From an uncultured bacterium (GTDB lineage Bacteria > Cyanobacteriota > Vampirovibrionia > Gastranaerophilales > Gastranaerophilaceae): a stretch of 64,000 nucleotides of DNA. The stretch covers positions 1-64,000 of the forward strand of contig CACYVN010000002.1 in NCBI GenBank assembly GCA_902777855.1. The letters run 5' to 3'. The translations under genes and the position numbers were made by a program. The first letter of the stretch is position 1. Each line of letters begins with the position of its first letter. The notes below the pieces were generated by a model. It did no database searches, was not told the origin of the DNA, and saw only the letters and a program-made list of their open reading frames with translations. This document shows positions 1 through 64,000 of this stretch, in pieces.

Positions 1-1
1 T

Positions 2-1594
2 GATTTAGGTATTGGTACTAAAGCTATTCCGCATAACAACTTAGACGAAATTGAAGCATACTATGCTAATAATCCTGCACCGAAAGCGTCTGATTATACT
101 AAGGAAGAAATTACGCTGATTCCACGCAACAATCAGGCTGATATTAATAAATATTGGGCTACTCACACTGAACCTAAACAGGAAGATTATACCAAAACCG
201 AAATTAATTATATCCCTCGCAACAATCAGGCAGAGATTGACGAATATTTAGAAACTCATCCTGAACCGCAACAAAAGGATTATAAAAAAACAATAACCAA
301 TCATATACCGAAAAGTAATCAGGATGCTATTGACGAATATAAAAACAGCCATGAAGAACCAACCCAAGATAAATACACACAAGAATACCACGATTCAAAA
401 TTATCTGATATTTTTTCAGATGCCTCTGCAGGTTGCTATGGCAACGCTATGAACACAAATTATGATGCTTCAAGCAGAGGTGCATGTTATGAACACGTAT
501 TAGCACATATGCTTGATTTAGAATTAGATACAAGTGCAACTCCTAAAGCTAAAAGCAGTGCATATCCTAAAGAAAATATATCTACATCCGTCCCAGGTTA
601 CACAATTACCATTACTGCGGGACATATCAATGGTAGTGCTATAAACTACAGTAATAAATCTGAACCAATGTTAGAAATTTCTGAAGCATTGAAAAACGGA
701 TATACCCCAGCCGGTGCAGATTCAAAAGTAACCATCATGGCAGGAGATAAAATAGCAAATGCGAGTTCTTCAGAAGCAGATAAACTTTTAAGTGATTACT
801 ACATCAAAAATGGCGGAGGCACATTAAAACAAAAACTAATGAGTAATTACTATTATGATACAAGTACAGGTGAAGTTGCCAAAAAGACATTACGTCAAAA
901 AGCAATAGATTTATTCTATCTTTGCGAAAATATGGAAGAACTTGGTGCTGATATTGATGCCGATTTGCTTCCGGCAATTGTTGTATTCCAAAATGATATG
1001 CAAAATTTCACGATATTTAAAAAAGAAGAATACGAAAATGATCTCGCAGAGTGGATTGAAAATACTACACTTGAAGAATGGATCGAAGATGAAGATGAAA
1101 CCATAGATGATGTTGAAGCATATACTATTGCACATCAAGCATGGCAAAACGGCATTCCGCAATACAGAGAATGGTTTGATGAAGACCCGATTACAGTTCC
1201 TGACACTGCCGCTTATAATGCTGCGCATGATGCATGGTTGAACGGTGTTCCCGAATACAGAGAATGGAATGATGAAAAAATTGACATCGTTTATGATAAC
1301 GATTCTTACCAACAGGCACTTGAAGCTTACAGAAACGCTGCACCTGCATACAGAACCTGGGAAACTTATGAAGAAGGTTCTTTAGGTACAAAAACATATA
1401 AATTAAAAACTTCTACAACTACCGACGAAGAAGCTTATAACAATGCAATGAATGAATATATTTACGAAAAAGCATCTTATGACCACAAAATTGAAGAAAT
1501 AAACGCTAAAATAGCAATTCTCAATCCTCATTCAAAACATTTAATGCATAATAAATTTAAAATAATGCCTCCGCCGTGCATTTCAAAGAGTTAA
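2..1594 (+). CDS. Partial repeat protein with 31-residue repeats (3' end of a larger gene)
   Basis: The reading frame is open from base 2 to the TAA at 1592-1594 (530 codons), so the gene begins before the window; the first ATG in frame (449) is internal. Upstream of it lie about four 31-residue units of the form IPRNNQAEIDEY..., each ending in DYTK/DYKK. After an unrepeated stretch with two Cys (SAGCYGNAM and RGACYEH) comes a second array near the C-terminus with motif AYxxAxxAWxNGxPxYREW. Its units are also 30-31 residues, which suggests divergence from one ancestral repeat. No catalytic motif or membrane segment is visible. Composition (Asn, Glu, Tyr, Trp) suggests a surface or structural protein, but this is inference. 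The function is not recognised. The stop lies 3 nt from the convergent aminotransferase gene. Confidence 0.8.
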   Translation, partial: DLGIGTKAIPHNNLDEIEAYYANNPAPKASDYTKEEITLIPRNNQADINKYWATHTEPKQEDYTKTEINYIPRNNQAEIDEYLETHPEPQQKDYKKTITNHIPKSNQDAIDEYKNSHEEPTQDKYTQEYHDSKLSDIFSDASAGCYGNAMNTNYDASSRGACYEHVLAHMLDLELDTSATPKAKSSAYPKENISTSVPGYTITITAGHINGSAINYSNKSEPMLEISEALKNGYTPAGADSKVTIMAGDKIANASSSEADKLLSDYYIKNGGGTLKQKLMSNYYYDTSTGEVAKKTLRQKAIDLFYLCENMEELGADIDADLLPAIVVFQNDMQNFTIFKKEEYENDLAEWIENTTLEEWIEDEDETIDDVEAYTIAHQAWQNGIPQYREWFDEDPITVPDTAAYNAAHDAWLNGVPEYREWNDEKIDIVYDNDSYQQALEAYRNAAPAYRTWETYEEGSLGTKTYKLKTSTTTDEEAYNNAMNEYIYEKASYDHKIEEINAKIAILNPHSKHLMHNKFKIMPPPCISKS

Positions 1595-1597
1595 TAA

Positions 1598-2845
1598 CTA
1601 ATATCTAAACCCATCTGCTTTCATACGTTCTATGACTTCCTGTAATTTTTCGTCAGAGCAGACGTAAGAAATTCTGAAATATCCTTCGCCGTACGTCCCA
1701 AATGCTGTTCCCGGAACAATTACTATACCGGATTTTTCAAGCATGTCCTGACAGAATTTTACACTTGAATCATATTTTCTTGGTATAGGCATCCACAGGT
1801 AGAAAGTGGTATGCGGAATTTTACTCTCGTCAATTTCCCATCCGAGCTCTTTCAAACCTTTTACCAAAATGCTCTGTTTTCTTTTGTAATCAATATTTCC
1901 TTGTTTGATGTAATCTTCTCCGTCAGGCGAAGTCATAATATAAGCACATGCTTTCTGCAAGGCTTTGAACATACCGTTATCAATAGTTGATTTACCTTTT
2001 GCAAATCTCGAAACAACTTCACTATTTCCGCAAACCCAGCCAAGACGCCAGCCTGTGATTGCATAAGGTTTTGACAGTGTAAACATTTCAACTGCTATAT
2101 CTTTTGCGCCTTTCAGTTCAAAAACACTGAACGGTTTTTGCTCCTCATCAAAATACATATCGCAGTATGCCGCATCAGAAATAAGCAAAATATCTTTCTT
2201 TTTACAAAAATCAATAACACTTTGGACGTATTCTTTTGAAGCTGTAACTCCAAGCGGGTTATTAGGATAATTTATTACAACAGCCTTGACTTTGTTTTCA
2301 TCATAACCATCATTTTTTAACTGTTCCCAAACTGTGTCCAAGTTCGGCTGATAATTATTTTCGGGAGTCAAAGCCACCGGATAAGCCTTACCACCTGAGC
2401 AACCGACCATTTGAGAGTATGAAGCATACCCCGGATCAGGGATTAAAATAATATCCTTTTTAAATTCATCGTGTTCAGGATAAATAATAAATCTGATTAA
2501 GTTTGCAAGTCCGTCTTTTGAACCTAAAATTGAACAAATCTCATTTTCAGGATTAAGTTCAACTCCAAAACGGTCTTTCATTCTTTGCGCACAGGCTTCT
2601 CTGAAATATTTTTCCCCTCTTGTAACAGAATAAGAATGAATACTGTCCTCTGTTAAAAATTCTTTGAGTTTATCGATTAAAGAAGCCGGTGGGGCCGATG
2701 TCGGGGCACCCATTGAAAGTGCTATCGGGGCTCTGTTTTTCTTGGTTAGTGTATCTTTTAACTGTGCTGTTCTCTCTTTTAGTCTTACCATTATATAAGT
2801 ATCTAACGCCATTACATCTTCGTTAAATAAATTTTCCATTTTCAT
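1598..2845 (-). CDS. PLP-dependent aminotransferase, class I/II (LL-diaminopimelate aminotransferase-like)
   Basis: Fold-type I aminotransferase of 415 aa, the usual length. Visible motifs are NYPNNPLG (cofactor/substrate loop), ISDAAYCD (Asp contacting the pyridine nitrogen, then Tyr) and LSKPYAITGWRLGW with the Schiff-base Lys at about residue 258, followed by FRISYVC with the carboxylate-binding Arg. The segment STIDNGMFKALQKA resembles LL-diaminopimelate aminotransferases, which cyanobacterial relatives use for lysine and peptidoglycan synthesis; an aspartate or alanine aminotransferase role cannot be excluded. The start is supported by GAGGT 7 nt upstream. It is a single gene, convergent with the repeat-protein gene. 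Confidence 0.85.
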   Translation of the reverse strand: MKMENLFNEDVMALDTYIMVRLKERTAQLKDTLTKKNRAPIALSMGAPTSAPPASLIDKLKEFLTEDSIHSYSVTRGEKYFREACAQRMKDRFGVELNPENEICSILGSKDGLANLIRFIIYPEHDEFKKDIILIPDPGYASYSQMVGCSGGKAYPVALTPENNYQPNLDTVWEQLKNDGYDENKVKAVVINYPNNPLGVTASKEYVQSVIDFCKKKDILLISDAAYCDMYFDEEQKPFSVFELKGAKDIAVEMFTLSKPYAITGWRLGWVCGNSEVVSRFAKGKSTIDNGMFKALQKACAYIMTSPDGEDYIKQGNIDYKRKQSILVKGLKELGWEIDESKIPHTTFYLWMPIPRKYDSSVKFCQDMLEKSGIVIVPGTAFGTYGEGYFRISYVCSDEKLQEVIERMKADGFRY

Positions 2846-2910
2846 ATTTCATACCTCGTAATAAATATTATATAATAAAAATAAGGAATTATATAGCAGT
2901 TACCGCAACT

Positions 2911-3001
2911 TGTCATTGTGAACCCGTTAGGGCGTGGCAATCCAGCCATTTATTGCTAACTATTAAATAATGGATTGCTTTACTTCGTTTGCAATGACAT
3001 G
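2911..3001. repeat. Dispersed TGTCATTG...CAATGACA inverted-repeat element
   Basis: The element is bounded by TGTCATTG (left) and CAATGACA (right). Inside are CAATCCA and TGGATTG, so both arms fold on each other. A related half-element (TGTCATTGCGAGG...GCAATCCAG) occurs at 27616-27656. It fills most of the gap between the aminotransferase and glycosyltransferase genes. Confidence 0.7.
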
Positions 3002-3015
3002 TTTGGTCAAATAAG

Positions 3016-4665
3016 TTACATTTTCTGAAAAATATAATAAGTAAAATTATCTTTTTTATATGATTTCAGAAATTTAAAATTCATATTAAGCATAGCAATA
3101 GTATCACACATATATTTTTTAAACAAAGCATCAAGAATATTATCAGGATTAACATCCTGTATCTGTTTACGCAAAACCTGTATATCAACTATTGCATTAT
3201 TATCACTGTCATACATGGCAATAACGACATATCTGCCTTTTTGAATGGTATTTGTGACATTTTGAATAAAATAATCAAAATATTTTTGAGAAAAAACTTT
3301 ATCTTCATTAATTTTATCGAAAATCAATTTATATTTATCACTGCCTGCCATTTGGGAACGGTCGGCATCATCGTAATATTCACCATAAGGGTTTCTTGCC
3401 GTTTTATGAAAATCAGAATTAAAAACTCTTGGTCTTGTAAGGTTTCTGAAATAATACGGTGCATCTGCACCAAAAGGTAAAATTATCATATCTTCTGAAG
3501 TTAACCCGAGTTCATCGCATTCAAGTGCCGTACTTTTTAAGGCAAGCGTTTTGTTTTGTTTCATAATATATGAATTTTTAAAACTGAAAACTCCGCATGA
3601 AAGAACAAATATAATCAAAAATGCTTTAAGGTGTTTTGGGTTAAATCTTTCACTCATTCCTGACAATGCAATAATAATAGCAGGCGGGAGAAGATAAAGA
3701 ATATATCTGACAGTAAAGATATTAACTTTTAGAGCAGAAAATACTATTGTTAGAATAAAATTAAATAAAATTATTAAACTTAAAACTTTTATAAATTTAT
3801 CTTCGCTTTTTAACGACTTAATGAACCCTGCAATAAAATATATACAAGGGATTATAACAAGCATAGAAAACCAGAAATTTATATTATAATTCCCACCGGT
3901 TACCCAGTAGATATTAGAATCAATAGTAGCACCGAAGAAATTGCGAATAACATCGACTATATGGGAAAATCTCAAAACTCCCTCATGGCTAATAACAAAA
4001 ACACTACGCATTTTTGCGTAATAAGATATCAGAACAAAATAAGGAATTAAAAATATCCATTCAATAATTTCAAAACGCAGATATTTTGAAAATTTTTCTT
4101 TATTATTTTTATATAAATATATCAAATAACAAATTGCTGATGATATATTGTATAAAATCCCGCCGACAAATGTGTAAGGGATTAAAATATTTACCCCGAT
4201 TAGTTTTAAAAGTGATTTTTTGTTTTCTTTTTGCTCGAAATCCGCAAGATAATTTACTGATAACAAAACTAAAAATACAACAAGAGAGTACATCCTGACT
4301 TCTGCTGAAAATAGTACCAAAACCGGACTTACGGTACAAATTAGTGCCGGTAAAACACCATTTTTTATAATCTTTTTTCCGGTAATATAAGCAAGCGGAA
4401 TTGTTAAAATTCCGAATATTAATGATAATGAACGTAATGCAATTTCGCCCTGCCCAAAAATTTTCATCCAGATTTTTAATAAAACAAAATAAAGCGGTGT
4501 ATGCTGTAAATCGACATTCAAAAGATTATGCATAATACCTGCTTTATCCGTTGCGGTTGCCCATGAGCAAGCTTCGTCATACCATAATGCGGTGTCTGAA
4601 TATAAAAATCTTAAACCAAATCCGATTAAAATTAAAAATAAAACAATAAAAATATTTTTTTTCAC
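3016..4665 (-). CDS. Polytopic membrane glycosyltransferase, GT39/ArnT-like
   Basis: A 549-aa protein that transfers a sugar from a polyprenyl-phosphate donor at the outer face of the membrane (family knowledge). Seen: an N-terminal membrane helix followed by the family signature WYDEACSW (acidic catalytic Asp-Glu in the first periplasmic loop), about ten further hydrophobic segments up to residue ~370, and a soluble C-terminal domain of about 170 aa. Start is GTG at 4663-4665 with a GGGGG tract 8 nt upstream. The acceptor (lipid, protein or glycan) cannot be told from sequence. It lies downstream of bioG on the same strand, but the pairing gives no functional clue. Confidence 0.8.
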   Translation of the reverse strand: MKKNIFIVLFLILIGFGLRFLYSDTALWYDEACSWATATDKAGIMHNLLNVDLQHTPLYFVLLKIWMKIFGQGEIALRSLSLIFGILTIPLAYITGKKIIKNGVLPALICTVSPVLVLFSAEVRMYSLVVFLVLLSVNYLADFEQKENKKSLLKLIGVNILIPYTFVGGILYNISSAICYLIYLYKNNKEKFSKYLRFEIIEWIFLIPYFVLISYYAKMRSVFVISHEGVLRFSHIVDVIRNFFGATIDSNIYWVTGGNYNINFWFSMLVIIPCIYFIAGFIKSLKSEDKFIKVLSLIILFNFILTIVFSALKVNIFTVRYILYLLPPAIIIALSGMSERFNPKHLKAFLIIFVLSCGVFSFKNSYIMKQNKTLALKSTALECDELGLTSEDMIILPFGADAPYYFRNLTRPRVFNSDFHKTARNPYGEYYDDADRSQMAGSDKYKLIFDKINEDKVFSQKYFDYFIQNVTNTIQKGRYVVIAMYDSDNNAIVDIQVLRKQIQDVNPDNILDALFKKYMCDTIAMLNMNFKFLKSYKKDNFTYYIFQKM

Positions 4666-4741
4666 AAAATAACCCCCGAATGTGTTTATAATACCACAAA
4701 ATAAGAGCTTGAGTAATTTTACAAGTTATATTTGATTAAAT

Positions 4742-5383
4742 TCAAATATCAAAATTTAATAACTGTTCGTATTTTTGCACTCTGAAAAACAAATTATGGC
4801 GGGCATTAAGAACCACCTTCAGTTTTTTTCCGTAAAATTCTTTTTGTGCTGAAATATCAAATATCCGATCATCTTGCCCAAATATTGCAAAATCATAAAT
4901 ATCTTTTATTTTTTGTTTGTTATTTTTATAAATATTTTTTAGACTGTCAAATTCTTTTTTACAGCTTTCGAGAGTTCTTTTTGAAGGATGGAAGTTTTTA
5001 AATTCTTCATCGGTTTTTACAAGATAATTTCTTGCAAAAACGTCAGCATTTTCTATGGTTATATTATATAAAATGTCCTGAATTTGTTTTGATAAACCGA
5101 ATTTTTCGTCAAATAAGTACGGATTTCCGTCTAAAGCTGTTTTTATATCAAATTTTAAATTAAAATCTAAAATTGATGCAACAAAAACTCCGGCAGAAAA
5201 AGCAAGCAAATTGAAGTTTTTGTATTTTGAAAAATCAAATTTAAAATCTAAATCAAAATATTCATAAAAAATTAAAACATCACAATCCGATTGCAAATGC
5301 TCAAATTCATATTCATCACAACCCCATCCGGCAAAAAACAATAATAATGTATCAGAATTATTATTAATAAAATAAGTTTTCAT
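4742..5383 (-). CDS. bioG: Pimeloyl-[ACP] methyl ester esterase, BioG/DUF452 family
   Basis: An alpha/beta-hydrolase of 213 aa that would release pimeloyl-ACP from its methyl ester, closing the pimelate part of biotin synthesis. Family hallmarks seen: LLLFFAGWGCDEYEF near the N-terminus (oxyanion loop with GWG), the nucleophile elbow AFSAGVF, an Asp-bearing segment IFGQDDRIF and a C-terminal NARHNLFF with the catalytic His. Length matches BioG. No other biotin genes are in the window. The ATG lies 6 nt after a perfect extended -10 box and has no SD, so the transcript is probably leaderless. Confidence 0.8.
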   Translation of the reverse strand: MKTYFINNNSDTLLLFFAGWGCDEYEFEHLQSDCDVLIFYEYFDLDFKFDFSKYKNFNLLAFSAGVFVASILDFNLKFDIKTALDGNPYLFDEKFGLSKQIQDILYNITIENADVFARNYLVKTDEEFKNFHPSKRTLESCKKEFDSLKNIYKNNKQKIKDIYDFAIFGQDDRIFDISAQKEFYGKKLKVVLNARHNLFFRVQKYEQLLNFDI

Positions 5384-5389
5384 AAAATT

Positions 5390-5398
5390 ATTATAACA
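5390..5398 (-). promoter_or_regulatory. Extended -10 promoter of bioG (leaderless)
   Basis: On the minus strand TGtTATAAT ends exactly 6 nt (AATTTT) before the bioG ATG. The expected transcription start coincides with the start codon. Confidence 0.7.
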
Positions 5399-5448
5399 AA
5401 TTTATTTAATAATAGAAAATTAATATCTGCACATTAAGTAAAAGCCTC

Positions 5449-5478
5449 TTTTCAAAACACAAATAAATATGTTATAAT
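5449..5478 (+). promoter_or_regulatory. Promoter of flavodoxin gene
   Basis: TGtTATAAT (-10 at 5473-5478) with a weak TTTTCA at 5449-5454, spacer 18. It overlaps the more upstream ATG at 5477, which shows that the longer reading frame is not the translated one. Confidence 0.7.
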
Positions 5479-5512
5479 GTCTTACGGATGTTTATTATTA
5501 AAGGAGAGTGAA

Positions 5513-5983
5513 ATGTCAGATAAAAAGATTTTAATTGCGTTTTATTCCCATTCGGGCAATACAAAAACCATAGCAGAAAAAATCCAAGAAATTACAGACG
5601 GAGATTTGTATGAAATTAAGACAAGTCATGAATATCCGAAGAATTATACCGATATTGTAAATCAGGCAAAAAAAGAAAAAGAACAGGAATTTAAGCCTGA
5701 ATTGACTGAGCATATTGATATTTCAAATTATGATACGATATTTATCGGTTCGCCTGTCTGGTGGTACACATTTGCATCTCCTGTAAGAACTTTTTTATCA
5801 GAAAATGATTTTTCAGGTAAAACTATAATTCCTTTTTGTACACATGGTGGCGGCGGAGCTTCAATGACATATTCGGATATTGCAAGACTTTGTCCTGATT
5901 CTGATGTTCAGGCAGGCTTCAGCTCTTTTGAAAACAATGCAAAAGAATCTGAAATTGAACAATGGATTAACAGTTCATATTAA
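5513..5983 (+). CDS. Flavodoxin-family FMN protein
   Basis: A 156-aa flavodoxin-like protein carrying one FMN as a low-potential electron carrier or NAD(P)H-linked reductase. The phosphate-binding loop FYSHSGNTKT and the ring-binding loops GSPVWWYTFASPVRTF and THGGGGASMTYSD are all present. The sequence resembles the short flavodoxin_4 group. Start chosen at 5513 because AAGGAGAG lies just before it and because the alternative ATG at 5477 is inside the -10 box. A strong bidirectional terminator follows. The redox partner is unknown. Confidence 0.88.
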   Translation: MSDKKILIAFYSHSGNTKTIAEKIQEITDGDLYEIKTSHEYPKNYTDIVNQAKKEKEQEFKPELTEHIDISNYDTIFIGSPVWWYTFASPVRTFLSENDFSGKTIIPFCTHGGGGASMTYSDIARLCPDSDVQAGFSSFENNAKESEIEQWINSSY

Positions 5984-6033
5984 AAAAGATGTTAATCTTT
6001 ATCATTGATGTACGCGCCAAGCTCTTAGATACA

Positions 6034-6063
6034 TAAAAGAGGTGCTATAATTCGCACCTCTTT
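6034..6063. terminator. Bidirectional intrinsic terminator
   Basis: An 11-bp stem, AAAAGAGGTGC / GCACCTCTTTT, with an 8-nt loop, between the convergent flavodoxin and HEAT-repeat genes. A/T tracts on both sides let it serve both. Confidence 0.9.
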
Positions 6064-6090
6064 TATAAAATTTTGTTTTAAAATTACTTA

Positions 6091-6948
6091 TTATACAGTT
6101 GCAGGCTTTTTAGCCGGAGCAGCCCCAGGAATTGACTGCCAATTTGCTGCCATAATCTTTTTGAAAGATTTTAAAGCAGTATCTTCAAGTTCACCTAATT
6201 CTTCTGCTTCCATAATAAGTTCTCTTAACGGCATCAATGCTCTTGTATCACGCAAAACACCCAAAGCTGCTGCCGCACCTGCTCTGACAAGTTCATTTTC
6301 TGAACGGTTCTTCATAACATCAATCAATGCAGGAACTGCTTTTGTATCATTCAGTTTACCTAAAGATGTTACCGCATAAATTCTTACGTTTACCCATTCG
6401 TCATACAACATATTGATAACTTTATCAACTGCTTTTTTGTTGCCGATTTCGCCTAATGCTCTTGTTGCATCACATCTTACGTTAACTTTTTCGTGATCTA
6501 AAGATTCAATCAAAGCATCTGTTGCAACATCACCAATTTCGATTAAAGCATCTGTTGCAGTAATACAAACCTGCGGATTTTCATCGTTTAATGCTTCTAC
6601 CAAAGGTTCAACAACAATTGCACCGCCTAAACGACCTAATGCTCTTGCTGCACGAACACGAACGTCAACATTTCTGTCTTCACGCAAAGATTCAATTAAA
6701 TGAGTTGTGGCTTTACAATCACCCAATTCGCCTAATGCTCTTGCTGCATATAATCTTACTGAACCGTTTTTATCATGTTTCAAGACATCAATTAAAGGTT
6801 CTACTGCTTTTGAATCACCCATTTCACCTAAAATGCGGGCTGCATTGTAACGAACCTTTTCGGAATTGCTTCCTGTTAAATCGTTCAATAATTCTTCAAA
6901 TGTCTTTTTAACTTGTTTTTTCTTGCTACCGTTCACACTAATTGTCAT
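6091..6948 (-). CDS. HEAT-repeat protein (PBS-lyase-type repeats)
   Basis: A 285-aa protein made almost wholly of about seven ~31-residue HEAT units with the signature VRxxAARALGxLGDxxAVxPLIxxL. This class includes CpcE/NblB-like bilin lyases and many scaffold proteins. No phycobilisome gene is nearby and the host is probably non-photosynthetic, so a scaffold or regulatory role is more likely (inference). The N-terminus is basic (GSKKKQVKK) and the C-terminus Ala/Pro/Lys rich. GGAGG stands 8 nt before the ATG. Ends at a shared terminator. Confidence 0.85.
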   Translation of the reverse strand: MTISVNGSKKKQVKKTFEELLNDLTGSNSEKVRYNAARILGEMGDSKAVEPLIDVLKHDKNGSVRLYAARALGELGDCKATTHLIESLREDRNVDVRVRAARALGRLGGAIVVEPLVEALNDENPQVCITATDALIEIGDVATDALIESLDHEKVNVRCDATRALGEIGNKKAVDKVINMLYDEWVNVRIYAVTSLGKLNDTKAVPALIDVMKNRSENELVRAGAAAALGVLRDTRALMPLRELIMEAEELGELEDTALKSFKKIMAANWQSIPGAAPAKKPATV

Positions 6949-7285
6949 TATTTTCCTCCGACACTACAATAATATTCACACTACTTACTTCTATATAAAA
7001 AAATCTTTGTGAATAAAATTGCTTTTTTCTTATAATTTTTGTTAACTTTTTTTACAATTCATAAAATGTATTTCTGATATTTCCTTTACCTACTGCGATT
7101 TGGGTCAGAAATTTATTAAGGGTAATACTGACACTTATTCCTTCAGTATTTTTATTATAATACATAATGAAATTAAATTCATCAGTTGAATAAAATTATT
7201 TTACAAATTTTATTGCATGTTTAAATAAAGATAGCCATAAATCAATTATACATTGAAGTTATTTTTACATTTTCGTTACAATTTG
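6949..7285. other. Gene-free gap upstream of HEAT gene
   Basis: 337 bp without a credible gene. It must hold the promoter of the minus-strand HEAT gene. On the plus strand it contains a TATAAT box and a hairpin with a T-rich tail, described separately as a weak ncRNA candidate. Confidence 0.5.
7043..7156 (+). ncRNA. Weak candidate small RNA
   Basis: TTGTGA (7007-7012), an 18-bp spacer and TATAAT (7031-7036) could start a plus-strand transcript near 7043. A hairpin AATACTGA / TCAGTATT (7124-7150) followed by TTTATT could end it near 7156. There is no open frame of note. Nothing beyond promoter and terminator likeness supports it. Confidence 0.22.
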
Positions 7286-8944
7286 CTACTCACAAGGGAG
7301 AGTAATAATAAATTCCGAACCAACCCCAACCTCACTTATAACACGGATTTCACCATTATGTTTATCAATTATCTTGCGGCTTATTGCGAGCCCCAATCCT
7401 GTCCCTATCCCTACACCTTTTGTAGTAAATCCTGCCGTAAAAATATTTTGCAAATTTTCTTTTGAAATACCTTTTCCGTTATCTTTAATTTTTATTTCAA
7501 GATTTTTATCTTTTAATTCCGTTGAAATTGTTATTTTCCCTGATTTTTCTATAGATTGGCAAGCATTTACAAGAATATTGGTAAAAACCTGATTCAACAT
7601 ATTTGGGTAACATTTTATAAGCGGAATTTGTCCGTAATGTTTTTCAATTTCAACCTTATTTTTTGTTTCATGGCGGATAATTTCAAGAGTCAAATCCATT
7701 TCATTATTGATATTTGCTTCCTGGAGTTCTGCCTCATCAAGTCGTACAAATTTTTTGAGTGAAGATACCATTTTACTTATTCTTTCTATTGCCTCTTTAT
7801 CAATAGCATTAATTTGCACAAACATATCTTTAAGTTCACCATCCTGCAATTGCGAAGTCAATTTTGACAATATATTATTATTGGATTTTATTGATGCAAC
7901 CGGAGTATTGATTTCATGAGCAATACCTGCAACAAGCTGACCGAGCGATGCCATTTTTTCGGTATTAATAAGCTGTAATTGAGTAGCTTTAAGTTCCTCA
8001 AGAGCCTGTTTTAATTCTTTTACGTTCTGCGCATTTTTGCGGTAAAGTTCTGCTCTTATAAGTGCGTTACCAAGCTGAGAAGATACGGCATCAAGAATTT
8101 CAAGTTCCTCATTTAGTTCACGTTTTTGATAGCTCAAAAGTACAAGAACCCCTATCATTTTTTGCAAATGATAAACAGGAACGATTATGCGTAAAACTGA
8201 TTGTTTAAACGGTGTAGCATTTATATATTCAGTTATCGAATAACCAAGCGAAATTTCTCGTTTTTCAAGTTGTGACATAACATGTTCATCAAATTTTATC
8301 TGAATATTTTTATCAATATTATTTTCGCCATAATTTTCAATTATCGTAAAAGAACTATCATTATTTTCAGCATAATAGGATTTGAAACACCCGAACATCA
8401 GTGATAATTCTTTGAGAACAGAGTTTAATATAACTGAAATATCCATTGATTCTCTGATAATATTTGAAACTTTGTTTATTAAAGCAATCCTGAAAGCCTG
8501 AGTCTGCGCATTTTGTTTAATTTTTTGGAGTTCTTCGTTTTCTTCTTCAAGCCGGACAAGTTTCTCTTTATATTTTTTGTTTTCTTTTTCATAATTTTCA
8601 AGTGCAATAGCAGAACTAACATCCGTAAAGAAAAATATTGTATAAGCTCCTCTTTTTGCAGTAATCATGTCATAATGAAAAATTTGTCCTGAATTATTTG
8701 TGTAAGAAATTCTGGCAAAAAAATTCTCTTTACAGGTTATTGCCTGAAAAATCGGGGAATACAAATCGACATTTTCGCTATCCATCGGGCAAAAATCAAA
8801 ATTTATCTTATGTGCAAATCGTTTTAAATCCGTAAACTGATTAAAAATACGGCAAAAGGTGTTGTTTTTAAAGACAACATCATCATAATCCCGTATTACT
8901 ATGACAGGGTCACTGTACTGATTAAAAAAGTCAAACTTTTTCAT
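7286..8944 (-). CDS. PAS-GAF sensor histidine kinase
   Basis: A 552-aa cytoplasmic kinase with no membrane segment. Order: PAS-like region (1-115, opening MKKFDFFNQYSDPVIVI), coiled coil (~125-165), GAF (~165-300), HisKA with phosphoacceptor His at about residue 340 in AHEINTPVASI, then HATPase with N-box (NILVNACQS), G1 (DNGKGIS) and G2 (GTGLGLAIS). All catalytic boxes are intact. No response regulator is adjacent, so it is an orphan. The ATG at 8944 is preferred to 8962 because TATAAT at 8951-8956 lies exactly 6 nt before it; the upstream ATG would overlap the promoter. The ligand is unknown. Confidence 0.85.
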   Translation of the reverse strand: MKKFDFFNQYSDPVIVIRDYDDVVFKNNTFCRIFNQFTDLKRFAHKINFDFCPMDSENVDLYSPIFQAITCKENFFARISYTNNSGQIFHYDMITAKRGAYTIFFFTDVSSAIALENYEKENKKYKEKLVRLEEENEELQKIKQNAQTQAFRIALINKVSNIIRESMDISVILNSVLKELSLMFGCFKSYYAENNDSSFTIIENYGENNIDKNIQIKFDEHVMSQLEKREISLGYSITEYINATPFKQSVLRIIVPVYHLQKMIGVLVLLSYQKRELNEELEILDAVSSQLGNALIRAELYRKNAQNVKELKQALEELKATQLQLINTEKMASLGQLVAGIAHEINTPVASIKSNNNILSKLTSQLQDGELKDMFVQINAIDKEAIERISKMVSSLKKFVRLDEAELQEANINNEMDLTLEIIRHETKNKVEIEKHYGQIPLIKCYPNMLNQVFTNILVNACQSIEKSGKITISTELKDKNLEIKIKDNGKGISKENLQNIFTAGFTTKGVGIGTGLGLAISRKIIDKHNGEIRVISEVGVGSEFIITLPCE

Positions 8945-8950
8945 ACCAGA

Positions 8951-8979
8951 ATTATAAAGCATTTTGGGTTTGTGAGCAA
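8951..8979 (-). promoter_or_regulatory. Promoter of histidine kinase (leaderless)
   Basis: TTGCTC (8974-8979), 17-bp spacer, TATAAT (8951-8956), then TCTGGT and ATG at 8944. No SD is possible in 6 nt. Confidence 0.65.
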
Positions 8980-8994
8980 TTTGTTAAAGAATGG

Positions 8995-9003
8995 TGTTAT
9001 AAT
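8995..9003 (+). promoter_or_regulatory. Extended -10 promoter of hemW (leaderless)
   Basis: TGtTATAAT ends at 9003 and the hemW ATG is at 9010, with GGTTTT between. It is divergent from the kinase promoter, the two -10 boxes lying about 40 bp apart. Confidence 0.7.
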
Positions 9004-9009
9004 GGTTTT

Positions 9010-10113
9010 ATGCCAAAAAGTGTTTATATTCACATACCGTTTTGTAAATCCAAATGCCACTACTGTTCATTTGTGTCATACCCGAAACTTGAATTAAAAA
9101 AAGACTATCTTAAAGTCCTGGAACAAGAAATAAACTCTGTTTATAAAGGTGAAATATTAAACACTCTGTATTTTGGCGGAGGAACACCTTCGCTTTTAAA
9201 TCCGGAAGAATTTAATAATATTATAAAGCATTTTAATATAACAAATTCAACAGAAATTACCGCAGAAATAAATCCTGATGATATTAATTCACAAGGTCTT
9301 GGTTTTAGCTATTTGCGTAATCTCTATGATATTGGAGTAAACCGTATCAGTCTCGGAGCACAAAGTTTTGATGATGAAATTTTAAAATGCATAAACCGCA
9401 GACATAATTCAAAACAAATTTTTGAGGCGGTTAAAAACGCTCAAAATGCCGGTTTTAATAATATCAGCCTTGATTTTATTTACGGACTGCCAAATCAAAG
9501 CGAAGAAATGTTTTTAAATGATTTACAAACTGCAGTAAAACTTGGAATTACACACATTTCACTCTATGGATTATCCATAGAAGAAAACTGTTATTTTTAC
9601 AAAAACCGACCTCAAAATATTGCAGATGATGATACTCAGGCAAATATGTATCTCGGTGCAATTAAGATTTTAAATTCTTTGGATTTTAAACACTACGAAA
9701 TAAGTAATTTCGCACAAGAAGGTTACGAATCAAAACACAATCTGAATTATTGGGACAACGAAGAATATTACGGTTTTGGAGTATCGGCACATGGATATCT
9801 AAATGGTATTCGTTACGGGAATAAAATTACCATTGAAGATTATATTAAAAATCCTACAGAACACAGTGAAGAACGTATTGAATCCGAAAAAGACAAACTT
9901 GAAGAAGAAATTTTCTTAGGATTCCGCAAAACAAGCGGGATAAATATTAAACAGATAAATTCAAAATACGGAATTGATTTTGAAAAAAAATATTTAAAAA
10001 TTTTAAAAAAATATGAGGGATTAAAATTAATCCAAAAAACACAAAACGGATACAGCTTAACAAAAAACGGAATTTTAGTCAGTAATACAATCCTTGCTGA
10101 ATTTCTTGAATAA
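9010..10113 (+). CDS. hemW: Radical SAM protein HemW (heme chaperone, coproporphyrinogen III oxidase-like)
   Basis: A 367-aa radical SAM enzyme. The N-terminus has IHIPFCKSKCHYCSF, the CxxxCxxC cluster motif with the extra aromatic-Cys spacing typical of HemW/HemN, then YFGGGTPSLL (SAM-binding GGE-like), LGAQSFDD and the HemW C-terminal region with NLNYW and YYGFGVSAHGY. HemW delivers heme to respiratory enzymes rather than oxidising coproporphyrinogen (family knowledge). Length and start match the family. No SD; the start codon is predicted to be +1 of the mRNA. Confidence 0.87.
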   Translation: MPKSVYIHIPFCKSKCHYCSFVSYPKLELKKDYLKVLEQEINSVYKGEILNTLYFGGGTPSLLNPEEFNNIIKHFNITNSTEITAEINPDDINSQGLGFSYLRNLYDIGVNRISLGAQSFDDEILKCINRRHNSKQIFEAVKNAQNAGFNNISLDFIYGLPNQSEEMFLNDLQTAVKLGITHISLYGLSIEENCYFYKNRPQNIADDDTQANMYLGAIKILNSLDFKHYEISNFAQEGYESKHNLNYWDNEEYYGFGVSAHGYLNGIRYGNKITIEDYIKNPTEHSEERIESEKDKLEEEIFLGFRKTSGINIKQINSKYGIDFEKKYLKILKKYEGLKLIQKTQNGYSLTKNGILVSNTILAEFLE

Positions 10114-10125
10114 ATTACACTGATA

Positions 10126-10155
10126 AAAACCTCTCCCGAAATTTGGAGAGGTTTT
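10126..10155. terminator. Bidirectional intrinsic terminator
   Basis: An 11-bp stem, AAAACCTCTCC / GGAGAGGTTTT, with loop CGAAATTT, between convergent hemW and rpoD. Confidence 0.9.
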
Positions 10156-10159
10156 CAAA

Positions 10160-11251
10160 TTATTCAACATATTCTTCTAATTTTTTCTTTCTGTTCGGAT
10201 GGCGAAGTTTGCGAAGTGCTTTTGCTTCAATTTGTCTGATACGTTCTCTTGTAACACCAAACAACTGACCGACTTCTTCCAGTGTTCTTTGTCTGCCGTC
10301 ATCCATCCCGAAACGTAATCTCAATACATCACGTTCTCTTGCTGATAATGTACAAAGAACCTCTGCTAAATCTTCTTTAAGAAGTTCTGATGCAACCATT
10401 TTTACCGGAGCATCTGCTTCTCTGTCCTCAATAAAATCGCCCAAACGAGAATCTTCTTCTTTACCTATAGGTGTTTCCAATGATAAAGGCTCTTGCGCAA
10501 TTTTAATGATTTCACGAAGTTTTGAAATAGAAACATTCATTTCTGCTGCAAGTTCATCTTCGGTCGGTTTTCTCGAAAGCTCCTGAGCAAGTTTTCTTGT
10601 AACCTTTTTCAATTTATTAATAGTTTCGACCATGTGAACCGGAATTCTTATTGTTCTTGCCTGATCAGCAATTGCACGGGTAATAGCTTGTCTAATCCAC
10701 CACGTTGCATAAGTTGAAAATTTGAAACCTCTTTCATGATCAAATTTTTCAGCAGCACGAATTAATCCTAAGTTACCTTCCTGAATAAGGTCTAAGAACA
10801 GCATTCCACGACCGATATATTTTTTAGCTATACTGACAACAAGTCTTAAATTAGCCTGAACGAGTTTCCTTTTTGCAATAGCTCCCTGTGTTCCGCCTTC
10901 TAAAATTTGTCTTGCGAGTGCAATTTCATCATTTGCGGATAACAATTTGATTCGTCCGATTTCACGCAAATACAAGCGAACAGGATCATCGATTGCTACA
11001 CTTTTTGGAACTTCCAAATCACGGGGATCAGGTTCATCCGATGAATGCATCATATAAATATCATCTGAAGATACTTTATCGCCCATCTTTGAAGTAACAA
11101 TATCTTCAATATTATCAGTTGAAATATCAACATTCATATAATTAATAGCATCACTATCAAGCGAATCCTCTTCGCCTAAACCTCTTAAATCTAATGTATC
11201 TTCTTCTTCAATGCTAACAACTGAAGAACTGCCTTGTCTTTTTCTTGTCAT
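10160..11251 (-). CDS. rpoD: Primary sigma factor, RpoD/SigA
   Basis: A 363-aa housekeeping sigma-70. After an acidic N-terminal region (1-75) come region 1.2 ([13 protein letters not shown]), region 2 ([46 protein letters not shown]), region 3 and region 4 ([31 protein letters not shown]). It lacks the long non-conserved insert, like SigA of cyanobacteria and Firmicutes. It directly follows dnaG: the dnaG stop and the rpoD ATG abut with no gap, and GGAGA at the end of dnaG serves as SD. It would read the TGnTATAAT promoters seen here. Confidence 0.97.
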
Positions 11252-13144
11252 CTAATTCATCTCCGATTTTTGTCTTTTTTTCTTAATCTTGTCTCTTAAT
11301 TGAATTTGAATTTTAAGAGCTTCGGGATCGTCATCGTCAATCCCTTTGTACATTTTTTTTATGTGTTCAACTTCCTCGACATGCTTACACTGATTGATTT
11401 TAGCAATAGTTTCATTTATGGCGTTTCTGAATTCCTCTTTCTCAAGGCCTTTATAGGCTTGGGCATGCTCAATTAGTTCGGGTAAAACAGCCTGAGCATC
11501 AGGGTTTTCAACAAATTCAGTATATAAGTGTTCGATTAATTCTTTCACATTATTTACGGTACATATCAATTTGTCAATTGTAGATTTTACAATTATTAAT
11601 ATTTCATCATCGAATGTAACGTCTGACATCATTTCACTTAGTTCCGGTAAAGAAAAATGATTGCCGGGTACTAAAAAAACGCTCAATAAAAATTTTTGCG
11701 CTTTTTGCGATACAGAATTACTTTTTGTTACATTCTTAACAATTCGTTCAACCTGAGGAATATTAGCATTGTCAAATGAACGTAATTCAGATTTTATTAC
11801 CGATGACTCAATCCCAAGAGCCTGAGCCACCATTTCAACATATTCAGAGCGGATTACTCTGTTTTGGATTTCCGCCAAAACAGGAATTAAAGTACTAATA
11901 AACTGTGCTTTTTCCTGCGGGGTTTTGTAATTATCTTTTTGTTTTAAAATACTGTTAATCTGAAAATCAATGTACAATGGTGCTTTTTCCATATACATTT
12001 TGTAAGCATCAGCACCGACCGAGCGTACAAATTCATCAGGATCTTTACCCTCAGGAGGTGCAACAACTCTTATTTCACAGGCATAACGCTCAGCACTTGA
12101 ACTTATCGGCATGTAACTTTCATCAAATTGTTTTATGTTGCCCAAACCCGCAAAAACTTCTTTGATAACCGAAGCTCCTTTGACAGTTGCCTTTTGACCT
12201 GCGCTGTCGGTATCAAATGACAGATAAATCCGTCTTGATTTTGTATATCGTGATAAAAGCCGCACATGGTCGGGAGTTAGTGCTGTTCCGCACGATGCAA
12301 CGCAGTTTTCTATACCGTGCGCCTGAGAGGATATCACATCAAAATAGCCTTCCATCAAAACCACAGCATCTTCGGATTTAATTGCATCTTTTGCGGTATC
12401 TAAACCGTATAAAATTTTACTTTTGTTGTAAATAAGAGAATCGGATGAATTTATGTATTTCGGAGTTTGTCCGCTTTCTAATGCTCTTGCACCAAAACCG
12501 ACATATTCACCGTTTTCATTACGAATAGGAATAATCAAACGTCCGCGGAATCTGTCTATATACCCACCTCTTTCGCTTTTTAATATTAGTCCGGCTTTTT
12601 CTAAAACATCATTAGAAAAATCTTTTCTTAGTTCATCATACAAGGTTGAATAATTCTTAGGCGCAATCCCAAGGTGAAATTTTTTGATAACATCAGAGCC
12701 TATACCCCTTTTTGACAGATAATCAAGCGCCATCTGCGCATTATCAGTTTTATTTCTCAGCAAAAAATCATGATAAATTTCAGCTGCAATCGATGTTGCA
12801 TTAAGCATTTGCTCTTTTAATTCTCTTGTTGAACCCCCTGATTTATGAGATTTTGGAATTTCCAGCCCGAATTTTTCGGCTAAATCTTCAATAACTTCAC
12901 GAAACTCCTGATTTTTTGTTTTCATGATGAATTTTATTGCATCTCCACCCTCACCGCAGCTGAAACATTTATAAATTCCCATTGACGGAGTAACGCAAAA
13001 TGACGGATTTTTGTCCTTATGAAACGGGCATAAACCCCAGTAAGAATTGCCTCGCTTTTTGAGTACAACCTGTTGAGATACAACATCTACAATATCAAGA
13101 CGGCTTTTTATATCATGTATTAATTCATCCCACGTTCCAGACAT
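11252..13144 (-). CDS. dnaG: DNA primase
   Basis: A 630-aa replicative primase. The CHC2 zinc finger is at the N-terminus (CPFHKDKNPSF with CFSCGEGGD), then the catalytic core with GFGARAL, the TOPRIM domain (VLMEGYFDVI; SFDTDSAGQKA) and a C-terminal DnaB-binding region. Translation is coupled to the abutting rpoD, a conserved macromolecular-synthesis arrangement, here without rpsU. The ATG is 6 nt downstream of TGcTAAAAT and lacks an SD, so it is predicted leaderless. Confidence 0.96.
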   Translation of the reverse strand: MSGTWDELIHDIKSRLDIVDVVSQQVVLKKRGNSYWGLCPFHKDKNPSFCVTPSMGIYKCFSCGEGGDAIKFIMKTKNQEFREVIEDLAEKFGLEIPKSHKSGGSTRELKEQMLNATSIAAEIYHDFLLRNKTDNAQMALDYLSKRGIGSDVIKKFHLGIAPKNYSTLYDELRKDFSNDVLEKAGLILKSERGGYIDRFRGRLIIPIRNENGEYVGFGARALESGQTPKYINSSDSLIYNKSKILYGLDTAKDAIKSEDAVVLMEGYFDVISSQAHGIENCVASCGTALTPDHVRLLSRYTKSRRIYLSFDTDSAGQKATVKGASVIKEVFAGLGNIKQFDESYMPISSSAERYACEIRVVAPPEGKDPDEFVRSVGADAYKMYMEKAPLYIDFQINSILKQKDNYKTPQEKAQFISTLIPVLAEIQNRVIRSEYVEMVAQALGIESSVIKSELRSFDNANIPQVERIVKNVTKSNSVSQKAQKFLLSVFLVPGNHFSLPELSEMMSDVTFDDEILIIVKSTIDKLICTVNNVKELIEHLYTEFVENPDAQAVLPELIEHAQAYKGLEKEEFRNAINETIAKINQCKHVEEVEHIKKMYKGIDDDDPEALKIQIQLRDKIKKKRQKSEMN

Positions 13145-13150
13145 ACCAAA

Positions 13151-13159
13151 ATTTTAGCA
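13151..13159 (-). promoter_or_regulatory. Extended -10 promoter of dnaG-rpoD (leaderless)
   Basis: TGcTAAAAT on the minus strand, then TTTGGT and the dnaG ATG. A possible -35 TTACAA lies at 13174-13179 with a 17-bp spacer. Confidence 0.65.
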
Positions 13160-13233
13160 CCAATATAGAGTTTTTGTAAGAGTAGGAAAAATAATCGTAT
13201 AAAAGGTCGATAAGTCTTATATAACAAAATCAA

Positions 13234-13260
13234 AAAGCCGACTGAAATTCAATCGACTTA
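13234..13260 (-). terminator. Terminator of 137-aa protein gene
   Basis: Minus-strand hairpin AAGTCGATTG / CAGTCGGCTT followed by TTTTG. It is a near-copy of the hairpin at 13833-13860 that ends the paralogous gene. Confidence 0.75.
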
Positions 13261-13311
13261 AAAAAAGTGTGTGAGTAAATATATATTATAAGTTTTATAC
13301 AATCTCTGCTC

Positions 13312-13725
13312 TTAAGCGAACAAATCAGCAAACGGACCATTCGGATCTGCAATACGAGCAGCAACCGCACCGTCTTCAACTGATTTTAAACCCGGTAAAA
13401 CAATTTCGTTTAAACCGTTAGCAACACTTGCAACCTGCGCAGGCGTTACTTTATAATTAAACCCTAATCCTGCCAAAATAGCATTTGTTTCATTCGCAAT
13501 ATCACTTTCTGCGGGTGCAAATTTTGAAATTTTTACCCCATAGAGATTTTGCGCATTTTTGGTTAATAAATCTGTTTCATTTTCCAAACCCTTAAATGCT
13601 GATGCTTTTGTTTCAACTTCTTTTACTTCTTCTTTCTGACCTTCTTGCGCTTTTTTAGCTGCTTCCTGACCAATAAGTAAGTTGTAGTTGTTGTACTTTC
13701 CGAATTTGTTAAATTCAACTGCCAT
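13312..13725 (-). CDS. Small hypothetical protein, tandem paralog A (137 aa)
   Basis: No family recognised. The protein opens MAVEFNKFGKYNNYN, has a charged K/E/Q stretch, then GLENETDLLTKNAQN, LYGVKISKFAPAE and a C-terminus ending GPFADLFA. No signal peptide or membrane helix. It aligns with the next gene upstream (13892-14293) in the block GL..., (Y/L)xxLGVKxSxxAP and a Pro-Phe-containing end, so the two look like a tandem duplication. Good SD (AAGGAGACC) upstream. The NKFG opening is reminiscent of the N-terminal SFG-type motifs seen elsewhere in this window. Confidence 0.75.
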   Translation of the reverse strand: MAVEFNKFGKYNNYNLLIGQEAAKKAQEGQKEEVKEVETKASAFKGLENETDLLTKNAQNLYGVKISKFAPAESDIANETNAILAGLGFNYKVTPAQVASVANGLNEIVLPGLKSVEDGAVAARIADPNGPFADLFA

Positions 13726-13832
13726 AACTTGGTCTCCTTAAATTTTACTCACATGAGATTTATCGGCATGTTTTTAATTATCTTTAGATTTTTGTCATGG
13801 TATGTTAAGAAGTTGTTACATAATTAAATTGA

Positions 13833-13860
13833 AAAGCCGATTGAAATTTCAATCGGCTTT
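13833..13860 (-). terminator. Terminator of 133-aa protein gene
   Basis: A perfect 28-nt palindrome with arms AAAGCCGATTGAAA / TTTCAATCGGCTTT, downstream of the minus-strand gene at 13892. Its sequence matches the hairpin behind the paralog. Confidence 0.8.
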
Positions 13861-13891
13861 AAATATGTGAGAGAGAAGATTTTATTATGAT

Positions 13892-14293
13892 TTATGCTGA
13901 AAAGCAATCGAATGGACTATTTTGCAAATGTGAAACAACATCTGCTTTTGTTTCAGCGATACGTGTACAAAGATTGCTCAAATCACTTAACGCTGCAATT
14001 TCCTGTTTATTTAAAGGCCCAAAATTACCTTGCCATTTACCAAATTCAGGAGCTGCATTCATATAAGACTCAACTGAACCCTCAGGTGCTTTGGCAGAAA
14101 ATTTTACGCCTAAAGCTGCATAAGGACTTATTTCATCTAAATTTTCTCTTTTAATTGTATCCAAACCTGTTAACTTAATCGGAGCAGCTGCATTTGTTTG
14201 TTCTGTCTTTGCACTTTGTAAATTCGGCTTACTCCAAAAATTTGGTAACTGAAATTTGTTTCCGTTTCCGCTTACGCCATTTGTTCCGCCCAT
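13892..14293 (-). CDS. Small hypothetical protein, tandem paralog B (133 aa)
   Basis: No family recognised. A Gly/Asn-rich start (MGGTNGVSGNGNKF) is followed by LTGLDTIKRENLDE, YAALGVKFSAKAPEG, APEFGKWQGNFGPL and an end SPFDCFSA. Two Cys near the C-terminus. It shares blocks with the downstream 137-aa protein and has the same kind of terminator. Each gene has its own terminator, so they are probably separate transcripts. AAGGAGATTG lies just before the ATG. Function unknown. Confidence 0.75.
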   Translation of the reverse strand: MGGTNGVSGNGNKFQLPNFWSKPNLQSAKTEQTNAAAPIKLTGLDTIKRENLDEISPYAALGVKFSAKAPEGSVESYMNAAPEFGKWQGNFGPLNKQEIAALSDLSNLCTRIAETKADVVSHLQNSPFDCFSA

Positions 14294-14451
14294 TTGTCAA
14301 TCTCCTTTTTGTACTCACATATTAGTGATATTTGTTTAATCGTTCATCCTATTGATAAAATTTATTTATCTCTCGTATTTATATAAAGTATTTTTTAAAG
14401 AGATAATTGCATGATTTGAACGAATTGTTAACAAATGTTAACAAAATGGGT

Positions 14452-16254
14452 TTATTCTTCTTCCAGACTCAGAATCGCCATGAATGCTTCTTGCGGAATT
14501 TCTACACTTCCGACGGATTTCATACGTTTTTTACCGCGCTTTTGTTTTTCCAAAAGCTTGCGTTTACGGGTAATGTCACCGCCATAACACTTTGCAAGTA
14601 CGTTTTTGCGCATCGCTTTAATATTTGTTCTTGCAATAATTCTTCCGCCGACTGCCGCCTGAATAGGCACTTCAAACAGTTGTTTCGGGATAATTTCTTT
14701 TAATTTGACCGTCAGTTTTTGACCGATATAGTATGCGCTGTCAGTGTGACAGATAACTGAAAGTGCGTCAACCACTTCGCCTGAAAGCATAATATCAAGT
14801 TTTACCAAATTAGAACGCTTGTAACCGCAAAATTCGTAATCCATGCTTGCATAACCCTTTGTGCGCGATTTTAACTGGTCATAAAAATCTGTAATAACTT
14901 CGCTTAACGGAATTTCGTAGGTCAAATCAACACGCACTTTGTCTAAATAAGTCATGTTTATAAAAATTCCTCTTTTTGATTGAGCCAAATCCATTAAAGT
15001 ACCGACATAATCATTCGGCGCAAGGATTTGAACCTTAACATAGGGTTCTTCAATAAAATCACGATACTGGGCATCAGGCAGATTTGACGGATTATCAATA
15101 TCCAAGACTTCACCGTTTGTTTTGTGGACTTTATAGACAACAGACGGCGCAGTGGTAATCAGCGACAAATCGTACTCACGTTCAAGCCGTTCCTGAATAA
15201 TTTCCATGTGAAGCATGCCCAAAAAACCGCAACGGAACCCAAATCCGAGTGCATTTGATGTTTCAGGCTCAAAAGTTATCGAACTGTCATTGAGTTTTAA
15301 TTTTTCCAAAGCCTCTTTTAAATCCGCATAATCTTCGTTATCAACGGGATAAAGCCCTGAAAATACCATCGGCAGAGCCTCTTTATAACCTGCTAACGGT
15401 TCTTTGGCGGGATTTTCGATAGTTGTTAATGTATCGCCGACAAAACGGGTTAATTCTTTTATTGAGCCTGCAAAATACCCTACATCACCGCATTTTAGCT
15501 GTTTAACTGGCACTCTTTGCGGATTTTGATAACCGAGTTCGACAATTTCACATTCTTTGCCTGTTGCCATAAATCTGACTTTGTCACCAACATTCATCAC
15601 ACCGTCAACAACTTTGAAATAGCAAACAGTTCCCAAATATTGGTCATATACACTGTCAAAAATCAGCGCACGCAAAGGTTTTTCGGTGTTATCTTCGGGT
15701 GCAGGCACATAATCAACTATCGCTTCCAATACTTCTTCAATTCCCTGTCCTGTCTTTGCACTGACAGGAATAGCAATAGATGTATCAAGCCCTAAAATTT
15801 CTTCAATTTCTTGTTTAACCTTATCAACATCTGCTGACGGCAGGTCGATTTTATTGATTACAGGTATAATTTCAAGATTTTGTTCTATCGCAAGATAAAC
15901 ATTGGCCAAAGTTTGCGCCTCAACTCCCTGAGTTGCATCAACAATAAGCAAAGCACCTTCGCAAGCGGCAAGCGAGCGGGAAACTTCATAGGAAAAATCA
16001 ACGTGTCCGGGGGTATCAATAAGGTTGAGTTCATACTCTTTGCCGTCATGCGCTTTATAGTTCATTCTTGCAGCATTGAGTTTAATGGTTATTCCGCGTT
16101 CACGCTCAATATCCATTGAATCCAACAACTGTTCCTGCATATCTCTTTGAGATACCGTGCCTGTTTTTTCCAGAAGTCTGTCGGCAAGTGTTGATTTTCC
16201 GTGGTCAATGTGTGCTATTATACAAAAATTTCTTACATTCTCTCGTAGTGCCAT
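14452..16254 (-). CDS. lepA: Elongation factor 4 (LepA), ribosome back-translocase GTPase
   Basis: A 600-aa translational GTPase of full family length. G1 [10 protein letters not shown]2 RGITIK, G3 DTPGHVDF, G4 NKIDLPSAD and G5 SAKTGQG are all present, then domains II, III and V and the LepA-specific C-terminal domain ending [20 protein letters not shown]. LepA acts on stalled or mis-translocated ribosomes. TATAAT ends 6 nt before the ATG and no SD is present, so a translation factor is itself predicted to be made from a leaderless mRNA. Confidence 0.97.
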
Positions 16255-16260
16255 ATTCTG

Positions 16261-16288
16261 ATTATATATGAAAAACAGTCTAAAACAA
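16261..16288 (-). promoter_or_regulatory. Promoter of lepA (leaderless)
   Basis: TTGTTT (16283-16288), 16-bp spacer, TATAAT (16261-16266), then CAGAAT and ATG at 16254. Confidence 0.65.
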
Positions 16289-16359
16289 TATTGTTCTTGA
16301 TTAGTGAATATTTTTAGAATATTATTGAATTGCGAAATATTAATAGAAAAGAGGGAAAT

Positions 16360-17625
16360 ATGCTCGATATTAAATTGATTAGGGAAAACCCCGAAAAAAT
16401 AAATGAACTTCTTAAAAGAAGAAATCCTCAGTGGTCAATAGATGAAGTATTACAAATTGACGAAGAAAGAAGAAAAATTCAGACTCAGGCTGATGAACTG
16501 CGTGCAAAACGCAAAAACGAATCCCAAAAAATCGGCATGATGAAGAAAAATGGCGAAAATACAGATGCCATTCAGGAAGAAGTCAGAGAATTGGGTGACG
16601 AAATAAAAGAACTTGAAGAAAAACAAAACGAACTTGATTCAAAACAGAGAAATGTTCTTTTACATATTCCGAATATTCCAGATGAAACGACTCCTGTCGG
16701 CGAATCGGAAGATGATAATGTTGTAGTTCACACTTGGGGCGAGCCAACAAAATTTAATTTTGAGCCAAAAGCACACTGGGATTTGTGTGAAGAAAAAGGA
16801 CTTGTAGATTTTGAAAGAGGGGTAAAACTTTCGCAGTCAAGATTTACATTGTATAAAGGCAAAGGTGCAAGGTTAGAACGTGCAATTATAAACTTTTTCC
16901 TTGACCAGCACACCGAAAACGAAGGCTATGAAGAAATTTTACCTCCGTTTATGGCTAACGGTGCAACAATGACGGGAACAGGACAGCTCCCGAAATTTAA
17001 AGAAGATATGTACAAATGCGAAGAAGAAGATTTGTACCTCATCCCGACGGCAGAAGTGCCTGTTACAAATATCTATTCCGGCGAAATTTTATCGGAAGAT
17101 GATTTGCCGAAATACATGACGGCTTATACTCCATGCTTCAGACGTGAAGCTGGTTCTGCGGGTAAAGACACAAGAGGTTTAATCAGAGTTCATCAGTTCA
17201 ATAAAGTTGAAATGGTAAAATACACAACTCCTGAAAATTCTCCTATGGAGCATGAAAAATTAACTCAAGATGGTGAAAGAATGCTACAGCTTCTTGGTTT
17301 ACCATATCGACGTGTTGCCCTTTGCACCGCTGATATAGGTTTTAGCGCAAACAAATGCTGGGATTTAGAGGTTTGGTTACCGTCTTATAATACATATAAA
17401 GAAATTTCGAGTTGCTCAAATTACGGCGATTATCAGGCTCGCAGAGCAAATATCCGCTACAAAGAGAAAGCAACGGGGAAAACAAGATTTATTCATACAA
17501 TAAACGGCTCAGGTCTGGCTGTAGGAAGAACATTTGCGGCGATAGTCGAGAACTTCCAGCAAGCGGACGGAACAATTATTATTCCGGAAGTCCTGAGAAA
17601 ATATACAGGATTTGATAAAATATAA
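16360..17625 (+). CDS. serS: Seryl-tRNA synthetase
   Basis: A 421-aa class II aminoacyl-tRNA synthetase. The N-terminal long coiled-coil arm (about residues 30-105) binds the tRNA-Ser variable arm; motif 2 ([22 protein letters not shown]) and motif 3 ([16 protein letters not shown]) form the catalytic core. ATG at 16360 follows GAGGG directly and matches the family N-terminus [12 protein letters not shown]; the in-frame TTG at 16330 is rejected. A terminator follows. Confidence 0.96.
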
Positions 17626-17629
17626 AAAT

Positions 17630-17660
17630 AAAAAGGATGTCTTATTAAAACATCCTTTTT
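17630..17660. terminator. Terminator of serS
   Basis: AAAAAGGATGT / ACATCCTTTTT stem with loop CTTATTAAA. It also faces the minus-strand gene ending at 17688. Confidence 0.85.
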
Positions 17661-17687
17661 TAATATATTAATTTATGGAAAATTATT

Positions 17688-18026
17688 TTATATTCTGTTT
17701 AACAATCTGTCTAATTCTTCCTGCTCTTTGCGAAGGCTGTTTGCACGGTTTTCTGCACCAGAAAGAACTCTTTTTGCACTACGCCAAAAACCTTCGGTAA
17801 AAGTATCATTTTCAACTTCTGCACGAATGACCTTTTGACCGTTTTTATCCACAATAGAAAGATAGATATCAACCGGATTTCTTTCTTGCAGTTTTGTCAT
17901 AATACCGACTTTGTCATTAATTGATTGACTGTAATTACGGTGAATAAAACTTCTTACTGTGTCATAATCCGGCCTGTACTTGATTGCCATTCCAAAAGAC
18001 TGATTGCTAATTTTGTTAACTTCCAT
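17688..18026 (-). CDS. Small QSFG-motif protein (112 aa)
   Basis: No known family. N-terminus MEVNKISNQSFGMAIK carries the Asn-Gln-Ser-Phe-Gly motif at residues 8-12. The middle has PVDIYLSIVDKNGQKV and the C-terminal 40 residues form a charged amphipathic helix. It is paralogous to the upstream neighbour: both have NQSF, a V-D-(I/V)-Y-L strand at the same distance and a helical tail. SD AAGGAAG before the ATG. Probably cotranscribed with the neighbour (30 nt apart). Soluble; function unknown. Confidence 0.75.
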   Translation of the reverse strand: MEVNKISNQSFGMAIKYRPDYDTVRSFIHRNYSQSINDKVGIMTKLQERNPVDIYLSIVDKNGQKVIRAEVENDTFTEGFWRSAKRVLSGAENRANSLRKEQEELDRLLNRI

Positions 18027-18056
18027 AATTTCTTCCTTTATTAAATATTACTAAAT

Positions 18057-18425
18057 TTACTGTTTTAATCTGCCTATAATTTCATCTACATTAACTTCCG
18101 GCATTTGTTTAATTTTTTCCGCTATATTATCTGCCTTTTTTGCTAATTTGTCAATAAATTTGGTAAAAGGTTCAAAAAAGGGTAACTGATAATAATCTTT
18201 ATCTTTAAAGTTGCTGTTATTGGGCACTATTCTTCCCATGAGCTTATCACTGTCATTTCTGCCAAATAAATATACATCGACAGAATTGTTTTCCTGAGAT
18301 TTTGCAATTTTATCAAACTCAACCCAATCAGCGGGTTTTAACGCTTTTCTTAACGCATCTTCCGCACCGCTCATCAATTTTATACCAGCAAATGATTGGT
18401 TATCTGTATTCATATTAATTTGCAT
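18057..18425 (-). CDS. Small QSFA-motif protein (122 aa)
   Basis: N-terminus MQINMNTDNQSFAGIK has the motif at residues 9-14. SVDVYLFGRND aligns with the downstream paralog, and the C-terminus is a Lys/Asp-rich helical tail. Start taken at 18425, where GAGGT stands 7 nt upstream, rather than the ATG at 18446 that lies before this SD. No signal peptide or catalytic motif. Together with 17688-18026 it forms a two-gene unit of the same protein family. Confidence 0.75.
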   Translation of the reverse strand: MQINMNTDNQSFAGIKLMSGAEDALRKALKPADWVEFDKIAKSQENNSVDVYLFGRNDSDKLMGRIVPNNSNFKDKDYYQLPFFEPFTKFIDKLAKKADNIAEKIKQMPEVNVDEIIGRLKQ

Positions 18426-18522
18426 GAAAATACCTCTTTTTAGCATGAAAGCACCTAAAAAAGTTTTTTGCTATTAATATTGTATTTTTATTAACTTTTT
18501 TTAACATTTAATATAAATATTT

Positions 18523-18551
18523 AAAAACCACAGGTCTTACCTGTGGTTTTT
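18523..18551 (-). terminator. Terminator of the giant coiled-coil gene
   Basis: A 13-bp stem, AAAAACCACAGGT / ACCTGTGGTTTTT, with a 3-nt loop. Confidence 0.9.
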
Positions 18552-18555
18552 AAAT

Positions 18556-21500
18556 TTATTTATTTTTTTTCCAAAATTTCATTTTAGAAAACATATTTTT
18601 AAAACTAAATTTTTCTTTTGATTCACTATAATTATTTATTGTTTTTTCATAAGCTTTTTGCTCTTTTTGTGCCATCTTCTGAGCATATTCTTCAGCTTTT
18701 TGCTGCTGTTTTTGAGCTTTTTCATAAGCCTGCTGTTGCTCTCTTTGAGCCTTTTCGATGGCTTTTTGTTCAGCTTTTTGCGCTTTTTTAATTGCTTTTT
18801 GATTTTTCAATTCAAGCTTTTGAGCTTGTTCTATAGCCCTTTGCTCTGCTTTTTGTTGTTCTTTTTGCGCTTTTTCAATTGCTTTTTGTTCCTGCAATTG
18901 AATTTTCTTAGCTTGCTCCATGGCTTTTTGTTCTGCTGCAATCTGTTCCTGAACAAATTTTTCAGTCTCAGTAACAGTATTCTGAACAGATTTTTTTGCT
19001 AATTGTTTTGCTTTGTATTCTTCTCTTGCTTTCGCTCTTTCTGTCTTTAATTGTGCCTTTTGGGCTTTCTTTTCTTCACTTGTTAAACTCCCGCGCATTG
19101 CAGCAAGTTTTGCTTTTAAGCGTTGAATTTTTGTTTCGTCATTTTGCTGAACAATTTTTTCCTGTTCCTGTTCAAGAATTTTTTGTTGCTTTGCCATTTC
19201 TTTTTCAAGTTTTTTTGCTTGTCTTGATTGCTCTGCACGAATTTGTTGAGCCGTTTTTTCAACTTTTGGCTCAGTATTGTCATTTTTACTTATTATTGCA
19301 TTTAACCATGATTTTTTTGACTGTTCTGATACCGATTCAGGAGCCTGAACTTCTGTATGTTCAAGTTTTGCCTGTTGTTTTGCAAGTTTTAATTGTTCTT
19401 TTTCAAATGCTTTTTGTTGTTTTAATTCCTGTCTTGCTTTTGATATTTTTTCTTTTTCTTTATTCTTTTCTGCTTTTTCCTGTTCTTTTATTGCATCTCT
19501 TTGCGCCATAAGAGTTATACGCTCTTGTTCTTCTTTAAGCTTTTTCTGTTCCTTTTCTTTGCGTTCAAATGCTTTTTTCTGTTCTTTGGCATATTTTGCA
19601 TCTTCTTTTAATTTAAGCCGTTTTGCTTTTATCATATTTGCTTCTGTTAAGGTCATTTCAACATCAGAAGATGTTGAAATTGCGGAATATGGAACCTCAT
19701 CTTCATTTTGTTTCGGGATAATTTGATTTATTGCATCAGATAATTTTTCTTTTACAAATGCTTCATCAGGTTTTTTAACCTCCTGAGGAGGAACTTCTGA
19801 CACAACTTCCTGAGTAGCTTCAACTATGAATTGTTCTTCTTTAGCCTGAGTAATTTCTTTTTCTGAAGTTTTTACCCCGGGTACCGTAATTTCCGGAACA
19901 TTTACAACAGGAACACCGATTTGAGAAGTTTGTTCTGCCGGAATAACTTCGCTGACGGTTGCTTGAGTATTTTCCACAATCTGCACCGGAGCCTGAGCTA
20001 CAGTTTCAACAGAAGAAATCTGCTGAACTGTTTGCTGCGTTTGTCTGATAACAGGTTCTTCCGCAATAGTAACAGGCGGAGTTAAATCCTGAGTTTCAGC
20101 CTGAGGTCTGACAAATACAGTATTTGAATTAAACAAATCACTTTCATTATTTAATTTTTTATTTAGAGTACTTGTATCAAGTTCAACTATATCATTTATA
20201 TCATCTATTGTTAACGATTTAGTATCTTTTTGAATATTGATATCTGGTTCAATATTTGCATGTTTTTCTGTAATTTCTCTTGTATCAGCCGGAGCCTGAG
20301 CAATTACGGTTTGTGCATTATCAGTAATTCCTTCACGCATAGAATCCGCTTTTTGCGGAATTTCATTGACAACATTTTGAACAGTTTCCTGCTGTGCTTT
20401 TAATTCTTGTTCAAGTTGCTCTTTAGCAAGTCTTGCAGCTTCCTTTTCCTGTTTTATACGCTGGAGTTCCTGTTCCTTAGCAAGTTTTAGCGCTTCTTTT
20501 TCTTGTGCTAACTTTTGCTGAGCCTCTCTTTGCGCAAGTTTTTGAGCATCTTTTTCCTGTTGCTGTGCAAGTTTGATAGCTTCCTTTTCTTCTGCTAACT
20601 TTTGTTTTGCTTCTTTTTGGGCAAGTTTTGCAGCTTCTTTTTGCAATTTAGCCTGTTCTTTTGCAAGTTTTTTTGCTTCTTTTGCAGATAATTGCGCACT
20701 TTCAGAAGTTTTTGCCGCAATATCAGTAACATCCGACACTGTTTTTGCGGCAGATTCAACAGCCGGTGCTGTGGTCTGCGTAATTGTTTCTGCAGGCTTA
20801 ACCTCCGGATATTTTATTACAAAATCATCAGTCTGTTTTATTTCACTTGCATTAAACTTCATAGGTTCAAGCGCTTTTGAAGATTGAACTGATGTATCAG
20901 CAACTTTTTCCGAAGTTTCGGATATTTTTTGTTCTGTCTGTTTAACATCAGGAACAACCTCCGGTTTGTTTCTTATAACAACATCCTGAGTTTTAACAGG
21001 CTCTTTAACAGAAATCTTTACACTCCCGTTCTGTGCCGTTTCAATATTTTTTGATGTATCCCCCTGTTCTGATACAGGAGTTAAGCCTTCAATAGTTTTT
21101 TCTTCGCTAAGTATTTGATTAACTTTTTTTTTGTTATAAACATCCACGGCAGGAGTTTTGCTTTCGTATAAATCCCCTGAGGCAATATTCTTTGATGTAT
21201 TAATTTTTTCCGCATCAGGAGTTTCGGATTTAAACTGCGGACTTGCACTAACAGTAGAAGTTGTATCTCTCAGCGCAATCGGCTCTTTTATTTCAATTGG
21301 TTTCGGCTTATCAGACAACGCATTTGCTGCAAGCATCTGAGCTAAGGACTGTTGACCACTTTGTACAACAAGCTCTGATGGCGGAGTAGTTTTTCTTAAT
21401 GTTGTATTTTGAGTTCTTGCAAGTTCTACATTAGCCATATCAGATGCAGGACGGGTAGTGAGGGAACTAAGCTCCCCCCTGTTTAGCTTCGGAGAATATT

Positions 21501-23136
21501 TTTTATACGGATAATCCTTAATTGTTGTCATTTTATAATTAGGATTTTTATAAAGGAAACTTATTCCCAAATCGGCAAAAGTTGTTCTTATATAATCATA
21601 CTGATTATCAATATCGTCATAAGTAATTACCGCACCTGATTCCAAAAGTTTTGGCAAGGAAGTTGAATAAAAACTTTCAAACTTATTATAATCACTTAGT
21701 GATACAGTTTCTCCCTGTAAAGATTTTTCATAAGGTTCCATAGCCTTTTGAGCATTTGCAAGTCTGTCTATAATAGGATTTGAGTATGCAATATCATTAT
21801 CTTCTGCTGCTCCGGCACCTTTTGAATGCTGAATTTGAGCTTTCAGATAATGAACATAACTCTCAAGGCTTTTTTCTCTTGCACTTATTGTTTTAATATC
21901 AACATTGTAGATGTCGCCGATATTATTCTCAATGGTGTTTAAATCCTGTAATGCACGATCATTATCGTTCAGTTTTGTGTATGCAAGAGCTCTTAAATAA
22001 AGAACTGAATTGTAATTTGATACGTGTTTTAACAAAAGTTTTGATGTTCCGTCAACAACATCCTGATAATTTCCGTTAATATATTGTGCAATCAGTTTAT
22101 AATACATACTGTTATAATCAGACGGATTGATTTTTAACGCTTTGTCAAAATTAGAAATCGCAACATTTGTATTTCCTATTTGAAGTTCATTCATACCGAT
22201 ATAGAAATAATATGTAGGACAATTTGAATTTTGTTTTATCGCCTGATTAAAGTAATCAATAGATTTTCTTGCATATACATCAGAAAAAGTTGTTTCCGCC
22301 TTTGAATAATAAATCCTGCCAAGGCTTGCTCTTGATTCAAAATCATAAGGATTCAATGAAATTGCTTTTTCAAAGGATTTTATTGCATCATCATCTTTTT
22401 CGAGTTCACTCAGTGCAACACCCGTTAAATAATAACCTAAATAATAATTCGGATACTGAGTTATTACATCCTGCAATTTATACAATGATTCGTTGAAATT
22501 TCCTTTTGCAATATCATCAATTGCCCCGTAAATTTTAATATCAATGCCCTGCGGGTTAAGAATTTTGCCGTATTTTTGCGGACAATTAATTTTGTTTATA
22601 TCATTCTTATTTGGTTGCGGAAGATATATATGAGAATTGTATTTAACGGCATTTTCATAAGATGTGGTATACCCCGGGTCATTCATTGCCTTTTGAGCAT
22701 ACATCAATGCCCCATACAAATCACCCAATTCAGCATTTTGAAGTTGTTCATGTTTATCAGCACCTAAAACTATGGCACTGACATATTTTGTATTTGTCAT
22801 TAATTTATCTTCTGACGATTTTATATCAACAGCTGTCTGGTAATCTTTTTGAGCCATATAATAGCGTCTTAATGCATAATAAGCATCTCCTCTTAATTTA
22901 TAGACCTCATATTTTTTGGGTTTTTCATTTATATAAGCCGTAAGCAAATTTATTGCCGTCTGATAATCTTTTGCAGCCATTGCTTCCTGTGCTTTTGCAA
23001 CAGTATCTTTGTTTGCTTTAATTCTTTCTACCGCACTGCCCTGACTAAAATCAAACCCGCTATCATCTGCCATAACACAATTTGATACACTTAACAGTGC
23101 AACCAAAACCAAAATTCCAATTTTTTTATTTCTCAT
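18556..23136 (-). CDS. Large secreted TPR and coiled-coil protein (~1526 aa)
   Basis: Begins MRNKKIGILVLVALLSVSN, a clear signal peptide cut near CVMADD; the start at 23136 has GGGG upstream and is preferred to an in-frame ATG at 23220. Residues about 25-420 are tetratricopeptide repeats (GYYLTGVALSELEKDDDAI, YFYIGMNELQIGNTNVAIS). A low-complexity Pro/Val/Thr linker follows. Then come three long Ala-Lys-Glu-Gln segments (from about residue 840, 1160 and 1390), with KEAxKLAxxEAxxKLA periodicity, predicted as extended helices. The tail MFSKMKFWKKNK is basic. The layout recalls TolA-like periplasm-spanning proteins, but no TonB/TolA domain is seen. Function unknown; structural envelope role inferred. 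Confidence 0.8.
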   Translation of the reverse strand: MRNKKIGILVLVALLSVSNCVMADDSGFDFSQGSAVERIKANKDTVAKAQEAMAAKDYQTAINLLTAYINEKPKKYEVYKLRGDAYYALRRYYMAQKDYQTAVDIKSSEDKLMTNTKYVSAIVLGADKHEQLQNAELGDLYGALMYAQKAMNDPGYTTSYENAVKYNSHIYLPQPNKNDINKINCPQKYGKILNPQGIDIKIYGAIDDIAKGNFNESLYKLQDVITQYPNYYLGYYLTGVALSELEKDDDAIKSFEKAISLNPYDFESRASLGRIYYSKAETTFSDVYARKSIDYFNQAIKQNSNCPTYYFYIGMNELQIGNTNVAISNFDKALKINPSDYNSMYYKLIAQYINGNYQDVVDGTSKLLLKHVSNYNSVLYLRALAYTKLNDNDRALQDLNTIENNIGDIYNVDIKTISAREKSLESYVHYLKAQIQHSKGAGAAEDNDIAYSNPIIDRLANAQKAMEPYEKSLQGETVSLSDYNKFESFYSTSLPKLLESGAVITYDDIDNQYDYIRTTFADLGISFLYKNPNYKMTTIKDYPYKKYSPKLNRGELSSLTTRPASDMANVELARTQNTTLRKTTPPSELVVQSGQQSLAQMLAANALSDKPKPIEIKEPIALRDTTSTVSASPQFKSETPDAEKINTSKNIASGDLYESKTPAVDVYNKKKVNQILSEEKTIEGLTPVSEQGDTSKNIETAQNGSVKISVKEPVKTQDVVIRNKPEVVPDVKQTEQKISETSEKVADTSVQSSKALEPMKFNASEIKQTDDFVIKYPEVKPAETITQTTAPAVESAAKTVSDVTDIAAKTSESAQLSAKEAKKLAKEQAKLQKEAAKLAQKEAKQKLAEEKEAIKLAQQQEKDAQKLAQREAQQKLAQEKEALKLAKEQELQRIKQEKEAARLAKEQLEQELKAQQETVQNVVNEIPQKADSMREGITDNAQTVIAQAPADTREITEKHANIEPDINIQKDTKSLTIDDINDIVELDTSTLNKKLNNESDLFNSNTVFVRPQAETQDLTPPVTIAEEPVIRQTQQTVQQISSVETVAQAPVQIVENTQATVSEVIPAEQTSQIGVPVVNVPEITVPGVKTSEKEITQAKEEQFIVEATQEVVSEVPPQEVKKPDEAFVKEKLSDAINQIIPKQNEDEVPYSAISTSSDVEMTLTEANMIKAKRLKLKEDAKYAKEQKKAFERKEKEQKKLKEEQERITLMAQRDAIKEQEKAEKNKEKEKISKARQELKQQKAFEKEQLKLAKQQAKLEHTEVQAPESVSEQSKKSWLNAIISKNDNTEPKVEKTAQQIRAEQSRQAKKLEKEMAKQQKILEQEQEKIVQQNDETKIQRLKAKLAAMRGSLTSEEKKAQKAQLKTERAKAREEYKAKQLAKKSVQNTVTETEKFVQEQIAAEQKAMEQAKKIQLQEQKAIEKAQKEQQKAEQRAIEQAQKLELKNQKAIKKAQKAEQKAIEKAQREQQQAYEKAQKQQQKAEEYAQKMAQKEQKAYEKTINNYSESKEKFSFKNMFSKMKFWKKNK

Positions 23137-23163
23137 AATTACCCCATAGTCCTTTTTAGCAAC

Positions 23164-23169
23164 ATTATA
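23164..23169 (-). promoter_or_regulatory. -10 box of the coiled-coil gene
   Basis: TATAAT on the minus strand, about 27 nt upstream of the ATG at 23136. No convincing -35. Confidence 0.45.
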
Positions 23170-23242
23170 CAATAGAAAACATAAATTTTGAAAAAATTTA
23201 ACATTTCTTTGTTTAATCACTGTTCAAAAAAATTTTTTTTGT

Positions 23243-23251
23243 TGTTATAAT
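23243..23251 (+). promoter_or_regulatory. Extended -10 promoter of membrane protein pair
   Basis: TGtTATAAT (-10 at 23246-23251). Predicted leader of about 48 nt before the ATG at 23306. Confidence 0.55.
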
Positions 23252-23305
23252 GAACATCGGTATAAATTACACTTAATCATGTAACCAAAAAATAAGAAAT
23301 ATAAA

Positions 23306-23854
23306 ATGGCGGATTTAACAGGAAAAATTGGGAATACAGTAAAAAAGATTTTGGTCTCGGTCGGGAAAAATAATAAGCCGATTTATACCGTCATGGCTAT
23401 AGCAACTGCAAACGGTATTTTTAAACCGATTTCATCATTAACAGACAAAAAAGAAAAACCGGAAGCAAGAAAATATGCGGCATTAAGAGAATTTGCAACA
23501 GAATGTGTTGCGGTGCCGACATATTGGGCATGCGGAGTAGGAGCAGCTACCTTGGGGGCAAAACTTTTTAAAGATAATCCGGAAAAGAAAGCTATAGCAA
23601 GGGCAAATATGATGTTTCTCGGAGTTTGTACCGCTGCATTTGTTGTTATTCCTGCGGTATGTTCAGGAGCATTAATTATTTTAGATAAAATTTTGGGAAA
23701 AGATAAACCTGAAAAAAATGAGCCTGCAAAATTAGATGTAACTTCAAAAACACCCGAAGTCCAGGTTCATAGTGATATTTCAACAAAATTTGGCGCAAAC
23801 CTTTATCGCCCGAGTATGAATACATTTATAAATAGAGGAGGACTAAAAATATGA
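23306..23854 (+). CDS. Membrane protein of paralogous pair, member 1 (182 aa)
   Basis: No family recognised. Two hydrophobic segments are visible (about residues 73-92 and 110-132). The C-terminus contains STKFGANLYRPS, reminiscent of the SFG motif of other proteins here but placed at the other end. The block KYAALREFATEC...AKLFKDN aligns with KYSSMKEFLYQL...RKLFKDE of the next gene, and both carry an EPAK(L/V)DV segment, so the two are paralogs. The stop overlaps the next ATG (ATGA), giving translational coupling. The SD is weak. Confidence 0.75.
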   Translation: MADLTGKIGNTVKKILVSVGKNNKPIYTVMAIATANGIFKPISSLTDKKEKPEARKYAALREFATECVAVPTYWACGVGAATLGAKLFKDNPEKKAIARANMMFLGVCTAAFVVIPAVCSGALIILDKILGKDKPEKNEPAKLDVTSKTPEVQVHSDISTKFGANLYRPSMNTFINRGGLKI

Positions 23855-24441
23855 TTCCTCCAATATTAACAAATCCCGCAATTTACAATATTACCCAAAC
23901 TACTCAGGCTCAGGTTGCAATTGAAACAGGATTAAAAGCCGTCGGTCGTCCCGGGTTCATTTTACTTGATAATTCTATAGATAAAAATACAAAAAAATAT
24001 TCATCAATGAAAGAATTTTTGTATCAATTAACCTGTATGGCAGTTTCTTTAGGTGTCGTTATTCCCGTATTCAAAAAAGGTTCATTTGGAATTGCAAGAA
24101 AATTGTTTAAAGATGAAGCAGTATTTCAGGCATTCAAAAAATCAGATGATTTTAACAAATTTCGTAAACTTTCGCAAGACGAAAAAATATCCAAATTAGG
24201 AGAAATAAATTCTTCAAACGGCAAAAATTATGAACTCAAAGACATAAACGAAGACCTTGCGAAAGGCATGATAGAGGTTACTTCTATTGCAGGTTCGATT
24301 TTAGGTTTGTCAATATTGTCGCCGTTAATTTCACGACCGTTTATCCGTCCTGTGTTAAAGACACTCGGTATGGGTGAACCAAAACAGCAGACACCCCAAA
24401 ATTCCGAAACAGAACCCGCAAAAGTTGATGTGAAGGCATAG
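23851..24441 (+). CDS. Membrane protein of paralogous pair, member 2 (196 aa)
   Basis: No family recognised. Hydrophobic segments lie at about residues 62-78 and 148-170, separated by a charged soluble stretch rich in Lys/Asp. GAGGAGG precedes the ATG inside the end of member 1, and the 4-nt overlap implies stoichiometric production, as for two subunits of one membrane complex (inference). The tail after the second membrane segment is Gln/Pro/Glu rich. Followed 4 nt later by tag. Confidence 0.75.
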   Translation: MIPPILTNPAIYNITQTTQAQVAIETGLKAVGRPGFILLDNSIDKNTKKYSSMKEFLYQLTCMAVSLGVVIPVFKKGSFGIARKLFKDEAVFQAFKKSDDFNKFRKLSQDEKISKLGEINSSNGKNYELKDINEDLAKGMIEVTSIAGSILGLSILSPLISRPFIRPVLKTLGMGEPKQQTPQNSETEPAKVDVKA

Positions 24442-24445
24442 TTTT

Positions 24446-24988
24446 ATGAAACGATGCAGCTGGGTTGATGAAAATTCACAGATTTATAAAGATTACCACG
24501 ATAATGAATGGGGAGTGCCAAAGTATGATGACCGTGAACTCTTTGAACTCCTCATTTTAGAAGGGTTTCAGGCAGGGTTATCGTGGCTTACCGTACTAAA
24601 AAAACGTGAAGATTTCCGCAAAGCTTTTGATAATTTTGATGTGCAAAAAGTCACAAAATATGATGAAAATAAGGTCGCGGAACTCTTGCAAAACGAAAAA
24701 ATTATACGCAGCAGAGGTAAAATAAATGCTGCCATTTTAAACGCAAAAATTTTTATTGAAATCCAAAAAGAATACGGTTCGTTTTCAAAATATATCTGGG
24801 GTTTCACTGACGGAAAAATTATCAAAAATCAAGACGACAAATTCCAAGTTTCAACACCTTTATCAGACACCGTTTCAAAAGACCTCAAAAAACGAGGGAT
24901 GAAATATGTCGGAACAGTCATTATTTATTCCTATCTTCAGTCTATCGGTATCGTAAACGACCACGAAACAACCTGTTTTAGATATTAA
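24446..24988 (+). CDS. tag: DNA-3-methyladenine glycosylase I
   Basis: A 180-aa monofunctional glycosylase that removes 3-methyladenine from alkylated DNA. Seen: the N-terminal zinc ligands in MKRCSWVDENSQIYKDYHD, EWG, the helix-hairpin-helix-like core with LILEGFQAGLSW, and the C-terminal ligands NDHETTC. Full length. Its start lies 4 nt after the membrane-protein pair, so it may be cotranscribed. The stop overlaps that of the convergent thioesterase gene through a shared TTAA. Confidence 0.93.
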   Translation: MKRCSWVDENSQIYKDYHDNEWGVPKYDDRELFELLILEGFQAGLSWLTVLKKREDFRKAFDNFDVQKVTKYDENKVAELLQNEKIIRSRGKINAAILNAKIFIEIQKEYGSFSKYIWGFTDGKIIKNQDDKFQVSTPLSDTVSKDLKKRGMKYVGTVIIYSYLQSIGIVNDHETTCFRY

Positions 24989-25737
24989 ACATATTCAACT
25001 CTTATTAAACAAAGTTCATCACCGGTTGAGGCGTTTTTAATCAGGTGTTCGGTTGTGTTGTCGTCATTGATTTTAACCGCAGAAATAACATCCTCGCCGT
25101 ATTTGACTTCGTGTTTGTAGTAAATATCTATTGCTTTGATTGTGTGGGTGTTTCTAAACTCATAACTCAAAGCCTCCATCGCCCAGGTCATATAAACGAC
25201 ATTATTAACGTGTCCGTTCATATCCAAATCGTCATAACGAACATGGAAAACAACTTCACTATCAGGGTTTTCAAGTGGTTTTAATTTGCGTAATTCAACA
25301 TCATCCTCACGTTTTTGGTATCTTGTAATATCAGGAAACTGCTGTTCAATATTGATTAAAGATTTTGTGTCCAAATCGACCATCAGCCAATATGACATAG
25401 CCCTTAAAAGTCTTTCGCCGTCAGGTGTTTCGGCTTCGAAAGCACGGTAAGCACTTTGGCGCTGAGTTCCCCTGTTTTCGGTAAAAAATTTTATATCACT
25501 CAAATTTTGCGGATATTTATCAAATTCTATTCTGTAACGTACCAAAAACCACCCTAAATTCTGCGCATTGAGTTCAACATTGCCAAACGGTGTGCCTTTG
25601 ATATTTCTTGCGCCCATATCCTGCAACAAGTCAAGCAATGCAGACGGTTTCAGACGGTATTGCATGTCATGCATTGCCATAGAAATCGGATATGTTTTTT
25701 CTAATGTATAAAATTTATCCTGCGTGTCTATTGTCAT
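24985..25737 (-). CDS. Acyl-ACP thioesterase (FatA/FatB-like)
   Basis: A 250-aa double-hotdog enzyme that hydrolyses acyl-ACP to free fatty acid. The second hotdog has the catalytic block DMNGHVNNVVYMTWAMEAL (Asn-x-His... Glu), and the first has the RYRIEFDKYPQ and TENRGTQRQSAYRAF strands. The bacterial family occurs in anaerobes and is thought to adjust membrane or fermentation fatty acids. Begins 3 nt after the Na/Pi transporter on the same strand, so translated from the same mRNA. Substrate chain length not inferable. Confidence 0.87.
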   Translation of the reverse strand: MTIDTQDKFYTLEKTYPISMAMHDMQYRLKPSALLDLLQDMGARNIKGTPFGNVELNAQNLGWFLVRYRIEFDKYPQNLSDIKFFTENRGTQRQSAYRAFEAETPDGERLLRAMSYWLMVDLDTKSLINIEQQFPDITRYQKREDDVELRKLKPLENPDSEVVFHVRYDDLDMNGHVNNVVYMTWAMEALSYEFRNTHTIKAIDIYYKHEVKYGEDVISAVKINDDNTTEHLIKNASTGDELCLIRVEYV

Positions 25738-25740
25738 GAT

Positions 25741-27498
25741 TTACTCCATCAATTGTAATGAATACTTATTTTTAAATTCTTCAAGCTGCTGTGAGATACC
25801 TGAAACATCTTCCTCTTTGAGGCTCTTTTTAAGTTCGTGTTTATAAATCGACGCATTTGCAGACTGAATCATACCTGTCGAAATATTTGAGCAGTGGTCT
25901 GAAATTCGCTCTAAATCGTTCAAAACTTCCGCATAAGCAAAGTTTCTTCTTATATGTACTTTCTCTCTTTTTACACGTTTAATATGATTTTTCTTTGCAA
26001 CATAAGCAATATCATCAACAATTTGTTCAAACGGCTCAACTTCATAAGCAGTCCCCAAATCGTTGTAAACAAAAGCTTTAACCGTAATATCATAAACTTC
26101 TTTTACGGCATTAACCACTTTTTTGAGTTCTTCTACCGTATCAGGCGCAAGCACCCATTCTTTTCTGTGCATCTGATCTGCTATCTGCATAATATGGGTT
26201 GAATGGTCTGCAATTTTTTCAAAATCGGAAATTGACAGGATTAATTGTGAAATCTTATTAGAATCTTCTTCGGTCAAATCTTTACCCGAAAGTTTTTGCA
26301 GAAATGCTTCCAAAACATCCTGATATTTATCAATTCGTGCTTCGTTCTTCTCAATAATTTCAGATATTTTCGGATTATATTGCTTTAATTGACGAACCGA
26401 CATAACAAGGGATTCTCTTGTGAGTTTTGCCATTTCCGCTGTGGTTTTATAACATTGTGCAATTGCAATAGACGGAGTGAGAAGCAAACGTTCATCAAGT
26501 ATAACTTCTTTTTCTTCCTCACTATCTTTAACTACAAGATACGAAATTTTTTCTAACGCTTTTCTAAACGGGAACAAACAACAAGCCGCTAAGATACTGA
26601 ATATAGTATGTACAACCGCTATCCCGAACGGATTAGCCATTTGTTTAAGCGGATATTCAAATGTATGGAGCCAAATTTCAAATATCGCAAGGAATATAAC
26701 CGCACCAATAACATTGAACGCAACATGCACCGCAGCAACACGTTTTGCATTGGTATTAACCCCAATACTTGATAATACGGCGGTTATACAAGTTCCGATA
26801 TGCTGACCTGCAATAATCGGGGCAGCAACCATATATGAAATACTGCCTGTTAAAGACAAAGCCTGCAACATACCGACAGATGCGGCTGAACTTTGAATAA
26901 TCATTGTGATTACAAGCCCTACCATCAAGCCCAAAAACGGGTTTTTAAATAATGTTAAAATGTGTGAGAAATTCGGGTCATTAGCCAAAGGCGCCATTGA
27001 TGATGACATCAACCCCATACCGAACATCAAAATTGAAAACCCGATTAAAAATGTTCCGACAGGCTTTCTGCGTGAAAAATTACTGCGCGAGGTCATAAGC
27101 ATTATTACCCCTGCAAGTGCAAGCAAAGGTGAAAAAGATTCAGGCTTTAACATCCGCAGAAAAAAGTTTGTACTCTGAATCCCTGACAAACTCAAAATCC
27201 ACGAAGTTACTGTCGTACCGACATTTGAGCCGATAATAATAGCAACGGTTTGGGATAATTTCATAATTCCTGAGTTTACAAACCCAACAAGCATGACCGT
27301 AACCGCTGATGAACTCTGAATAGCGATTGTCATGCCTGCCCCGACCAAAAACCCTTTAAACGGGTTAGAAGTCAGTTGCTCTAAAAGTTTTTCCATTTTT
27401 CCGCCGGCAATTTTTTCTAAGCCTGATGACATTATAATCATGCCGTATAAGAAAAACGCTAAACCTCCCATCAAAGTAAATATTGAAAATATATCCAT
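25741..27498 (-). CDS. Na/Pi-cotransporter family protein with PhoU-like domain
   Basis: A 585-aa inner-membrane protein of the NptA/YjbB type. Two inverted Na/Pi repeats carry the Gln-Ser-Ser signatures IQSSSAVTVM and IQSSAASVGM within about nine membrane helices (residues 1-330). A cytoplasmic PhoU-like helical bundle follows (about 350-560). Members export or import phosphate with sodium. The SD is AGGCGG and a TAAAAT hexamer lies 12 nt before the ATG, so the leader is short. Heads a two-gene unit with the thioesterase. Confidence 0.9.
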   Translation of the reverse strand: MDIFSIFTLMGGLAFFLYGMIIMSSGLEKIAGGKMEKLLEQLTSNPFKGFLVGAGMTIAIQSSSAVTVMLVGFVNSGIMKLSQTVAIIIGSNVGTTVTSWILSLSGIQSTNFFLRMLKPESFSPLLALAGVIMLMTSRSNFSRRKPVGTFLIGFSILMFGMGLMSSSMAPLANDPNFSHILTLFKNPFLGLMVGLVITMIIQSSAASVGMLQALSLTGSISYMVAAPIIAGQHIGTCITAVLSSIGVNTNAKRVAAVHVAFNVIGAVIFLAIFEIWLHTFEYPLKQMANPFGIAVVHTIFSILAACCLFPFRKALEKISYLVVKDSEEEKEVILDERLLLTPSIAIAQCYKTTAEMAKLTRESLVMSVRQLKQYNPKISEIIEKNEARIDKYQDVLEAFLQKLSGKDLTEEDSNKISQLILSISDFEKIADHSTHIMQIADQMHRKEWVLAPDTVEELKKVVNAVKEVYDITVKAFVYNDLGTAYEVEPFEQIVDDIAYVAKKNHIKRVKREKVHIRRNFAYAEVLNDLERISDHCSNISTGMIQSANASIYKHELKKSLKEEDVSGISQQLEEFKNKYSLQLME

Positions 27499-27819
27499 AA
27501 TTCCGCCTGAATTTTATTTTTAATCACACACGCTTAGTATAAATGAAAAATATCTGACAGGCAAGAAATATATTTTTTAAAGGCAGTAAGGCATTAAACA
27601 ATATAACGGTTTTCATGTCATTGCGAGGGCAAAACCCAAAGCAATCCAGCCATTCTAATTGAAACAAAATTACACTTTCCCATCTCTCCAAGAAAGAGAA
27701 AAGAATTTCGATTCAAAATGAGATTGATTATCAGAAATTCAAGAGAGGGTTCAAGGCTCTGACATTTTTATAATTTATTTGTGGGCACATTACATTTTGT
27801 CCACACTACAAATTATTAA
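27499..27819. repeat. Gene-free gap with two dispersed repeats
   Basis: TGTCATTGCGAGG...GCAATCCAG (27616-27656) is a half-copy of the element at 2911-3001. From about 27681 the stretch ATCTCTCCAAGAAAGAGAA and following matches an element at 54895-54950. No gene seen. Marks the left edge of an unusually AT-rich three-gene island. Confidence 0.6.
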
Positions 27820-28614
27820 CTAAAAATTCATATATTCTAAAAGTTTTAAATTATTATTTTCTTGTTTAAATATATAAACATACAAATTATTTATATTATG
27901 TTTATCCAAAAACTCCTTTAATGTAGCCAATTTTTCATCATTATTTAACACAATGGCGAGATACAAATTTATTGTTTTTTCCGATTTTTGATAAAAAATT
28001 TTGTTTCTTTGTAATGTTTCTAAACCATATTTTATCAAACGCAAACTTTCACTACCTTTAAAAAAGTATTTTACTTCCAATATACCTATAAAAGATTTTG
28101 TTTCATAAATTCCATCAGGATAAATACATGAATCATTTGTAATTATTTTTCTATTTGGTTCAAATATTAAATTTTCGTTTAATACAAACCAGTTGATAAC
28201 ATCTTTTTCAGATTTATTATAATCCTGCACAATATCATTTACTTTAATTTTTATCGTATCAGAATCGTTGCTAACTTGTTTTATTTCTTCAATCCTTTCT
28301 GAATAAACATTATCATCATCAATATTATTACGTTTTTTGTTACTATATTTACCATTTTTTGCTTTTGATAGTTCATTTATCTTTGTGAGTAGGTTATCAT
28401 CTATAATTTTAAATTTTATTGCTATATATACTATTAGCAACATATAGCATAGTTCTGCCTTTGAAACAAAAGTCAAGAATATTATTAAAATAATTCCTAA
28501 AGATTGAACCAGTTTATTATTTTCAAATTTAGGGATCAAATTAACTATCAACACAATAATTAAAGTTAAAATAAAACAAATTAAATTTATTGTACTATTA
28601 TTAAATAATTCCAT
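27820..28614 (-). CDS. Membrane-anchored protein with PD-(D/E)XK nuclease-like domain
   Basis: Predicted 264 aa. The N-terminal third has about three hydrophobic helices (residues 10-70). A charged linker follows, then a C-terminal domain with YPDGIYE, about 10 residues, and GILEVKYF. The Asp...Glu-x-Lys spacing after an earlier Glu (EKDVINWF) fits the PD-(D/E)XK nuclease core; this is motif reading, not a proven homology. The start at 28614 (AAAGAGAA upstream) is preferred because the longer frame would overlap the lipoprotein gene. Very AT-rich. Follows the lipoprotein gene by 31 nt on the same strand. A defence or DNA-handling role is possible but unproven. Confidence 0.6.
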   Translation of the reverse strand: MELFNNSTINLICFILTLIIVLIVNLIPKFENNKLVQSLGIILIIFLTFVSKAELCYMLLIVYIAIKFKIIDDNLLTKINELSKAKNGKYSNKKRNNIDDDNVYSERIEEIKQVSNDSDTIKIKVNDIVQDYNKSEKDVINWFVLNENLIFEPNRKIITNDSCIYPDGIYETKSFIGILEVKYFFKGSESLRLIKYGLETLQRNKIFYQKSEKTINLYLAIVLNNDEKLATLKEFLDKHNINNLYVYIFKQENNNLKLLEYMNF

Positions 28615-28645
28615 ACAATTCTCTTTAAAAATTTCTTTATAGTTT

Positions 28646-29038
28646 TTATCTGCAAGAATAGTTATCACCGCAATATTTTGCGGCTTTAAGTAAACCCATA
28701 AAAAGTGCACTGTCTCCTGAAATATTGTCAATTAGCATTGGAGGCATAGTGTCATCTACAGCATAGCCACTTCGATAATACTTTGTTAAATATGTGTAAA
28801 CTATATACCTGACAACATCGAATTTAATATTATAAATGTTATACTCTGCCTTAGAATGTGTAGGTATCTGTTTAATTTTAAAGTATATAACATTAGGTGT
28901 ACAAGAACATTTGTAGGATGAGTTGTCAATATAACTAACACCGGATGGCTCATCTTTTAATTTTATCCATTCCGCAAATGTTTCCGTGCAAGATGACAAC
29001 ACTCCAAATATTAATAAAATTAAAGCAAATTTTTTCAT
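28646..29038 (-). CDS. Small lipoprotein or secreted protein (130 aa)
   Basis: Begins MKKFALILLIFGVLSSC, a signal peptide with lipobox LSSC; the alternative is cleavage after TFA. Mature part WIKLKDEPSGVSYIDNSSYK resembles the short W...YID proteins annotated surface-adhesin E-like, then a Cys-containing middle (KCSC) and a C-terminus with KYCGDNYSC. Four Cys in the mature part suggest disulfides. Start at 29038 is set by GGAG upstream. Cotranscribed with the nuclease-like gene and divergent from the XRE regulator. Function unknown. Confidence 0.65.
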   Translation of the reverse strand: MKKFALILLIFGVLSSCTETFAEWIKLKDEPSGVSYIDNSSYKCSCTPNVIYFKIKQIPTHSKAEYNIYNIKFDVVRYIVYTYLTKYYRSGYAVDDTMPPMLIDNISGDSALFMGLLKAAKYCGDNYSCR

Positions 29039-29199
29039 TTTTATATCTCCTAAATTAACTATCTCAACTTTGTGTGGCAATAATATCACAAATTTCATAT
29101 TTCGTCAATTACAACGAAAATTTTAAATAATTTATTTAGTTGTATTCACAGTATAGGTCTATGTGTATTTAAAGGAAAATATAATCAGGATAGGTAGTT

Positions 29200-29544
29200 A
29201 TGAACACAGAAAATAAACTTGGTAAAAAGATTAAAGAATTACGTAAAAAAATGTGTTACACGCAAGAAAAACTTGCAGAATTAGCAGATATTGACAGTAA
29301 ACATTTGTCAAAAATTGAAACCGGTGTTCATCTTCCTACATACAAAACTCTTAAAAAACTTTCTGAAATTTTAGATTTTAATCTTCATGATATGGATTCA
29401 ATTTCCAATAAAGAAAAAATGACTGACCATAACCCCTTGTATCAAAAATCATTAAAATTGCTAAATAGTGCCAAAAATGATAAAGAACTAAAAAATTACT
29501 ATAATGCCCTAAAATTTACCAATAAACTGATGCATAATAAATAA
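29200..29544 (+). CDS. XRE-family HTH transcriptional regulator (114 aa)
   Basis: Residues 8-65 form a helix-turn-helix of the Cro/C1 type: KIKELRKKMCYTQEKLAELA, then HLSKIETGVHLPTYKTLKKL. The C-terminal 45 residues are a Lys/Asn-rich helical tail. AGGATAGGT lies before the ATG. Divergent from the lipoprotein/nuclease-like pair, with about 160 bp between, so it is likely to regulate that pair (inference). Base composition matches the AT-rich island rather than neighbouring ffh. Confidence 0.85.
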   Translation: MNTENKLGKKIKELRKKMCYTQEKLAELADIDSKHLSKIETGVHLPTYKTLKKLSEILDFNLHDMDSISNKEKMTDHNPLYQKSLKLLNSAKNDKELKNYYNALKFTNKLMHNK

Positions 29545-29572
29545 CTGAAAATACAGTTCCATTTATATATTT

Positions 29573-29594
29573 GGTAGACTAAAGTCTACCCTAC
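29573..29594 (-). repeat. GTAG-headed REP-like palindrome
   Basis: On the minus strand GTAG-GG-TAGACT-TT-AGTCTACC. Identical core to 55015-55036. Confidence 0.75.
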
Positions 29595-29650
29595 AAACTT
29601 CGCAATCTTTCAGTATGACAATCCAAGGTTAATATTTTGCATCAAACAAC

Positions 29651-29718
29651 ACCCTCACCCGAATTTCTAAAACTCGTACCTCGTTTTGAAATTCAACCCT
29701 CTCCCACAAGGCGAGGGG
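29651..29718. repeat. CCCTC-edged dispersed repeat
   Basis: Runs from CCCTCACCCGAATTTC to GGCGAGGGG. Its reverse complement matches 54054-54124 at most positions, including GTACGAGTTTTAGAAAT. It fills the gap behind the XRE gene. Confidence 0.75.
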
Positions 29719-29746
29719 AATGAATACCATAATGCTCTTATTGCCT

Positions 29747-31132
29747 TTATTTAAACCTTCTCATCATATTCATGGCTTTAACCATAGCCTTTTTCTGACC
29801 GACTTTGCTGTTACCGAATCCGCCGAACATCTTTTGTAGTTTGCCCATACCGCCCATCATTTGACGCATCTGTTCAAACTGTTTTACATAAAGATTAATT
29901 GTGTGCATATCTATCCCGCAACCCTGCGAAATTCTGCGTTTACGGCTTGTATTCATAAGTTGGGGGTTATCTCTTTCCTCAGGTGTCATGCTTTGAATAA
30001 ACACTTCAATTCGTTTAAATTCTTCTTCACCTTTGTGCGAAATCAGCTCTCTGTCCTCTTTTTTAATATTCAGCCCCGGAATCATGCCTAAAATACTGTC
30101 CATCGAACCAAACATTTTCATCTGCTTTTGCATATTCAAAAAATCATTGTAAGAAAATTCGGCTTTCTGCATCTGCTCCTGTATTCTCAAAGCCTGTTTT
30201 TCATCAAAAACTTCCTGCGCACGTTCAACAAGAGAAACAATATCGCCCATTCCCAAAATACGGGTAGCCATTCTTTCGGGATAAAAGTTTTCAAGCGCAT
30301 TTAATTTTTCGCCCGTACCGGTCAATTTGATAGGTTTTCCCGTGCAATAAACAACAGATAATGCAGCACCCCCTCTTGAATCACCGTCTAATTTGGTCAA
30401 AACCAAACCTGTCAAGCCGATTAGGGCATCAAAGTTTTCTGCAACATTAACCGCTTCCTGCCCCGTCATTGAATCAATGACCAAAAGTTTTTCATTTGGC
30501 TTAAAAACTCTGTCAATAATGAGAAGTTCCGCCATCATTTCGGTATCAATTTGTAACCGACCAGCGGTATCAAGAATTAAAACATTAAAACCATTGTCTT
30601 TTGCGTAATTTAATGCGCTTTGGACAATATTTTGAACATCTTTGCTTTCAGGAATTGTAAACACTTCACAGCCAATTTCCTGACCTAAAGTCTGAAGTTG
30701 AGAAACAGCAGCAGGACGATAAACATCACACGCAACAAGCAGCGGATTTTTGCCTTCTTTTTTAAGTTTTATGGCAAGTTTTGCAGAAGATGTTGTTTTA
30801 CCCGAACCCTGCAAACCAAGCATCATAATAATTGACGGATGACCTGACAAATCAAGCGGTTTGAGTTCTTTACCCAAAAGTTCTACAAGTTCATCATTGA
30901 CGATTTTGACTAATTGCTGTCCGGGATTAACACCTGTTAAAACATTTTCGCCCTCAGCTTTATCTTTTATGGCTGAAATAAATGCTTTTACGACCCTCAA
31001 ATTCACATCGGCTTCAAGCAAGGCTCTGCGAATTTCTCTCAGGGCTTCCTGCATATTATCCTGAGTTAATTCGGCATTCCCTTGAGTTTTTGCTATTATA
31101 CTTTGTAATTTTTCGCTTAAATTATCAAACAT
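29747..31132 (-). CDS. ffh: Signal recognition particle protein Ffh (SRP54)
   Basis: A 461-aa SRP GTPase. The N domain (1-90) is followed by the G domain with GLQGSGKTTSSAKLA, DTAGRLQID, TKLDGDSRGGAAL and the C-terminal Met-rich M domain (MQKQMKMFGSMDSILGMIPG; RRISQGCGID, the SRP RNA-binding helix-turn-helix; MMGGMGKLQKMFGG). It delivers signal-bearing ribosomes to the membrane. AAGGG SD. A GTAG REP element sits right before the SD, in the gap to upstream dxr, and probably lies inside a dxr-ffh mRNA. Confidence 0.96.
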   Translation of the reverse strand: MFDNLSEKLQSIIAKTQGNAELTQDNMQEALREIRRALLEADVNLRVVKAFISAIKDKAEGENVLTGVNPGQQLVKIVNDELVELLGKELKPLDLSGHPSIIMMLGLQGSGKTTSSAKLAIKLKKEGKNPLLVACDVYRPAAVSQLQTLGQEIGCEVFTIPESKDVQNIVQSALNYAKDNGFNVLILDTAGRLQIDTEMMAELLIIDRVFKPNEKLLVIDSMTGQEAVNVAENFDALIGLTGLVLTKLDGDSRGGAALSVVYCTGKPIKLTGTGEKLNALENFYPERMATRILGMGDIVSLVERAQEVFDEKQALRIQEQMQKAEFSYNDFLNMQKQMKMFGSMDSILGMIPGLNIKKEDRELISHKGEEEFKRIEVFIQSMTPEERDNPQLMNTSRKRRISQGCGIDMHTINLYVKQFEQMRQMMGGMGKLQKMFGGFGNSKVGQKKAMVKAMNMMRRFK

Positions 31133-31147
31133 TTCTATATCCCTTTT

Positions 31148-31171
31148 GTCGGCATAGCAATGCCGACCTAC
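31148..31171 (-). repeat. GTAG REP-like palindrome overlapping the dxr stop codon
   Basis: Minus strand reads GTAG, then GTCGGCAT-TGCT-ATGCCGAC. The TAG of the GTAG head (31168-31170) is the stop codon of dxr, and the other end reaches the ffh SD. Confidence 0.8.
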
Positions 31172-32301
31172 TTAATTAATTCTTTTGTTTTAATTCTTAC
31201 TTCTCTATCAATTTCAAAAATTTCATCTATTGACGGTTTTTTGATAATGTTATGACTTTGTGTCATTTTATCCGTTATTTTATAAATATCCCCTAAACTA
31301 ATCTTCCCGTCAAGGAACGCAAAAACAGCTTCTTCGTTTGCTGCATTCATGCAAACCGTTGCACTTCCGCCGAGTTTTCCCATTTTATAAGCAAGATTTA
31401 ATGTCGGGAACTTATCAAAATCAGGTTTTTCAAAATCAAGCCGAGCAATTTCACTAAAACTAAAGCTTTTTGATTTTATTCCTTCAAAACGCTCAGGATA
31501 TGTAATTGCGTATTGAATAGGAATATGCATACTTGGCAGACCCAGCTGCGCTATGACGCTACCGTCTTTGTATTCAATAGCAGAATGTATAATGCTTTGC
31601 GGATGAATGACGACTTCAATATCATCATAATCCATCCCAAAAAGATGATGTGCCTCAATAATTTCCAAGCCTTTATTCATCAAAGTTGCACTGTCTATGG
31701 TAATTTTTTTACCCATATTCCATCGTGGATGAGAAAGTGCCTGTTCAACAGTTGCATTGTTCATTTCACAGATGCTTTTATTTAAAAACGGACCCCCGCT
31801 TGCAGTTATTATAAGTTTATCAACCTGCGAAATACTTTTTATACACTGATGAATAGCACAGTGTTCACTATCAACCGGAATAATATTTACTCCGTTTACT
31901 TTTGCCTTTTGCATAACAATATCACCCGCCATAACAAGAGTTTCCTTGTTTGCAAGTGCAATATCAATACCGTTTTCAATTGCTTTCAGAGTTGGTTTTA
32001 ACCCGATTTTTCCCGAAACAGCAACAAGAATTATATCATTTTCTTTGTTTGAACAAATTTGTTCTAAGCCTTCTTCTCCGTAAAGAGTTTTTACTCCGTC
32101 AATTTTAAAATTAGAATCGTTTGAACACGCATATTTTGGTTTAAATTTTTCGCATTGTTTTTTTAAAAGTTCTGTGTTGTTTCCTCCCGTAAGAGCAATA
32201 ATTTCAAACTTATCCGCTATTTTTTCTATAACTTCAAGCGCTTGAGTACCGATAGAACCTGTTGAACCGATTATACTTATTTTACGTTTCTTTGTATCCA
32301 T
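31168..32301 (-). CDS. dxr: 1-deoxy-D-xylulose 5-phosphate reductoisomerase
   Basis: A 377-aa NADPH-dependent enzyme, first committed step of the MEP isoprenoid pathway. The N-terminal NADPH loop STGSIGTQAL, LANKETLVMAG, the metal-binding PVDSEHCAIHQC, TASGGPF, the flexible loop region HPRWNMGKKITIDSATLMNKG and the C-terminal NAANEEAV are all present. The ATG lies 10 nt after TGtTATAAT with no SD, so the leader is at most a few nucleotides. The stop codon belongs to a REP-like element, so the last residues may be recent. Confidence 0.96.
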   Translation of the reverse strand: MDTKKRKISIIGSTGSIGTQALEVIEKIADKFEIIALTGGNNTELLKKQCEKFKPKYACSNDSNFKIDGVKTLYGEEGLEQICSNKENDIILVAVSGKIGLKPTLKAIENGIDIALANKETLVMAGDIVMQKAKVNGVNIIPVDSEHCAIHQCIKSISQVDKLIITASGGPFLNKSICEMNNATVEQALSHPRWNMGKKITIDSATLMNKGLEIIEAHHLFGMDYDDIEVVIHPQSIIHSAIEYKDGSVIAQLGLPSMHIPIQYAITYPERFEGIKSKSFSFSEIARLDFEKPDFDKFPTLNLAYKMGKLGGSATVCMNAANEEAVFAFLDGKISLGDIYKITDKMTQSHNIIKKPSIDEIFEIDREVRIKTKELIK

Positions 32302-32311
32302 ATTGTAAACA

Positions 32312-32320
32312 ATTATAACA
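32312..32320 (-). promoter_or_regulatory. Extended -10 promoter of dxr
   Basis: TGtTATAAT on the minus strand, 10 nt before the ATG. Predicted leader of about 3-4 nt. Confidence 0.55.
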
Positions 32321-32390
32321 TGTTAAAATTCATGCGCAAAAAAAATTTTTTTTATGTTTTATGAAGAAAAAAGCAAAAAGGAGCAAATAC

Positions 32391-32711
32391 ATGAATAGTG
32401 TATCTTTTCAAGGTAATTTAACTATAACCACCTGGAATAAAACTGTAAGTTCATTCAAAAACTATCCTACAACCGAAGCCCAGGACAAACTTATAAAAAG
32501 TATTGCAAAAGATATGGGAGAACCAGGGATTGTTCATCCCGTAAGCAAACGACAGGCAAATTTCCTTTATCGTCTGATTGAAAGATTTACAGGCAAAGAA
32601 ATTCCTAAAGTTAATACCGAAAAAGTCTTCTTTAATAATGGTGATCAGATTGTTTTCTCAGACAAAAATCCCGCTTTGTTTGATGGGGCAAGAATTGAAG
32701 TCAATTTTTAA
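32391..32711 (+). CDS. Small SFQG-motif protein (106 aa)
   Basis: N-terminus [15 protein letters not shown] has the Ser-Phe-x-Gly motif at residues 5-8. A helical middle with [15 protein letters not shown] and [17 protein letters not shown] follows, then a short beta-like C-terminus. No known family. Start at 32391 has AAGGAG; the upstream in-frame ATG at 32361 lacks one. The stop overlaps the stop of the convergent ABC ATPase gene through TTAA. Confidence 0.72.
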
Positions 32712-33706
32712 TAAATTCTTTCACCTGAATTTTTGTCAAATTTGTATAAATCACCTGAATTTATTGAAAGAGCGATTGTTTTGCCTATATTAAAATCGGA
32801 ACTTAACACCGCAGAACAACGTTTTTCACCAATATCAAAGTATGCAATTCTTTCGCTGCCAAGCATTTCTGATATATCAACATCAACAGTCAGTTTAATA
32901 TCACCGTCAGGTTTGACCATTTTTTCAGGGCGAATTCCGTACAAAATATTTTCGTCTAAACCTAAGTCTTTTCCGTCAATAAAATTCATCTGCGGAGAAC
33001 CGATAAACCCTGCAACAAAAGTATTTTTAGGGTTGTTATAGACTTCATCCGGGGTATCAATCTGAGCTACATTGCCGTTATTTAATACAACGATTCTGTC
33101 ACCCATGGTAAGTGCCTCTGTCTGATCGTGAGTTACATAAATAAAGGTCGTTTGTAATTTTTCGTGGAGCTTTTTAATTTCCGAACGCATTTGAACACGC
33201 AGTTTTGCATCAAGATTTGATAACGGTTCATCCATCAAAAATACTTTCGGATTTCTGACAATTGCACGACCAAGTGCAACTCTTTGTCTTTGACCGCCTG
33301 AAAGTTGTTTTGGCTTACGATCCAAGTATTCGGTTAAATTCAAAATCTCTGCAGCCTGTGCTACTTTTTTCTCAATTTCAGCTTTTGGTACTTTTCGCAT
33401 TTTCAGACCGAATGCAATATTTTCCTTTACCGTCATGTGAGGATATAGAGCATAACTCTGAAATACGAAGGCTATATCTCTGTCTTTTGGCGGAACATCA
33501 TTTACTTTTTTATCCCCGATAAAAATTTCGCCTTCTGTTATATTTTCTAATCCTGCTATCATTCGCAAAAGTGTCGATTTACCACATCCGGATGAACCGA
33601 CAAGAACAATAAATTCTTTGTCTTTAATTTCCAAATTTACATTATTTATTACGACTTTGTTGTTATCATAAGTCTTTTTGATATTTTTTAAAATTACGTT
33701 ACTCAT
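32708..33706 (-). CDS. ABC transporter ATPase, MalK/UgpC/MsmX-like
   Basis: A 332-aa sugar-importer-type ATPase. Walker [11 protein letters not shown]-loop [10 protein letters not shown], signature [14 protein letters not shown], Walker [13 protein letters not shown] and H-loop VTHDQ are intact. The C-terminal 100 residues are the TOBE-type regulatory domain with YGIRPEK. No permease or binding protein adjoins it, so it may be a shared ATPase such as MsmX, perhaps for the family-1 binding protein at 43607. Start at 33706 (AAGGAAG SD) overlaps the end of the degenerate kinase gene by 8 nt. Confidence 0.88.
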
Positions 33707-34790
33707 CTTCTTCCTTTTCAACAGGGATAATTATATTATACAAATTTCCGTTATCAGAACTTATATTAAACAAACCGTTTGCTCTTTTAATCAAAATACT
33801 TGCAGTTCCGAGTCTGAAACTTTTTACTATTTGCTTTCTGCCCTTTTCCAATTGCGCATAAGGGTTACATATATGACGTAAGTCTTCATTAGAAACAGTT
33901 GTACCTGTATCTTTAATTTTTATCTGCAAATAATTTTTTTCTTCTTCAAGCCCATAAGTTATTGATGTTTCGTCATCAGGGCTTAAAAGACTAATTTGAA
34001 TATTCCCTGAATCCGTTGCATTCAAAGACAGTTCAAAAATATTTAAAAAAGCTTTTCTTATTGCTTTCAAATCATTATAAACATTTCTTGATTCAATTCC
34101 GTCATAGGTAAAGTCAATATTAACCTTACTTTTATCAATATTTTTTTCATATTCTTTTAAAATATCTTTTATTTCATTTACAATATCGAATTTTCTGTAT
34201 TCGCTTTCATATTGGAGCGATTCAGCATAACTAAAATCAATAAATTTATCCGTAAATTCACCCAAGTCATTTGCATTTGACTGAATAATTTTAAGATATT
34301 TATCCTGTTTTTCTGTTATTTCTCCAGCTATACCGTCAACAAGCCCCTGGCAAAAACCCGTCATAGATGTAATAGGAGCTTTAAATTCATTTTTAAGTTT
34401 AAAAATCATTGCATTTTTTTCATTATTAAACTTTTCAATGCCGTCTTTTTCAAGGATATCACTGATAATTTTTGTATTATCTCTTATGCAGACACAGTAA
34501 TTTTTGTCAAATTTGGATGCTGTAAGTTCTATAAATTCATTAGGACTGCCATATTCAATAAGTACTGCTTTTTTATATTTAACCGACTGTCTTACTGCTT
34601 TCAGGCCATCCGTAAAAAGTTCATTTATTTTAATATTTTCTCTGATACCCAAATTATTTCGAGCCTGAAAATTTGCATCAATAACAAAGCCTTCAGAGTC
34701 AAGATATAAGAACATATCAGGCAAATTATCAAGAATTTTTTGAGATGACAGAAACAAATTAATATCTTTACTGAGTTGTTCAAAGTTCAT
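33699..34790 (-). CDS. Degenerate PAS histidine kinase (pseudokinase)
   Basis: A 363-aa cytoplasmic protein. PAS-like region ([15 protein letters not shown]...), then a HisKA dimerisation helix pair that aligns fully with active kinases except that the phosphoacceptor block SHELRTPL reads KNEFKAPI, with Asn at residue 134 instead of His. The HATPase domain is also degraded: G1 DxGxG reads DTGTTV and the G2 box reads RLGTASI. It is therefore probably unable to autophosphorylate. Its end overlaps the start of an ABC ATPase gene, implying coexpression. Start at 34790 taken because the longer frame is intergenic in character; the SD is weak. It might act as a ligand-dependent scaffold (inference). 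Confidence 0.75.
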
Positions 34791-34956
34791 AATGTTGCAC
34801 TCAAACCCCTTTATAATATATAATGAATGATAGCACGAAATTAGTATTATGTAAATTTTTGTAATAATTTTGGGCATTAAGTAGCAAAAAAATCCGTGGA
34901 GATGGTTTATAAACAAAGATTGATACATGGATAGTTAAAGAAAAGCAGGTGATACT

Positions 34957-35286
34957 ATGAGAGAAATTGAGAACAACCTAAACAACGTAAATTTCAAAGG
35001 CATCCCACAAAAACCGGTGACTGAAGAAACTTCTGTCAAAGCAGATGCTCCTGTTGCTCAGACTGAGCAAAAAGAAATTAAAGATTTGAAAAATATGCCT
35101 GCTGCAGAACTTGGGAAATCACAGGTTGCATCAGATTCTGTTGAAACAGATCTGAAATTTTTACAAAAACATCCGCAACTTGTTGCAGAGTTAAACGAAG
35201 CAATGGATAAATATGCGCAAAACCACAGCGAAGAAGAGACATTGCAAATGTTTGAAAAAATGCATCAGGAATTTGCAACGAAGTAG
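34957..35286 (+). CDS. Small NFKG-motif protein (109 aa)
   Basis: N-terminus MREIENNLNNVNFKGIPQKP has Asn-rich residues and NFKG at 12-15, close to the SFG motif of other small proteins here. A Glu/Lys/Ala-rich low-complexity part follows, then a helical C-terminus (FLQKHPQLVAELNEAMDKY). No signal peptide. AGGTGAT before the ATG. Divergent from the pseudokinase gene. Function unknown. Confidence 0.7.
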   Translation: MREIENNLNNVNFKGIPQKPVTEETSVKADAPVAQTEQKEIKDLKNMPAAELGKSQVASDSVETDLKFLQKHPQLVAELNEAMDKYAQNHSEEETLQMFEKMHQEFATK

Positions 35287-35432
35287 GTTATAATCTGTAG
35301 CCGCTTGCGAATGTGTTGAAACATAAGAAACTGCGTATGTATTTAAAAATACTGTAGTTTTCTGTTGCTTGTTGCTCCGGGATAATGTATTGGGTAAAAT
35401 CGACAGGAGTACTTACCACCTGCATATACTTG

Positions 35433-36971
35433 TTATTTGACATCTAACTCCTTTAACTGATTTAATTTTGTATTAATTTTGTGCATATATTCTAAATTGT
35501 CTGTTTTTCTTGCATAGTTTTGTGCTTTGGTTAAAAGTTTGTATGCTTTGTCCATATTGTTAAATTCTACCATTATATCTGCTGCAGCTTCATAATTTTG
35601 AGCAGTTTTTAAAGGTGTTTCGCCCTGTGTATAATCCTGAACCGCCTGAGAAAATGATTTGAGTGCTTTTTCAGGCTCATCAAATTTCAGATGAGCTTTA
35701 CCTGTATTTGAAGATACAAATCCTTTGAGGTTATAATTATCTGTTTCGTTTGCAATATCCTGTGCGAGTCCGTAATAATCAAACGCTTCTTTTTCATACA
35801 TATCAGAGTAAATATTGCCCATTTTTGTAAGTGATGCACTCTGTGCAGGTAAGTTTTCCGCTTCTCCTGCGTGAGAAACAGCACTTGCATAATGATTAAG
35901 AGCCGGAGTAATCTGGCTTACATCATCATAAATTTGAGCCATTGAATAGAATGCTTTTGCTTTTACATTTTCATCGGTTGAAAGTTTTGTTGCCTGATGG
36001 TAACTTTTTAGTGCCTGAGGCAGATAATCGTGATTATCATAGATTTTCCCGACTTCAAAATAAATTTTACCTGAAGTTTCAGTATCTTCAATTTCGTTTG
36101 CTCTGTTCAATGCTTTTTCAAAAGTCTGAATTGCTTTTTCCGGATTTTGAGCATAAGCAAATTTCTTTGCCTGAATGAATAGTGATTTGAGTTGTTTATC
36201 CTGCGGAATTTTTACTGATGAATCACCTGCAACATTGATAGGAATAACTTTTGAGTTATTTTCTATTGTTGAAGTTGATTCCTGATTAGTTTCCTGTAAT
36301 TCTTCCTGGCGTTTTGTTCTGCTTGTCGAGCCATCAGGAAATTTTACCAAAAATCTTTCGTTGATATCATTTTCGTCATATTTGAAATTGATTTTTTGTA
36401 AAAACAGTGTATCAACCCAGTTTTCAACAACTTTTGAATCTTTGTTTAAAGTTTCTGAGATATGAGCATCAAGCAAAGAAGCGGCATTTTTAAGGTTTGA
36501 TTTAATCAATTTTACGTTTGGATCATCTTTTGTAACCTGTTTTTCGATTAAAGCAATATAACCGTCAACTTCTTCTGAAATACTCTCAGGTGTACCAATT
36601 GCAATAGCTGTATTTTTAAAATCTTTTAAAATCTGGGCAATATTAATTTGTGCATTACTAAAATCAGTATGATTTTCCTGTGCATTTTGAACATAAGAAG
36701 TCGTTTGTCCTTGAGCACGGTTTTTTTGTGAGTTAATATTTACATTTGAATATGCACTTGCAGCAAAAGATTGAGCATAATTAGGAACGTAAGCAGGTCT
36801 TTGTTCTTGTGTATATTGCAGACCTTTGCTTTTAGCATTAGGATTTGCACTTTCTTCACGCTGAGTATTGGTCGAAGCGGTCTGTTCATCCTGTGCCTTA
36901 CGCTTGACGTTACTTCTTGCATCCTGATTCACATAGGGTCTTTGATATATGTTGTTAAGACTCAATCCCAT
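35433..36971 (-). CDS. TPR-repeat protein (512 aa)
   Basis: The N-terminal 100 residues are Asn/Gln/Ser rich and disordered, containing PNYAQSFAASAY. About residues 100-190 are helical. From about 215 onward come at least six TPR units (AFYSMAQIYDDVSQITPALN; IYFEVGKIYDNHDYLPQALK). No signal peptide, so cytoplasmic or delivered by an unknown route. SD AGGCAGGTAG. Function unknown; TPRs imply protein-protein contacts. Confidence 0.78.
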   Translation of the reverse strand: MGLSLNNIYQRPYVNQDARSNVKRKAQDEQTASTNTQREESANPNAKSKGLQYTQEQRPAYVPNYAQSFAASAYSNVNINSQKNRAQGQTTSYVQNAQENHTDFSNAQINIAQILKDFKNTAIAIGTPESISEEVDGYIALIEKQVTKDDPNVKLIKSNLKNAASLLDAHISETLNKDSKVVENWVDTLFLQKINFKYDENDINERFLVKFPDGSTSRTKRQEELQETNQESTSTIENNSKVIPINVAGDSSVKIPQDKQLKSLFIQAKKFAYAQNPEKAIQTFEKALNRANEIEDTETSGKIYFEVGKIYDNHDYLPQALKSYHQATKLSTDENVKAKAFYSMAQIYDDVSQITPALNHYASAVSHAGEAENLPAQSASLTKMGNIYSDMYEKEAFDYYGLAQDIANETDNYNLKGFVSSNTGKAHLKFDEPEKALKSFSQAVQDYTQGETPLKTAQNYEAAADIMVEFNNMDKAYKLLTKAQNYARKTDNLEYMHKINTKLNQLKELDVK

Positions 36972-37139
36972 TAAAAAACTACCTGCCTCTACTTTATTGT
37001 CCGGTACTTTATTTGTACCATATTTGCCTTCTTATGTAGTCAATCATTTGTATGATTTTTTACATGTTTTATTTAAGGATTTTGGGGCAAATGTCAAGGT
37101 ATACAAAAAGTTATAAAGTATTTGGGGAGATAATAGCAA

Positions 37140-37191
37140 GTCGGTGTTACCACACCGACAATAAAAAGGTGTGAAATTATCACACCTTTTT
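37140..37191 (-). terminator. Terminator of DUF2207 gene, preceded by a palindrome
   Basis: 37163-37191: AAAAAGGTGTGA / TCACACCTTTTT stem. Next to it 37140-37159 is GTCGGTGT-TACC-ACACCGAC, similar in core to the REP-like elements. Confidence 0.8.
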
Positions 37192-37202
37192 TGCAAAATA
37201 TT

Positions 37203-38969
37203 TTACCAGGAGCCACCGCCTCCGCCGCCTCCGCCTCCGCCGGAGTGACCGCCGCCGCCTGAAGATGATGATACCCCGCCATTTGAAGTTGACGGAATCG
37301 AAACCGAACTCATATTGTTTGTAAATGTGTTGAAACTGTGTACATTTAATACATTACCACTGTACCATTCAGGCTGAAGTGTCATTATACTTTCAAATTG
37401 ACTTATCCATTTATCGGAAACATCTAAAACATAAGCATAAGGCAATACATCATATACATAAGACGGATTTTCACTTAATAATTTTTCCAGTCTGTGTTTT
37501 TCTGCGACTGTAATAAATTGTTTTAAACCCAAAACTTCACCAAGCATTTTGTTTCCAAACTCATTTCTTTGCGGCAGGTGATACAGGCATATCGAAGATA
37601 TTACAAGTCCTATTATTCCTGTTGTTATAGATGGAATTGTTACGGAATTAATAACTAAATTCGGCAGAAGAAATAACAAAGGTATTCCGCCAAAGCCTGC
37701 TGACCATACTATAATAAAAATGCTTGTTGCGATATTCTTTCCTGACGATACAAAATGCGAAATAAGGACAATTAGTGCTATCGCAGGGAATAATGCAAGC
37801 AATCCCATAGATATTATTCTCATGATATCAAAATTAAATAATGAAAATATGGTCAGAGCAGCCAATCCTAAAAGACACAATGACATAACAAATATTAAAC
37901 CAGGGCTGATTGAATCTTTTACAAATATCTTTGCTCTTGCTTTATTAATTGTATCTATAATTGCCTGACATTGTCTGTAGAAAGTTCTTGAAACAGACAA
38001 ATCTATTTGGGAAGTCTTTTGCCCCGGAATAAGAGCACTCATAAATGCCCTTTCAACAGGATTATTTCCATCATATTCTTTAACTTTTTCAATTTCAAAC
38101 CCGAACATACTGTCAGAAATTTTTAAATAACCTTTATTTGCAAGGTAAAAAATCAAAGATACAAGGCTTTTTTCTGTCGCTTTGCCTCTGTACATAAGTT
38201 CAACTTCCGCACTATTGTAGTCTTTTGGGGGGTAGAACGTAACAACGGGAATTACAGGTTTGTCCTTGCCAAACATAAACCATATATACCAACTGATTAC
38301 GGTTAATATAATCATGACTGCAATAACAATCATTGATGTATAGTTTGTTTTATGATTAAAATAACCGTTTGGCACTTCTACTCTCAAAGTTATACCGTTG
38401 TATGCCGGCAGGATTTGGGTTGTATAACCTGACAGGGTATTATCATTTACAAAAAATTGTGCCCCGCCGTTAAAACCGGCTGTTCCCTTTGTGCCTATTG
38501 AAAGCCCGGCTTTGCTTGAATCAAATTTTTCCGGCATTGTTACACTGAAACTTGCTTTTTGAATTTCTGTAGCCCATTCTGTACCGATAATGTTGAAATA
38601 AAATTCGTTTTTATTATCTAAAAAATTGTAATCATAAACAATTTTATAACTGTGAGACCCTCTTATAAGCTTGTTTGGATCACCTATTTTGATTTTTGTA
38701 TATCCGATATCTTCACTGCTTAAACTGTATCTGTCGGTCGGTACTGAAATATTTGTTATAGTATTACCTTTTAAAGGTATTTTACGAAAAATACCATGTG
38801 ATGAAGCCGTAAAATAAACATTTATGTTTTCTGTTACATGTGCGGTTTTATTTTTATCGACATCAATTTTTACATCATAATTTGTGATATAAAAATTTTC
38901 CGCAAATGCAGGTACTGCAACAAAAATACAAATTAATAAACCAAAAATCAAACCAAAAATCTTTTTCAT
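37203..38969 (-). CDS. DUF2207 membrane protein, LemA-associated
   Basis: A 588-aa protein starting with a signal peptide (MKKIFGLIFGLLICIFVAV). An exported beta-rich DUF2207 domain follows (about 25-200), with TSSHGIFRKIPLKG, then a membrane helix at ~215-235, a cytoplasmic part with RGKATEKSL, and three or four further helices (345-450). It ends in a Gly run closed by Ser-Trp, typical of this group. The ATG abuts the lemA stop with GGAG inside the lemA end, so translation is coupled. LemA/DUF2207 pairs are found in many bacteria with an unclear envelope role. Confidence 0.85.
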   Translation of the reverse strand: MKKIFGLIFGLLICIFVAVPAFAENFYITNYDVKIDVDKNKTAHVTENINVYFTASSHGIFRKIPLKGNTITNISVPTDRYSLSSEDIGYTKIKIGDPNKLIRGSHSYKIVYDYNFLDNKNEFYFNIIGTEWATEIQKASFSVTMPEKFDSSKAGLSIGTKGTAGFNGGAQFFVNDNTLSGYTTQILPAYNGITLRVEVPNGYFNHKTNYTSMIVIAVMIILTVISWYIWFMFGKDKPVIPVVTFYPPKDYNSAEVELMYRGKATEKSLVSLIFYLANKGYLKISDSMFGFEIEKVKEYDGNNPVERAFMSALIPGQKTSQIDLSVSRTFYRQCQAIIDTINKARAKIFVKDSISPGLIFVMSLCLLGLAALTIFSLFNFDIMRIISMGLLALFPAIALIVLISHFVSSGKNIATSIFIIVWSAGFGGIPLLFLLPNLVINSVTIPSITTGIIGLVISSICLYHLPQRNEFGNKMLGEVLGLKQFITVAEKHRLEKLLSENPSYVYDVLPYAYVLDVSDKWISQFESIMTLQPEWYSGNVLNVHSFNTFTNNMSSVSIPSTSNGGVSSSSGGGGHSGGGGGGGGGGSW

Positions 38970-39518
38970 TTAAAACTCCGCTTTTATATTTTGTCTTTCA
39001 CCTTCCGTTATTTCAAACATTTTTGCACTCTTAATTCCAAATAACCCCGCAATCAGACTTGTTGGAAATATTTCGACCGTATTATTCAAAATACGCACAC
39101 AACCGTTATAATATTTTCTTGAATTGGCAATATCATTTTCAATGGATGATAACTCATCCATCAGTTTTGCATAATGTTCATTAGCCTTTAAATCAGGGTA
39201 ATTCTCAACAATTGCAATAATTTTTGAAAGGCTTTCGCCGAGTTTTTTATTTGCATCTATTTTTTCGTTGTCAGACATATCATAATAGTTGCCTGAACGC
39301 AGTGTAGCAACTTCTTCAAACAAACCTCTTTCGTGTTTTGAATACGCTTTGACAATTTCAATGAGGTTAGGAACTAAATCCCAGCGTTTTTTAAGGTAAA
39401 CATCCATGGTTGAAAACGCTTCTTTTACATAGTTACGTAAGGCAATCAGTCTGTTATAAACTACTATAACAAACAAAACCAAGATTGCGGCTATTGCCGC
39501 CAAAACAATATTATTCAT
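38970..39518 (-). CDS. lemA: LemA family protein
   Basis: A 182-aa LemA. One N-terminal membrane helix (IVLAAIAAILVLFVIVVYN), then a four-helix coiled bundle with the conserved VDVYLKKRWDLVPNLIEIVK-like segment, YPDLKAN, IENDIANSRKYYNG and FPTSLIAGLFGI. It is translated just before the DUF2207 partner and shares an operon with upstream aroQ, whose stop is 25 nt away. SD AAGGA. Confidence 0.93.
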   Translation of the reverse strand: MNNIVLAAIAAILVLFVIVVYNRLIALRNYVKEAFSTMDVYLKKRWDLVPNLIEIVKAYSKHERGLFEEVATLRSGNYYDMSDNEKIDANKKLGESLSKIIAIVENYPDLKANEHYAKLMDELSSIENDIANSRKYYNGCVRILNNTVEIFPTSLIAGLFGIKSAKMFEITEGERQNIKAEF

Positions 39519-39543
39519 GATTAATTATCCTTCTTAGTGGGAA

Positions 39544-39999
39544 TTAGTCGTTTGCACTTGTTAAGAAATTAACAAGTCCCTGCAAACCGAGTTTATAGCT
39601 GTCGATTTTAAACCCACAGATTTGTCCGACACAAACATCAGCAAACATTGATTCATGTCTGAATTCTTCACGTCTGTAAATGTTTGAAATATGAATTTCA
39701 ACGGTCGGAATTTTCACTGCCAAAAGCGCATCACGTATAGCTACGCTTGTATGAGTGTATGCACCGGCATTAATGACAATTCCGTCAAAGTTGCCCAGAG
39801 CATACTGGATTTTATCAACAATTTCACCTTCACAGTTGCTTTGGAAGATTTCAATATTAATTCCCAGTTCAAAGGAATATTCGTGAAGCTCCATCTCAAT
39901 ATCTTTGTAAGACTTTGAGCCGTACTGTTCGGGTTCTCTCACTCCCAACATATTGATGTTCGGACCATTAATGATGAGTATGTTTAAATCTTTCTCCAT
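39544..39999 (-). CDS. aroQ: 3-dehydroquinate dehydratase, type II
   Basis: A 151-aa dodecameric shikimate-pathway enzyme converting 3-dehydroquinate to 3-dehydroshikimate. LIINGPNINMLGVREPEQYG carries the active-site Asn, Arg and Tyr; SNCEGEIVDKI, INAGAYTHTSVAIRDAL and EIHISNIYRREEFRH with the catalytic His are present. First gene of an aroQ-lemA-DUF2207 run. The ATG is 7 nt after TGcTATAAT and has no SD. Confidence 0.96.
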   Translation of the reverse strand: MEKDLNILIINGPNINMLGVREPEQYGSKSYKDIEMELHEYSFELGINIEIFQSNCEGEIVDKIQYALGNFDGIVINAGAYTHTSVAIRDALLAVKIPTVEIHISNIYRREEFRHESMFADVCVGQICGFKIDSYKLGLQGLVNFLTSAND

Positions 40000-40006
40000 G
40001 CCCGAA

Positions 40007-40015
40007 ATTATAGCA
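40007..40015 (-). promoter_or_regulatory. Extended -10 promoter of aroQ (leaderless)
   Basis: TGcTATAAT on the minus strand, then TTCGGGC (7 nt) and ATG. It lies about 30 bp from the -10 of a divergent small-RNA candidate. Confidence 0.65.
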
Positions 40016-40039
40016 TAAAAAATAAAAAATGTAAATTTT

Positions 40040-40048
40040 TGTTACAAT
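40040..40048 (+). promoter_or_regulatory. Extended -10 promoter of small-RNA candidate
   Basis: TGtTACAAT (-10 at 40043-40048). Same box form as the era promoter. Predicted start near 40055. Confidence 0.5.
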
Positions 40049-40054
40049 ATAGAT

Positions 40055-40164
40055 TTAGAAATGTTACAAACTTGACATGTTATTATATCATGCATGTACA
40101 AACTATCCCAAAATCTCCTCCCAAGATTATTGTTCAAGTCGCAAAAAGTTGTGACTTTTTTTTT
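40055..40164 (+). ncRNA. Candidate ~110-nt small RNA with C-rich loop
   Basis: There is a promoter box, no credible coding frame, and a strong intrinsic terminator with a tetraloop and seven T. Inside, AATCT (40112-40116) and AGATT (40124-40128) form a short hairpin that displays CCTCCCA in its loop. This is complementary to SD sequences such as GGGAGG, as in C-rich regulatory RNAs of other bacteria (for example cyanobacterial Yfr1, Staphylococcus RsaE-like RNAs). A second stem ACATG / CATGT lies upstream (40075-40097). No family match is claimed. Confidence 0.5.
40136..40164 (+). terminator. Intrinsic terminator of small-RNA candidate
   Basis: AAGTCGCAA / TTGTGACTT, 9-bp stem with one G-T pair, loop AAAG, then seven T. 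Confidence 0.85.
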
Positions 40165-40649
40165 GTATGCGTGAGCCGATGTGGAGTGCCGGTGTCGGCT
40201 TGCCGACGGGCAAGACGAGCAGGGCACGGAACATAATACCACCGCCGTTGTGAATGTAGCGTTAGCGAAATGAACGAAGCAATCTTTGATTGCACAGGCG
40301 GAATTTAGCCCGAGCAGAGGAATGAGCGAAGCGAATGGTTCCGTTGACAAAGGGAACCAAAATTTTCAAGATTCCGCATCAAGTGCGGAATGACGAAAAT
40401 TTTGTGTGACTCTGTCTGCTGTGCATATTGCGAGGGCGTAGCGGATTTTGCCGATGTGTAATGCCGGTGGCAGTTTAATGCAAAATCCAAGACGCAAGAT
40501 AAATCCCAGCAAAAAGTAGGTAAGGCATTTGCCAGACTCAATAAATTGGTGCGAAACATCGCACCCTACTTCTTTTCTTGATGCGAAACATCACACCTTA
40601 CGGCTTCCTAATTGTATATTTGTATGGTGCAATTTTTTGCACCATTAAA
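40165..40649. repeat. Gene-free mosaic of dispersed repeats
   Basis: Visibly richer in G and C than the rest. It contains AAAATTTTC...GAAAATTTT arms around TTCCGCA / TGCGGAA (40352-40401), then GTAGG-TAAGGCATTTGCC, GGTGCG-AAACAT-CGCACC-CTAC and GATGCGAAACATCACACC-TTAC (40516-40602). Motifs such as GCGAAATGAACGAAGC and GAGCGAAGCGAATGG recur. Short frames across it encode repeat-type peptides (HLMRNL) and are not taken as genes. Confidence 0.65.
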
Positions 40650-41441
40650 TTAATATTTTTTTATCCCGTAATTTTTTTGGAGTTTACGCAGAGTACCGTT
40701 GTGTGCGGCTTCGTTTATGACATCATTAACCACTCTGACCAAATCTTCAGATTCTTCGCCTTTTCTGAATGCAACAGCATATGGCTCTCTTGAATAGCGT
40801 TTGGGAAGCATTACAAGACTGCCGTCTTTTAAAGATAAACCGATTAAAATCGTATCATCTGAAACTATAGCATCTGCTTTGCCCTGCTTTAAACCTTTAA
40901 CTGCTTCGCTATATGTTTTGTAGCCGATAATACTTACATTTGGCACTGCCGCACGCAGACTCCCTTCACTGGAAGTTCCAAAAACAATAATAGCTTTCTT
41001 ACCGTTTAAGTCACGAATACCTTTAATTTTGCTCCCTCGTTTTACCAAAACAGCCTGACCTGCTATGTAATAAGGATCTGAAAAATCCAAAATCTGAAGC
41101 CTTGCAGGTGTGACAGACATTGTTGCAACTACCATATCAACATCTTCGCTAAAAAGTTTCATCATTCTGTCTGATGCAGTAACGGGAACAAACTTGACTT
41201 TACCTTTTTTACCAAAAATTTGTTCGCCTATCATGTTAGCCAAATCGACGTCATAACCTGCATATTTCCCGTTCTTGTCTTTAAACCCGAACGGATAAGT
41301 ATCAGTTTTTACTCCAATAATAACACTTCCCCGTTTTGTTATATCGTCTAAAGTGCTTGGTACAGGTTCTTTTTGTGGTTTTACACAACCGCAAAAAACA
41401 AACATTACAAGTATCAGTAATAAAGCTATCTTTTTGTACAT
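40650..41441 (-). CDS. Amino-acid ABC transporter substrate-binding lipoprotein (family 3)
   Basis: A 263-aa periplasmic-type binding protein. Lipobox in LVMFVFCGC, then the family-3 pattern: VIIGVKTDTYPFGF, GYDVDLANMIGEQ (carboxylate-side contacts), ATMSVTPARLQILDFSDPY (signature with binding Arg), VFGTSSEGSL and AIVSDDTIL. AAAGGG SD. No permease or ATPase adjacent, so an orphan binding protein; the ligand is a polar or charged amino acid by family. Confidence 0.9.
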   Translation of the reverse strand: MYKKIALLLILVMFVFCGCVKPQKEPVPSTLDDITKRGSVIIGVKTDTYPFGFKDKNGKYAGYDVDLANMIGEQIFGKKGKVKFVPVTASDRMMKLFSEDVDMVVATMSVTPARLQILDFSDPYYIAGQAVLVKRGSKIKGIRDLNGKKAIIVFGTSSEGSLRAAVPNVSIIGYKTYSEAVKGLKQGKADAIVSDDTILIGLSLKDGSLVMLPKRYSREPYAVAFRKGEESEDLVRVVNDVINEAAHNGTLRKLQKNYGIKKY

Positions 41442-41581
41442 AAATAAACCCTTTAATAAGTTTATTATAAAATCAAGAATTTTTTAAGGCAATAGGGGTA
41501 AATTTGGTATAAAAATTTTACTTTATGAAGTTATTAATAAGTAAAAATCATTCATTCAGTCTATTACATGTGTTTAAAATG

Positions 41582-41590
41582 TGTTAAAAT
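41582..41590 (+). promoter_or_regulatory. Extended -10 promoter of SpoIID-like gene (leaderless)
   Basis: TGtTAAAAT, then AGACTT (6 nt) and ATG at 41597. Confidence 0.65.
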
Positions 41591-41596
41591 AGACTT

Positions 41597-42466
41597 ATGA
41601 GGAAGATTTTAATATTTTTTGGAATTTTATTAATCAATATTATTATTGCAAATCCGTGCCATGCAATAAAAATCGGGCTACTGACAAATGTTGACAGAGC
41701 AGGAGTAGGAACAGATGTTGCGGGCAGAATGATTAGCACCCACACAAACAGGACAGTAGCAACAACGGTTGCAATGAAAGGTTATATACTTGTTCCTTAT
41801 AAAGGACAAATAGCTGTTGAAGCAAAAGGAGAGATTACACCTCTTAATACGGATGCATTGGTATTAAGACCTGATACCAGCGGGTTTGTAAGTACGAAAG
41901 GCAAATGGTACAGGGGTAAATTGTTAGTAAAGAATATTAATGGAAGTCTTACGGTTATAAATGATATTTCTGTTGAAGAATATATAAGAGGAGTTGTTCC
42001 GTCAGAAATGTCTCCTTCATGGGAATATGAGGCACTAAAAGCACAAGCAATTGCCGCAAGAAGTTTTGCACTCGCAAATTTGGGTAAACAAGCAAAACTC
42101 GGGTTTGACCTTAAAGACAATACCGAGGATCAGGCCTATGGCGGAGCATCAAGTGAAACCGATAAAACAAACCGTGCCGTAAACGAAACAGAAGGTCTTG
42201 TTTTGACTTATGATATGAAAATTATTTCTGCATATTATTCTGCATCTGCAGGCGGTTATACAAATACGAATGCATGGGGCGGTGTAAATTTGCCGTATCT
42301 TCACTCTGTTTTTTCATTTGACGATAATGTCGCAAAAAACGGGCATGGTGTCGGTATGAGTCAGCATGGTGCAAATAATCTTGCCAAACAAGGTTATAAC
42401 GCATATCAGATTTTACAATATTTTTACCAGAATGTTAAATTCGCTAAATTAAACAGTGAAGTTTAA
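41597..42466 (+). CDS. SpoIID/LytB-domain protein, compact form
   Basis: A 289-aa secreted protein with signal peptide (cut near NPCHA). SpoIID proteins are lytic transglycosylases acting on denuded peptidoglycan. The catalytic Glu is in VVPSEMSPSW (E137), with LKAQAIAARSFAL, SAGGYTNTNAWGG and the C-terminal NGHGVGMSQHGA. Between PYLHSV and GHGVGMSQ there are only about 12 residues, whereas usual members have roughly 100, so a whole subdomain is missing although the frame is intact. Predicted leaderless. No sporulation genes are near; a cell-wall role is likely. Confidence 0.87.
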   Translation: MRKILIFFGILLINIIIANPCHAIKIGLLTNVDRAGVGTDVAGRMISTHTNRTVATTVAMKGYILVPYKGQIAVEAKGEITPLNTDALVLRPDTSGFVSTKGKWYRGKLLVKNINGSLTVINDISVEEYIRGVVPSEMSPSWEYEALKAQAIAARSFALANLGKQAKLGFDLKDNTEDQAYGGASSETDKTNRAVNETEGLVLTYDMKIISAYYSASAGGYTNTNAWGGVNLPYLHSVFSFDDNVAKNGHGVGMSQHGANNLAKQGYNAYQILQYFYQNVKFAKLNSEV

Positions 42467-42541
42467 TAATAAAATTTCATCTTTGCATATATTAAGTTAA
42501 GCAACACAAACAATGTGATACAAACTTAGTGTTTCAGCGTG

Positions 42542-43582
42542 TTACTGCATCCACGGCTTGATTAAAAATTTAATTGCTTTGCCTTCAATATGCTGTTCCA
42601 TGGCATATTCAACTTTTTCTAACGGTAAAATATCAGTTATGAGTTTTTCAACCTCAATTTCTCCGGATGCAATATATTCAAACGCTTTTCTGAAATATTT
42701 TGGAGTGTGGTGGAATACACTAAGCATTTTTATATCGCCATAGTGCATTTTTGTAGTATCAAAACTGACTTTTGAACCCGACTTGCACCCGCCAAAGAAA
42801 TGTACTGTTCCCCCCGGGCGAACACAATCAAAAATCTGTTCCCAAATCTCAGGTAACCCGACACATTCTATTGCAACATCCAAACCCTTATTCTCATCCG
42901 AAAAATCTTTAAAAATTTTAACAGGGTTGGGGTATTTTTTTAAGTCAACAATTTCATCCGCATGCGCGAAATCCTCTGCCATTTTGAGTTTTAAAGGATT
43001 TCTGCCCGCAACGATTACTCTTGCACCCATAAGCTTAGCCACTCTTGCAAACATTAAACCGATAGGACCTATACCGATTATTCCGACACTTTGTCCCGCT
43101 TTGATTTCTGTTCTGTAAGCCCCATGAACAACATTTGCCAAAGGCTCACAAAATGTGGCACGGTCAAAACTCATATCATCAGGTAAAATGAGCATATTTT
43201 TTTTGACAATTCTGCTCGGAATGGTAATATACTGCGCATAGGCACCGTTTAGCAGGTCTAAATTTTCACACAGATTGTATTCCTCATGCCTGCAGTAAAA
43301 ACACTCTCCGCAAGGTGCTGAATTAGCTGCAACAACTCTGTCGCCAACCTTAAACCCCTCAACATTTGCGCCGATTTTTTCAATAATTCCTGAAAATTCG
43401 TGCCCGAACCCTGACGGCACTTCTTTTATAAGCACAGGATGACCTCTGCGAAAAGTCTTTACATCTGTTCCGCAGGTCAGTGCCGACATAACCTTTACAA
43501 CAACTTCACCATCTTCCGGCGGTTTGACAGGCACTTGTTCAAATCTTATATCTTTCGGACCGTAATACTGAATTGCTTTCAT
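42542..43582 (-). CDS. Zinc-dependent medium-chain alcohol dehydrogenase
   Basis: A 346-aa MDR enzyme of the sorbitol/threonine dehydrogenase group. Catalytic zinc ligands in ALTCGTDVKTF and GHEFSG; structural zinc Cys in CGECFYCRHEEYNLC; nucleotide-binding GIGPIGLMFARVAK in the Rossmann fold. Substrate not inferable. TGaTATAAT ends 6 nt before the ATG without SD, so predicted leaderless. The next upstream gene on the other side (43607) is on the same strand but ends 24 nt away with its own product; the strong promoter suggests separate initiation. Confidence 0.9.
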   Translation of the reverse strand: MKAIQYYGPKDIRFEQVPVKPPEDGEVVVKVMSALTCGTDVKTFRRGHPVLIKEVPSGFGHEFSGIIEKIGANVEGFKVGDRVVAANSAPCGECFYCRHEEYNLCENLDLLNGAYAQYITIPSRIVKKNMLILPDDMSFDRATFCEPLANVVHGAYRTEIKAGQSVGIIGIGPIGLMFARVAKLMGARVIVAGRNPLKLKMAEDFAHADEIVDLKKYPNPVKIFKDFSDENKGLDVAIECVGLPEIWEQIFDCVRPGGTVHFFGGCKSGSKVSFDTTKMHYGDIKMLSVFHHTPKYFRKAFEYIASGEIEVEKLITDILPLEKVEYAMEQHIEGKAIKFLIKPWMQ

Positions 43583-43588
43583 AAAGAA

Positions 43589-43597
43589 ATTATATCA
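43589..43597 (-). promoter_or_regulatory. Extended -10 promoter of zinc dehydrogenase (leaderless)
   Basis: TGaTATAAT on the minus strand, then TTCTTT and ATG at 43582. Confidence 0.65.
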
Positions 43598-43606
43598 TTA
43601 ACAAAG

Positions 43607-44770
43607 TTATTTATTAAAAATATACTCTGCTTTGGTATTCAAATTATCAAGAATTTCGTTGTAATTGACGGTAACAGGCGTCGGAACAGAATTTTTTGCG
43701 GTATTTAAAAACGCTTGCGCATTAGGCGGCTTTTTGCCGTCCAAAAACGATTCTGAATAAGCGCTGTCAACTCTTGCCGGCACAATCAGACCGCTCTGCG
43801 CAAACTTTTTTGAATTATCCTCTGATGCCAAAAATTTAATGAGTATAACAGCTTCTTGCTTGTGTTTTGACGATTTTGAAACTGCCCAGCCGGATGAATC
43901 CATAAACATTATTTTTGGAAATTCGACCACATCCCAGTCAAATTTTGCCTCATCTCTGAATTTTGGCACCATCCAGCGCCCTGATAAGTACATTCCGACT
44001 TTTCCCTGCAAAAACATTTGCGCCATTGTTGCACTGCCAATTTCTTCTTTTCTTGGCGCAACATGATATTTTCTTCTCAAATCAGCATAAAATTCTAACC
44101 CTCTTTTATTTTCGGGTTTATTTAAAACATTTTTGTTGAAATAATTTGCAGTGTCAGTTACCTCCCAACCGCCATAATACAACATATAAGGCAAATAATA
44201 GAGCGGTTTTTCTTCAAAAGAAATTCCAAAAGTTTCTTTTGTTGTAAGTTTTTGCGCCATATTTAACAAATCTTCTAAAGTCCAATCCTTTGTCGGATAA
44301 GCAACACCAAGCTTTTTAAATAAATCTTTGTTATAGAAAAACACAAGGTTTGAAACATCTCTCGGGAGAGCATAAATTTTACCTTTAAATTTCATCGCTT
44401 CAACAGATTTTGGAAAATATTTATCATATTCAAATTCTTTATAACCTGTCAAATCTTCAAGCTCTCCGGCATTTGCATACAACGGCAGATAAAGATTATT
44501 TATAAAAATCACATCAGGCGCCGTATTTGAGGCAAAAAGAAGATGAATTTTCTGAAAATAATTCTGCGGAATGTGCATTAAATCAACCTTTATTCCGTCA
44601 TTTTGTTTTTCGAAATCTTCAAGCATAGGTTTTAAAATATTTATCTCAGACTCAGACCCCCATGTTGCAAACTGAACGTGAACAGTATTATCAGTATTTT
44701 TATTCAAACAAAATCCACAAAAAACACATAAAATAAATATCAGAAATATAAATACAATTTTTTTAAACAT
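43607..44770 (-). CDS. Extracellular solute-binding protein family 1 (sugar ABC transporter)
   Basis: A 387-aa exported binding protein: membrane-like signal MFKKIVFIFLIFILCVFCGF (possible lipoprotein Cys), then HVQFATWGSESE, NTAPDVIFINN, YALPRDVSNLVFFYNKDLF and FLQGKVGMYLSGRW, all typical of UgpB/MalE-type proteins. Ligand by family a sugar, oligosaccharide or glycerol-phosphate diester. No permease nearby. The SD (GGGAGAGGG) lies within a dispersed repeat directly before the ATG at 44770. Confidence 0.88.
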   Translation of the reverse strand: MFKKIVFIFLIFILCVFCGFCLNKNTDNTVHVQFATWGSESEINILKPMLEDFEKQNDGIKVDLMHIPQNYFQKIHLLFASNTAPDVIFINNLYLPLYANAGELEDLTGYKEFEYDKYFPKSVEAMKFKGKIYALPRDVSNLVFFYNKDLFKKLGVAYPTKDWTLEDLLNMAQKLTTKETFGISFEEKPLYYLPYMLYYGGWEVTDTANYFNKNVLNKPENKRGLEFYADLRRKYHVAPRKEEIGSATMAQMFLQGKVGMYLSGRWMVPKFRDEAKFDWDVVEFPKIMFMDSSGWAVSKSSKHKQEAVILIKFLASEDNSKKFAQSGLIVPARVDSAYSESFLDGKKPPNAQAFLNTAKNSVPTPVTVNYNEILDNLNTKAEYIFNK

Positions 44771-44826
44771 TCCCTCTCCCGCATTTGTAAAACTCACAAG
44801 TTTGTTTACAACTGCTCCCTCTTCCG
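44771..44826. repeat. CCCTC-edged repeat providing an SD
   Basis: TCCCTCTCCCGCATTTG...GCTCCCTCTTCCGCA, with both edges complementary to an SD. On the minus strand one edge is the SD of the family-1 binding protein. Confidence 0.6.
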
Positions 44827-44857
44827 CATGAAATTACTGTGGACGAGGGCAATAGTA

Positions 44858-46852
44858 TTATATTTCAAGCAGAGTTCCCATTTTGTCTTCTGCTACGTCA
44901 ACAAGACATTTGAAATTGCCGACTCTTACTATATAAACACTTCCGTAATCAAGTCTGACCTGAAGCGGTTTATTAACGATTTTGTCAAATTTTTTCAGTA
45001 CATAAACATTTTCGCCAATTTTACCGACTAATGCCGAAATTCCGTCGGATTCTACCATATAAATACTTTTATCATTATCTATATCATATTTTGATTTTAT
45101 TGAAATGTTGAAATCCGAAGCAAGAGATTTTTTCAGTAATTCTTTTTTAGCAATAGGATTTGTTGCATTTTTCATTTCATTACGGTTGCGTCTGTGCAGC
45201 ATGTTTGAAATTTCTTTTGCTGCTGCAGAATTTTGAACCTGAATTTCATTTTCACTATCAACTATACTTAAATATTCCTCTAATGAAGAAATCAAATATT
45301 GCTCCTGAATTTCTTTCATTTCATCAGTAACTTTTGGTTTTGGCAAAAATCTTCTGCCTGTTCTGACCAAATCTGAAATACTGAATCCATGTCCGCCAAT
45401 ATTTCTTTGACTCATATTAAGTCCGGTATTTTTCAGAGTAACATGCCTGCCTTCTTTCATAGGCTCGGTCGCTACTTTATCTTGTGCAGGAAGATTTTGT
45501 CTGCTTGTCATTTTTAAATCGAGATTTTTTGCAAATGATTTTAAATTAAGACCTGACATTTGTCTTGTGATAGCTTCATCTTCAGATTGTACACCTTTTG
45601 GTGCATCAAATTGTTTCATAGACGGAGTTTGAGAAAGAGCATGTTCCATCTGAGAAACTCTTGCCGCTATCGCATCATTAACAAGTACCCCTTTTGTTCC
45701 GCCAAGATTCGTAACATAAGATGACCCGCTCTGATTTTGAGAATTTTTTGCCTGAGAATATAATTTATATTTTTCCTGCCAGCTTAAATTATCATTATTG
45801 AGAAGCTGACTGTAATCACCACTTTTTGCCTCTTGAGGTTCAGAATTATAGTTTTCAAGATATTCTTTTAACTGAGAATTATTTTTGACTGCCCTTGCAA
45901 TAATATTCATTAAAGCTCCAAGAATGAATATACCCATAACCGATAATGCACCGGCGATAGGAATTATAGGCAACTTTTTAGAATTTGTATTAATTTTTAC
46001 GATTTTTTCAATTGTTTTTGACTTATCCGTTTTTGCATTTTTTGAATTTACAGGAGGATTCTTCAAATCAAATGATGGAGCAGGTATTAGTTCAGCTGAT
46101 GTTGTTTCAATAACCGGTTTTGTTTCGGCTTTTGGTTGTACAACAGGTTTCTTTTCAACTTTTGGCTGAATATTCTGAGCCGATTTTGCCATTTCCTGAC
46201 TTACAACAGGTACATGCACATCAACAGGTTTAAGTGCAATTTTATTTGTATCTTGTACAGTTTTTGTTTGTGTAGTTTGCGGGGTAACTTTTTTAATATC
46301 AACAGGTTTTGCTGTTGTAGTTTTTGAAGTTGTTACAACTGCAGGTTTTACATTTGCACCGGATGTTTGAGTTGTTGCATTACTTGTTTTTTTGAAATTT
46401 TCCATTTTTTTATCAGGATCAAATTTGCTGTTTTGAGCAATAAGATTTTTGTAATCCTGCTGAGCCTTGGTCAAAGGTGCTGTTTTCTTGGTGTAGGTTT
46501 GTATTTTAACGGGTTTTGTAGTGTTAAATGTAACTTTTGTGTAGCCGCCAATACCGTCGTCAATATTTTTTACACTTACATTTGAAACCAAATCTCTGAC
46601 TCCGCCCAATGCAGGTACAATGGATTGATTTCCTGCAACATTTGGCAGTAAAACCACATAAGTATTACCTGATTTTCTTGTTACAACAGTATTTGTCGGG
46701 GCACCTGTCGTATAAAAAGTAACATCGACAGTATCTTCACTTGATGCCTTTTTGACATCCATTCTTAATAAATCACTACCCGCAAAAGCGGTATTACCTG
46801 CAAATAAAACGACTGAAAGAACAGTTGTAACTAATAATTTTCTACTTATCAT
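44858..46852 (-). CDS. AMIN-domain envelope protein (664 aa)
   Basis: Signal peptide (MISRKLLVTTVLSVVLFAG), then a beta-rich AMIN-like domain (about 25-125: DVKKASSEDTVDVTFYTTG; YVVLLPNVAG). AMIN domains hold secretins or amidases at the cell wall. A long Thr/Lys/Pro-rich linker follows, a membrane helix at about 295-320 (IPIAGALSVMGIFILGALM), then a helical Gln/Ser-rich part and a C-terminal domain of about 120 aa ending KMGTLLEI. The topology (exported N-half, cytoplasmic C-half) is unusual for AMIN proteins. Function unknown; envelope tether inferred. Confidence 0.78.
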   Translation of the reverse strand: MISRKLLVTTVLSVVLFAGNTAFAGSDLLRMDVKKASSEDTVDVTFYTTGAPTNTVVTRKSGNTYVVLLPNVAGNQSIVPALGGVRDLVSNVSVKNIDDGIGGYTKVTFNTTKPVKIQTYTKKTAPLTKAQQDYKNLIAQNSKFDPDKKMENFKKTSNATTQTSGANVKPAVVTTSKTTTAKPVDIKKVTPQTTQTKTVQDTNKIALKPVDVHVPVVSQEMAKSAQNIQPKVEKKPVVQPKAETKPVIETTSAELIPAPSFDLKNPPVNSKNAKTDKSKTIEKIVKINTNSKKLPIIPIAGALSVMGIFILGALMNIIARAVKNNSQLKEYLENYNSEPQEAKSGDYSQLLNNDNLSWQEKYKLYSQAKNSQNQSGSSYVTNLGGTKGVLVNDAIAARVSQMEHALSQTPSMKQFDAPKGVQSEDEAITRQMSGLNLKSFAKNLDLKMTSRQNLPAQDKVATEPMKEGRHVTLKNTGLNMSQRNIGGHGFSISDLVRTGRRFLPKPKVTDEMKEIQEQYLISSLEEYLSIVDSENEIQVQNSAAAKEISNMLHRRNRNEMKNATNPIAKKELLKKSLASDFNISIKSKYDIDNDKSIYMVESDGISALVGKIGENVYVLKKFDKIVNKPLQVRLDYGSVYIVRVGNFKCLVDVAEDKMGTLLEI

Positions 46853-46944
46853 ATTTTCCGTTATCTTTAAAAAACTACACTTCTACTTTATATAATAGTC
46901 GAGAATAAAATTTTTTGCTACTTTATTAATATTTGGTAAATTTA

Positions 46945-46953
46945 TGTTACAAT
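46945..46953 (+). promoter_or_regulatory. Extended -10 promoter of era (leaderless)
   Basis: TGtTACAAT, then ACAGAC (6 nt) and ATG at 46960. The upstream in-frame TTG at 46933 is before this box and so cannot be the start. Confidence 0.65.
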
Positions 46954-46959
46954 ACAGAC

Positions 46960-47850
46960 ATGAAATGCGGATTTGTAACTATAATCGGACGCCCGAATGT
47001 GGGCAAATCAACCCTGTTAAATCAGATTTTGGGGCAAAAAATTGTTATTGCAACAGATAAAGCACAAACCACAAGAAAACGTATTAAAGGTATTCTGACA
47101 AATGAACAGGGACAAATCATTTTTATAGATACTCCCGGAATACACAGACCGCTTAATAAACTCGGCGAATTTTTGATTGATGAAGCAAAAATTGCTATTC
47201 CGGATGCTGATGTAATAATTTTTCTTGTTGACGGTTCGGAAAGTGCCGGAAAAGGTGACAAATGGATTGTTCAAAACCTTTTGGAAACAAAAATTCCGAT
47301 TATTATTGTAATGAACAAGGTTGATAAGGTTAAAAAGCCCGAAAAAGTTGAAGAAAATCTGCTTAGCTACAAAACACTTTTTAACCAAAATCTTCCTGTC
47401 ATACGAATTTCTGCAAAAACAGGACGAAATATTGACACCTTACTCAAAAATTTATACAAAAAACTGCCCGAAGGTGAAATTATGTACCCCGAAGATGTCG
47501 TAACGGAAGAAACAATGCGTGATGTGGCACAGGAAATCATAAGGGAAAAAATTTTGATTAACACATCAGATGAAATTCCTCACGCTGTTGCAGTTAAGAT
47601 AGAAAACTATTTTGAACAGGAAGATATTGATAAAATTTACGCAACGATTTATTGCGAAACAAAGAGCCAAAAGGGGATTTTGATAGGCAAAGGCGGAAGT
47701 TTACTCAAAAAAATCGGCACTGAAGCAAGACAGGATTTGGAAAAAATTACAGAAAAAAAAGTTTTCTTGGGGTTGGAAGTCAAAGTTGAAAAAGATTGGC
47801 GCAAAAAAGATAATATTTTAAAAGATTTTGGGTATAAAGAGGAAAAATAA
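46960..47850 (+). CDS. era: GTPase Era
   Basis: A 296-aa Ras-like GTPase plus KH domain for 16S rRNA maturation and 30S assembly. G1 GRPNVGKSTL, G2 TTRKRIKG, G3 DTPGIH, G4 NKVDKV, G5 SAKTGRN are intact; the KH domain has KGILIGKGGSLLKKIG. Start at 46960 (MKCGFVTIIGRPNVGKST) matches the family. Leaderless prediction puts a second ribosome-related gene, with lepA, in that class. Confidence 0.96.
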   Translation: MKCGFVTIIGRPNVGKSTLLNQILGQKIVIATDKAQTTRKRIKGILTNEQGQIIFIDTPGIHRPLNKLGEFLIDEAKIAIPDADVIIFLVDGSESAGKGDKWIVQNLLETKIPIIIVMNKVDKVKKPEKVEENLLSYKTLFNQNLPVIRISAKTGRNIDTLLKNLYKKLPEGEIMYPEDVVTEETMRDVAQEIIREKILINTSDEIPHAVAVKIENYFEQEDIDKIYATIYCETKSQKGILIGKGGSLLKKIGTEARQDLEKITEKKVFLGLEVKVEKDWRKKDNILKDFGYKEEK

Positions 47851-48426
47851 TCAAACCTATTTAGTAGTGACGGATTAGGGGAATTTTCAAAAAGTACACT
47901 ATTCCTTATAATAGATAAGTATTTTCGAGTTTATTATAAAAAATAATGGTAACTATATAGGAGTTACCACAAAAATAGGTTAAAATCAGCACCCACCCCA
48001 ACCCTCCCTCGTGAGGGAGGGAGAAATTTCAAATTTAACAGAATGTGAAATTTAGAAATTTGGGTGGGTGATTATCCGTTAGGGATAACCGTTTTGCCAA
48101 AATTTTGTGGTAAATAATATATAATTGCCAAAAATAATTTATAAATAATAAATTACTTCTTTTCTTTAAATAATTTGTAAGTTGGGGTTTCTACCCCAAC
48201 AATTATAATGTTGGGCTGAAAGCCCAACTTACCGGTTTGCCAACCAACACTGCTATCGAAAATTTTGCGACCAATAAATTTGCAAAGGACTATTTACTAT
48301 TCACCACTCACCATTCACTCAAAAGCATTATCCGACCTGCAATACCAACAAACTTTAATCAGGTAATAAATACTGTTAAAATATCCGACATAAAAACTAT
48401 TTACTTGAACTTTTAAAAACAATATA
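47851..48426. repeat. Gene-free gap with several dispersed repeats
   Basis: 47991-48070 is a CACCCACCC...GGGTGGGTG-bounded element with CCCTCCCTC-GTGA-GGGAGGG inside. 48177-48232 is an inverted pair: GTAAGTTGGGG-TTTCTA-CCCCAAC and GTTGGGC-TGAAA-GCCCAACTTAC, 9 bp apart, arranged like a REPIN. No coding frame of note. Confidence 0.7.
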
Positions 48427-48428
48427 AT
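48400..48428 (+). promoter_or_regulatory. Promoter of OppD-like ATPase gene (leaderless)
   Basis: TTTACT (48400-48405), 17-bp spacer, TATAAT (48423-48428), then 7 nt to ATG at 48436. The ATG at 48427 overlaps the -10 box, so it is not in the mRNA. Confidence 0.65.
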
Positions 48429-48435
48429 GAACTTG

Positions 48436-49392
48436 ATGTCTGTTTTAGAAGTAAAAAATTTGAATTTGGGTTTTGCTGTTGAAGATAGTTTTCAGCAGGC
48501 ACTTTTTGATGTAAGTTTTTCACTTGAAAAAGGGCAGACACTCGCACTTGTCGGTGAATCCGGCTGCGGAAAAACAATGAGCGCAATGAGTATTCTCAAC
48601 CTTATACCCAAAACCGCAAAAATTACAAGCGGAGAAATTATATACAACGGTGAAAATCTTTTGGACAAAACCCAAAAAGAAATGAGCAAAATCAGAGGGG
48701 GCAAAATTGCACTCATACCGCAAGACCCGATGACCTCACTTAATCCGTTATACACGGTGGGCGACCAACTTTTGGAAGTCATTAAAATTCACAAAAATTT
48801 GCACGGCAAAGAAGCAAAAAGGCAGGCAATAGAGGCATTTGAAGCGGTACAAATACCTGATGCCCGAAACAGACTGAACAACTACCCTCACGAATTTTCA
48901 GGCGGAATGAAGCAAAGAGCGGTTATAGCCATGGCGCTTGCAACAGATGCGGAAATTCTTATAGCAGATGAACCGACAACTGCCCTTGATGTGACAATTC
49001 AGGCACAAATTATGAAACTCTTAAACGAGATTAAACAAAATAATCAGACATCAATTCTTTTGATTACGCACGATTTGGCACTTGTAAGCGAAAACTCTCA
49101 AAATATTGCGGTAATGTATGCAGGCAGAATAGTAGAAAGCGCACCAGCCAATGAATTTTTCTCAAATCCGAATCACCCGTATACACAAGCCTTGTTAAAG
49201 TCTATCCCGTCAAACAGACAAACCCCGCTTGAAACAATAAAGGGGCAACCCCCAACGCTGCAACAAAAAATTGACGGCTGTCGTTTTCACCCAAGATGCG
49301 ATTATTGCGGGGGCAGATGTCAGGTTGAAGTACCGGCACTCAAAGAAATCACACAAAACCATTTCAGTGCATGTTTTTTAAATGGAATATAA
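48436..49392 (+). CDS. Oligopeptide/dipeptide ABC transporter ATPase, OppD/DppD-like
   Basis: A 318-aa ATPase with Walker A GESGCGKTMS, Q-loop IPQDPMTSLNP, signature FSGGMKQRAVIAMAL, Walker B ILIADEPTTALD and H-loop ITHDLALV. The C-terminal peptide-transporter extension has RFHPRCDYCGGRCQ...HFSACF, Cys-rich as in OppD/DppD. It normally pairs with OppF, two permeases and a binding protein, none of which is here. Start at 48436 (MSVLEVKNLNLGF) from promoter position and family fit. A strong shared terminator follows. Confidence 0.9.
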   Translation: MSVLEVKNLNLGFAVEDSFQQALFDVSFSLEKGQTLALVGESGCGKTMSAMSILNLIPKTAKITSGEIIYNGENLLDKTQKEMSKIRGGKIALIPQDPMTSLNPLYTVGDQLLEVIKIHKNLHGKEAKRQAIEAFEAVQIPDARNRLNNYPHEFSGGMKQRAVIAMALATDAEILIADEPTTALDVTIQAQIMKLLNEIKQNNQTSILLITHDLALVSENSQNIAVMYAGRIVESAPANEFFSNPNHPYTQALLKSIPSNRQTPLETIKGQPPTLQQKIDGCRFHPRCDYCGGRCQVEVPALKEITQNHFSACFLNGI

Positions 49393-49420
49393 AAAAGCCC
49401 TCTCAAAAGAGAGGGCTTTT
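49393..49420. terminator. Bidirectional intrinsic terminator
   Basis: A 12-bp stem, AAAAGCCCTCTC / GAGAGGGCTTTT, with loop AAAA, between convergent OppD-like gene and adhE. Confidence 0.93.
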
Positions 49421-49433
49421 TACTATTTATAAT

Positions 49434-52130
49434 CTACTTAGCAGATTTTTTCTTATTTGATTTAGCAGGGTAGTAATCTCTTACAACACCGTTAAATGCA
49501 TCAATATAAATTTCTCTGATATCACTCATCAGCGGATATGCCGGGTTTGCACCTGTGCATTGATCGTCAAATGCAAGTTCTACCATTTCATCTAATTTCG
49601 CATAGAATTCTTCTTCTGTTACACCAAAATCTTTAATTGAATTTGGTAAGTTAATTGATTTCATAAGTTTATCAACTGCCTGAATATACAATTCAACTTT
49701 TTCATCCAAAGTTTTTCCGCCCAAACCTAATTCGTCAGCAATTTGAGCATATTTTTCTTTTGCATTCGGATATTTATATTGAGGGAATGTTGCCTGTTTA
49801 TGCGGATAATCAACTGCATTATATTTGATAATTTGTCTGAATAATAATGCGTTTGCAACACCGTGAGGAACATGGAACATTGCACCGAGTTTGTGAGCCA
49901 TAGAGTGACACAAACCTAAGAATGAGTTAGCAAATGCCATACCTGCAATAGTTGCGGCATAGTGCATTTTTTCTCTTGCTTTAGGATTGTTTGCACCTTC
50001 TGACCAAGACGGTTCTAAATATCTGAATACCAACTTAATTGCTTCCAAAGCGTTTGAATTAGTGAAGTTTGTAGCCATACAAGAAACATACGCTTCAGTT
50101 GCGTGAACCAATGCGTCAATACCTGATGCAGAAGTCAAACCTTTTGGCATGCCGTCAACAAAGTTCGGATCAATAATTGCCATATTCGGTGTTAAAGCAT
50201 AATCCGCAATCGCATATTTAACGTGAGTTTCATCGTCTGTGATAATCGCAAACGGTGTAACTTCAGAACCCGTACCTGATGTTGTCGGGATTGCAACCAT
50301 AGTTGCTTTTTTACCCAAATCAGGAATAGAGCAGATTCTCTTTCTGATATCCATAAATCTCATTGAAATATCACTGAAATCCGTTTCAGGCTGTTCATAC
50401 ATTAACCACATAATCTTTGCGGCATCCATTGGAGAACCACCGCCCAATGCGATAAATACATCAGGTTCATAAGGTTTGATTATATCCATTGCTTGTCTGA
50501 TTGTAGATAATGTCGGATCAGGTTTAACATCAAAGAAGATTTCATGGTCAATTCCGATTTCATCAAGAACATTTGTAATCGCATCAACTGCCCCTGAATT
50601 AAACAAAAATCTGTCAGTTACGATAAATGCACGCTTTTTACCTGCCAATTCACGAAGAGCCAAATCAGTAGCGCCTCTTTTAAAGTAAACCTTTGAAGGA
50701 ACCTTGAACCACAACATGTTTTCTCTCCTTTCAGCAACTGTTTTGTAGTTAAGTAAGTTTTCTACCCCGATGTTACCTGAGATAGCGTTTTTACCCCAAG
50801 AACCGCAACCTAAGGATAATGACGGTTCAAGTTTGAAGTTGTATAAATCACCAATACCACCTTGTGATGAAGGTGAGTTGATAAGTACACGACAAGAAGG
50901 CATCAATTCTGCATAATGGTCAATTCTTTCAGATGTTCTCGGATCTGTGTAAAGAACTGAAGTATGACCTGCACCGCCTTTTGAAACTAATTCGTAAGCC
51001 ATCTTTGATGCTTCTTCATAGTTTTTAGCCTTATACATAGTCAAAATCGGTGATAATTTTTCTCTTGAGAACGGATCAGACCAATCAACAGAAGGTCTTT
51101 CAACCAAAAGAATTTTTGAATATTCAGGAATTTCAAAACCTGAAAGTTCAGCAATCTTAACTGCACTCTGACCGACAATCGCAGGATGAGCAGTTCCTCT
51201 GTTCGGGTCGATAAACGGCAAATCAATCATTTTTTGCTGTTCAGCTTTAGATACTAAATAAGCACCTCTGTACTGAAATTCTTTTTTAACTTCTTCATAA
51301 ACATCTTCAACAACTACAACAGATTGTTCAGATGCACAAATCATACCGTTATCAAAAGTCTTTGACATAATAATTGAAGAAACAGCCATTTTAATATCGG
51401 CAGTTTCATCAATAACAGCAGATGTATTGCCGGGTCCGACACCCAATGCAGGGTTGCCTGATGAGTAAGCAGCCTTAACCATACCCGGACCGCCTGTTGC
51501 CAAAATACAAGCAATGTCAGGGTGCTGCATTAACTGACCCGAAAGTTCAACTGACGGAACATCAATCCATCCGATAATATCTTCAGGTGCGCCAGCTTTA
51601 ACAGCAGCTTCCAAAACTACTTTTGCAGCTTCGATAGTTGATTTTGTTGCACGAGGGTGTGGTGAGAATATTATTGCGTTACGAGTTTTCAAAGCAATTA
51701 ATGATTTGAAAATTGCAGTTGATGTCGGGTTTGTTGTAGGAATGATACCTGCAATAATACCAAGTGGTTCTGCTACAATTTTTGTACCGTTTGCTTTGTC
51801 TTCTTTAATGATTCCGCAAGTTTTTGCGTTTTTGTGTTTGTTATAAATATATTCACTTGCGAAGTGATTTTTGATAATTTTATCTTCTAATACGCCCATT
51901 CCTGTTTCTTCAGCAGCCATACGAGCCAAAGGAATACGAGCTTTGTCAGCCGCTGTTGCAGCTGCTTTGAAAATTTTATCAACCTGTTCTTGTGTGTAAG
52001 TTGAATAAATTTTTTGTGCTTTTTTAACTCTTTCAATAAGCAGTTCAAATTGTTCTGCACTGTCAACAACCGTTGATTTATTAAGACTTTTTTCAAGTTT
52101 TTCAACGGTTTTTTTGTTTTTTGTAGTCAT
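49434..52130 (-). CDS. adhE: Bifunctional aldehyde-alcohol dehydrogenase
   Basis: An 898-aa fermentation enzyme that reduces acetyl-CoA to acetaldehyde and then ethanol, recycling two NADH. N-terminal CoA-acylating aldehyde dehydrogenase with catalytic Cys in NGMICASEQSVVV; linker; C-terminal iron alcohol dehydrogenase with GGGSPMDAAKIM and the metal-binding HSMAHKLGAMFHVPHG. Forms spirosomes in characterised bacteria. Start at 52130 is set by AAGGAG; the ATG at 52193 has none. Indicates an anaerobic fermentative life style. Confidence 0.96.
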   Translation of the reverse strand: MTTKNKKTVEKLEKSLNKSTVVDSAEQFELLIERVKKAQKIYSTYTQEQVDKIFKAAATAADKARIPLARMAAEETGMGVLEDKIIKNHFASEYIYNKHKNAKTCGIIKEDKANGTKIVAEPLGIIAGIIPTTNPTSTAIFKSLIALKTRNAIIFSPHPRATKSTIEAAKVVLEAAVKAGAPEDIIGWIDVPSVELSGQLMQHPDIACILATGGPGMVKAAYSSGNPALGVGPGNTSAVIDETADIKMAVSSIIMSKTFDNGMICASEQSVVVVEDVYEEVKKEFQYRGAYLVSKAEQQKMIDLPFIDPNRGTAHPAIVGQSAVKIAELSGFEIPEYSKILLVERPSVDWSDPFSREKLSPILTMYKAKNYEEASKMAYELVSKGGAGHTSVLYTDPRTSERIDHYAELMPSCRVLINSPSSQGGIGDLYNFKLEPSLSLGCGSWGKNAISGNIGVENLLNYKTVAERRENMLWFKVPSKVYFKRGATDLALRELAGKKRAFIVTDRFLFNSGAVDAITNVLDEIGIDHEIFFDVKPDPTLSTIRQAMDIIKPYEPDVFIALGGGSPMDAAKIMWLMYEQPETDFSDISMRFMDIRKRICSIPDLGKKATMVAIPTTSGTGSEVTPFAIITDDETHVKYAIADYALTPNMAIIDPNFVDGMPKGLTSASGIDALVHATEAYVSCMATNFTNSNALEAIKLVFRYLEPSWSEGANNPKAREKMHYAATIAGMAFANSFLGLCHSMAHKLGAMFHVPHGVANALLFRQIIKYNAVDYPHKQATFPQYKYPNAKEKYAQIADELGLGGKTLDEKVELYIQAVDKLMKSINLPNSIKDFGVTEEEFYAKLDEMVELAFDDQCTGANPAYPLMSDIREIYIDAFNGVVRDYYPAKSNKKKSAK

Positions 52131-52288
52131 ATTTTTTCTCCTTTTATATAAATAATAACATAAGAATTTTATTTTATTCGTGATTTTTTTCACAAATTAT
52201 TTATACAATTATTATAGATTAAATTAATTTATTTATCAAGTGTATTATGTACAATCTTTATAAGTTCTTTATATTTATTACTTTTTTG

Positions 52289-52297
52289 TGCTATACT
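52289..52297 (+). promoter_or_regulatory. Extended -10 promoter of ilvE
   Basis: TGcTATACT, with predicted 5' leader of about 17 nt holding AGGAGGG (52307-52313), 7 nt from the ATG. Contrast with the leaderless genes. Confidence 0.65.
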
Positions 52298-52320
52298 TGT
52301 TTTATCAGGAGGGATAAATT

Positions 52321-53355
52321 ATGCAGACTATGGAAAAGGCAAATATAGACTGGACAAACTTAGGTTTTGGGTATTATAAAACCGATAAAAGATTTGTATC
52401 AATGTTTAAAGACGGCAAATGGGACAATGGTGAACTCATTGATGATGAAAATATTACAATGAATGAATGTGCATGTGTTTTACAATACGCTCAGACCTGT
52501 TTTGAAGGTATGAAAGCATATGAAACGATTGACGGGCATGTTGTAGTTTTCAGACCTGATTTGAATGCGGAAAGGATGTTTAACACTGCCCAAAGACTTG
52601 AAATGCAACCTTATCCGCAGGATAAATTTGTTGAGGCGGTAGAAAAAACAGTTAAAGCAAACCTGAAATATGTTCCTCCATACGGAACGGGGGCAAGTCT
52701 TTACATCAGACCATATCTGTTCGGATATTCCCCTGTAATGGGTGTAAAACCGGCGCAAGATTTTATGTTCAGAGTGTTTGTTTCCCCTGTCGGTCCGTAT
52801 TTTAAAGGCGGTTCAAAACCTATTACACTAAAAGTCAGCGATTTTGACAGAGCAGCTCCGCATGGAACAGGACATGTTAAAGCAGGACTTAATTATGCAA
52901 TGAGCTTACACGCCGGCGTAACAGCACACAAAGAAGGTTATGCCGAAAACTTATACCTTGACCCGCAAACCCGTACAAAAGTTGAAGAAACAGGCGGTGC
53001 AAACTTCTTATTCATTACAAAAGACGGAAAAGTTGTTACACCGAAATCATCAAGTATATTGCCGTCTATTACAAGACGTTCATTGATGTATGTTGCTCAG
53101 CACTATCTGGGGCTTGAAGTCGAAGAAAGAGAAGTTTATCTTGAAGAACTCAAAGATTTTGCAGAATGCGGTCTTTGCGGCACTGCGGCGGTTATTTCTC
53201 CTGTCGGCAGAATTGATGATCATGGAAAATCAATCAACTTTCCGTCAGGAATGGATGCTCCCGGTGAAATCACCAAAAAACTTTATGATACTCTTACCGG
53301 TATTCAATACGGTAAAATTGAAGCTCCGGAAGGCTGGATAAGAAAAATTGTTTAA
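52321..53355 (+). CDS. ilvE: Branched-chain amino-acid aminotransferase
   Basis: A 344-aa fold-type IV PLP enzyme for the last step of Val, Leu and Ile synthesis. FEGMKAYETIDG, the RPYLFGYSP active-site stretch, KAGLNYAMSLHAG with the PLP Lys in GHVKAGLNYA, ETGGANFLFI and CGLCGTAAVISPVG are present. Strong SD and promoter. Ends with a hairpin terminator. Confidence 0.95.
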   Translation: MQTMEKANIDWTNLGFGYYKTDKRFVSMFKDGKWDNGELIDDENITMNECACVLQYAQTCFEGMKAYETIDGHVVVFRPDLNAERMFNTAQRLEMQPYPQDKFVEAVEKTVKANLKYVPPYGTGASLYIRPYLFGYSPVMGVKPAQDFMFRVFVSPVGPYFKGGSKPITLKVSDFDRAAPHGTGHVKAGLNYAMSLHAGVTAHKEGYAENLYLDPQTRTKVEETGGANFLFITKDGKVVTPKSSSILPSITRRSLMYVAQHYLGLEVEEREVYLEELKDFAECGLCGTAAVISPVGRIDDHGKSINFPSGMDAPGEITKKLYDTLTGIQYGKIEAPEGWIRKIV

Positions 53356-53379
53356 TTAAAAAATACATAAAAAAAATAA

Positions 53380-53415
53380 AAACTCGAGCAGTTTGGGGTA
53401 AATTGCTTGAGTTTT
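53380..53415. terminator. Terminator of ilvE
   Basis: AAACTCGAGCAGTTT / AATTGCTTGAGTTT stem with T-tail. Confidence 0.85.
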
Positions 53416-53498
53416 CTTTTGGGGTAATTAGTCTTTGTATGACTATGTTTTATGGGGTTTATTAGGGGTAAATATTAGGAGTTAAATTATATTTTTAA

Positions 53499-53783
53499 TT
53501 AAGCCATATACGGTAAATGTATATAGTTTTCGTTTACTGTGTTTCTTTTCGGGGTTGATAGTATATTATAAGCCTTAACAAAACTGTAACCAAGAGCCTT
53601 CAACGGGTTTGAATGAACAAAATCAGCATTTTGGGTAATGTATAAATCTTTTTCAAAGTTGATTTTGTTGTTTGAATTCTTATCAAGATTCATCAAACCT
53701 ACTCTTGAATTATTATTGTTATTATTAGTACCGAAAGAAATCGGTTTTATTGTTGTTATTTTTACAGGATTTATAGTAATCAT
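53499..53783 (-). CDS. Small SFGT-motif, Asn-rich protein (94 aa)
   Basis: N-terminus MITINPVKITTIKPISFGTN carries SFG at residues 16-18, then six Asn in a row and a soluble remainder with DLYITQNADFVHS. No signal peptide or known domain. AAGGAGGT is a perfect SD. Another member by motif of the SFG group. Function unknown. Confidence 0.72.
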   Translation of the reverse strand: MITINPVKITTIKPISFGTNNNNNNSRVGLMNLDKNSNNKINFEKDLYITQNADFVHSNPLKALGYSFVKAYNILSTPKRNTVNENYIHLPYMA

Positions 53784-54157
53784 TGTTACCTCCTTTTCGG
53801 GATTAAGTGTAAATTCAACACTTCATTTGACACAAATACTATAAATCATAAAAAATAATTTGTCAAGACCTATTATGAACTTTTGTTAAGCATGCTGAAA
53901 AATAGGCTGTGAAATGATTTTACCATAAAGTGCTGAAAGTACACTTATTCGTATCTTTTATAATTGCATGCTTAATAATCAGTCAATTTTTTCGATTTTA
54001 AATTTTTTATGCTATAATTTAGAAGTTAAAGAGGGAATAATGCAGGTCGGTTTACCCCTCTACCTCTGGGAGAGGGTTGGATTTCAAAACGAAGTACGAG
54101 TTTTAGAAATCCGGGTGAAGGTCACCACGCCGACAATAAATAAGGAGAAAGATTAAA
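53784..54157. repeat. Gene-free gap with CCCTC-edged repeat
   Basis: 54054-54124 runs CCCCTCTACCTCTGGGAGAGGG, then TTGGATTTC, GTACGAGTTTTAGAAAT and CCGGGTGA; reverse-complement copy of 29651-29718. A 62-codon frame across it is repeat-derived. fabG's SD follows. Confidence 0.7.
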
Positions 54158-54889
54158 ATGACTGAAAGAAAAATTGCTTTAATTACAGGCGGTTCAAGAG
54201 GAATCGGGTTTAGCTGTGCAAAAGAACTTGCTCATGCAGGATGCGACATCATTATTAATGACATTTGTGACGCTGCAACTGCTCAGCCTGCCATTGACGA
54301 AATCAAAGCTATCGGCGTTAATGCGTGGTTCTATCAGTTTGACGTATCAAACGATGAACAGGTAAAAGCAGCTGTTGACAAAATGATTGAAGAACACGGA
54401 CACATCGACATTTTGTTAAACAACGCAGGTATCACAAAAGACGGTTTGTTCTTGCGAATGGATGCCGAACAATGGGAAAGAGTTATTAAAATTAACCTTG
54501 GCAGTGCATACTATGTAACCCATGCCGTAATCAAATATATGATGAAAGCAAGACAAGGTTCAATTATCAACATGTCATCAATCGTCGGTGTTCACGGTAA
54601 CGCAGGTCAGGCAAACTATTCTGCTTCCAAAGCAGGTTTAATCGGTTTGACCAAAACTCTTGCAAAAGAATTTGGTTCACGCAATATCAGAGTAAATGCG
54701 GTTTGTCCGGGATTTATTCAGACTGCAATGACTGCAAACCTTGGTAACATCGAAGAATACGCTGCAGCAATTCCGATGAAAAGATTCGGCACACCTGAAG
54801 ATATTGCAAAAGTTGTTAAATTCCTGGCACTTGATACCGATTATGTAACAGGTCAGGCTATCGAAGTTGCCGGCGGACTGATGCTATAA
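54158..54889 (+). CDS. fabG: 3-oxoacyl-ACP reductase FabG (SDR family)
   Basis: A 243-aa short-chain dehydrogenase that reduces 3-ketoacyl-ACP with NADPH. N-terminal TGGSRGIGFSCAKEL, NNAGITKD, the Ser-Tyr-Lys triad in MSSIVGV and YSASKAG, and PGFIQTAMT match FabG; acetoacetyl-CoA reductase is a close alternative. SD AAGGAG. Not next to fabF/acpP, which lie 4 kb away on the other strand. Confidence 0.92.
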   Translation: MTERKIALITGGSRGIGFSCAKELAHAGCDIIINDICDAATAQPAIDEIKAIGVNAWFYQFDVSNDEQVKAAVDKMIEEHGHIDILLNNAGITKDGLFLRMDAEQWERVIKINLGSAYYVTHAVIKYMMKARQGSIINMSSIVGVHGNAGQANYSASKAGLIGLTKTLAKEFGSRNIRVNAVCPGFIQTAMTANLGNIEEYAAAIPMKRFGTPEDIAKVVKFLALDTDYVTGQAIEVAGGLML

Positions 54890-55014
54890 TTCAATCTCTC
54901 CAAAGAAGAGAAAAGAATTTCAATGCGAAACATTATTGAGCATTAAAAATTCAAGTAAAAATGAGGCTTTTGTCATTCTGATTTTTTTCAGAATCTTAAA
55001 AGCCTCATTTTATT

Positions 55015-55036
55015 GGTAGACTAAAGTCTACCCTAC
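55015..55036 (-). repeat. GTAG-headed REP-like palindrome
   Basis: Minus strand GTAGGG-TAGACT-TT-AGTCTACC, identical core to 29573-29594. Confidence 0.78.
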
Positions 55037-55052
55037 ATTTCTATATTTACAT

Positions 55053-55074
55053 GTCAGGCTAAAGCCTGACCTAC
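55053..55074 (-). repeat. GTAG-headed REP-like palindrome, tandem copy
   Basis: Minus strand GTAG-GTCAGGCT-TT-AGCCTGAC. Same orientation as the previous copy, 16 bp apart, with a different stem but the same GTAG head and TT centre. Confidence 0.78.
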
Positions 55075-55228
55075 ACTCTATAAAAATAACCACCGGAGCA
55101 ACCCCGATGGCTATCTACTAATATTATAACTTATCTATTTTAAAATTTCAATTCATGAATATTGTATTCTCTTTATTGAGAAATCTTTAATTTTTGCGTA
55201 AAATGTCAATAAATAAAGGAAGTATTTT

Positions 55229-56536
55229 ATGAAAAAGTTTAGTGTTTTATTATTTGTTAGTGTTTTAGCGGTTTTGGCAACAGTGCAAAGCCCTTCGCAT
55301 GCGATAATTATTACAGCAGACAGTGTGCAGAATACAAGAATGAAAACGGTTAATGCATCCATGCCTTATGCCAATTATCTCAAATTTTACACTATTGAAG
55401 ACGGCAAAGTACAAATTCATTTTAACCGAATGAACGAAGAAAATGAGAAAAATTTTGTCCGTAATCTTTCTAAAGAAGAAAAACAGGATTATAAATACAC
55501 CAAAAAAATCCAACAACTCATGGACAGAGGAGCATGGGGTGAAGTTTTATACAAATATCCAGATTTTTATCCCGCATTAGTGCAATATTATAACAATTGT
55601 ATAGAAAAAAATCTTTACGAAGAAGCCTTGCGTACAATGGATAAAATCCGCATGGCTGACAGAAATTATCAAATATTTTCGAAAAATACAATAAACAACG
55701 AACTCGGTTCACTTTATATGAAAAATAAAGAGTACCAAAAAGCACTTGATGTTTTCAGACTTTACGAAACCACCGGAAATACAAAAATTTATTCTTCAAT
55801 AGCGCAATGCTATTACGGTTTGGGAGATTACCAAAATGCGCTTAACTATTTAGCAAAAATCAGAAACAAAACTTATGAAGATAACGAACTTCTTTATACA
55901 ATTTATTCAGAGAAAAATGATATTGTTAATGCTCACAAAACGGCGATTGCACTCAATAACCAAAAATACAATTTTGAAAACCTTATGCGTATTCAAAAAA
56001 CATCTCAAAACGACACAGATCGCCTCAAATACGCTTATCAGGCACGCAATACGACCATGAATGATGCGGACATTGCAATGGTCAACAAAATTATTGCCGA
56101 TTTGGAGCAGAAAAAACTTGATAAGCAACTTTCAAAGCTTAAAATCTTTGTAAAAGCACCGAATTGGGAATATTTCCGAAACCAGCTGCCTGATAATATC
56201 ACATCAGCAGAACTCTGCCAAAAACAGGATGAATTTTTCCGTACCGCTAATCAATATCTTGTAAGATACGACGGTCAACAACTTACAAACGCCTTTTACT
56301 CGCTTAATCAGGACTATATGAACTATGTTCTTGCAAAAAAAGAACTGTATTACAAAGAAAAACAGGCTGAAGCTGAACAAGCAATGCTTGAAATGCAGGC
56401 ACAACAACAATATATTAATGAACAATTACTCCAGCAACAAAGGATGCAGAATTATATCAGAATGCAAAGGATTCAAAATCTCGGGAATCACGCATATTAT
56501 TCAAATCCCGTAATAATGTATGATCCGTTTTGGTAA
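55229..56536 (+). CDS. Secreted TPR protein (435 aa)
   Basis: Signal peptide MKKFSVLLFVSVLAVLATVQ with cut near PSHA. Residues ~150-290 contain TPR-like units (LGSLYMKNKEYQKALDVFRL; SIAQCYYGLGDYQNALNYLA). The C-terminal 90 residues are Gln/Met-rich coiled coil. AAGGAAG SD. Probably periplasmic scaffold; resembles the giant protein at 18556 in layout (signal, TPR, Gln/Lys-rich helix) but shorter. Function unknown. Confidence 0.8.
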   Translation: MKKFSVLLFVSVLAVLATVQSPSHAIIITADSVQNTRMKTVNASMPYANYLKFYTIEDGKVQIHFNRMNEENEKNFVRNLSKEEKQDYKYTKKIQQLMDRGAWGEVLYKYPDFYPALVQYYNNCIEKNLYEEALRTMDKIRMADRNYQIFSKNTINNELGSLYMKNKEYQKALDVFRLYETTGNTKIYSSIAQCYYGLGDYQNALNYLAKIRNKTYEDNELLYTIYSEKNDIVNAHKTAIALNNQKYNFENLMRIQKTSQNDTDRLKYAYQARNTTMNDADIAMVNKIIADLEQKKLDKQLSKLKIFVKAPNWEYFRNQLPDNITSAELCQKQDEFFRTANQYLVRYDGQQLTNAFYSLNQDYMNYVLAKKELYYKEKQAEAEQAMLEMQAQQQYINEQLLQQQRMQNYIRMQRIQNLGNHAYYSNPVIMYDPFW

Positions 56537-56629
56537 AAAGCGATATTAACAAATCTTAAAACATGGGTTGGAAAAGACTTAAACATGTTTTATACTATAT
56601 GTGTAGTAACAAGTTTGGAAAGCAGCAGG

Positions 56630-56670
56630 GCAAGTATAAGGAAATTGTGTTAATTTCCATCTGTTTGCAG
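56630..56670 (+). other. Possible structured leader upstream of GGDEF/HD-GYP gene
   Basis: GGAAATT-GTGTT-AATTTCC (56640-56658) is a clear stem-loop, flanked by GCAGCAG and CTGTTTGC that may pair around it. TATAAT at 56681-56686 lies downstream, so it may instead be upstream of the main promoter. CAGGGCAA in the flank recalls the c-di-GMP-I riboswitch core, but the rest of that consensus is absent. Confidence 0.3.
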
Positions 56671-56787
56671 TATTTCATTGTATAATGTTATAGGGTAAAA
56701 TTTATTTAAGTTATGTAAACAATTTCCGAAAATTTGTCAAAAAAAATTTGTTACGAAACTTTAGGAAAAAAAACAGGTAGTTAAATT

Positions 56788-58764
56788 TTGGAACAGACAG
56801 ATAAAAAAATAGAAGAAAATAAGACTGAGCATAAGTCTTTGAGTTCTAATCCTATTGAAAATATAGTAAACAGGATTGAAGATTCTTTGCCAAATCCTTC
56901 TGCAAACAGGAGTAATCCTTACAGTGCAGAAGTATTGACCCCTGTTCAAAAACCAAAACCTGATAAGAAAAATCCGTTTGGAGAGAATCAAAGTTTCAGT
57001 AGTATCGTTGAAACAATAAATAATTTTAATATCGGCAAGGCAAAATCACATCCGTTTGTACCCTATCCGCAGGAACAAAATCCGACTCCTGTGGCAATTA
57101 ACTATGCAGATATTATGAAAAGCATTTCTGATGCATTTACCCATAATTCAAGCTTAATTAACCTGTTTTCACGCTTAAATGATATTTTTGTAAAAAAACA
57201 AAAATGGAATTTTATAGGATTCGGGCTTTTACACGAAAAATCAAAATGTCTTAATATAAGATTATATTCAAAAGCCGGAAATTCATACAGTTCAAAAGTA
57301 TTTTTATCAGATGAAACAAATCCTATTGTTCAGTGTTTTAATTCACGCACAATAATTGATAAAGATAATATTGAGTACATTAATATTCCTTATTTGAATA
57401 ACACCGGTTCTGTTATTTTACCTATGATGTCTGTTGATAAATGTATCGGTGTTATGCTCATCGGTAAATGCATTTCAAGGCTAAATATAAATGTTTCAAC
57501 ATTCCTTGCAAATTATATGGGCATGTATATTCACAATATTCAGTTATTGGAACAAACAAATAAATTTGCGAACACTGATACTTTGACATCTCTTTACACT
57601 CACAGAGGTTTTCAGGAAGTTCTTGCAAAAGAAATTGCAAAAGCGAAAGATAATAATACTCCTGTTTCAGTCATTATGTTTGATGTTAACAATATTACCA
57701 AAATTAACAGAGAACTCGGGCATGCCAAAGGTGATGAAGTTATTAAAATTATTGCCGATAAAGTTAAACAAAATATCAAAAATACTGACAGCGCAGGTCG
57801 TTACGGTGGAGATGAAATTGCCGTTATTATGCCTGAAACAGACACCAAAAACGCAAAATATATGGCAGAATATATCACTTACTGCTTATCATGCTGTTTT
57901 GTAGACGATGTCGGACCTGTTAAGGTTTCTGTCGGAGTTGCAACATATCCTGATTGTGCACAGGATCAGGAAAAACTTTTGCTTCTCGCCGAACAGGCTA
58001 CGTATATTTCGCAGGCAAAAGGTTACAAAGAAGGCATGTCTGCAATTATCAGTACCGAAGATTTTAACTTCTGGGATGATGTTGCCGTTAACTCATTTAC
58101 CGAAATTCTTGCAAAACGTCATTTTGAAAACGGTATAAATTTTGAAGATGAACTTGTCAAAAAGATTAATAACGTTGAAATATTGAACCATAACAACCTT
58201 ATGGAAATGGTTACCTCACTTGCCGGCGCTATTGACGCAAAAGACCCTTATACAAAAGGTCATTCACAAAGTGTTTCAAGATACTCGGAAGCTCTTGCAA
58301 GAGCAGTTAATTTGCCTGAGGCTGAGGTTGAAAGAATTAAAATCGGCGCTATGCTCCATGATATAGGAAAAATCGGCATTCCGGAAAATGTACTTAAAAA
58401 ACCGGGTAAATTAACCGATGAAGAATGGGAAATTATGAAACAACACCCGTCAATTGGTGCAGAAAAAGTTCTTGCGCCAAATGAAGCATTAAGAGAATTT
58501 ATCCCGATAGTTAAACATCACCATGAGAGACTTGACGGAAGCGGTTATCCTGACAATCTTCAGGGTGAAAATATTCCGCTTGAAGCCCGTATTGTATCGG
58601 TTGCGGATGCTTATCACGCATTAGTCAGCGACAGACCTTACAGAAAAGGCATGCCGATAGAAAAAGCGTGTGCAATCTTACAGGAAGGTGCAGGAACACA
58701 GTGGGACAGTGATTTGGTCAGAGCATTTATTGCCATAGCACCCTCATTAACTACTAAAGTTTAA
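56788..58764 (+). CDS. GAF-GGDEF-HD-GYP c-di-GMP protein
   Basis: A 658-aa cytoplasmic protein that may both make and break cyclic di-GMP. N-terminal 100 residues disordered; GAF-like 110-260; GGDEF from about 265 with active GRYGGDEIAVIM and no RxxD inhibitory site; HD-GYP from about 480 with AMLHDIGKIGIPE and HHERLDGSGYP, both metal and GYP motifs intact. The second half alone could be a phosphodiesterase. Start codon is TTG (56788-56790) with CAGGTAG upstream. No adjacent effector. Terminator follows. Confidence 0.9.
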   Translation: MEQTDKKIEENKTEHKSLSSNPIENIVNRIEDSLPNPSANRSNPYSAEVLTPVQKPKPDKKNPFGENQSFSSIVETINNFNIGKAKSHPFVPYPQEQNPTPVAINYADIMKSISDAFTHNSSLINLFSRLNDIFVKKQKWNFIGFGLLHEKSKCLNIRLYSKAGNSYSSKVFLSDETNPIVQCFNSRTIIDKDNIEYINIPYLNNTGSVILPMMSVDKCIGVMLIGKCISRLNINVSTFLANYMGMYIHNIQLLEQTNKFANTDTLTSLYTHRGFQEVLAKEIAKAKDNNTPVSVIMFDVNNITKINRELGHAKGDEVIKIIADKVKQNIKNTDSAGRYGGDEIAVIMPETDTKNAKYMAEYITYCLSCCFVDDVGPVKVSVGVATYPDCAQDQEKLLLLAEQATYISQAKGYKEGMSAIISTEDFNFWDDVAVNSFTEILAKRHFENGINFEDELVKKINNVEILNHNNLMEMVTSLAGAIDAKDPYTKGHSQSVSRYSEALARAVNLPEAEVERIKIGAMLHDIGKIGIPENVLKKPGKLTDEEWEIMKQHPSIGAEKVLAPNEALREFIPIVKHHHERLDGSGYPDNLQGENIPLEARIVSVADAYHALVSDRPYRKGMPIEKACAILQEGAGTQWDSDLVRAFIAIAPSLTTKV

Positions 58765-58767
58765 AAC

Positions 58768-58797
58768 AAAAAGCCCTGCATTATTGCAAGGCTTTTT
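58768..58797. terminator. Bidirectional terminator
   Basis: AAAAAGCCCTGCA / TGCAAGGCTTTTT with one mismatch, between the GGDEF gene and convergent fabF. Confidence 0.85.
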
Positions 58798-58818
58798 AAA
58801 TTTGGAATAATTATTAAA

Positions 58819-60081
58819 CTATACTTCCTTAAAGATTAAAGAAGCGTTTTGTCCCCCAAATCCAAAAGAGTTTGAAAGTGCCGTATGAATTTCTGCCTTA
58901 ACGGCTTTATTCGGCACATAATTTAAGTCCGCTACTTCAGGGTCTTGGTCTTTAAGATTGATAGTAGGAGGAACTATATTATCATTTATTGTCTTAACGC
59001 ATGCTATCGCTTCAACCGCACCGGTTGCACCAAGCATGTGTCCGTGCATACTCTTTGTTGAAGATACATAAAGATTCGGGTTTTGTTTTCTGTCACCAAA
59101 TAATTTTGCAACGGCATGTGATTCTGCCTTATCACCCAAACCTGTACTTGTACCATGTGTATTTACATACTGAATTTGTTCAGGTTTTAAATCTGCATCT
59201 TTTAGTGCAAATTCCATAGCCTTAATAGCACCTTTGCCTTCAGGGTCCGGAGCAACAACATCATAAGCATCTGCCGTCTGACCATAGCCTGCAATTTCAG
59301 CGTAAATATGTGCGCCTCTTGCTTTTGCGTGTTCGTATTCTTCCAATACCAAAACACCTGCGCCTTCGCCCATTACAAAACCATCTCTGCCTATGTCGTA
59401 AGGTCTTGATGCAGTTGCAGGGTCATCATTGCGTCTTGACAAAGTTCTTGCTGCTGAAAATGCACCTACAGCAACATCACAAATTGTTGCTTCACAACCG
59501 CCTGCAACAACTATATCAGCATCACCGTACTGAATTGAACGGAACGCATCACCAACAGAGTGAGTACCTGTTGCACAAGCAGATACAACAACTTTGTTTA
59601 AACCTTTGTAGCCGTATTTCATTGAAATTTTACCTGACGGCATATTTACAATCATCATAGGAATTGTAAACGGTGAACATTTGTTTGGTCCTTTTTCCAA
59701 AATTCTGATATGGTTATCTTCAAATGTTCTGAACCCGCCGGCTGCTGAACTGACAATTACACCAACTCTGTACGGATCTATTCCAAGATTTTCAATATCT
59801 TCAATTTTTGCATCTTTGATTGCTTCATCAGCCGCAACCATTGCAAACTGAACAAATCTGTCAGTTTTTTTAATTTCCTTCGGATCCATATAATCTTCAG
59901 GATTAAAATCTTTTTGTTTTACTTCCCCTGAAACATGAACAACATGCTTTGATATATCTATTGATTCGGATAAAGTTATTCCGCTTTTTCCTTCTTTCAA
60001 ACTATTCCAGAATTTATCAACACCAACGCCAAACGGGGTAACAGCACCTAATCCTGTAATAACTACTCTTCTTTTTGCCAT
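58819..60081 (-). CDS. fabF: 3-oxoacyl-ACP synthase II
   Basis: A 420-aa condensing enzyme that elongates acyl-ACP. Catalytic Cys in VVSACATGTHS, His residues in NTHGTSTGLGD and SMHGHMLGATG, and the C-terminal SNSFGFGGQNASL. Full length. AAGGAAA SD. acpP lies upstream on the same strand, separated by a repeat and a hairpin, so they may be only partly cotranscribed. Confidence 0.96.
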   Translation of the reverse strand: MAKRRVVITGLGAVTPFGVGVDKFWNSLKEGKSGITLSESIDISKHVVHVSGEVKQKDFNPEDYMDPKEIKKTDRFVQFAMVAADEAIKDAKIEDIENLGIDPYRVGVIVSSAAGGFRTFEDNHIRILEKGPNKCSPFTIPMMIVNMPSGKISMKYGYKGLNKVVVSACATGTHSVGDAFRSIQYGDADIVVAGGCEATICDVAVGAFSAARTLSRRNDDPATASRPYDIGRDGFVMGEGAGVLVLEEYEHAKARGAHIYAEIAGYGQTADAYDVVAPDPEGKGAIKAMEFALKDADLKPEQIQYVNTHGTSTGLGDKAESHAVAKLFGDRKQNPNLYVSSTKSMHGHMLGATGAVEAIACVKTINDNIVPPTINLKDQDPEVADLNYVPNKAVKAEIHTALSNSFGFGGQNASLIFKEV

Positions 60082-60122
60082 AATTTTTTCCTTATTTAAT
60101 AAAAGATTCTTCGCTTTATACT

Positions 60123-60168
60123 CGTCATTCAGAGGGCTTTTGCCCGAAGAATCTGCTCAGAATGACGT
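60123..60168. repeat. CGTCATTC...GAATGACG inverted-repeat element
   Basis: Between acpP and fabF. Arms CGTCATTC / GAATGACG with inner GGGCTTTTGCCC. It belongs to the TGTCATTG-type class by layout. Confidence 0.65.
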
Positions 60169-60179
60169 TTTAAAAACAA

Positions 60180-60213
60180 TATGGGAATGAAACAGCACTG
60201 TCCCACTCCCATA
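60180..60213 (-). terminator. Possible attenuating hairpin after acpP
   Basis: ATATGGGA... / ...TCCCATAT with inner ACAG / CTGT. On the minus strand followed by TTGTTTT. It would let acpP be made in excess of fabF. Confidence 0.5.
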
Positions 60214-60244
60214 TTTATAAAATTCAATTTTCAAAAACTCAATC

Positions 60245-60481
60245 TTAGTGAGACAATTTGCTGTCAATATAATTTACAGCATCTTGAACTGTTTGAATTT
60301 TTTCTGCGTCTTCATCTGGGATTTCGCATTTGAATTCTTCTTCCAAAGCCATAACTAATTCAACTGTGTCTAAAGAATCAGCACCCAAATCATCAGTAAA
60401 TTTTGCTTCAGGTGTAACTAATTTTTCGTCAACACTTAATTGATCTACTACAACTTTTTTAACTGTGTCTAATGTACTCAT
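60245..60481 (-). CDS. acpP: Acyl carrier protein
   Basis: A 78-aa acidic four-helix protein with the phosphopantetheine Ser in [19 protein letters not shown]. Carries growing acyl chains for FabF and FabG, and is the substrate carrier for the thioesterase at 24985. Start at 60481 with AGAGGAAAG; the frame upstream is non-coding extension. First gene before fabF. Confidence 0.97.
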
Positions 60482-60666
60482 GTTTTTCTTTCCTCTTTTT
60501 TTGTAATAAAAATGTATTACTATTAATACTTCTCTTACATAATTATATTTCAACAAATTTTTTTTGCAAGAAATTTACAATATATATATCAATTTGTTAT
60601 AAAACTTTATAAAACAAAGCAAAAAAAGTTTTGTTTGGATATTATTAAATAAAAAAGGAACAACAC

Positions 60667-61566
60667 ATGCAAATCTCACCAATCAACAATAATAACCAAT
60701 CCTTCGGACATTCTTTCAGAGTCAGTATTTGTACAAGAGGAGATGACGGAATAGCAAATTTTATTAATCCGTCAGAGAACAGCAAACTTTACAAAAAACT
60801 TAACTCTAAAATCGTCAGTTGGCTCAATGAAGATTATTACAACAATCTGCGCCAACTCTACGGGATTCCCCGCAAAGTTGAAAAAACAAAACCAGAAACT
60901 CTCAAACACAAAGAGATGGCTGCAAAGTTAAGAGAAATTGATGATGATTATTCAAAATTTAATGTTGTCCGCTCGGTTTACCGCAAAAATAAACTCGGTT
61001 TAATCGCAACAGGTGCAGATGTTTCAATTATAGAAAACTTAAAAGGCACAAAACAATTAGGAATTGCAAAATCCGATGCAATATGGACACAAGGCGACAG
61101 CCACAATGAATATGTCAAAGCACTGTCTAAAGCCGTAAGAAATAATGTTATAGATTTTGTTGAACACGACAACGTTTTGTTACATTCTCCATGCAATAAA
61201 GAAATTATGTTAAAAGCAATATTTAAACCGCTCGGTAAAAAAAATGGGGTTGAACGCTTTGAACTTGATGATTTTGAGTTCCATGAAAACTACTCAAAAC
61301 GCACCCTTGCACCGGTTAATCCGAATTTTAACCGCTTTAAACAATCACAAGGCATGCTTGAAGAAATCAAAAAAACGGTTGAATATCATTTAAATTCAAT
61401 ATTGAAAAAAAGAGTACATTTTAATGATATAAAATCTGTTTTGTATCCGAAAATAGAGACCCCTCAGGCAGCGGAAACGTTACAAAAAATCGTCCAAAAA
61501 CCTGAGTCGAAATCAACTTTCAGACACAAAGAACCCAAACAACTGGAATTAAAGTTTGAAGATTAA
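60667..61566 (+). CDS. QSFG-motif protein (299 aa)
   Basis: N-terminus MQISPINNNNQSFGHSFRVS has QSFG at residues 11-14 after an Asn run. It is the largest member with this motif in the window. A mixed alpha/beta body (DVSIIENLKGTKQLGIAKSD; YVKALSKAVRNNVIDFVEHD) and a disordered Lys/Glu tail follow. No known domain recognised, no signal peptide. AAGGAAC SD. Function unknown. Confidence 0.78.
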   Translation: MQISPINNNNQSFGHSFRVSICTRGDDGIANFINPSENSKLYKKLNSKIVSWLNEDYYNNLRQLYGIPRKVEKTKPETLKHKEMAAKLREIDDDYSKFNVVRSVYRKNKLGLIATGADVSIIENLKGTKQLGIAKSDAIWTQGDSHNEYVKALSKAVRNNVIDFVEHDNVLLHSPCNKEIMLKAIFKPLGKKNGVERFELDDFEFHENYSKRTLAPVNPNFNRFKQSQGMLEEIKKTVEYHLNSILKKRVHFNDIKSVLYPKIETPQAAETLQKIVQKPESKSTFRHKEPKQLELKFED

Positions 61567-61569
61567 AAA

Positions 61570-61593
61570 GTAGGGTGCAAAATTGCACCCTAC
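61570..61593. repeat. Symmetric GTAG/CTAC palindrome doubling as terminator
   Basis: GTAGGGTGC-AAAATT-GCACCCTAC followed by TTTTTA. It ends the 299-aa gene. Confidence 0.75.
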
Positions 61594-61604
61594 TTTTTAT
61601 TTGT

Positions 61605-61626
61605 GCCTGGCAGATGCCTGACCTAC
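61605..61626 (-). repeat. GTAG-headed REP-like element, degenerate
   Basis: Minus strand GTAGGTCAGGCA-TC-TGCCAGGC. Confidence 0.6.
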
Positions 61627-61633
61627 ATTTATA

Positions 61634-63316
61634 TTAAACTGATGCTAAAGATTTTGCCTGTTCAAGCTGCAAAGTTACTGTGGTAATATCGCAAACAGAG
61701 CTTGGTCCGAAATACTGAATAGCGCCGGGGAACAGGTATCTGTCATTCATAGCCCAGTCTTCACGGTTGTTTTGCAATTGTGCAAATACTGGTCCGTTGA
61801 GTTCAACAAGTGCTTTTTTGATAACCGGTTTCATTGCACCATGGCGTTTTTCCATGTTCATCATCATTGTCAAAGGTACACCGCCTGCAATCCACTCTTG
61901 TGCAGGAGCAGTAAGGTTTTTAACAGATGACAAATAACCAGTCAAGCCATTTGAAATCAACGCATAAGCATTATAGCCCAGTGAATAGCAGTAATCAGCA
62001 TCAAAGTTTGATGGGAATGCACATCTGCCTTCATACCCAAAGAAATGTGATTGAGTAGAGAATTTACCAATATACAGACCCTCCGATTTCAGTTTTGCAA
62101 GTTTTGTTGAAAGCATTTCAATAAGTAATTTTTCAGTTTCGATTTTTGAAACCTGAACATTTCCATGCGGATCTCTGTCTGCAAGCAATTGTTCTTTAAT
62201 TATTGACGGCAGTGATTTATAAACCTCAGCATTTTCATCGTCAAGTCTGTGTTCAACAATCGCAAATTTGTCACGAATGGTTGTTGCATTAACAAAACTC
62301 TGATCTGACTCAAGTTCAGCCATAATATCGTTCAGATTAGCAATCATAGAACCCATTTCCGGTATAAATTCTATTAAACCTTCGGGGATAACCGCAATAC
62401 CGAAATTTTTGCCTGCGTTTGCACGTCTTACAATAATGTCTGACATATAGTCAATTATTGATGATAGTGACATTTTCTTTGCTTCAACTTCTTCACTGAT
62501 TAAAGTGATGTTCGGCTGAGTCTGAAGTGCTGCTTCGAGTGCAACGTGGGATGCACTTCTGCCCATAATTTTTATAAAGTGCCAGTATTTTTTAGCTGAA
62601 TTTGCATCTCTCTGGATGTTTCCGATTAATTCAGCGTAAGTTTTTGTTGCGGTATCAAACCCGAATGAAATTTCTATCTGGTCGTTTTTTAAATCACCGT
62701 CAATTGTTTTCGGGCATCCGATAACCTGAATACCTGTGTTATTTTTTACAAACCATTCAGCAAGAAGTGCCGCATTTGTGTTTGAATCGTCTCCGCCGAT
62801 AATTACAACTGCGCTGATGCCAAGTTTTTGACAAACTTTGTATGATTCTTGGAACTGGTCTTCTGTTTCTAATTTTGTTCTGCCTGAACCGATAATATCA
62901 AACCCGCCGGTATTTCTGTAAGCGTTGATAAATTCATCATCAAATTCAACATATTTTCCGTCAATAATACCACTTGGACCGCCTAAAAATCCGTATAATT
63001 TGCTTTGCGGATTTGCACTTTTAAGTGCATCATAAAGCCCTGCGATAACATTGTGCCCCCCGGGAGCCTGACCGCCTGAGAGAATTACACCTACATTTCT
63101 TGCCGGAGTTGTCTTTTTATCAGATGTTGATTTAAATGTAACAGTCGGTTTTCCGTAAGTATTAGGAAACAGGTTTTGTATATCCTGCTGATCTGCAACA
63201 GATTGAGTTGCAGAACCTTCTGTCATTTCTAATGAATTAATACCGTTTTTCAAACTTGCCGGAAGTTTCGGCTGGTATTTTAATCTTTCAATTTGTAATG
63301 GTGAAAGTTTTGTCAT
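61634..63316 (-). CDS. pfp: Pyrophosphate-dependent 6-phosphofructokinase
   Basis: A 560-aa PFK of the long, plant-beta-like clade. [14 protein letters not shown], the nucleotide/PPi site [11 protein letters not shown] (Asp in place of the Gly of ATP enzymes), [10 protein letters not shown] with the PPi-specific Lys, and [13 protein letters not shown] are present. Uses PPi to phosphorylate fructose 6-phosphate, saving ATP in fermenters and reversible. AAGGAAAA SD. Follows the MarR gene on the same strand by 39 nt. Confidence 0.93.
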
Positions 63317-63355
63317 AATTTATTTTCCTTTCTTCTTATAATTTCATTGCATATT

Positions 63356-63817
63356 TTAATTTTTTATATTATTCGACAAAGCAGTTTCAAACTGTCTGCT
63401 CATTTTGTGCAAAAGTTCTATTTCTTCGTCAGGTATGTTTGCAAAAATTTCCGTTATATATTTTTTTATTTTGGGCATATTATCTTCAACAAGTTTTTTG
63501 CCTTCAGGAGTAATTTTTAACTGATAAACAAGTCTGTTATTAACTTTGCCTACTTCTTTTATAATCAAACCCTTATCAACAAGTATCTGAATCATTCTTG
63601 TTGTGTTAGATTTGTCTTTCAGCATTATTTCAGATAACTTTTGCGGGTAAATATTGTCATAATAAGACACAGTATCAAGCACAACAAACTGTTCTCCGGT
63701 TATTCCCAAATTAAGTTTGTCAATTCTGTGCTTGAGTTTTGTTTTTAAATTTTTGATAATCATATCAATAGAATAGATTACCGTATCTACATAATGGTTT
63801 AATTTAATCTCTTTCAT
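63356..63817 (-). CDS. MarR-family transcriptional regulator
   Basis: A 153-aa winged-helix regulator. DNA-binding helices around PQKLSEIMLKDKSNTTRMIQ, the wing VNNRLVYQLKITPEGKKL and flanking dimerisation helices are clear. Ligand unknown. Its ATG follows the dnaN stop by 6 nt with no SD in between, so it may be read by reinitiation. It may control the downstream PPi-PFK (inference). Confidence 0.88.
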   Translation of the reverse strand: MKEIKLNHYVDTVIYSIDMIIKNLKTKLKHRIDKLNLGITGEQFVVLDTVSYYDNIYPQKLSEIMLKDKSNTTRMIQILVDKGLIIKEVGKVNNRLVYQLKITPEGKKLVEDNMPKIKKYITEIFANIPDEEIELLHKMSRQFETALSNNIKN

Positions 63818-63823
63818 AATTTT

Positions 63824-64000
63824 TTATCTGATTTGAACCGGCATAATCAGGCAAATGAAATCTTCTTCACTTTGCGGTTTTAATACTGTTGCAGAAAGTG
63901 CCGCATTAAGCCCGATTATTACATTGTCACTTTCTATTATTCTTAACGCATCAAGTACAAATCTATAGTTAAAAGCTATTAAAAGCTCTTCTCCGTTGTA
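63824..64000 (-). CDS. dnaN: DNA polymerase III beta clamp, 3' part only
   Basis: Reading the minus strand from 64000 gives YNGEELLIAFNYRFVLDAL, then LRIIESDNVIIGLNAALSA and, at the end, FICLIMPVQIR and TAA (63824-63826). This is the C-terminal clamp domain with the conserved (L/V)xMPV(R/Q)xR ending of DnaN. About 58 codons are inside the window; the rest lies beyond. The frame has no ATG here, so it is easy to miss. Confidence 0.88.
   Translation of the reverse strand, partial: YNGEELLIAFNYRFVLDALRIIESDNVIIGLNAALSATVLKPQSEEDFICLIMPVQIR

What the first reader, a model, noticed from the sequence alone, without database searches (positions are those of the whole stretch)
40040..40164. Candidate small RNA exposing a CCUCCC loop, divergent from aroQ
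An extended -10 (TGtTACAAT), no coding frame, an excellent terminator with 7 T, and a hairpin AATCT-CCTCCCA-AGATT in between. The loop is complementary to GGAGG-type SD sites. C-rich loops of this kind in other bacteria base-pair with SD regions. In a genome with a leaderless class, such an RNA would affect only SD-bearing genes.
Basis: partly seen in the sequence, partly recalled or inferred. Interest (0 to 1): 0.7.

Follow-up and report, generated by a model that had tools for sequence, protein, structure and literature searches.

The report
Conserved anti-Shine-Dalgarno small RNA
A gut-bacterial lineage related to cyanobacteria carries a tiny, extremely conserved RNA gene whose C-rich core matches ribosome-binding sites, so it probably switches off protein production from selected messages.

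Summary
Window 40098-40164 (+) is a roughly 67-nt small RNA gene. It is conserved across the order Gastranaerophilales (non-photosynthetic relatives of cyanobacteria): 236 of 382 genomes of the class match, usually one copy each. The 5' half (CCCMAAAUCUCCUCCCAARAU) is almost invariant, while the terminator stem changes sequence and keeps pairing. It matches no Rfam family.

Three details change. (1) The named promoter (TACAAT) is not conserved. The likely -10 is TATCAT (40086-40091), placing the start at 40098. (2) The AATCT/AGATT hairpin is not conserved: its only C-G pair is lost in 8 of 29 representatives, with no covariation, so conservation lies in the sequence. (3) aroQ is the neighbour in only about half of loci.

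Best explanation: a trans-acting RNA that pairs with GGGAGGAG-type Shine-Dalgarno sites and blocks translation. Transcription and targets are inferred. A leaderless gene class is real (120 genes with TATAAT-N6-start). I also found a second RNA ("B") sharing the ACCCCAAnCUCCUCCC core and having the 5'-hairpin/open-motif/terminator layout of cyanobacterial Yfr1. This is a new family of a known kind.

The parts
40098..40164 (+). Small RNA gene, about 67 nt (5' ACAAACUAUCCC... to the end of the U tract)
   Evidence: Boundary of conservation; covariance model hit 40098-40164, E 4.7e-15; start lies 7 nt after the -10, the spacing calibrated by the genome's leaderless genes
40107..40127 (+). Near-invariant core CCCAAAATCTCCTCCCAAGAT, containing the anti-SD-like CTCCTCCC (40115-40122)
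   Evidence: 21 invariant columns in 29 representatives, mostly in this block; core present in 46 of 48 fetched model hits
40112..40128 (+). Weak hairpin AATCT/AGATT that leaves CCTCCCA in the loop; species-specific, not a conserved pairing
   Evidence: C-G pair lost in 8 of 29, no covariation; unpaired in L038 and largely open in L052
40136..40164 (+). Intrinsic terminator (stem 40136-40157, T tract to 40164)
   Evidence: four of six counted stem pairs show changes on both sides across genera
40086..40091 (+). Likely -10 box TATCAT (start 7 nt downstream at 40098)
   Evidence: Conserved in the genus (TATCATGCATG, one TAACAT); TATNAT or TTAAAT-like box at the same place in other families
40063..40068 (+). 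-35-like GTTACA, 17-nt spacer to TATCAT
   Evidence: only partly conserved
40072..40099 (+). TTGACATG...ATATCATGCATGTAC, repeated CATG half-sites overlapping the -10: possible operator, unidentified
   Evidence: Conserved in the genus and in sister genera as GGCATGCTTG..TATCATGCATG
39544..39999 (-). aroQ (type II 3-dehydroquinase), divergent neighbour, apparently leaderless (TATAAT ends 7 nt before ATG); not part of the RNA gene
   Evidence: Pfam PF01220 E 4e-60; promoter at 40035-40007

Best explanation
The locus encodes a trans-acting small regulatory RNA of about 67 nt, transcribed from 40098 and ended by an intrinsic terminator at 40164. Its conserved, mostly unpaired core (CCCMAAAUCUCCUCCCAARAU) pairs with Shine-Dalgarno regions rich in GGGAGG or GGAGGAGA and blocks 30S binding, lowering translation of a subset of SD-bearing mRNAs. 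Leaderless and weak-SD genes would escape. The RNA gene, its boundaries and its conservation are shown computationally. Transcription, pairing with targets and repression are inferred.
For: Conservation: 48/60 relatives, 236/382 class genomes and 223/319 good ones, also in families f2, f3, f4, f6, f7 of the order. The core is near-invariant while flanks, neighbours and terminator sequence diverge. The terminator stem covaries. The transcript folds better than all 200 shuffles in six of eight representatives and better than all but 3 in the other two. The gene neighbours vary (aroQ, RelA/SpoT-like protein, peptidylprolyl-isomerase-like protein, others), which argues for action in trans. A GGGAGGAG leader pairs with the core at -19.0 kcal/mol against -12.5 for the 16S tail, whereas AAGGAGGU favours 16S. 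Genus relatives keep the canonical 16S end GGCTGGATCACCTCC. The same motif works this way in NfeR1 (PMC10746234) and, in related forms, NmsRA/B (PMC5362039) and Yfr1 (PMC6974561).
Against: No expression data. Start regions in this genome are not enriched for pairing with the real core over cores with shuffled flanks. The best extended match, 11 nt at the SD of an anaerobic ribonucleotide-reductase-like gene, is not conserved in relatives. Only one leader with a conserved GGGAGG was found, and RNA B pairs with it at least as well as this RNA does. In this genus the ends of CUCCUCCC sit in a weak hairpin. About 30% of good genomes of the class have no clear hit, partly because other orders lack it.
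Confidence: 0.72

Rival explanations
1. A protein-sequestering RNA: the invariant core is a binding site for an RNA-binding protein, like a CsrB- or 6S-type decoy, and pairing with mRNAs is secondary.
For: The core is longer (about 21 nt) and more invariant than an SD seed alone needs. No target enrichment was found.
Against: One core per RNA, unlike multi-site decoys. The same core recurs in a second RNA (B) in a different structural frame, which suits a seed. CUCCUCCC is exactly complementary to SD-type sequence.
Confidence: 0.12
2. A 5' leader or riboswitch-like attenuator of a neighbouring gene, ending at the terminator.
For: It ends in a strong intrinsic terminator and lies close to other genes.
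Against: In the window the next + strand gene starts at 41597 and the intervening gene is on the opposite strand. The downstream gene and its strand vary between loci. There is no conserved alternative fold. Rfam has no match.
Confidence: 0.04
3. A broad global brake: the RNA mimics the 16S tail and lowers SD-led initiation as a whole relative to leaderless initiation, rather than acting on a set of targets.
For: A large leaderless class exists; the core resembles the 16S tail (AUCUCCUCCC against AUCACCUCC); no special target set stood out.
Against: Pairing with the common AGGAG or AAGGAGGU sites is weaker than or about equal to that of 16S. Stoichiometry against all mRNAs is demanding. The core extends well beyond the SD match.
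Confidence: 0.1
4. Two-RNA regulation: the RNA mainly pairs with another RNA (a sponge partner), as Yfr1 and Yfr2 do.
For: Yfr1 and Yfr2 of cyanobacteria have complementary motifs (PMC6778093).
Against: No site complementary to the extended core exists in the 98% of the genome read, apart from the gene itself.
Confidence: 0.04

Closest known systems
Yfr1 and Yfr10 of cyanobacteria
   Same: Short terminator-ended RNA (Yfr1 54-69 nt) with an ultraconserved C-rich motif containing CUCCUC that pairs with ribosome-binding regions; nearly universal in the sister class (PMC2190773, PMC6974561, PMC6778093).
   Different: Motif is UCUCCUCCCAA, not ACUCCUCACAC; no 5' hairpin; no guaB/trxA neighbourhood. 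Model R1 finds nothing in the cyanobacteria sampled. RNA B, found here, is closer to Yfr1 in layout.
NfeR1 (alpha-r14, 'cuckoo' RNAs; SmelA075/SmelA099 of Rhizobiales)
   Same: Ultraconserved CCUCCUCCC anti-SD motif; represses translation by pairing at the initiation region (PMC10746234, PMC3927594).
   Different: Those have three or four hairpins each carrying the motif, with variable stems; here there is one motif, largely open, and a long invariant flank. No sequence homology seen; weak sub-threshold suhB/mmgR hit only.
Sibling anti-SD RNAs NmsRA/NmsRB of Neisseria
   Same: UC-rich anti-SD stretches, sibling RNAs in one genome, SD blockade (PMC5362039).
   Different: Two anti-SD regions per RNA and three stem-loops; unrelated sequence.

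Membership tests
Yfr1 | Unpaired ultraconserved ACUCCUCACAC | tested here: not met
   Core is TCTCCTCCCAA in all members read; ACTCCTCACAC absent from G000, while nearly all the typical cyanobacterial genomes sampled have it
Yfr1 | Two stem-loops flanking the motif (5' hairpin and terminator) | tested here: not met
   Terminator present; the predicted start lies about 9-10 nt before the core, leaving no room for a 5' hairpin. RNA B does have it
Yfr1 | guaB / trxA neighbourhood | tested here: not met
   aroQ in about half of loci, others variable
Cuckoo / alpha-r14 (NfeR1) | Several hairpins each with CCUCCUCCC in the loop | tested here: not met
   One motif, CUCCUCCC; hairpin not conserved
Any Rfam 15 family | Covariance-model score above the gathering cut-off | tested here: not met
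   No match in the window at gathering threshold; at the locus only sub-threshold matches, e.g. suhB 13.9 bits against 41
Anti-SD trans-acting sRNA (functional kind) | Stand-alone terminator-ended RNA with conserved SD-complementary core | tested here: met
Anti-SD trans-acting sRNA (functional kind) | Transcribed, and represses SD-bearing mRNAs by base pairing | not testable with these tools
   Needs RNA-seq and reporter tests

The most novel reading that the evidence does not exclude
Gastranaerophilales run a two-RNA anti-SD system (this RNA plus the Yfr1-like RNA B) descended from the same ancestral RNA as cyanobacterial Yfr1/Yfr10. That would make Yfr1-type control older than the split between photosynthetic and non-photosynthetic lineages. 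In this lineage, with a large leaderless gene class, it would shift translation between SD-led and leaderless mRNAs.
Probability: 0.15. Interest if true: 0.82.

Novelty: new member of a known kind. Interest (0 to 1): 0.58.

Why it matters
Searches of the held library found no paper describing a small RNA in this uncultured gut lineage. A family this conserved is a ready entry for Rfam and for metatranscriptome checks. Because it sits in the sister group of cyanobacteria beside a Yfr1-like RNA, it makes the age and origin of Yfr1-type regulation testable. The coexistence of a strong anti-SD RNA with a large leaderless gene class makes class-selective translational control testable.

Tried and rejected
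Conserved hairpin: rejected. Known Rfam family: none. Homologue in cyanobacteria or other classes: none found by R1. The single cyanobacterial hit of model R2 is a chance terminator match. Genome-wide target screen with duplex energies: no enrichment over flank-shuffled cores. Ribonucleotide-reductase-like gene as target: 11-nt match not conserved. Weak R1 hits in genera g33, g34, g38, g40, g42: where read, terminators or RNA B, not this RNA.

Full report
The locus. Between aroQ (39544-39999, minus strand; Pfam DHquinase_II) and a solute-binding-protein gene (40650-41441, minus strand) lies a stretch with a strong plus-strand terminator at 40136-40164. No Rfam family matches.

Conservation. 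A BLASTN search with 40000-40175 found the element in 48 of 60 relatives. A pattern scan of species genomes returned at least 115 contigs; nearly every record title naming a group was Gastranaerophilales, Melainabacteria or 'Cyanobacteria bacterium'. Records titled Fusobacterium and Brachyspira are, in my reading, mislabelled members of this order. A covariance model built from 29 diverse members hit 236 of 382 genomes of the class, 223 of 319 good ones, with E 4.7e-15 for the window's copy and mostly one copy per genome. With a laxer search, most of the sampled genomes from other families of the order also gave strong hits, while several genera of f1 and one of f7 did not. No genome outside the order matched in the class or phylum samples. 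The phylum sample does contain many typical cyanobacteria, shown by their Yfr1 motif.

What is conserved. The 5' half is near-invariant: ATCCC(C)AAATCTCCTCCCAA(G/A)AT. The terminator keeps pairing while its letters change: four of six counted pairs have changes on both sides, and the structure as a whole has 25 such cells against 11.8 in shuffles. The AATCT/AGATT hairpin shows no covariation and loses its only C-G pair in 8 of 29 representatives. In those clades the core is predicted to be open (L038) or largely open (L052). The hairpin is therefore a local feature, not the reason for conservation.

Promoter and 5' end. In this genome 120 of 589 SD-less genes have a TATAAT-like box exactly 6 nt before the start codon, against about 12 at other distances and 0 of 722 among SD genes. 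This confirms a leaderless class and calibrates the distance from -10 to transcript start (7 nt). Applied here, TATCAT at 40086-40091 gives a start at 40098, where family-wide conservation begins. The gene calls behind these counts come from a simple home-made caller and are approximate.

Genomic context. aroQ is upstream in about 82 of 170 loci. Other clades have a RelA/SpoT-like gene, a peptidylprolyl-isomerase-like gene and others, on either strand (names from sequence inspection, not database search). The RNA is independent of its neighbours, as expected for a trans-acting RNA.

Mechanism. CUCCUCCC can pair with GGGAGGAG. Against an optimal SD (AAGGAGGU) the 16S tail wins (-17.3 against -11.4 kcal/mol); against GGGAGGAG the RNA wins (-19.0 against -12.5). 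GGGAGG occurs upstream of only 9 of 1770 starts, so a selective effect is plausible. A screen of all start regions found no excess over cores with shuffled flanks. One candidate target stands out: an exported protein of unknown family (G000 C3:12558-13202, no Pfam match). Its leader keeps GGGAGG in 26 of 27 genus homologues although most of the proteins are only about 50-75% identical to it. GATTAGGGAGG followed by a start-like TGA within 2-9 nt occurs in 28 of 32 genomes of the genus sampled and in 18 of 350 others (not every hit was checked to be this gene). RNA B pairs with this leader at least as well as the present RNA, so it cannot be assigned to one of them.

A second RNA. The search for GGGAGGAG revealed, read on the other strand, a second conserved RNA (B): G000 C7:228890-228975, minus. 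It has a 5' hairpin, an open ACCUCCUCCCCAAGUCUGGUAGCC stretch and a terminator. It is found in 130 of 292 genomes of the phylum sample, including genera that lack the present RNA; every convincing hit is in the order of the window. In several families its core reads close to ACCCCAAnCUCCUCCCC, resembling the present RNA. Its layout is that of Yfr1 (PMC2190773). Several copies are preceded by TAAAG..GCCGATA, resembling a sigma-28 promoter; this was not tested further.

Placement. By function the RNA would be an anti-SD sRNA like NfeR1 (PMC10746234), NmsRA/B (PMC5362039) and Yfr1 (PMC6974561). By membership it fails the defining features of Yfr1 (motif, 5' hairpin, neighbourhood) and of the cuckoo family (several motif-bearing hairpins). 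It is a new family. Homology with Yfr1 is possible but not shown.

Shown: gene boundaries by conservation, terminator covariation, invariant core, distribution, leaderless class. Inferred: transcription, SD blockade, selectivity, any origin shared with Yfr1.

Noticed in passing
G000 C7:228890-228975 minus (L283:8891-8975; L400): Second conserved small RNA 'B' with a Yfr1-like layout (5' hairpin, open CCUCCUCCCC, terminator), in 130 of 292 genomes of the phylum sample and also in genera lacking the window's RNA; no Rfam match above cut-off.
   Followed up: partly
L244, L247, L378, L381, L393, L399, L419, L421: Upstream of RNA B several genomes carry TAAAG(TTT)..GCCGATA, like a sigma-28 flagellar promoter; a flgB-like gene of G042/G047 has an SD reading GGGAGGAGGU (L388, L395), a 10-nt match to RNA B. 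Suggests a flagellar link.
   Followed up: no
G000, genome-wide; aroQ start at 39999 in the window: Large leaderless class: 120 starts without SD have TATAAT exactly 6 nt upstream, with an extended TG -10.
   Followed up: partly
G000 C3:12535-12558 (L466): Leader AGATTAGGGAGG is nearly invariant across the genus upstream of a fast-evolving exported protein of unknown family: candidate target of anti-SD RNAs.
   Followed up: partly
40072-40099: Conserved CATG repeats (TTGACATG...TATCATGCATGTAC) overlapping the RNA's -10, a possible operator of an unknown regulator.
   Followed up: no
40170-40620: Intergenic stretch that looks richer in G+C than its surroundings, with repeat-like phrases (e.g. 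GATTCCGCATCAAGTGCGGAATGAC) that occur only once in the part of this genome read; possibly acquired.
   Followed up: partly
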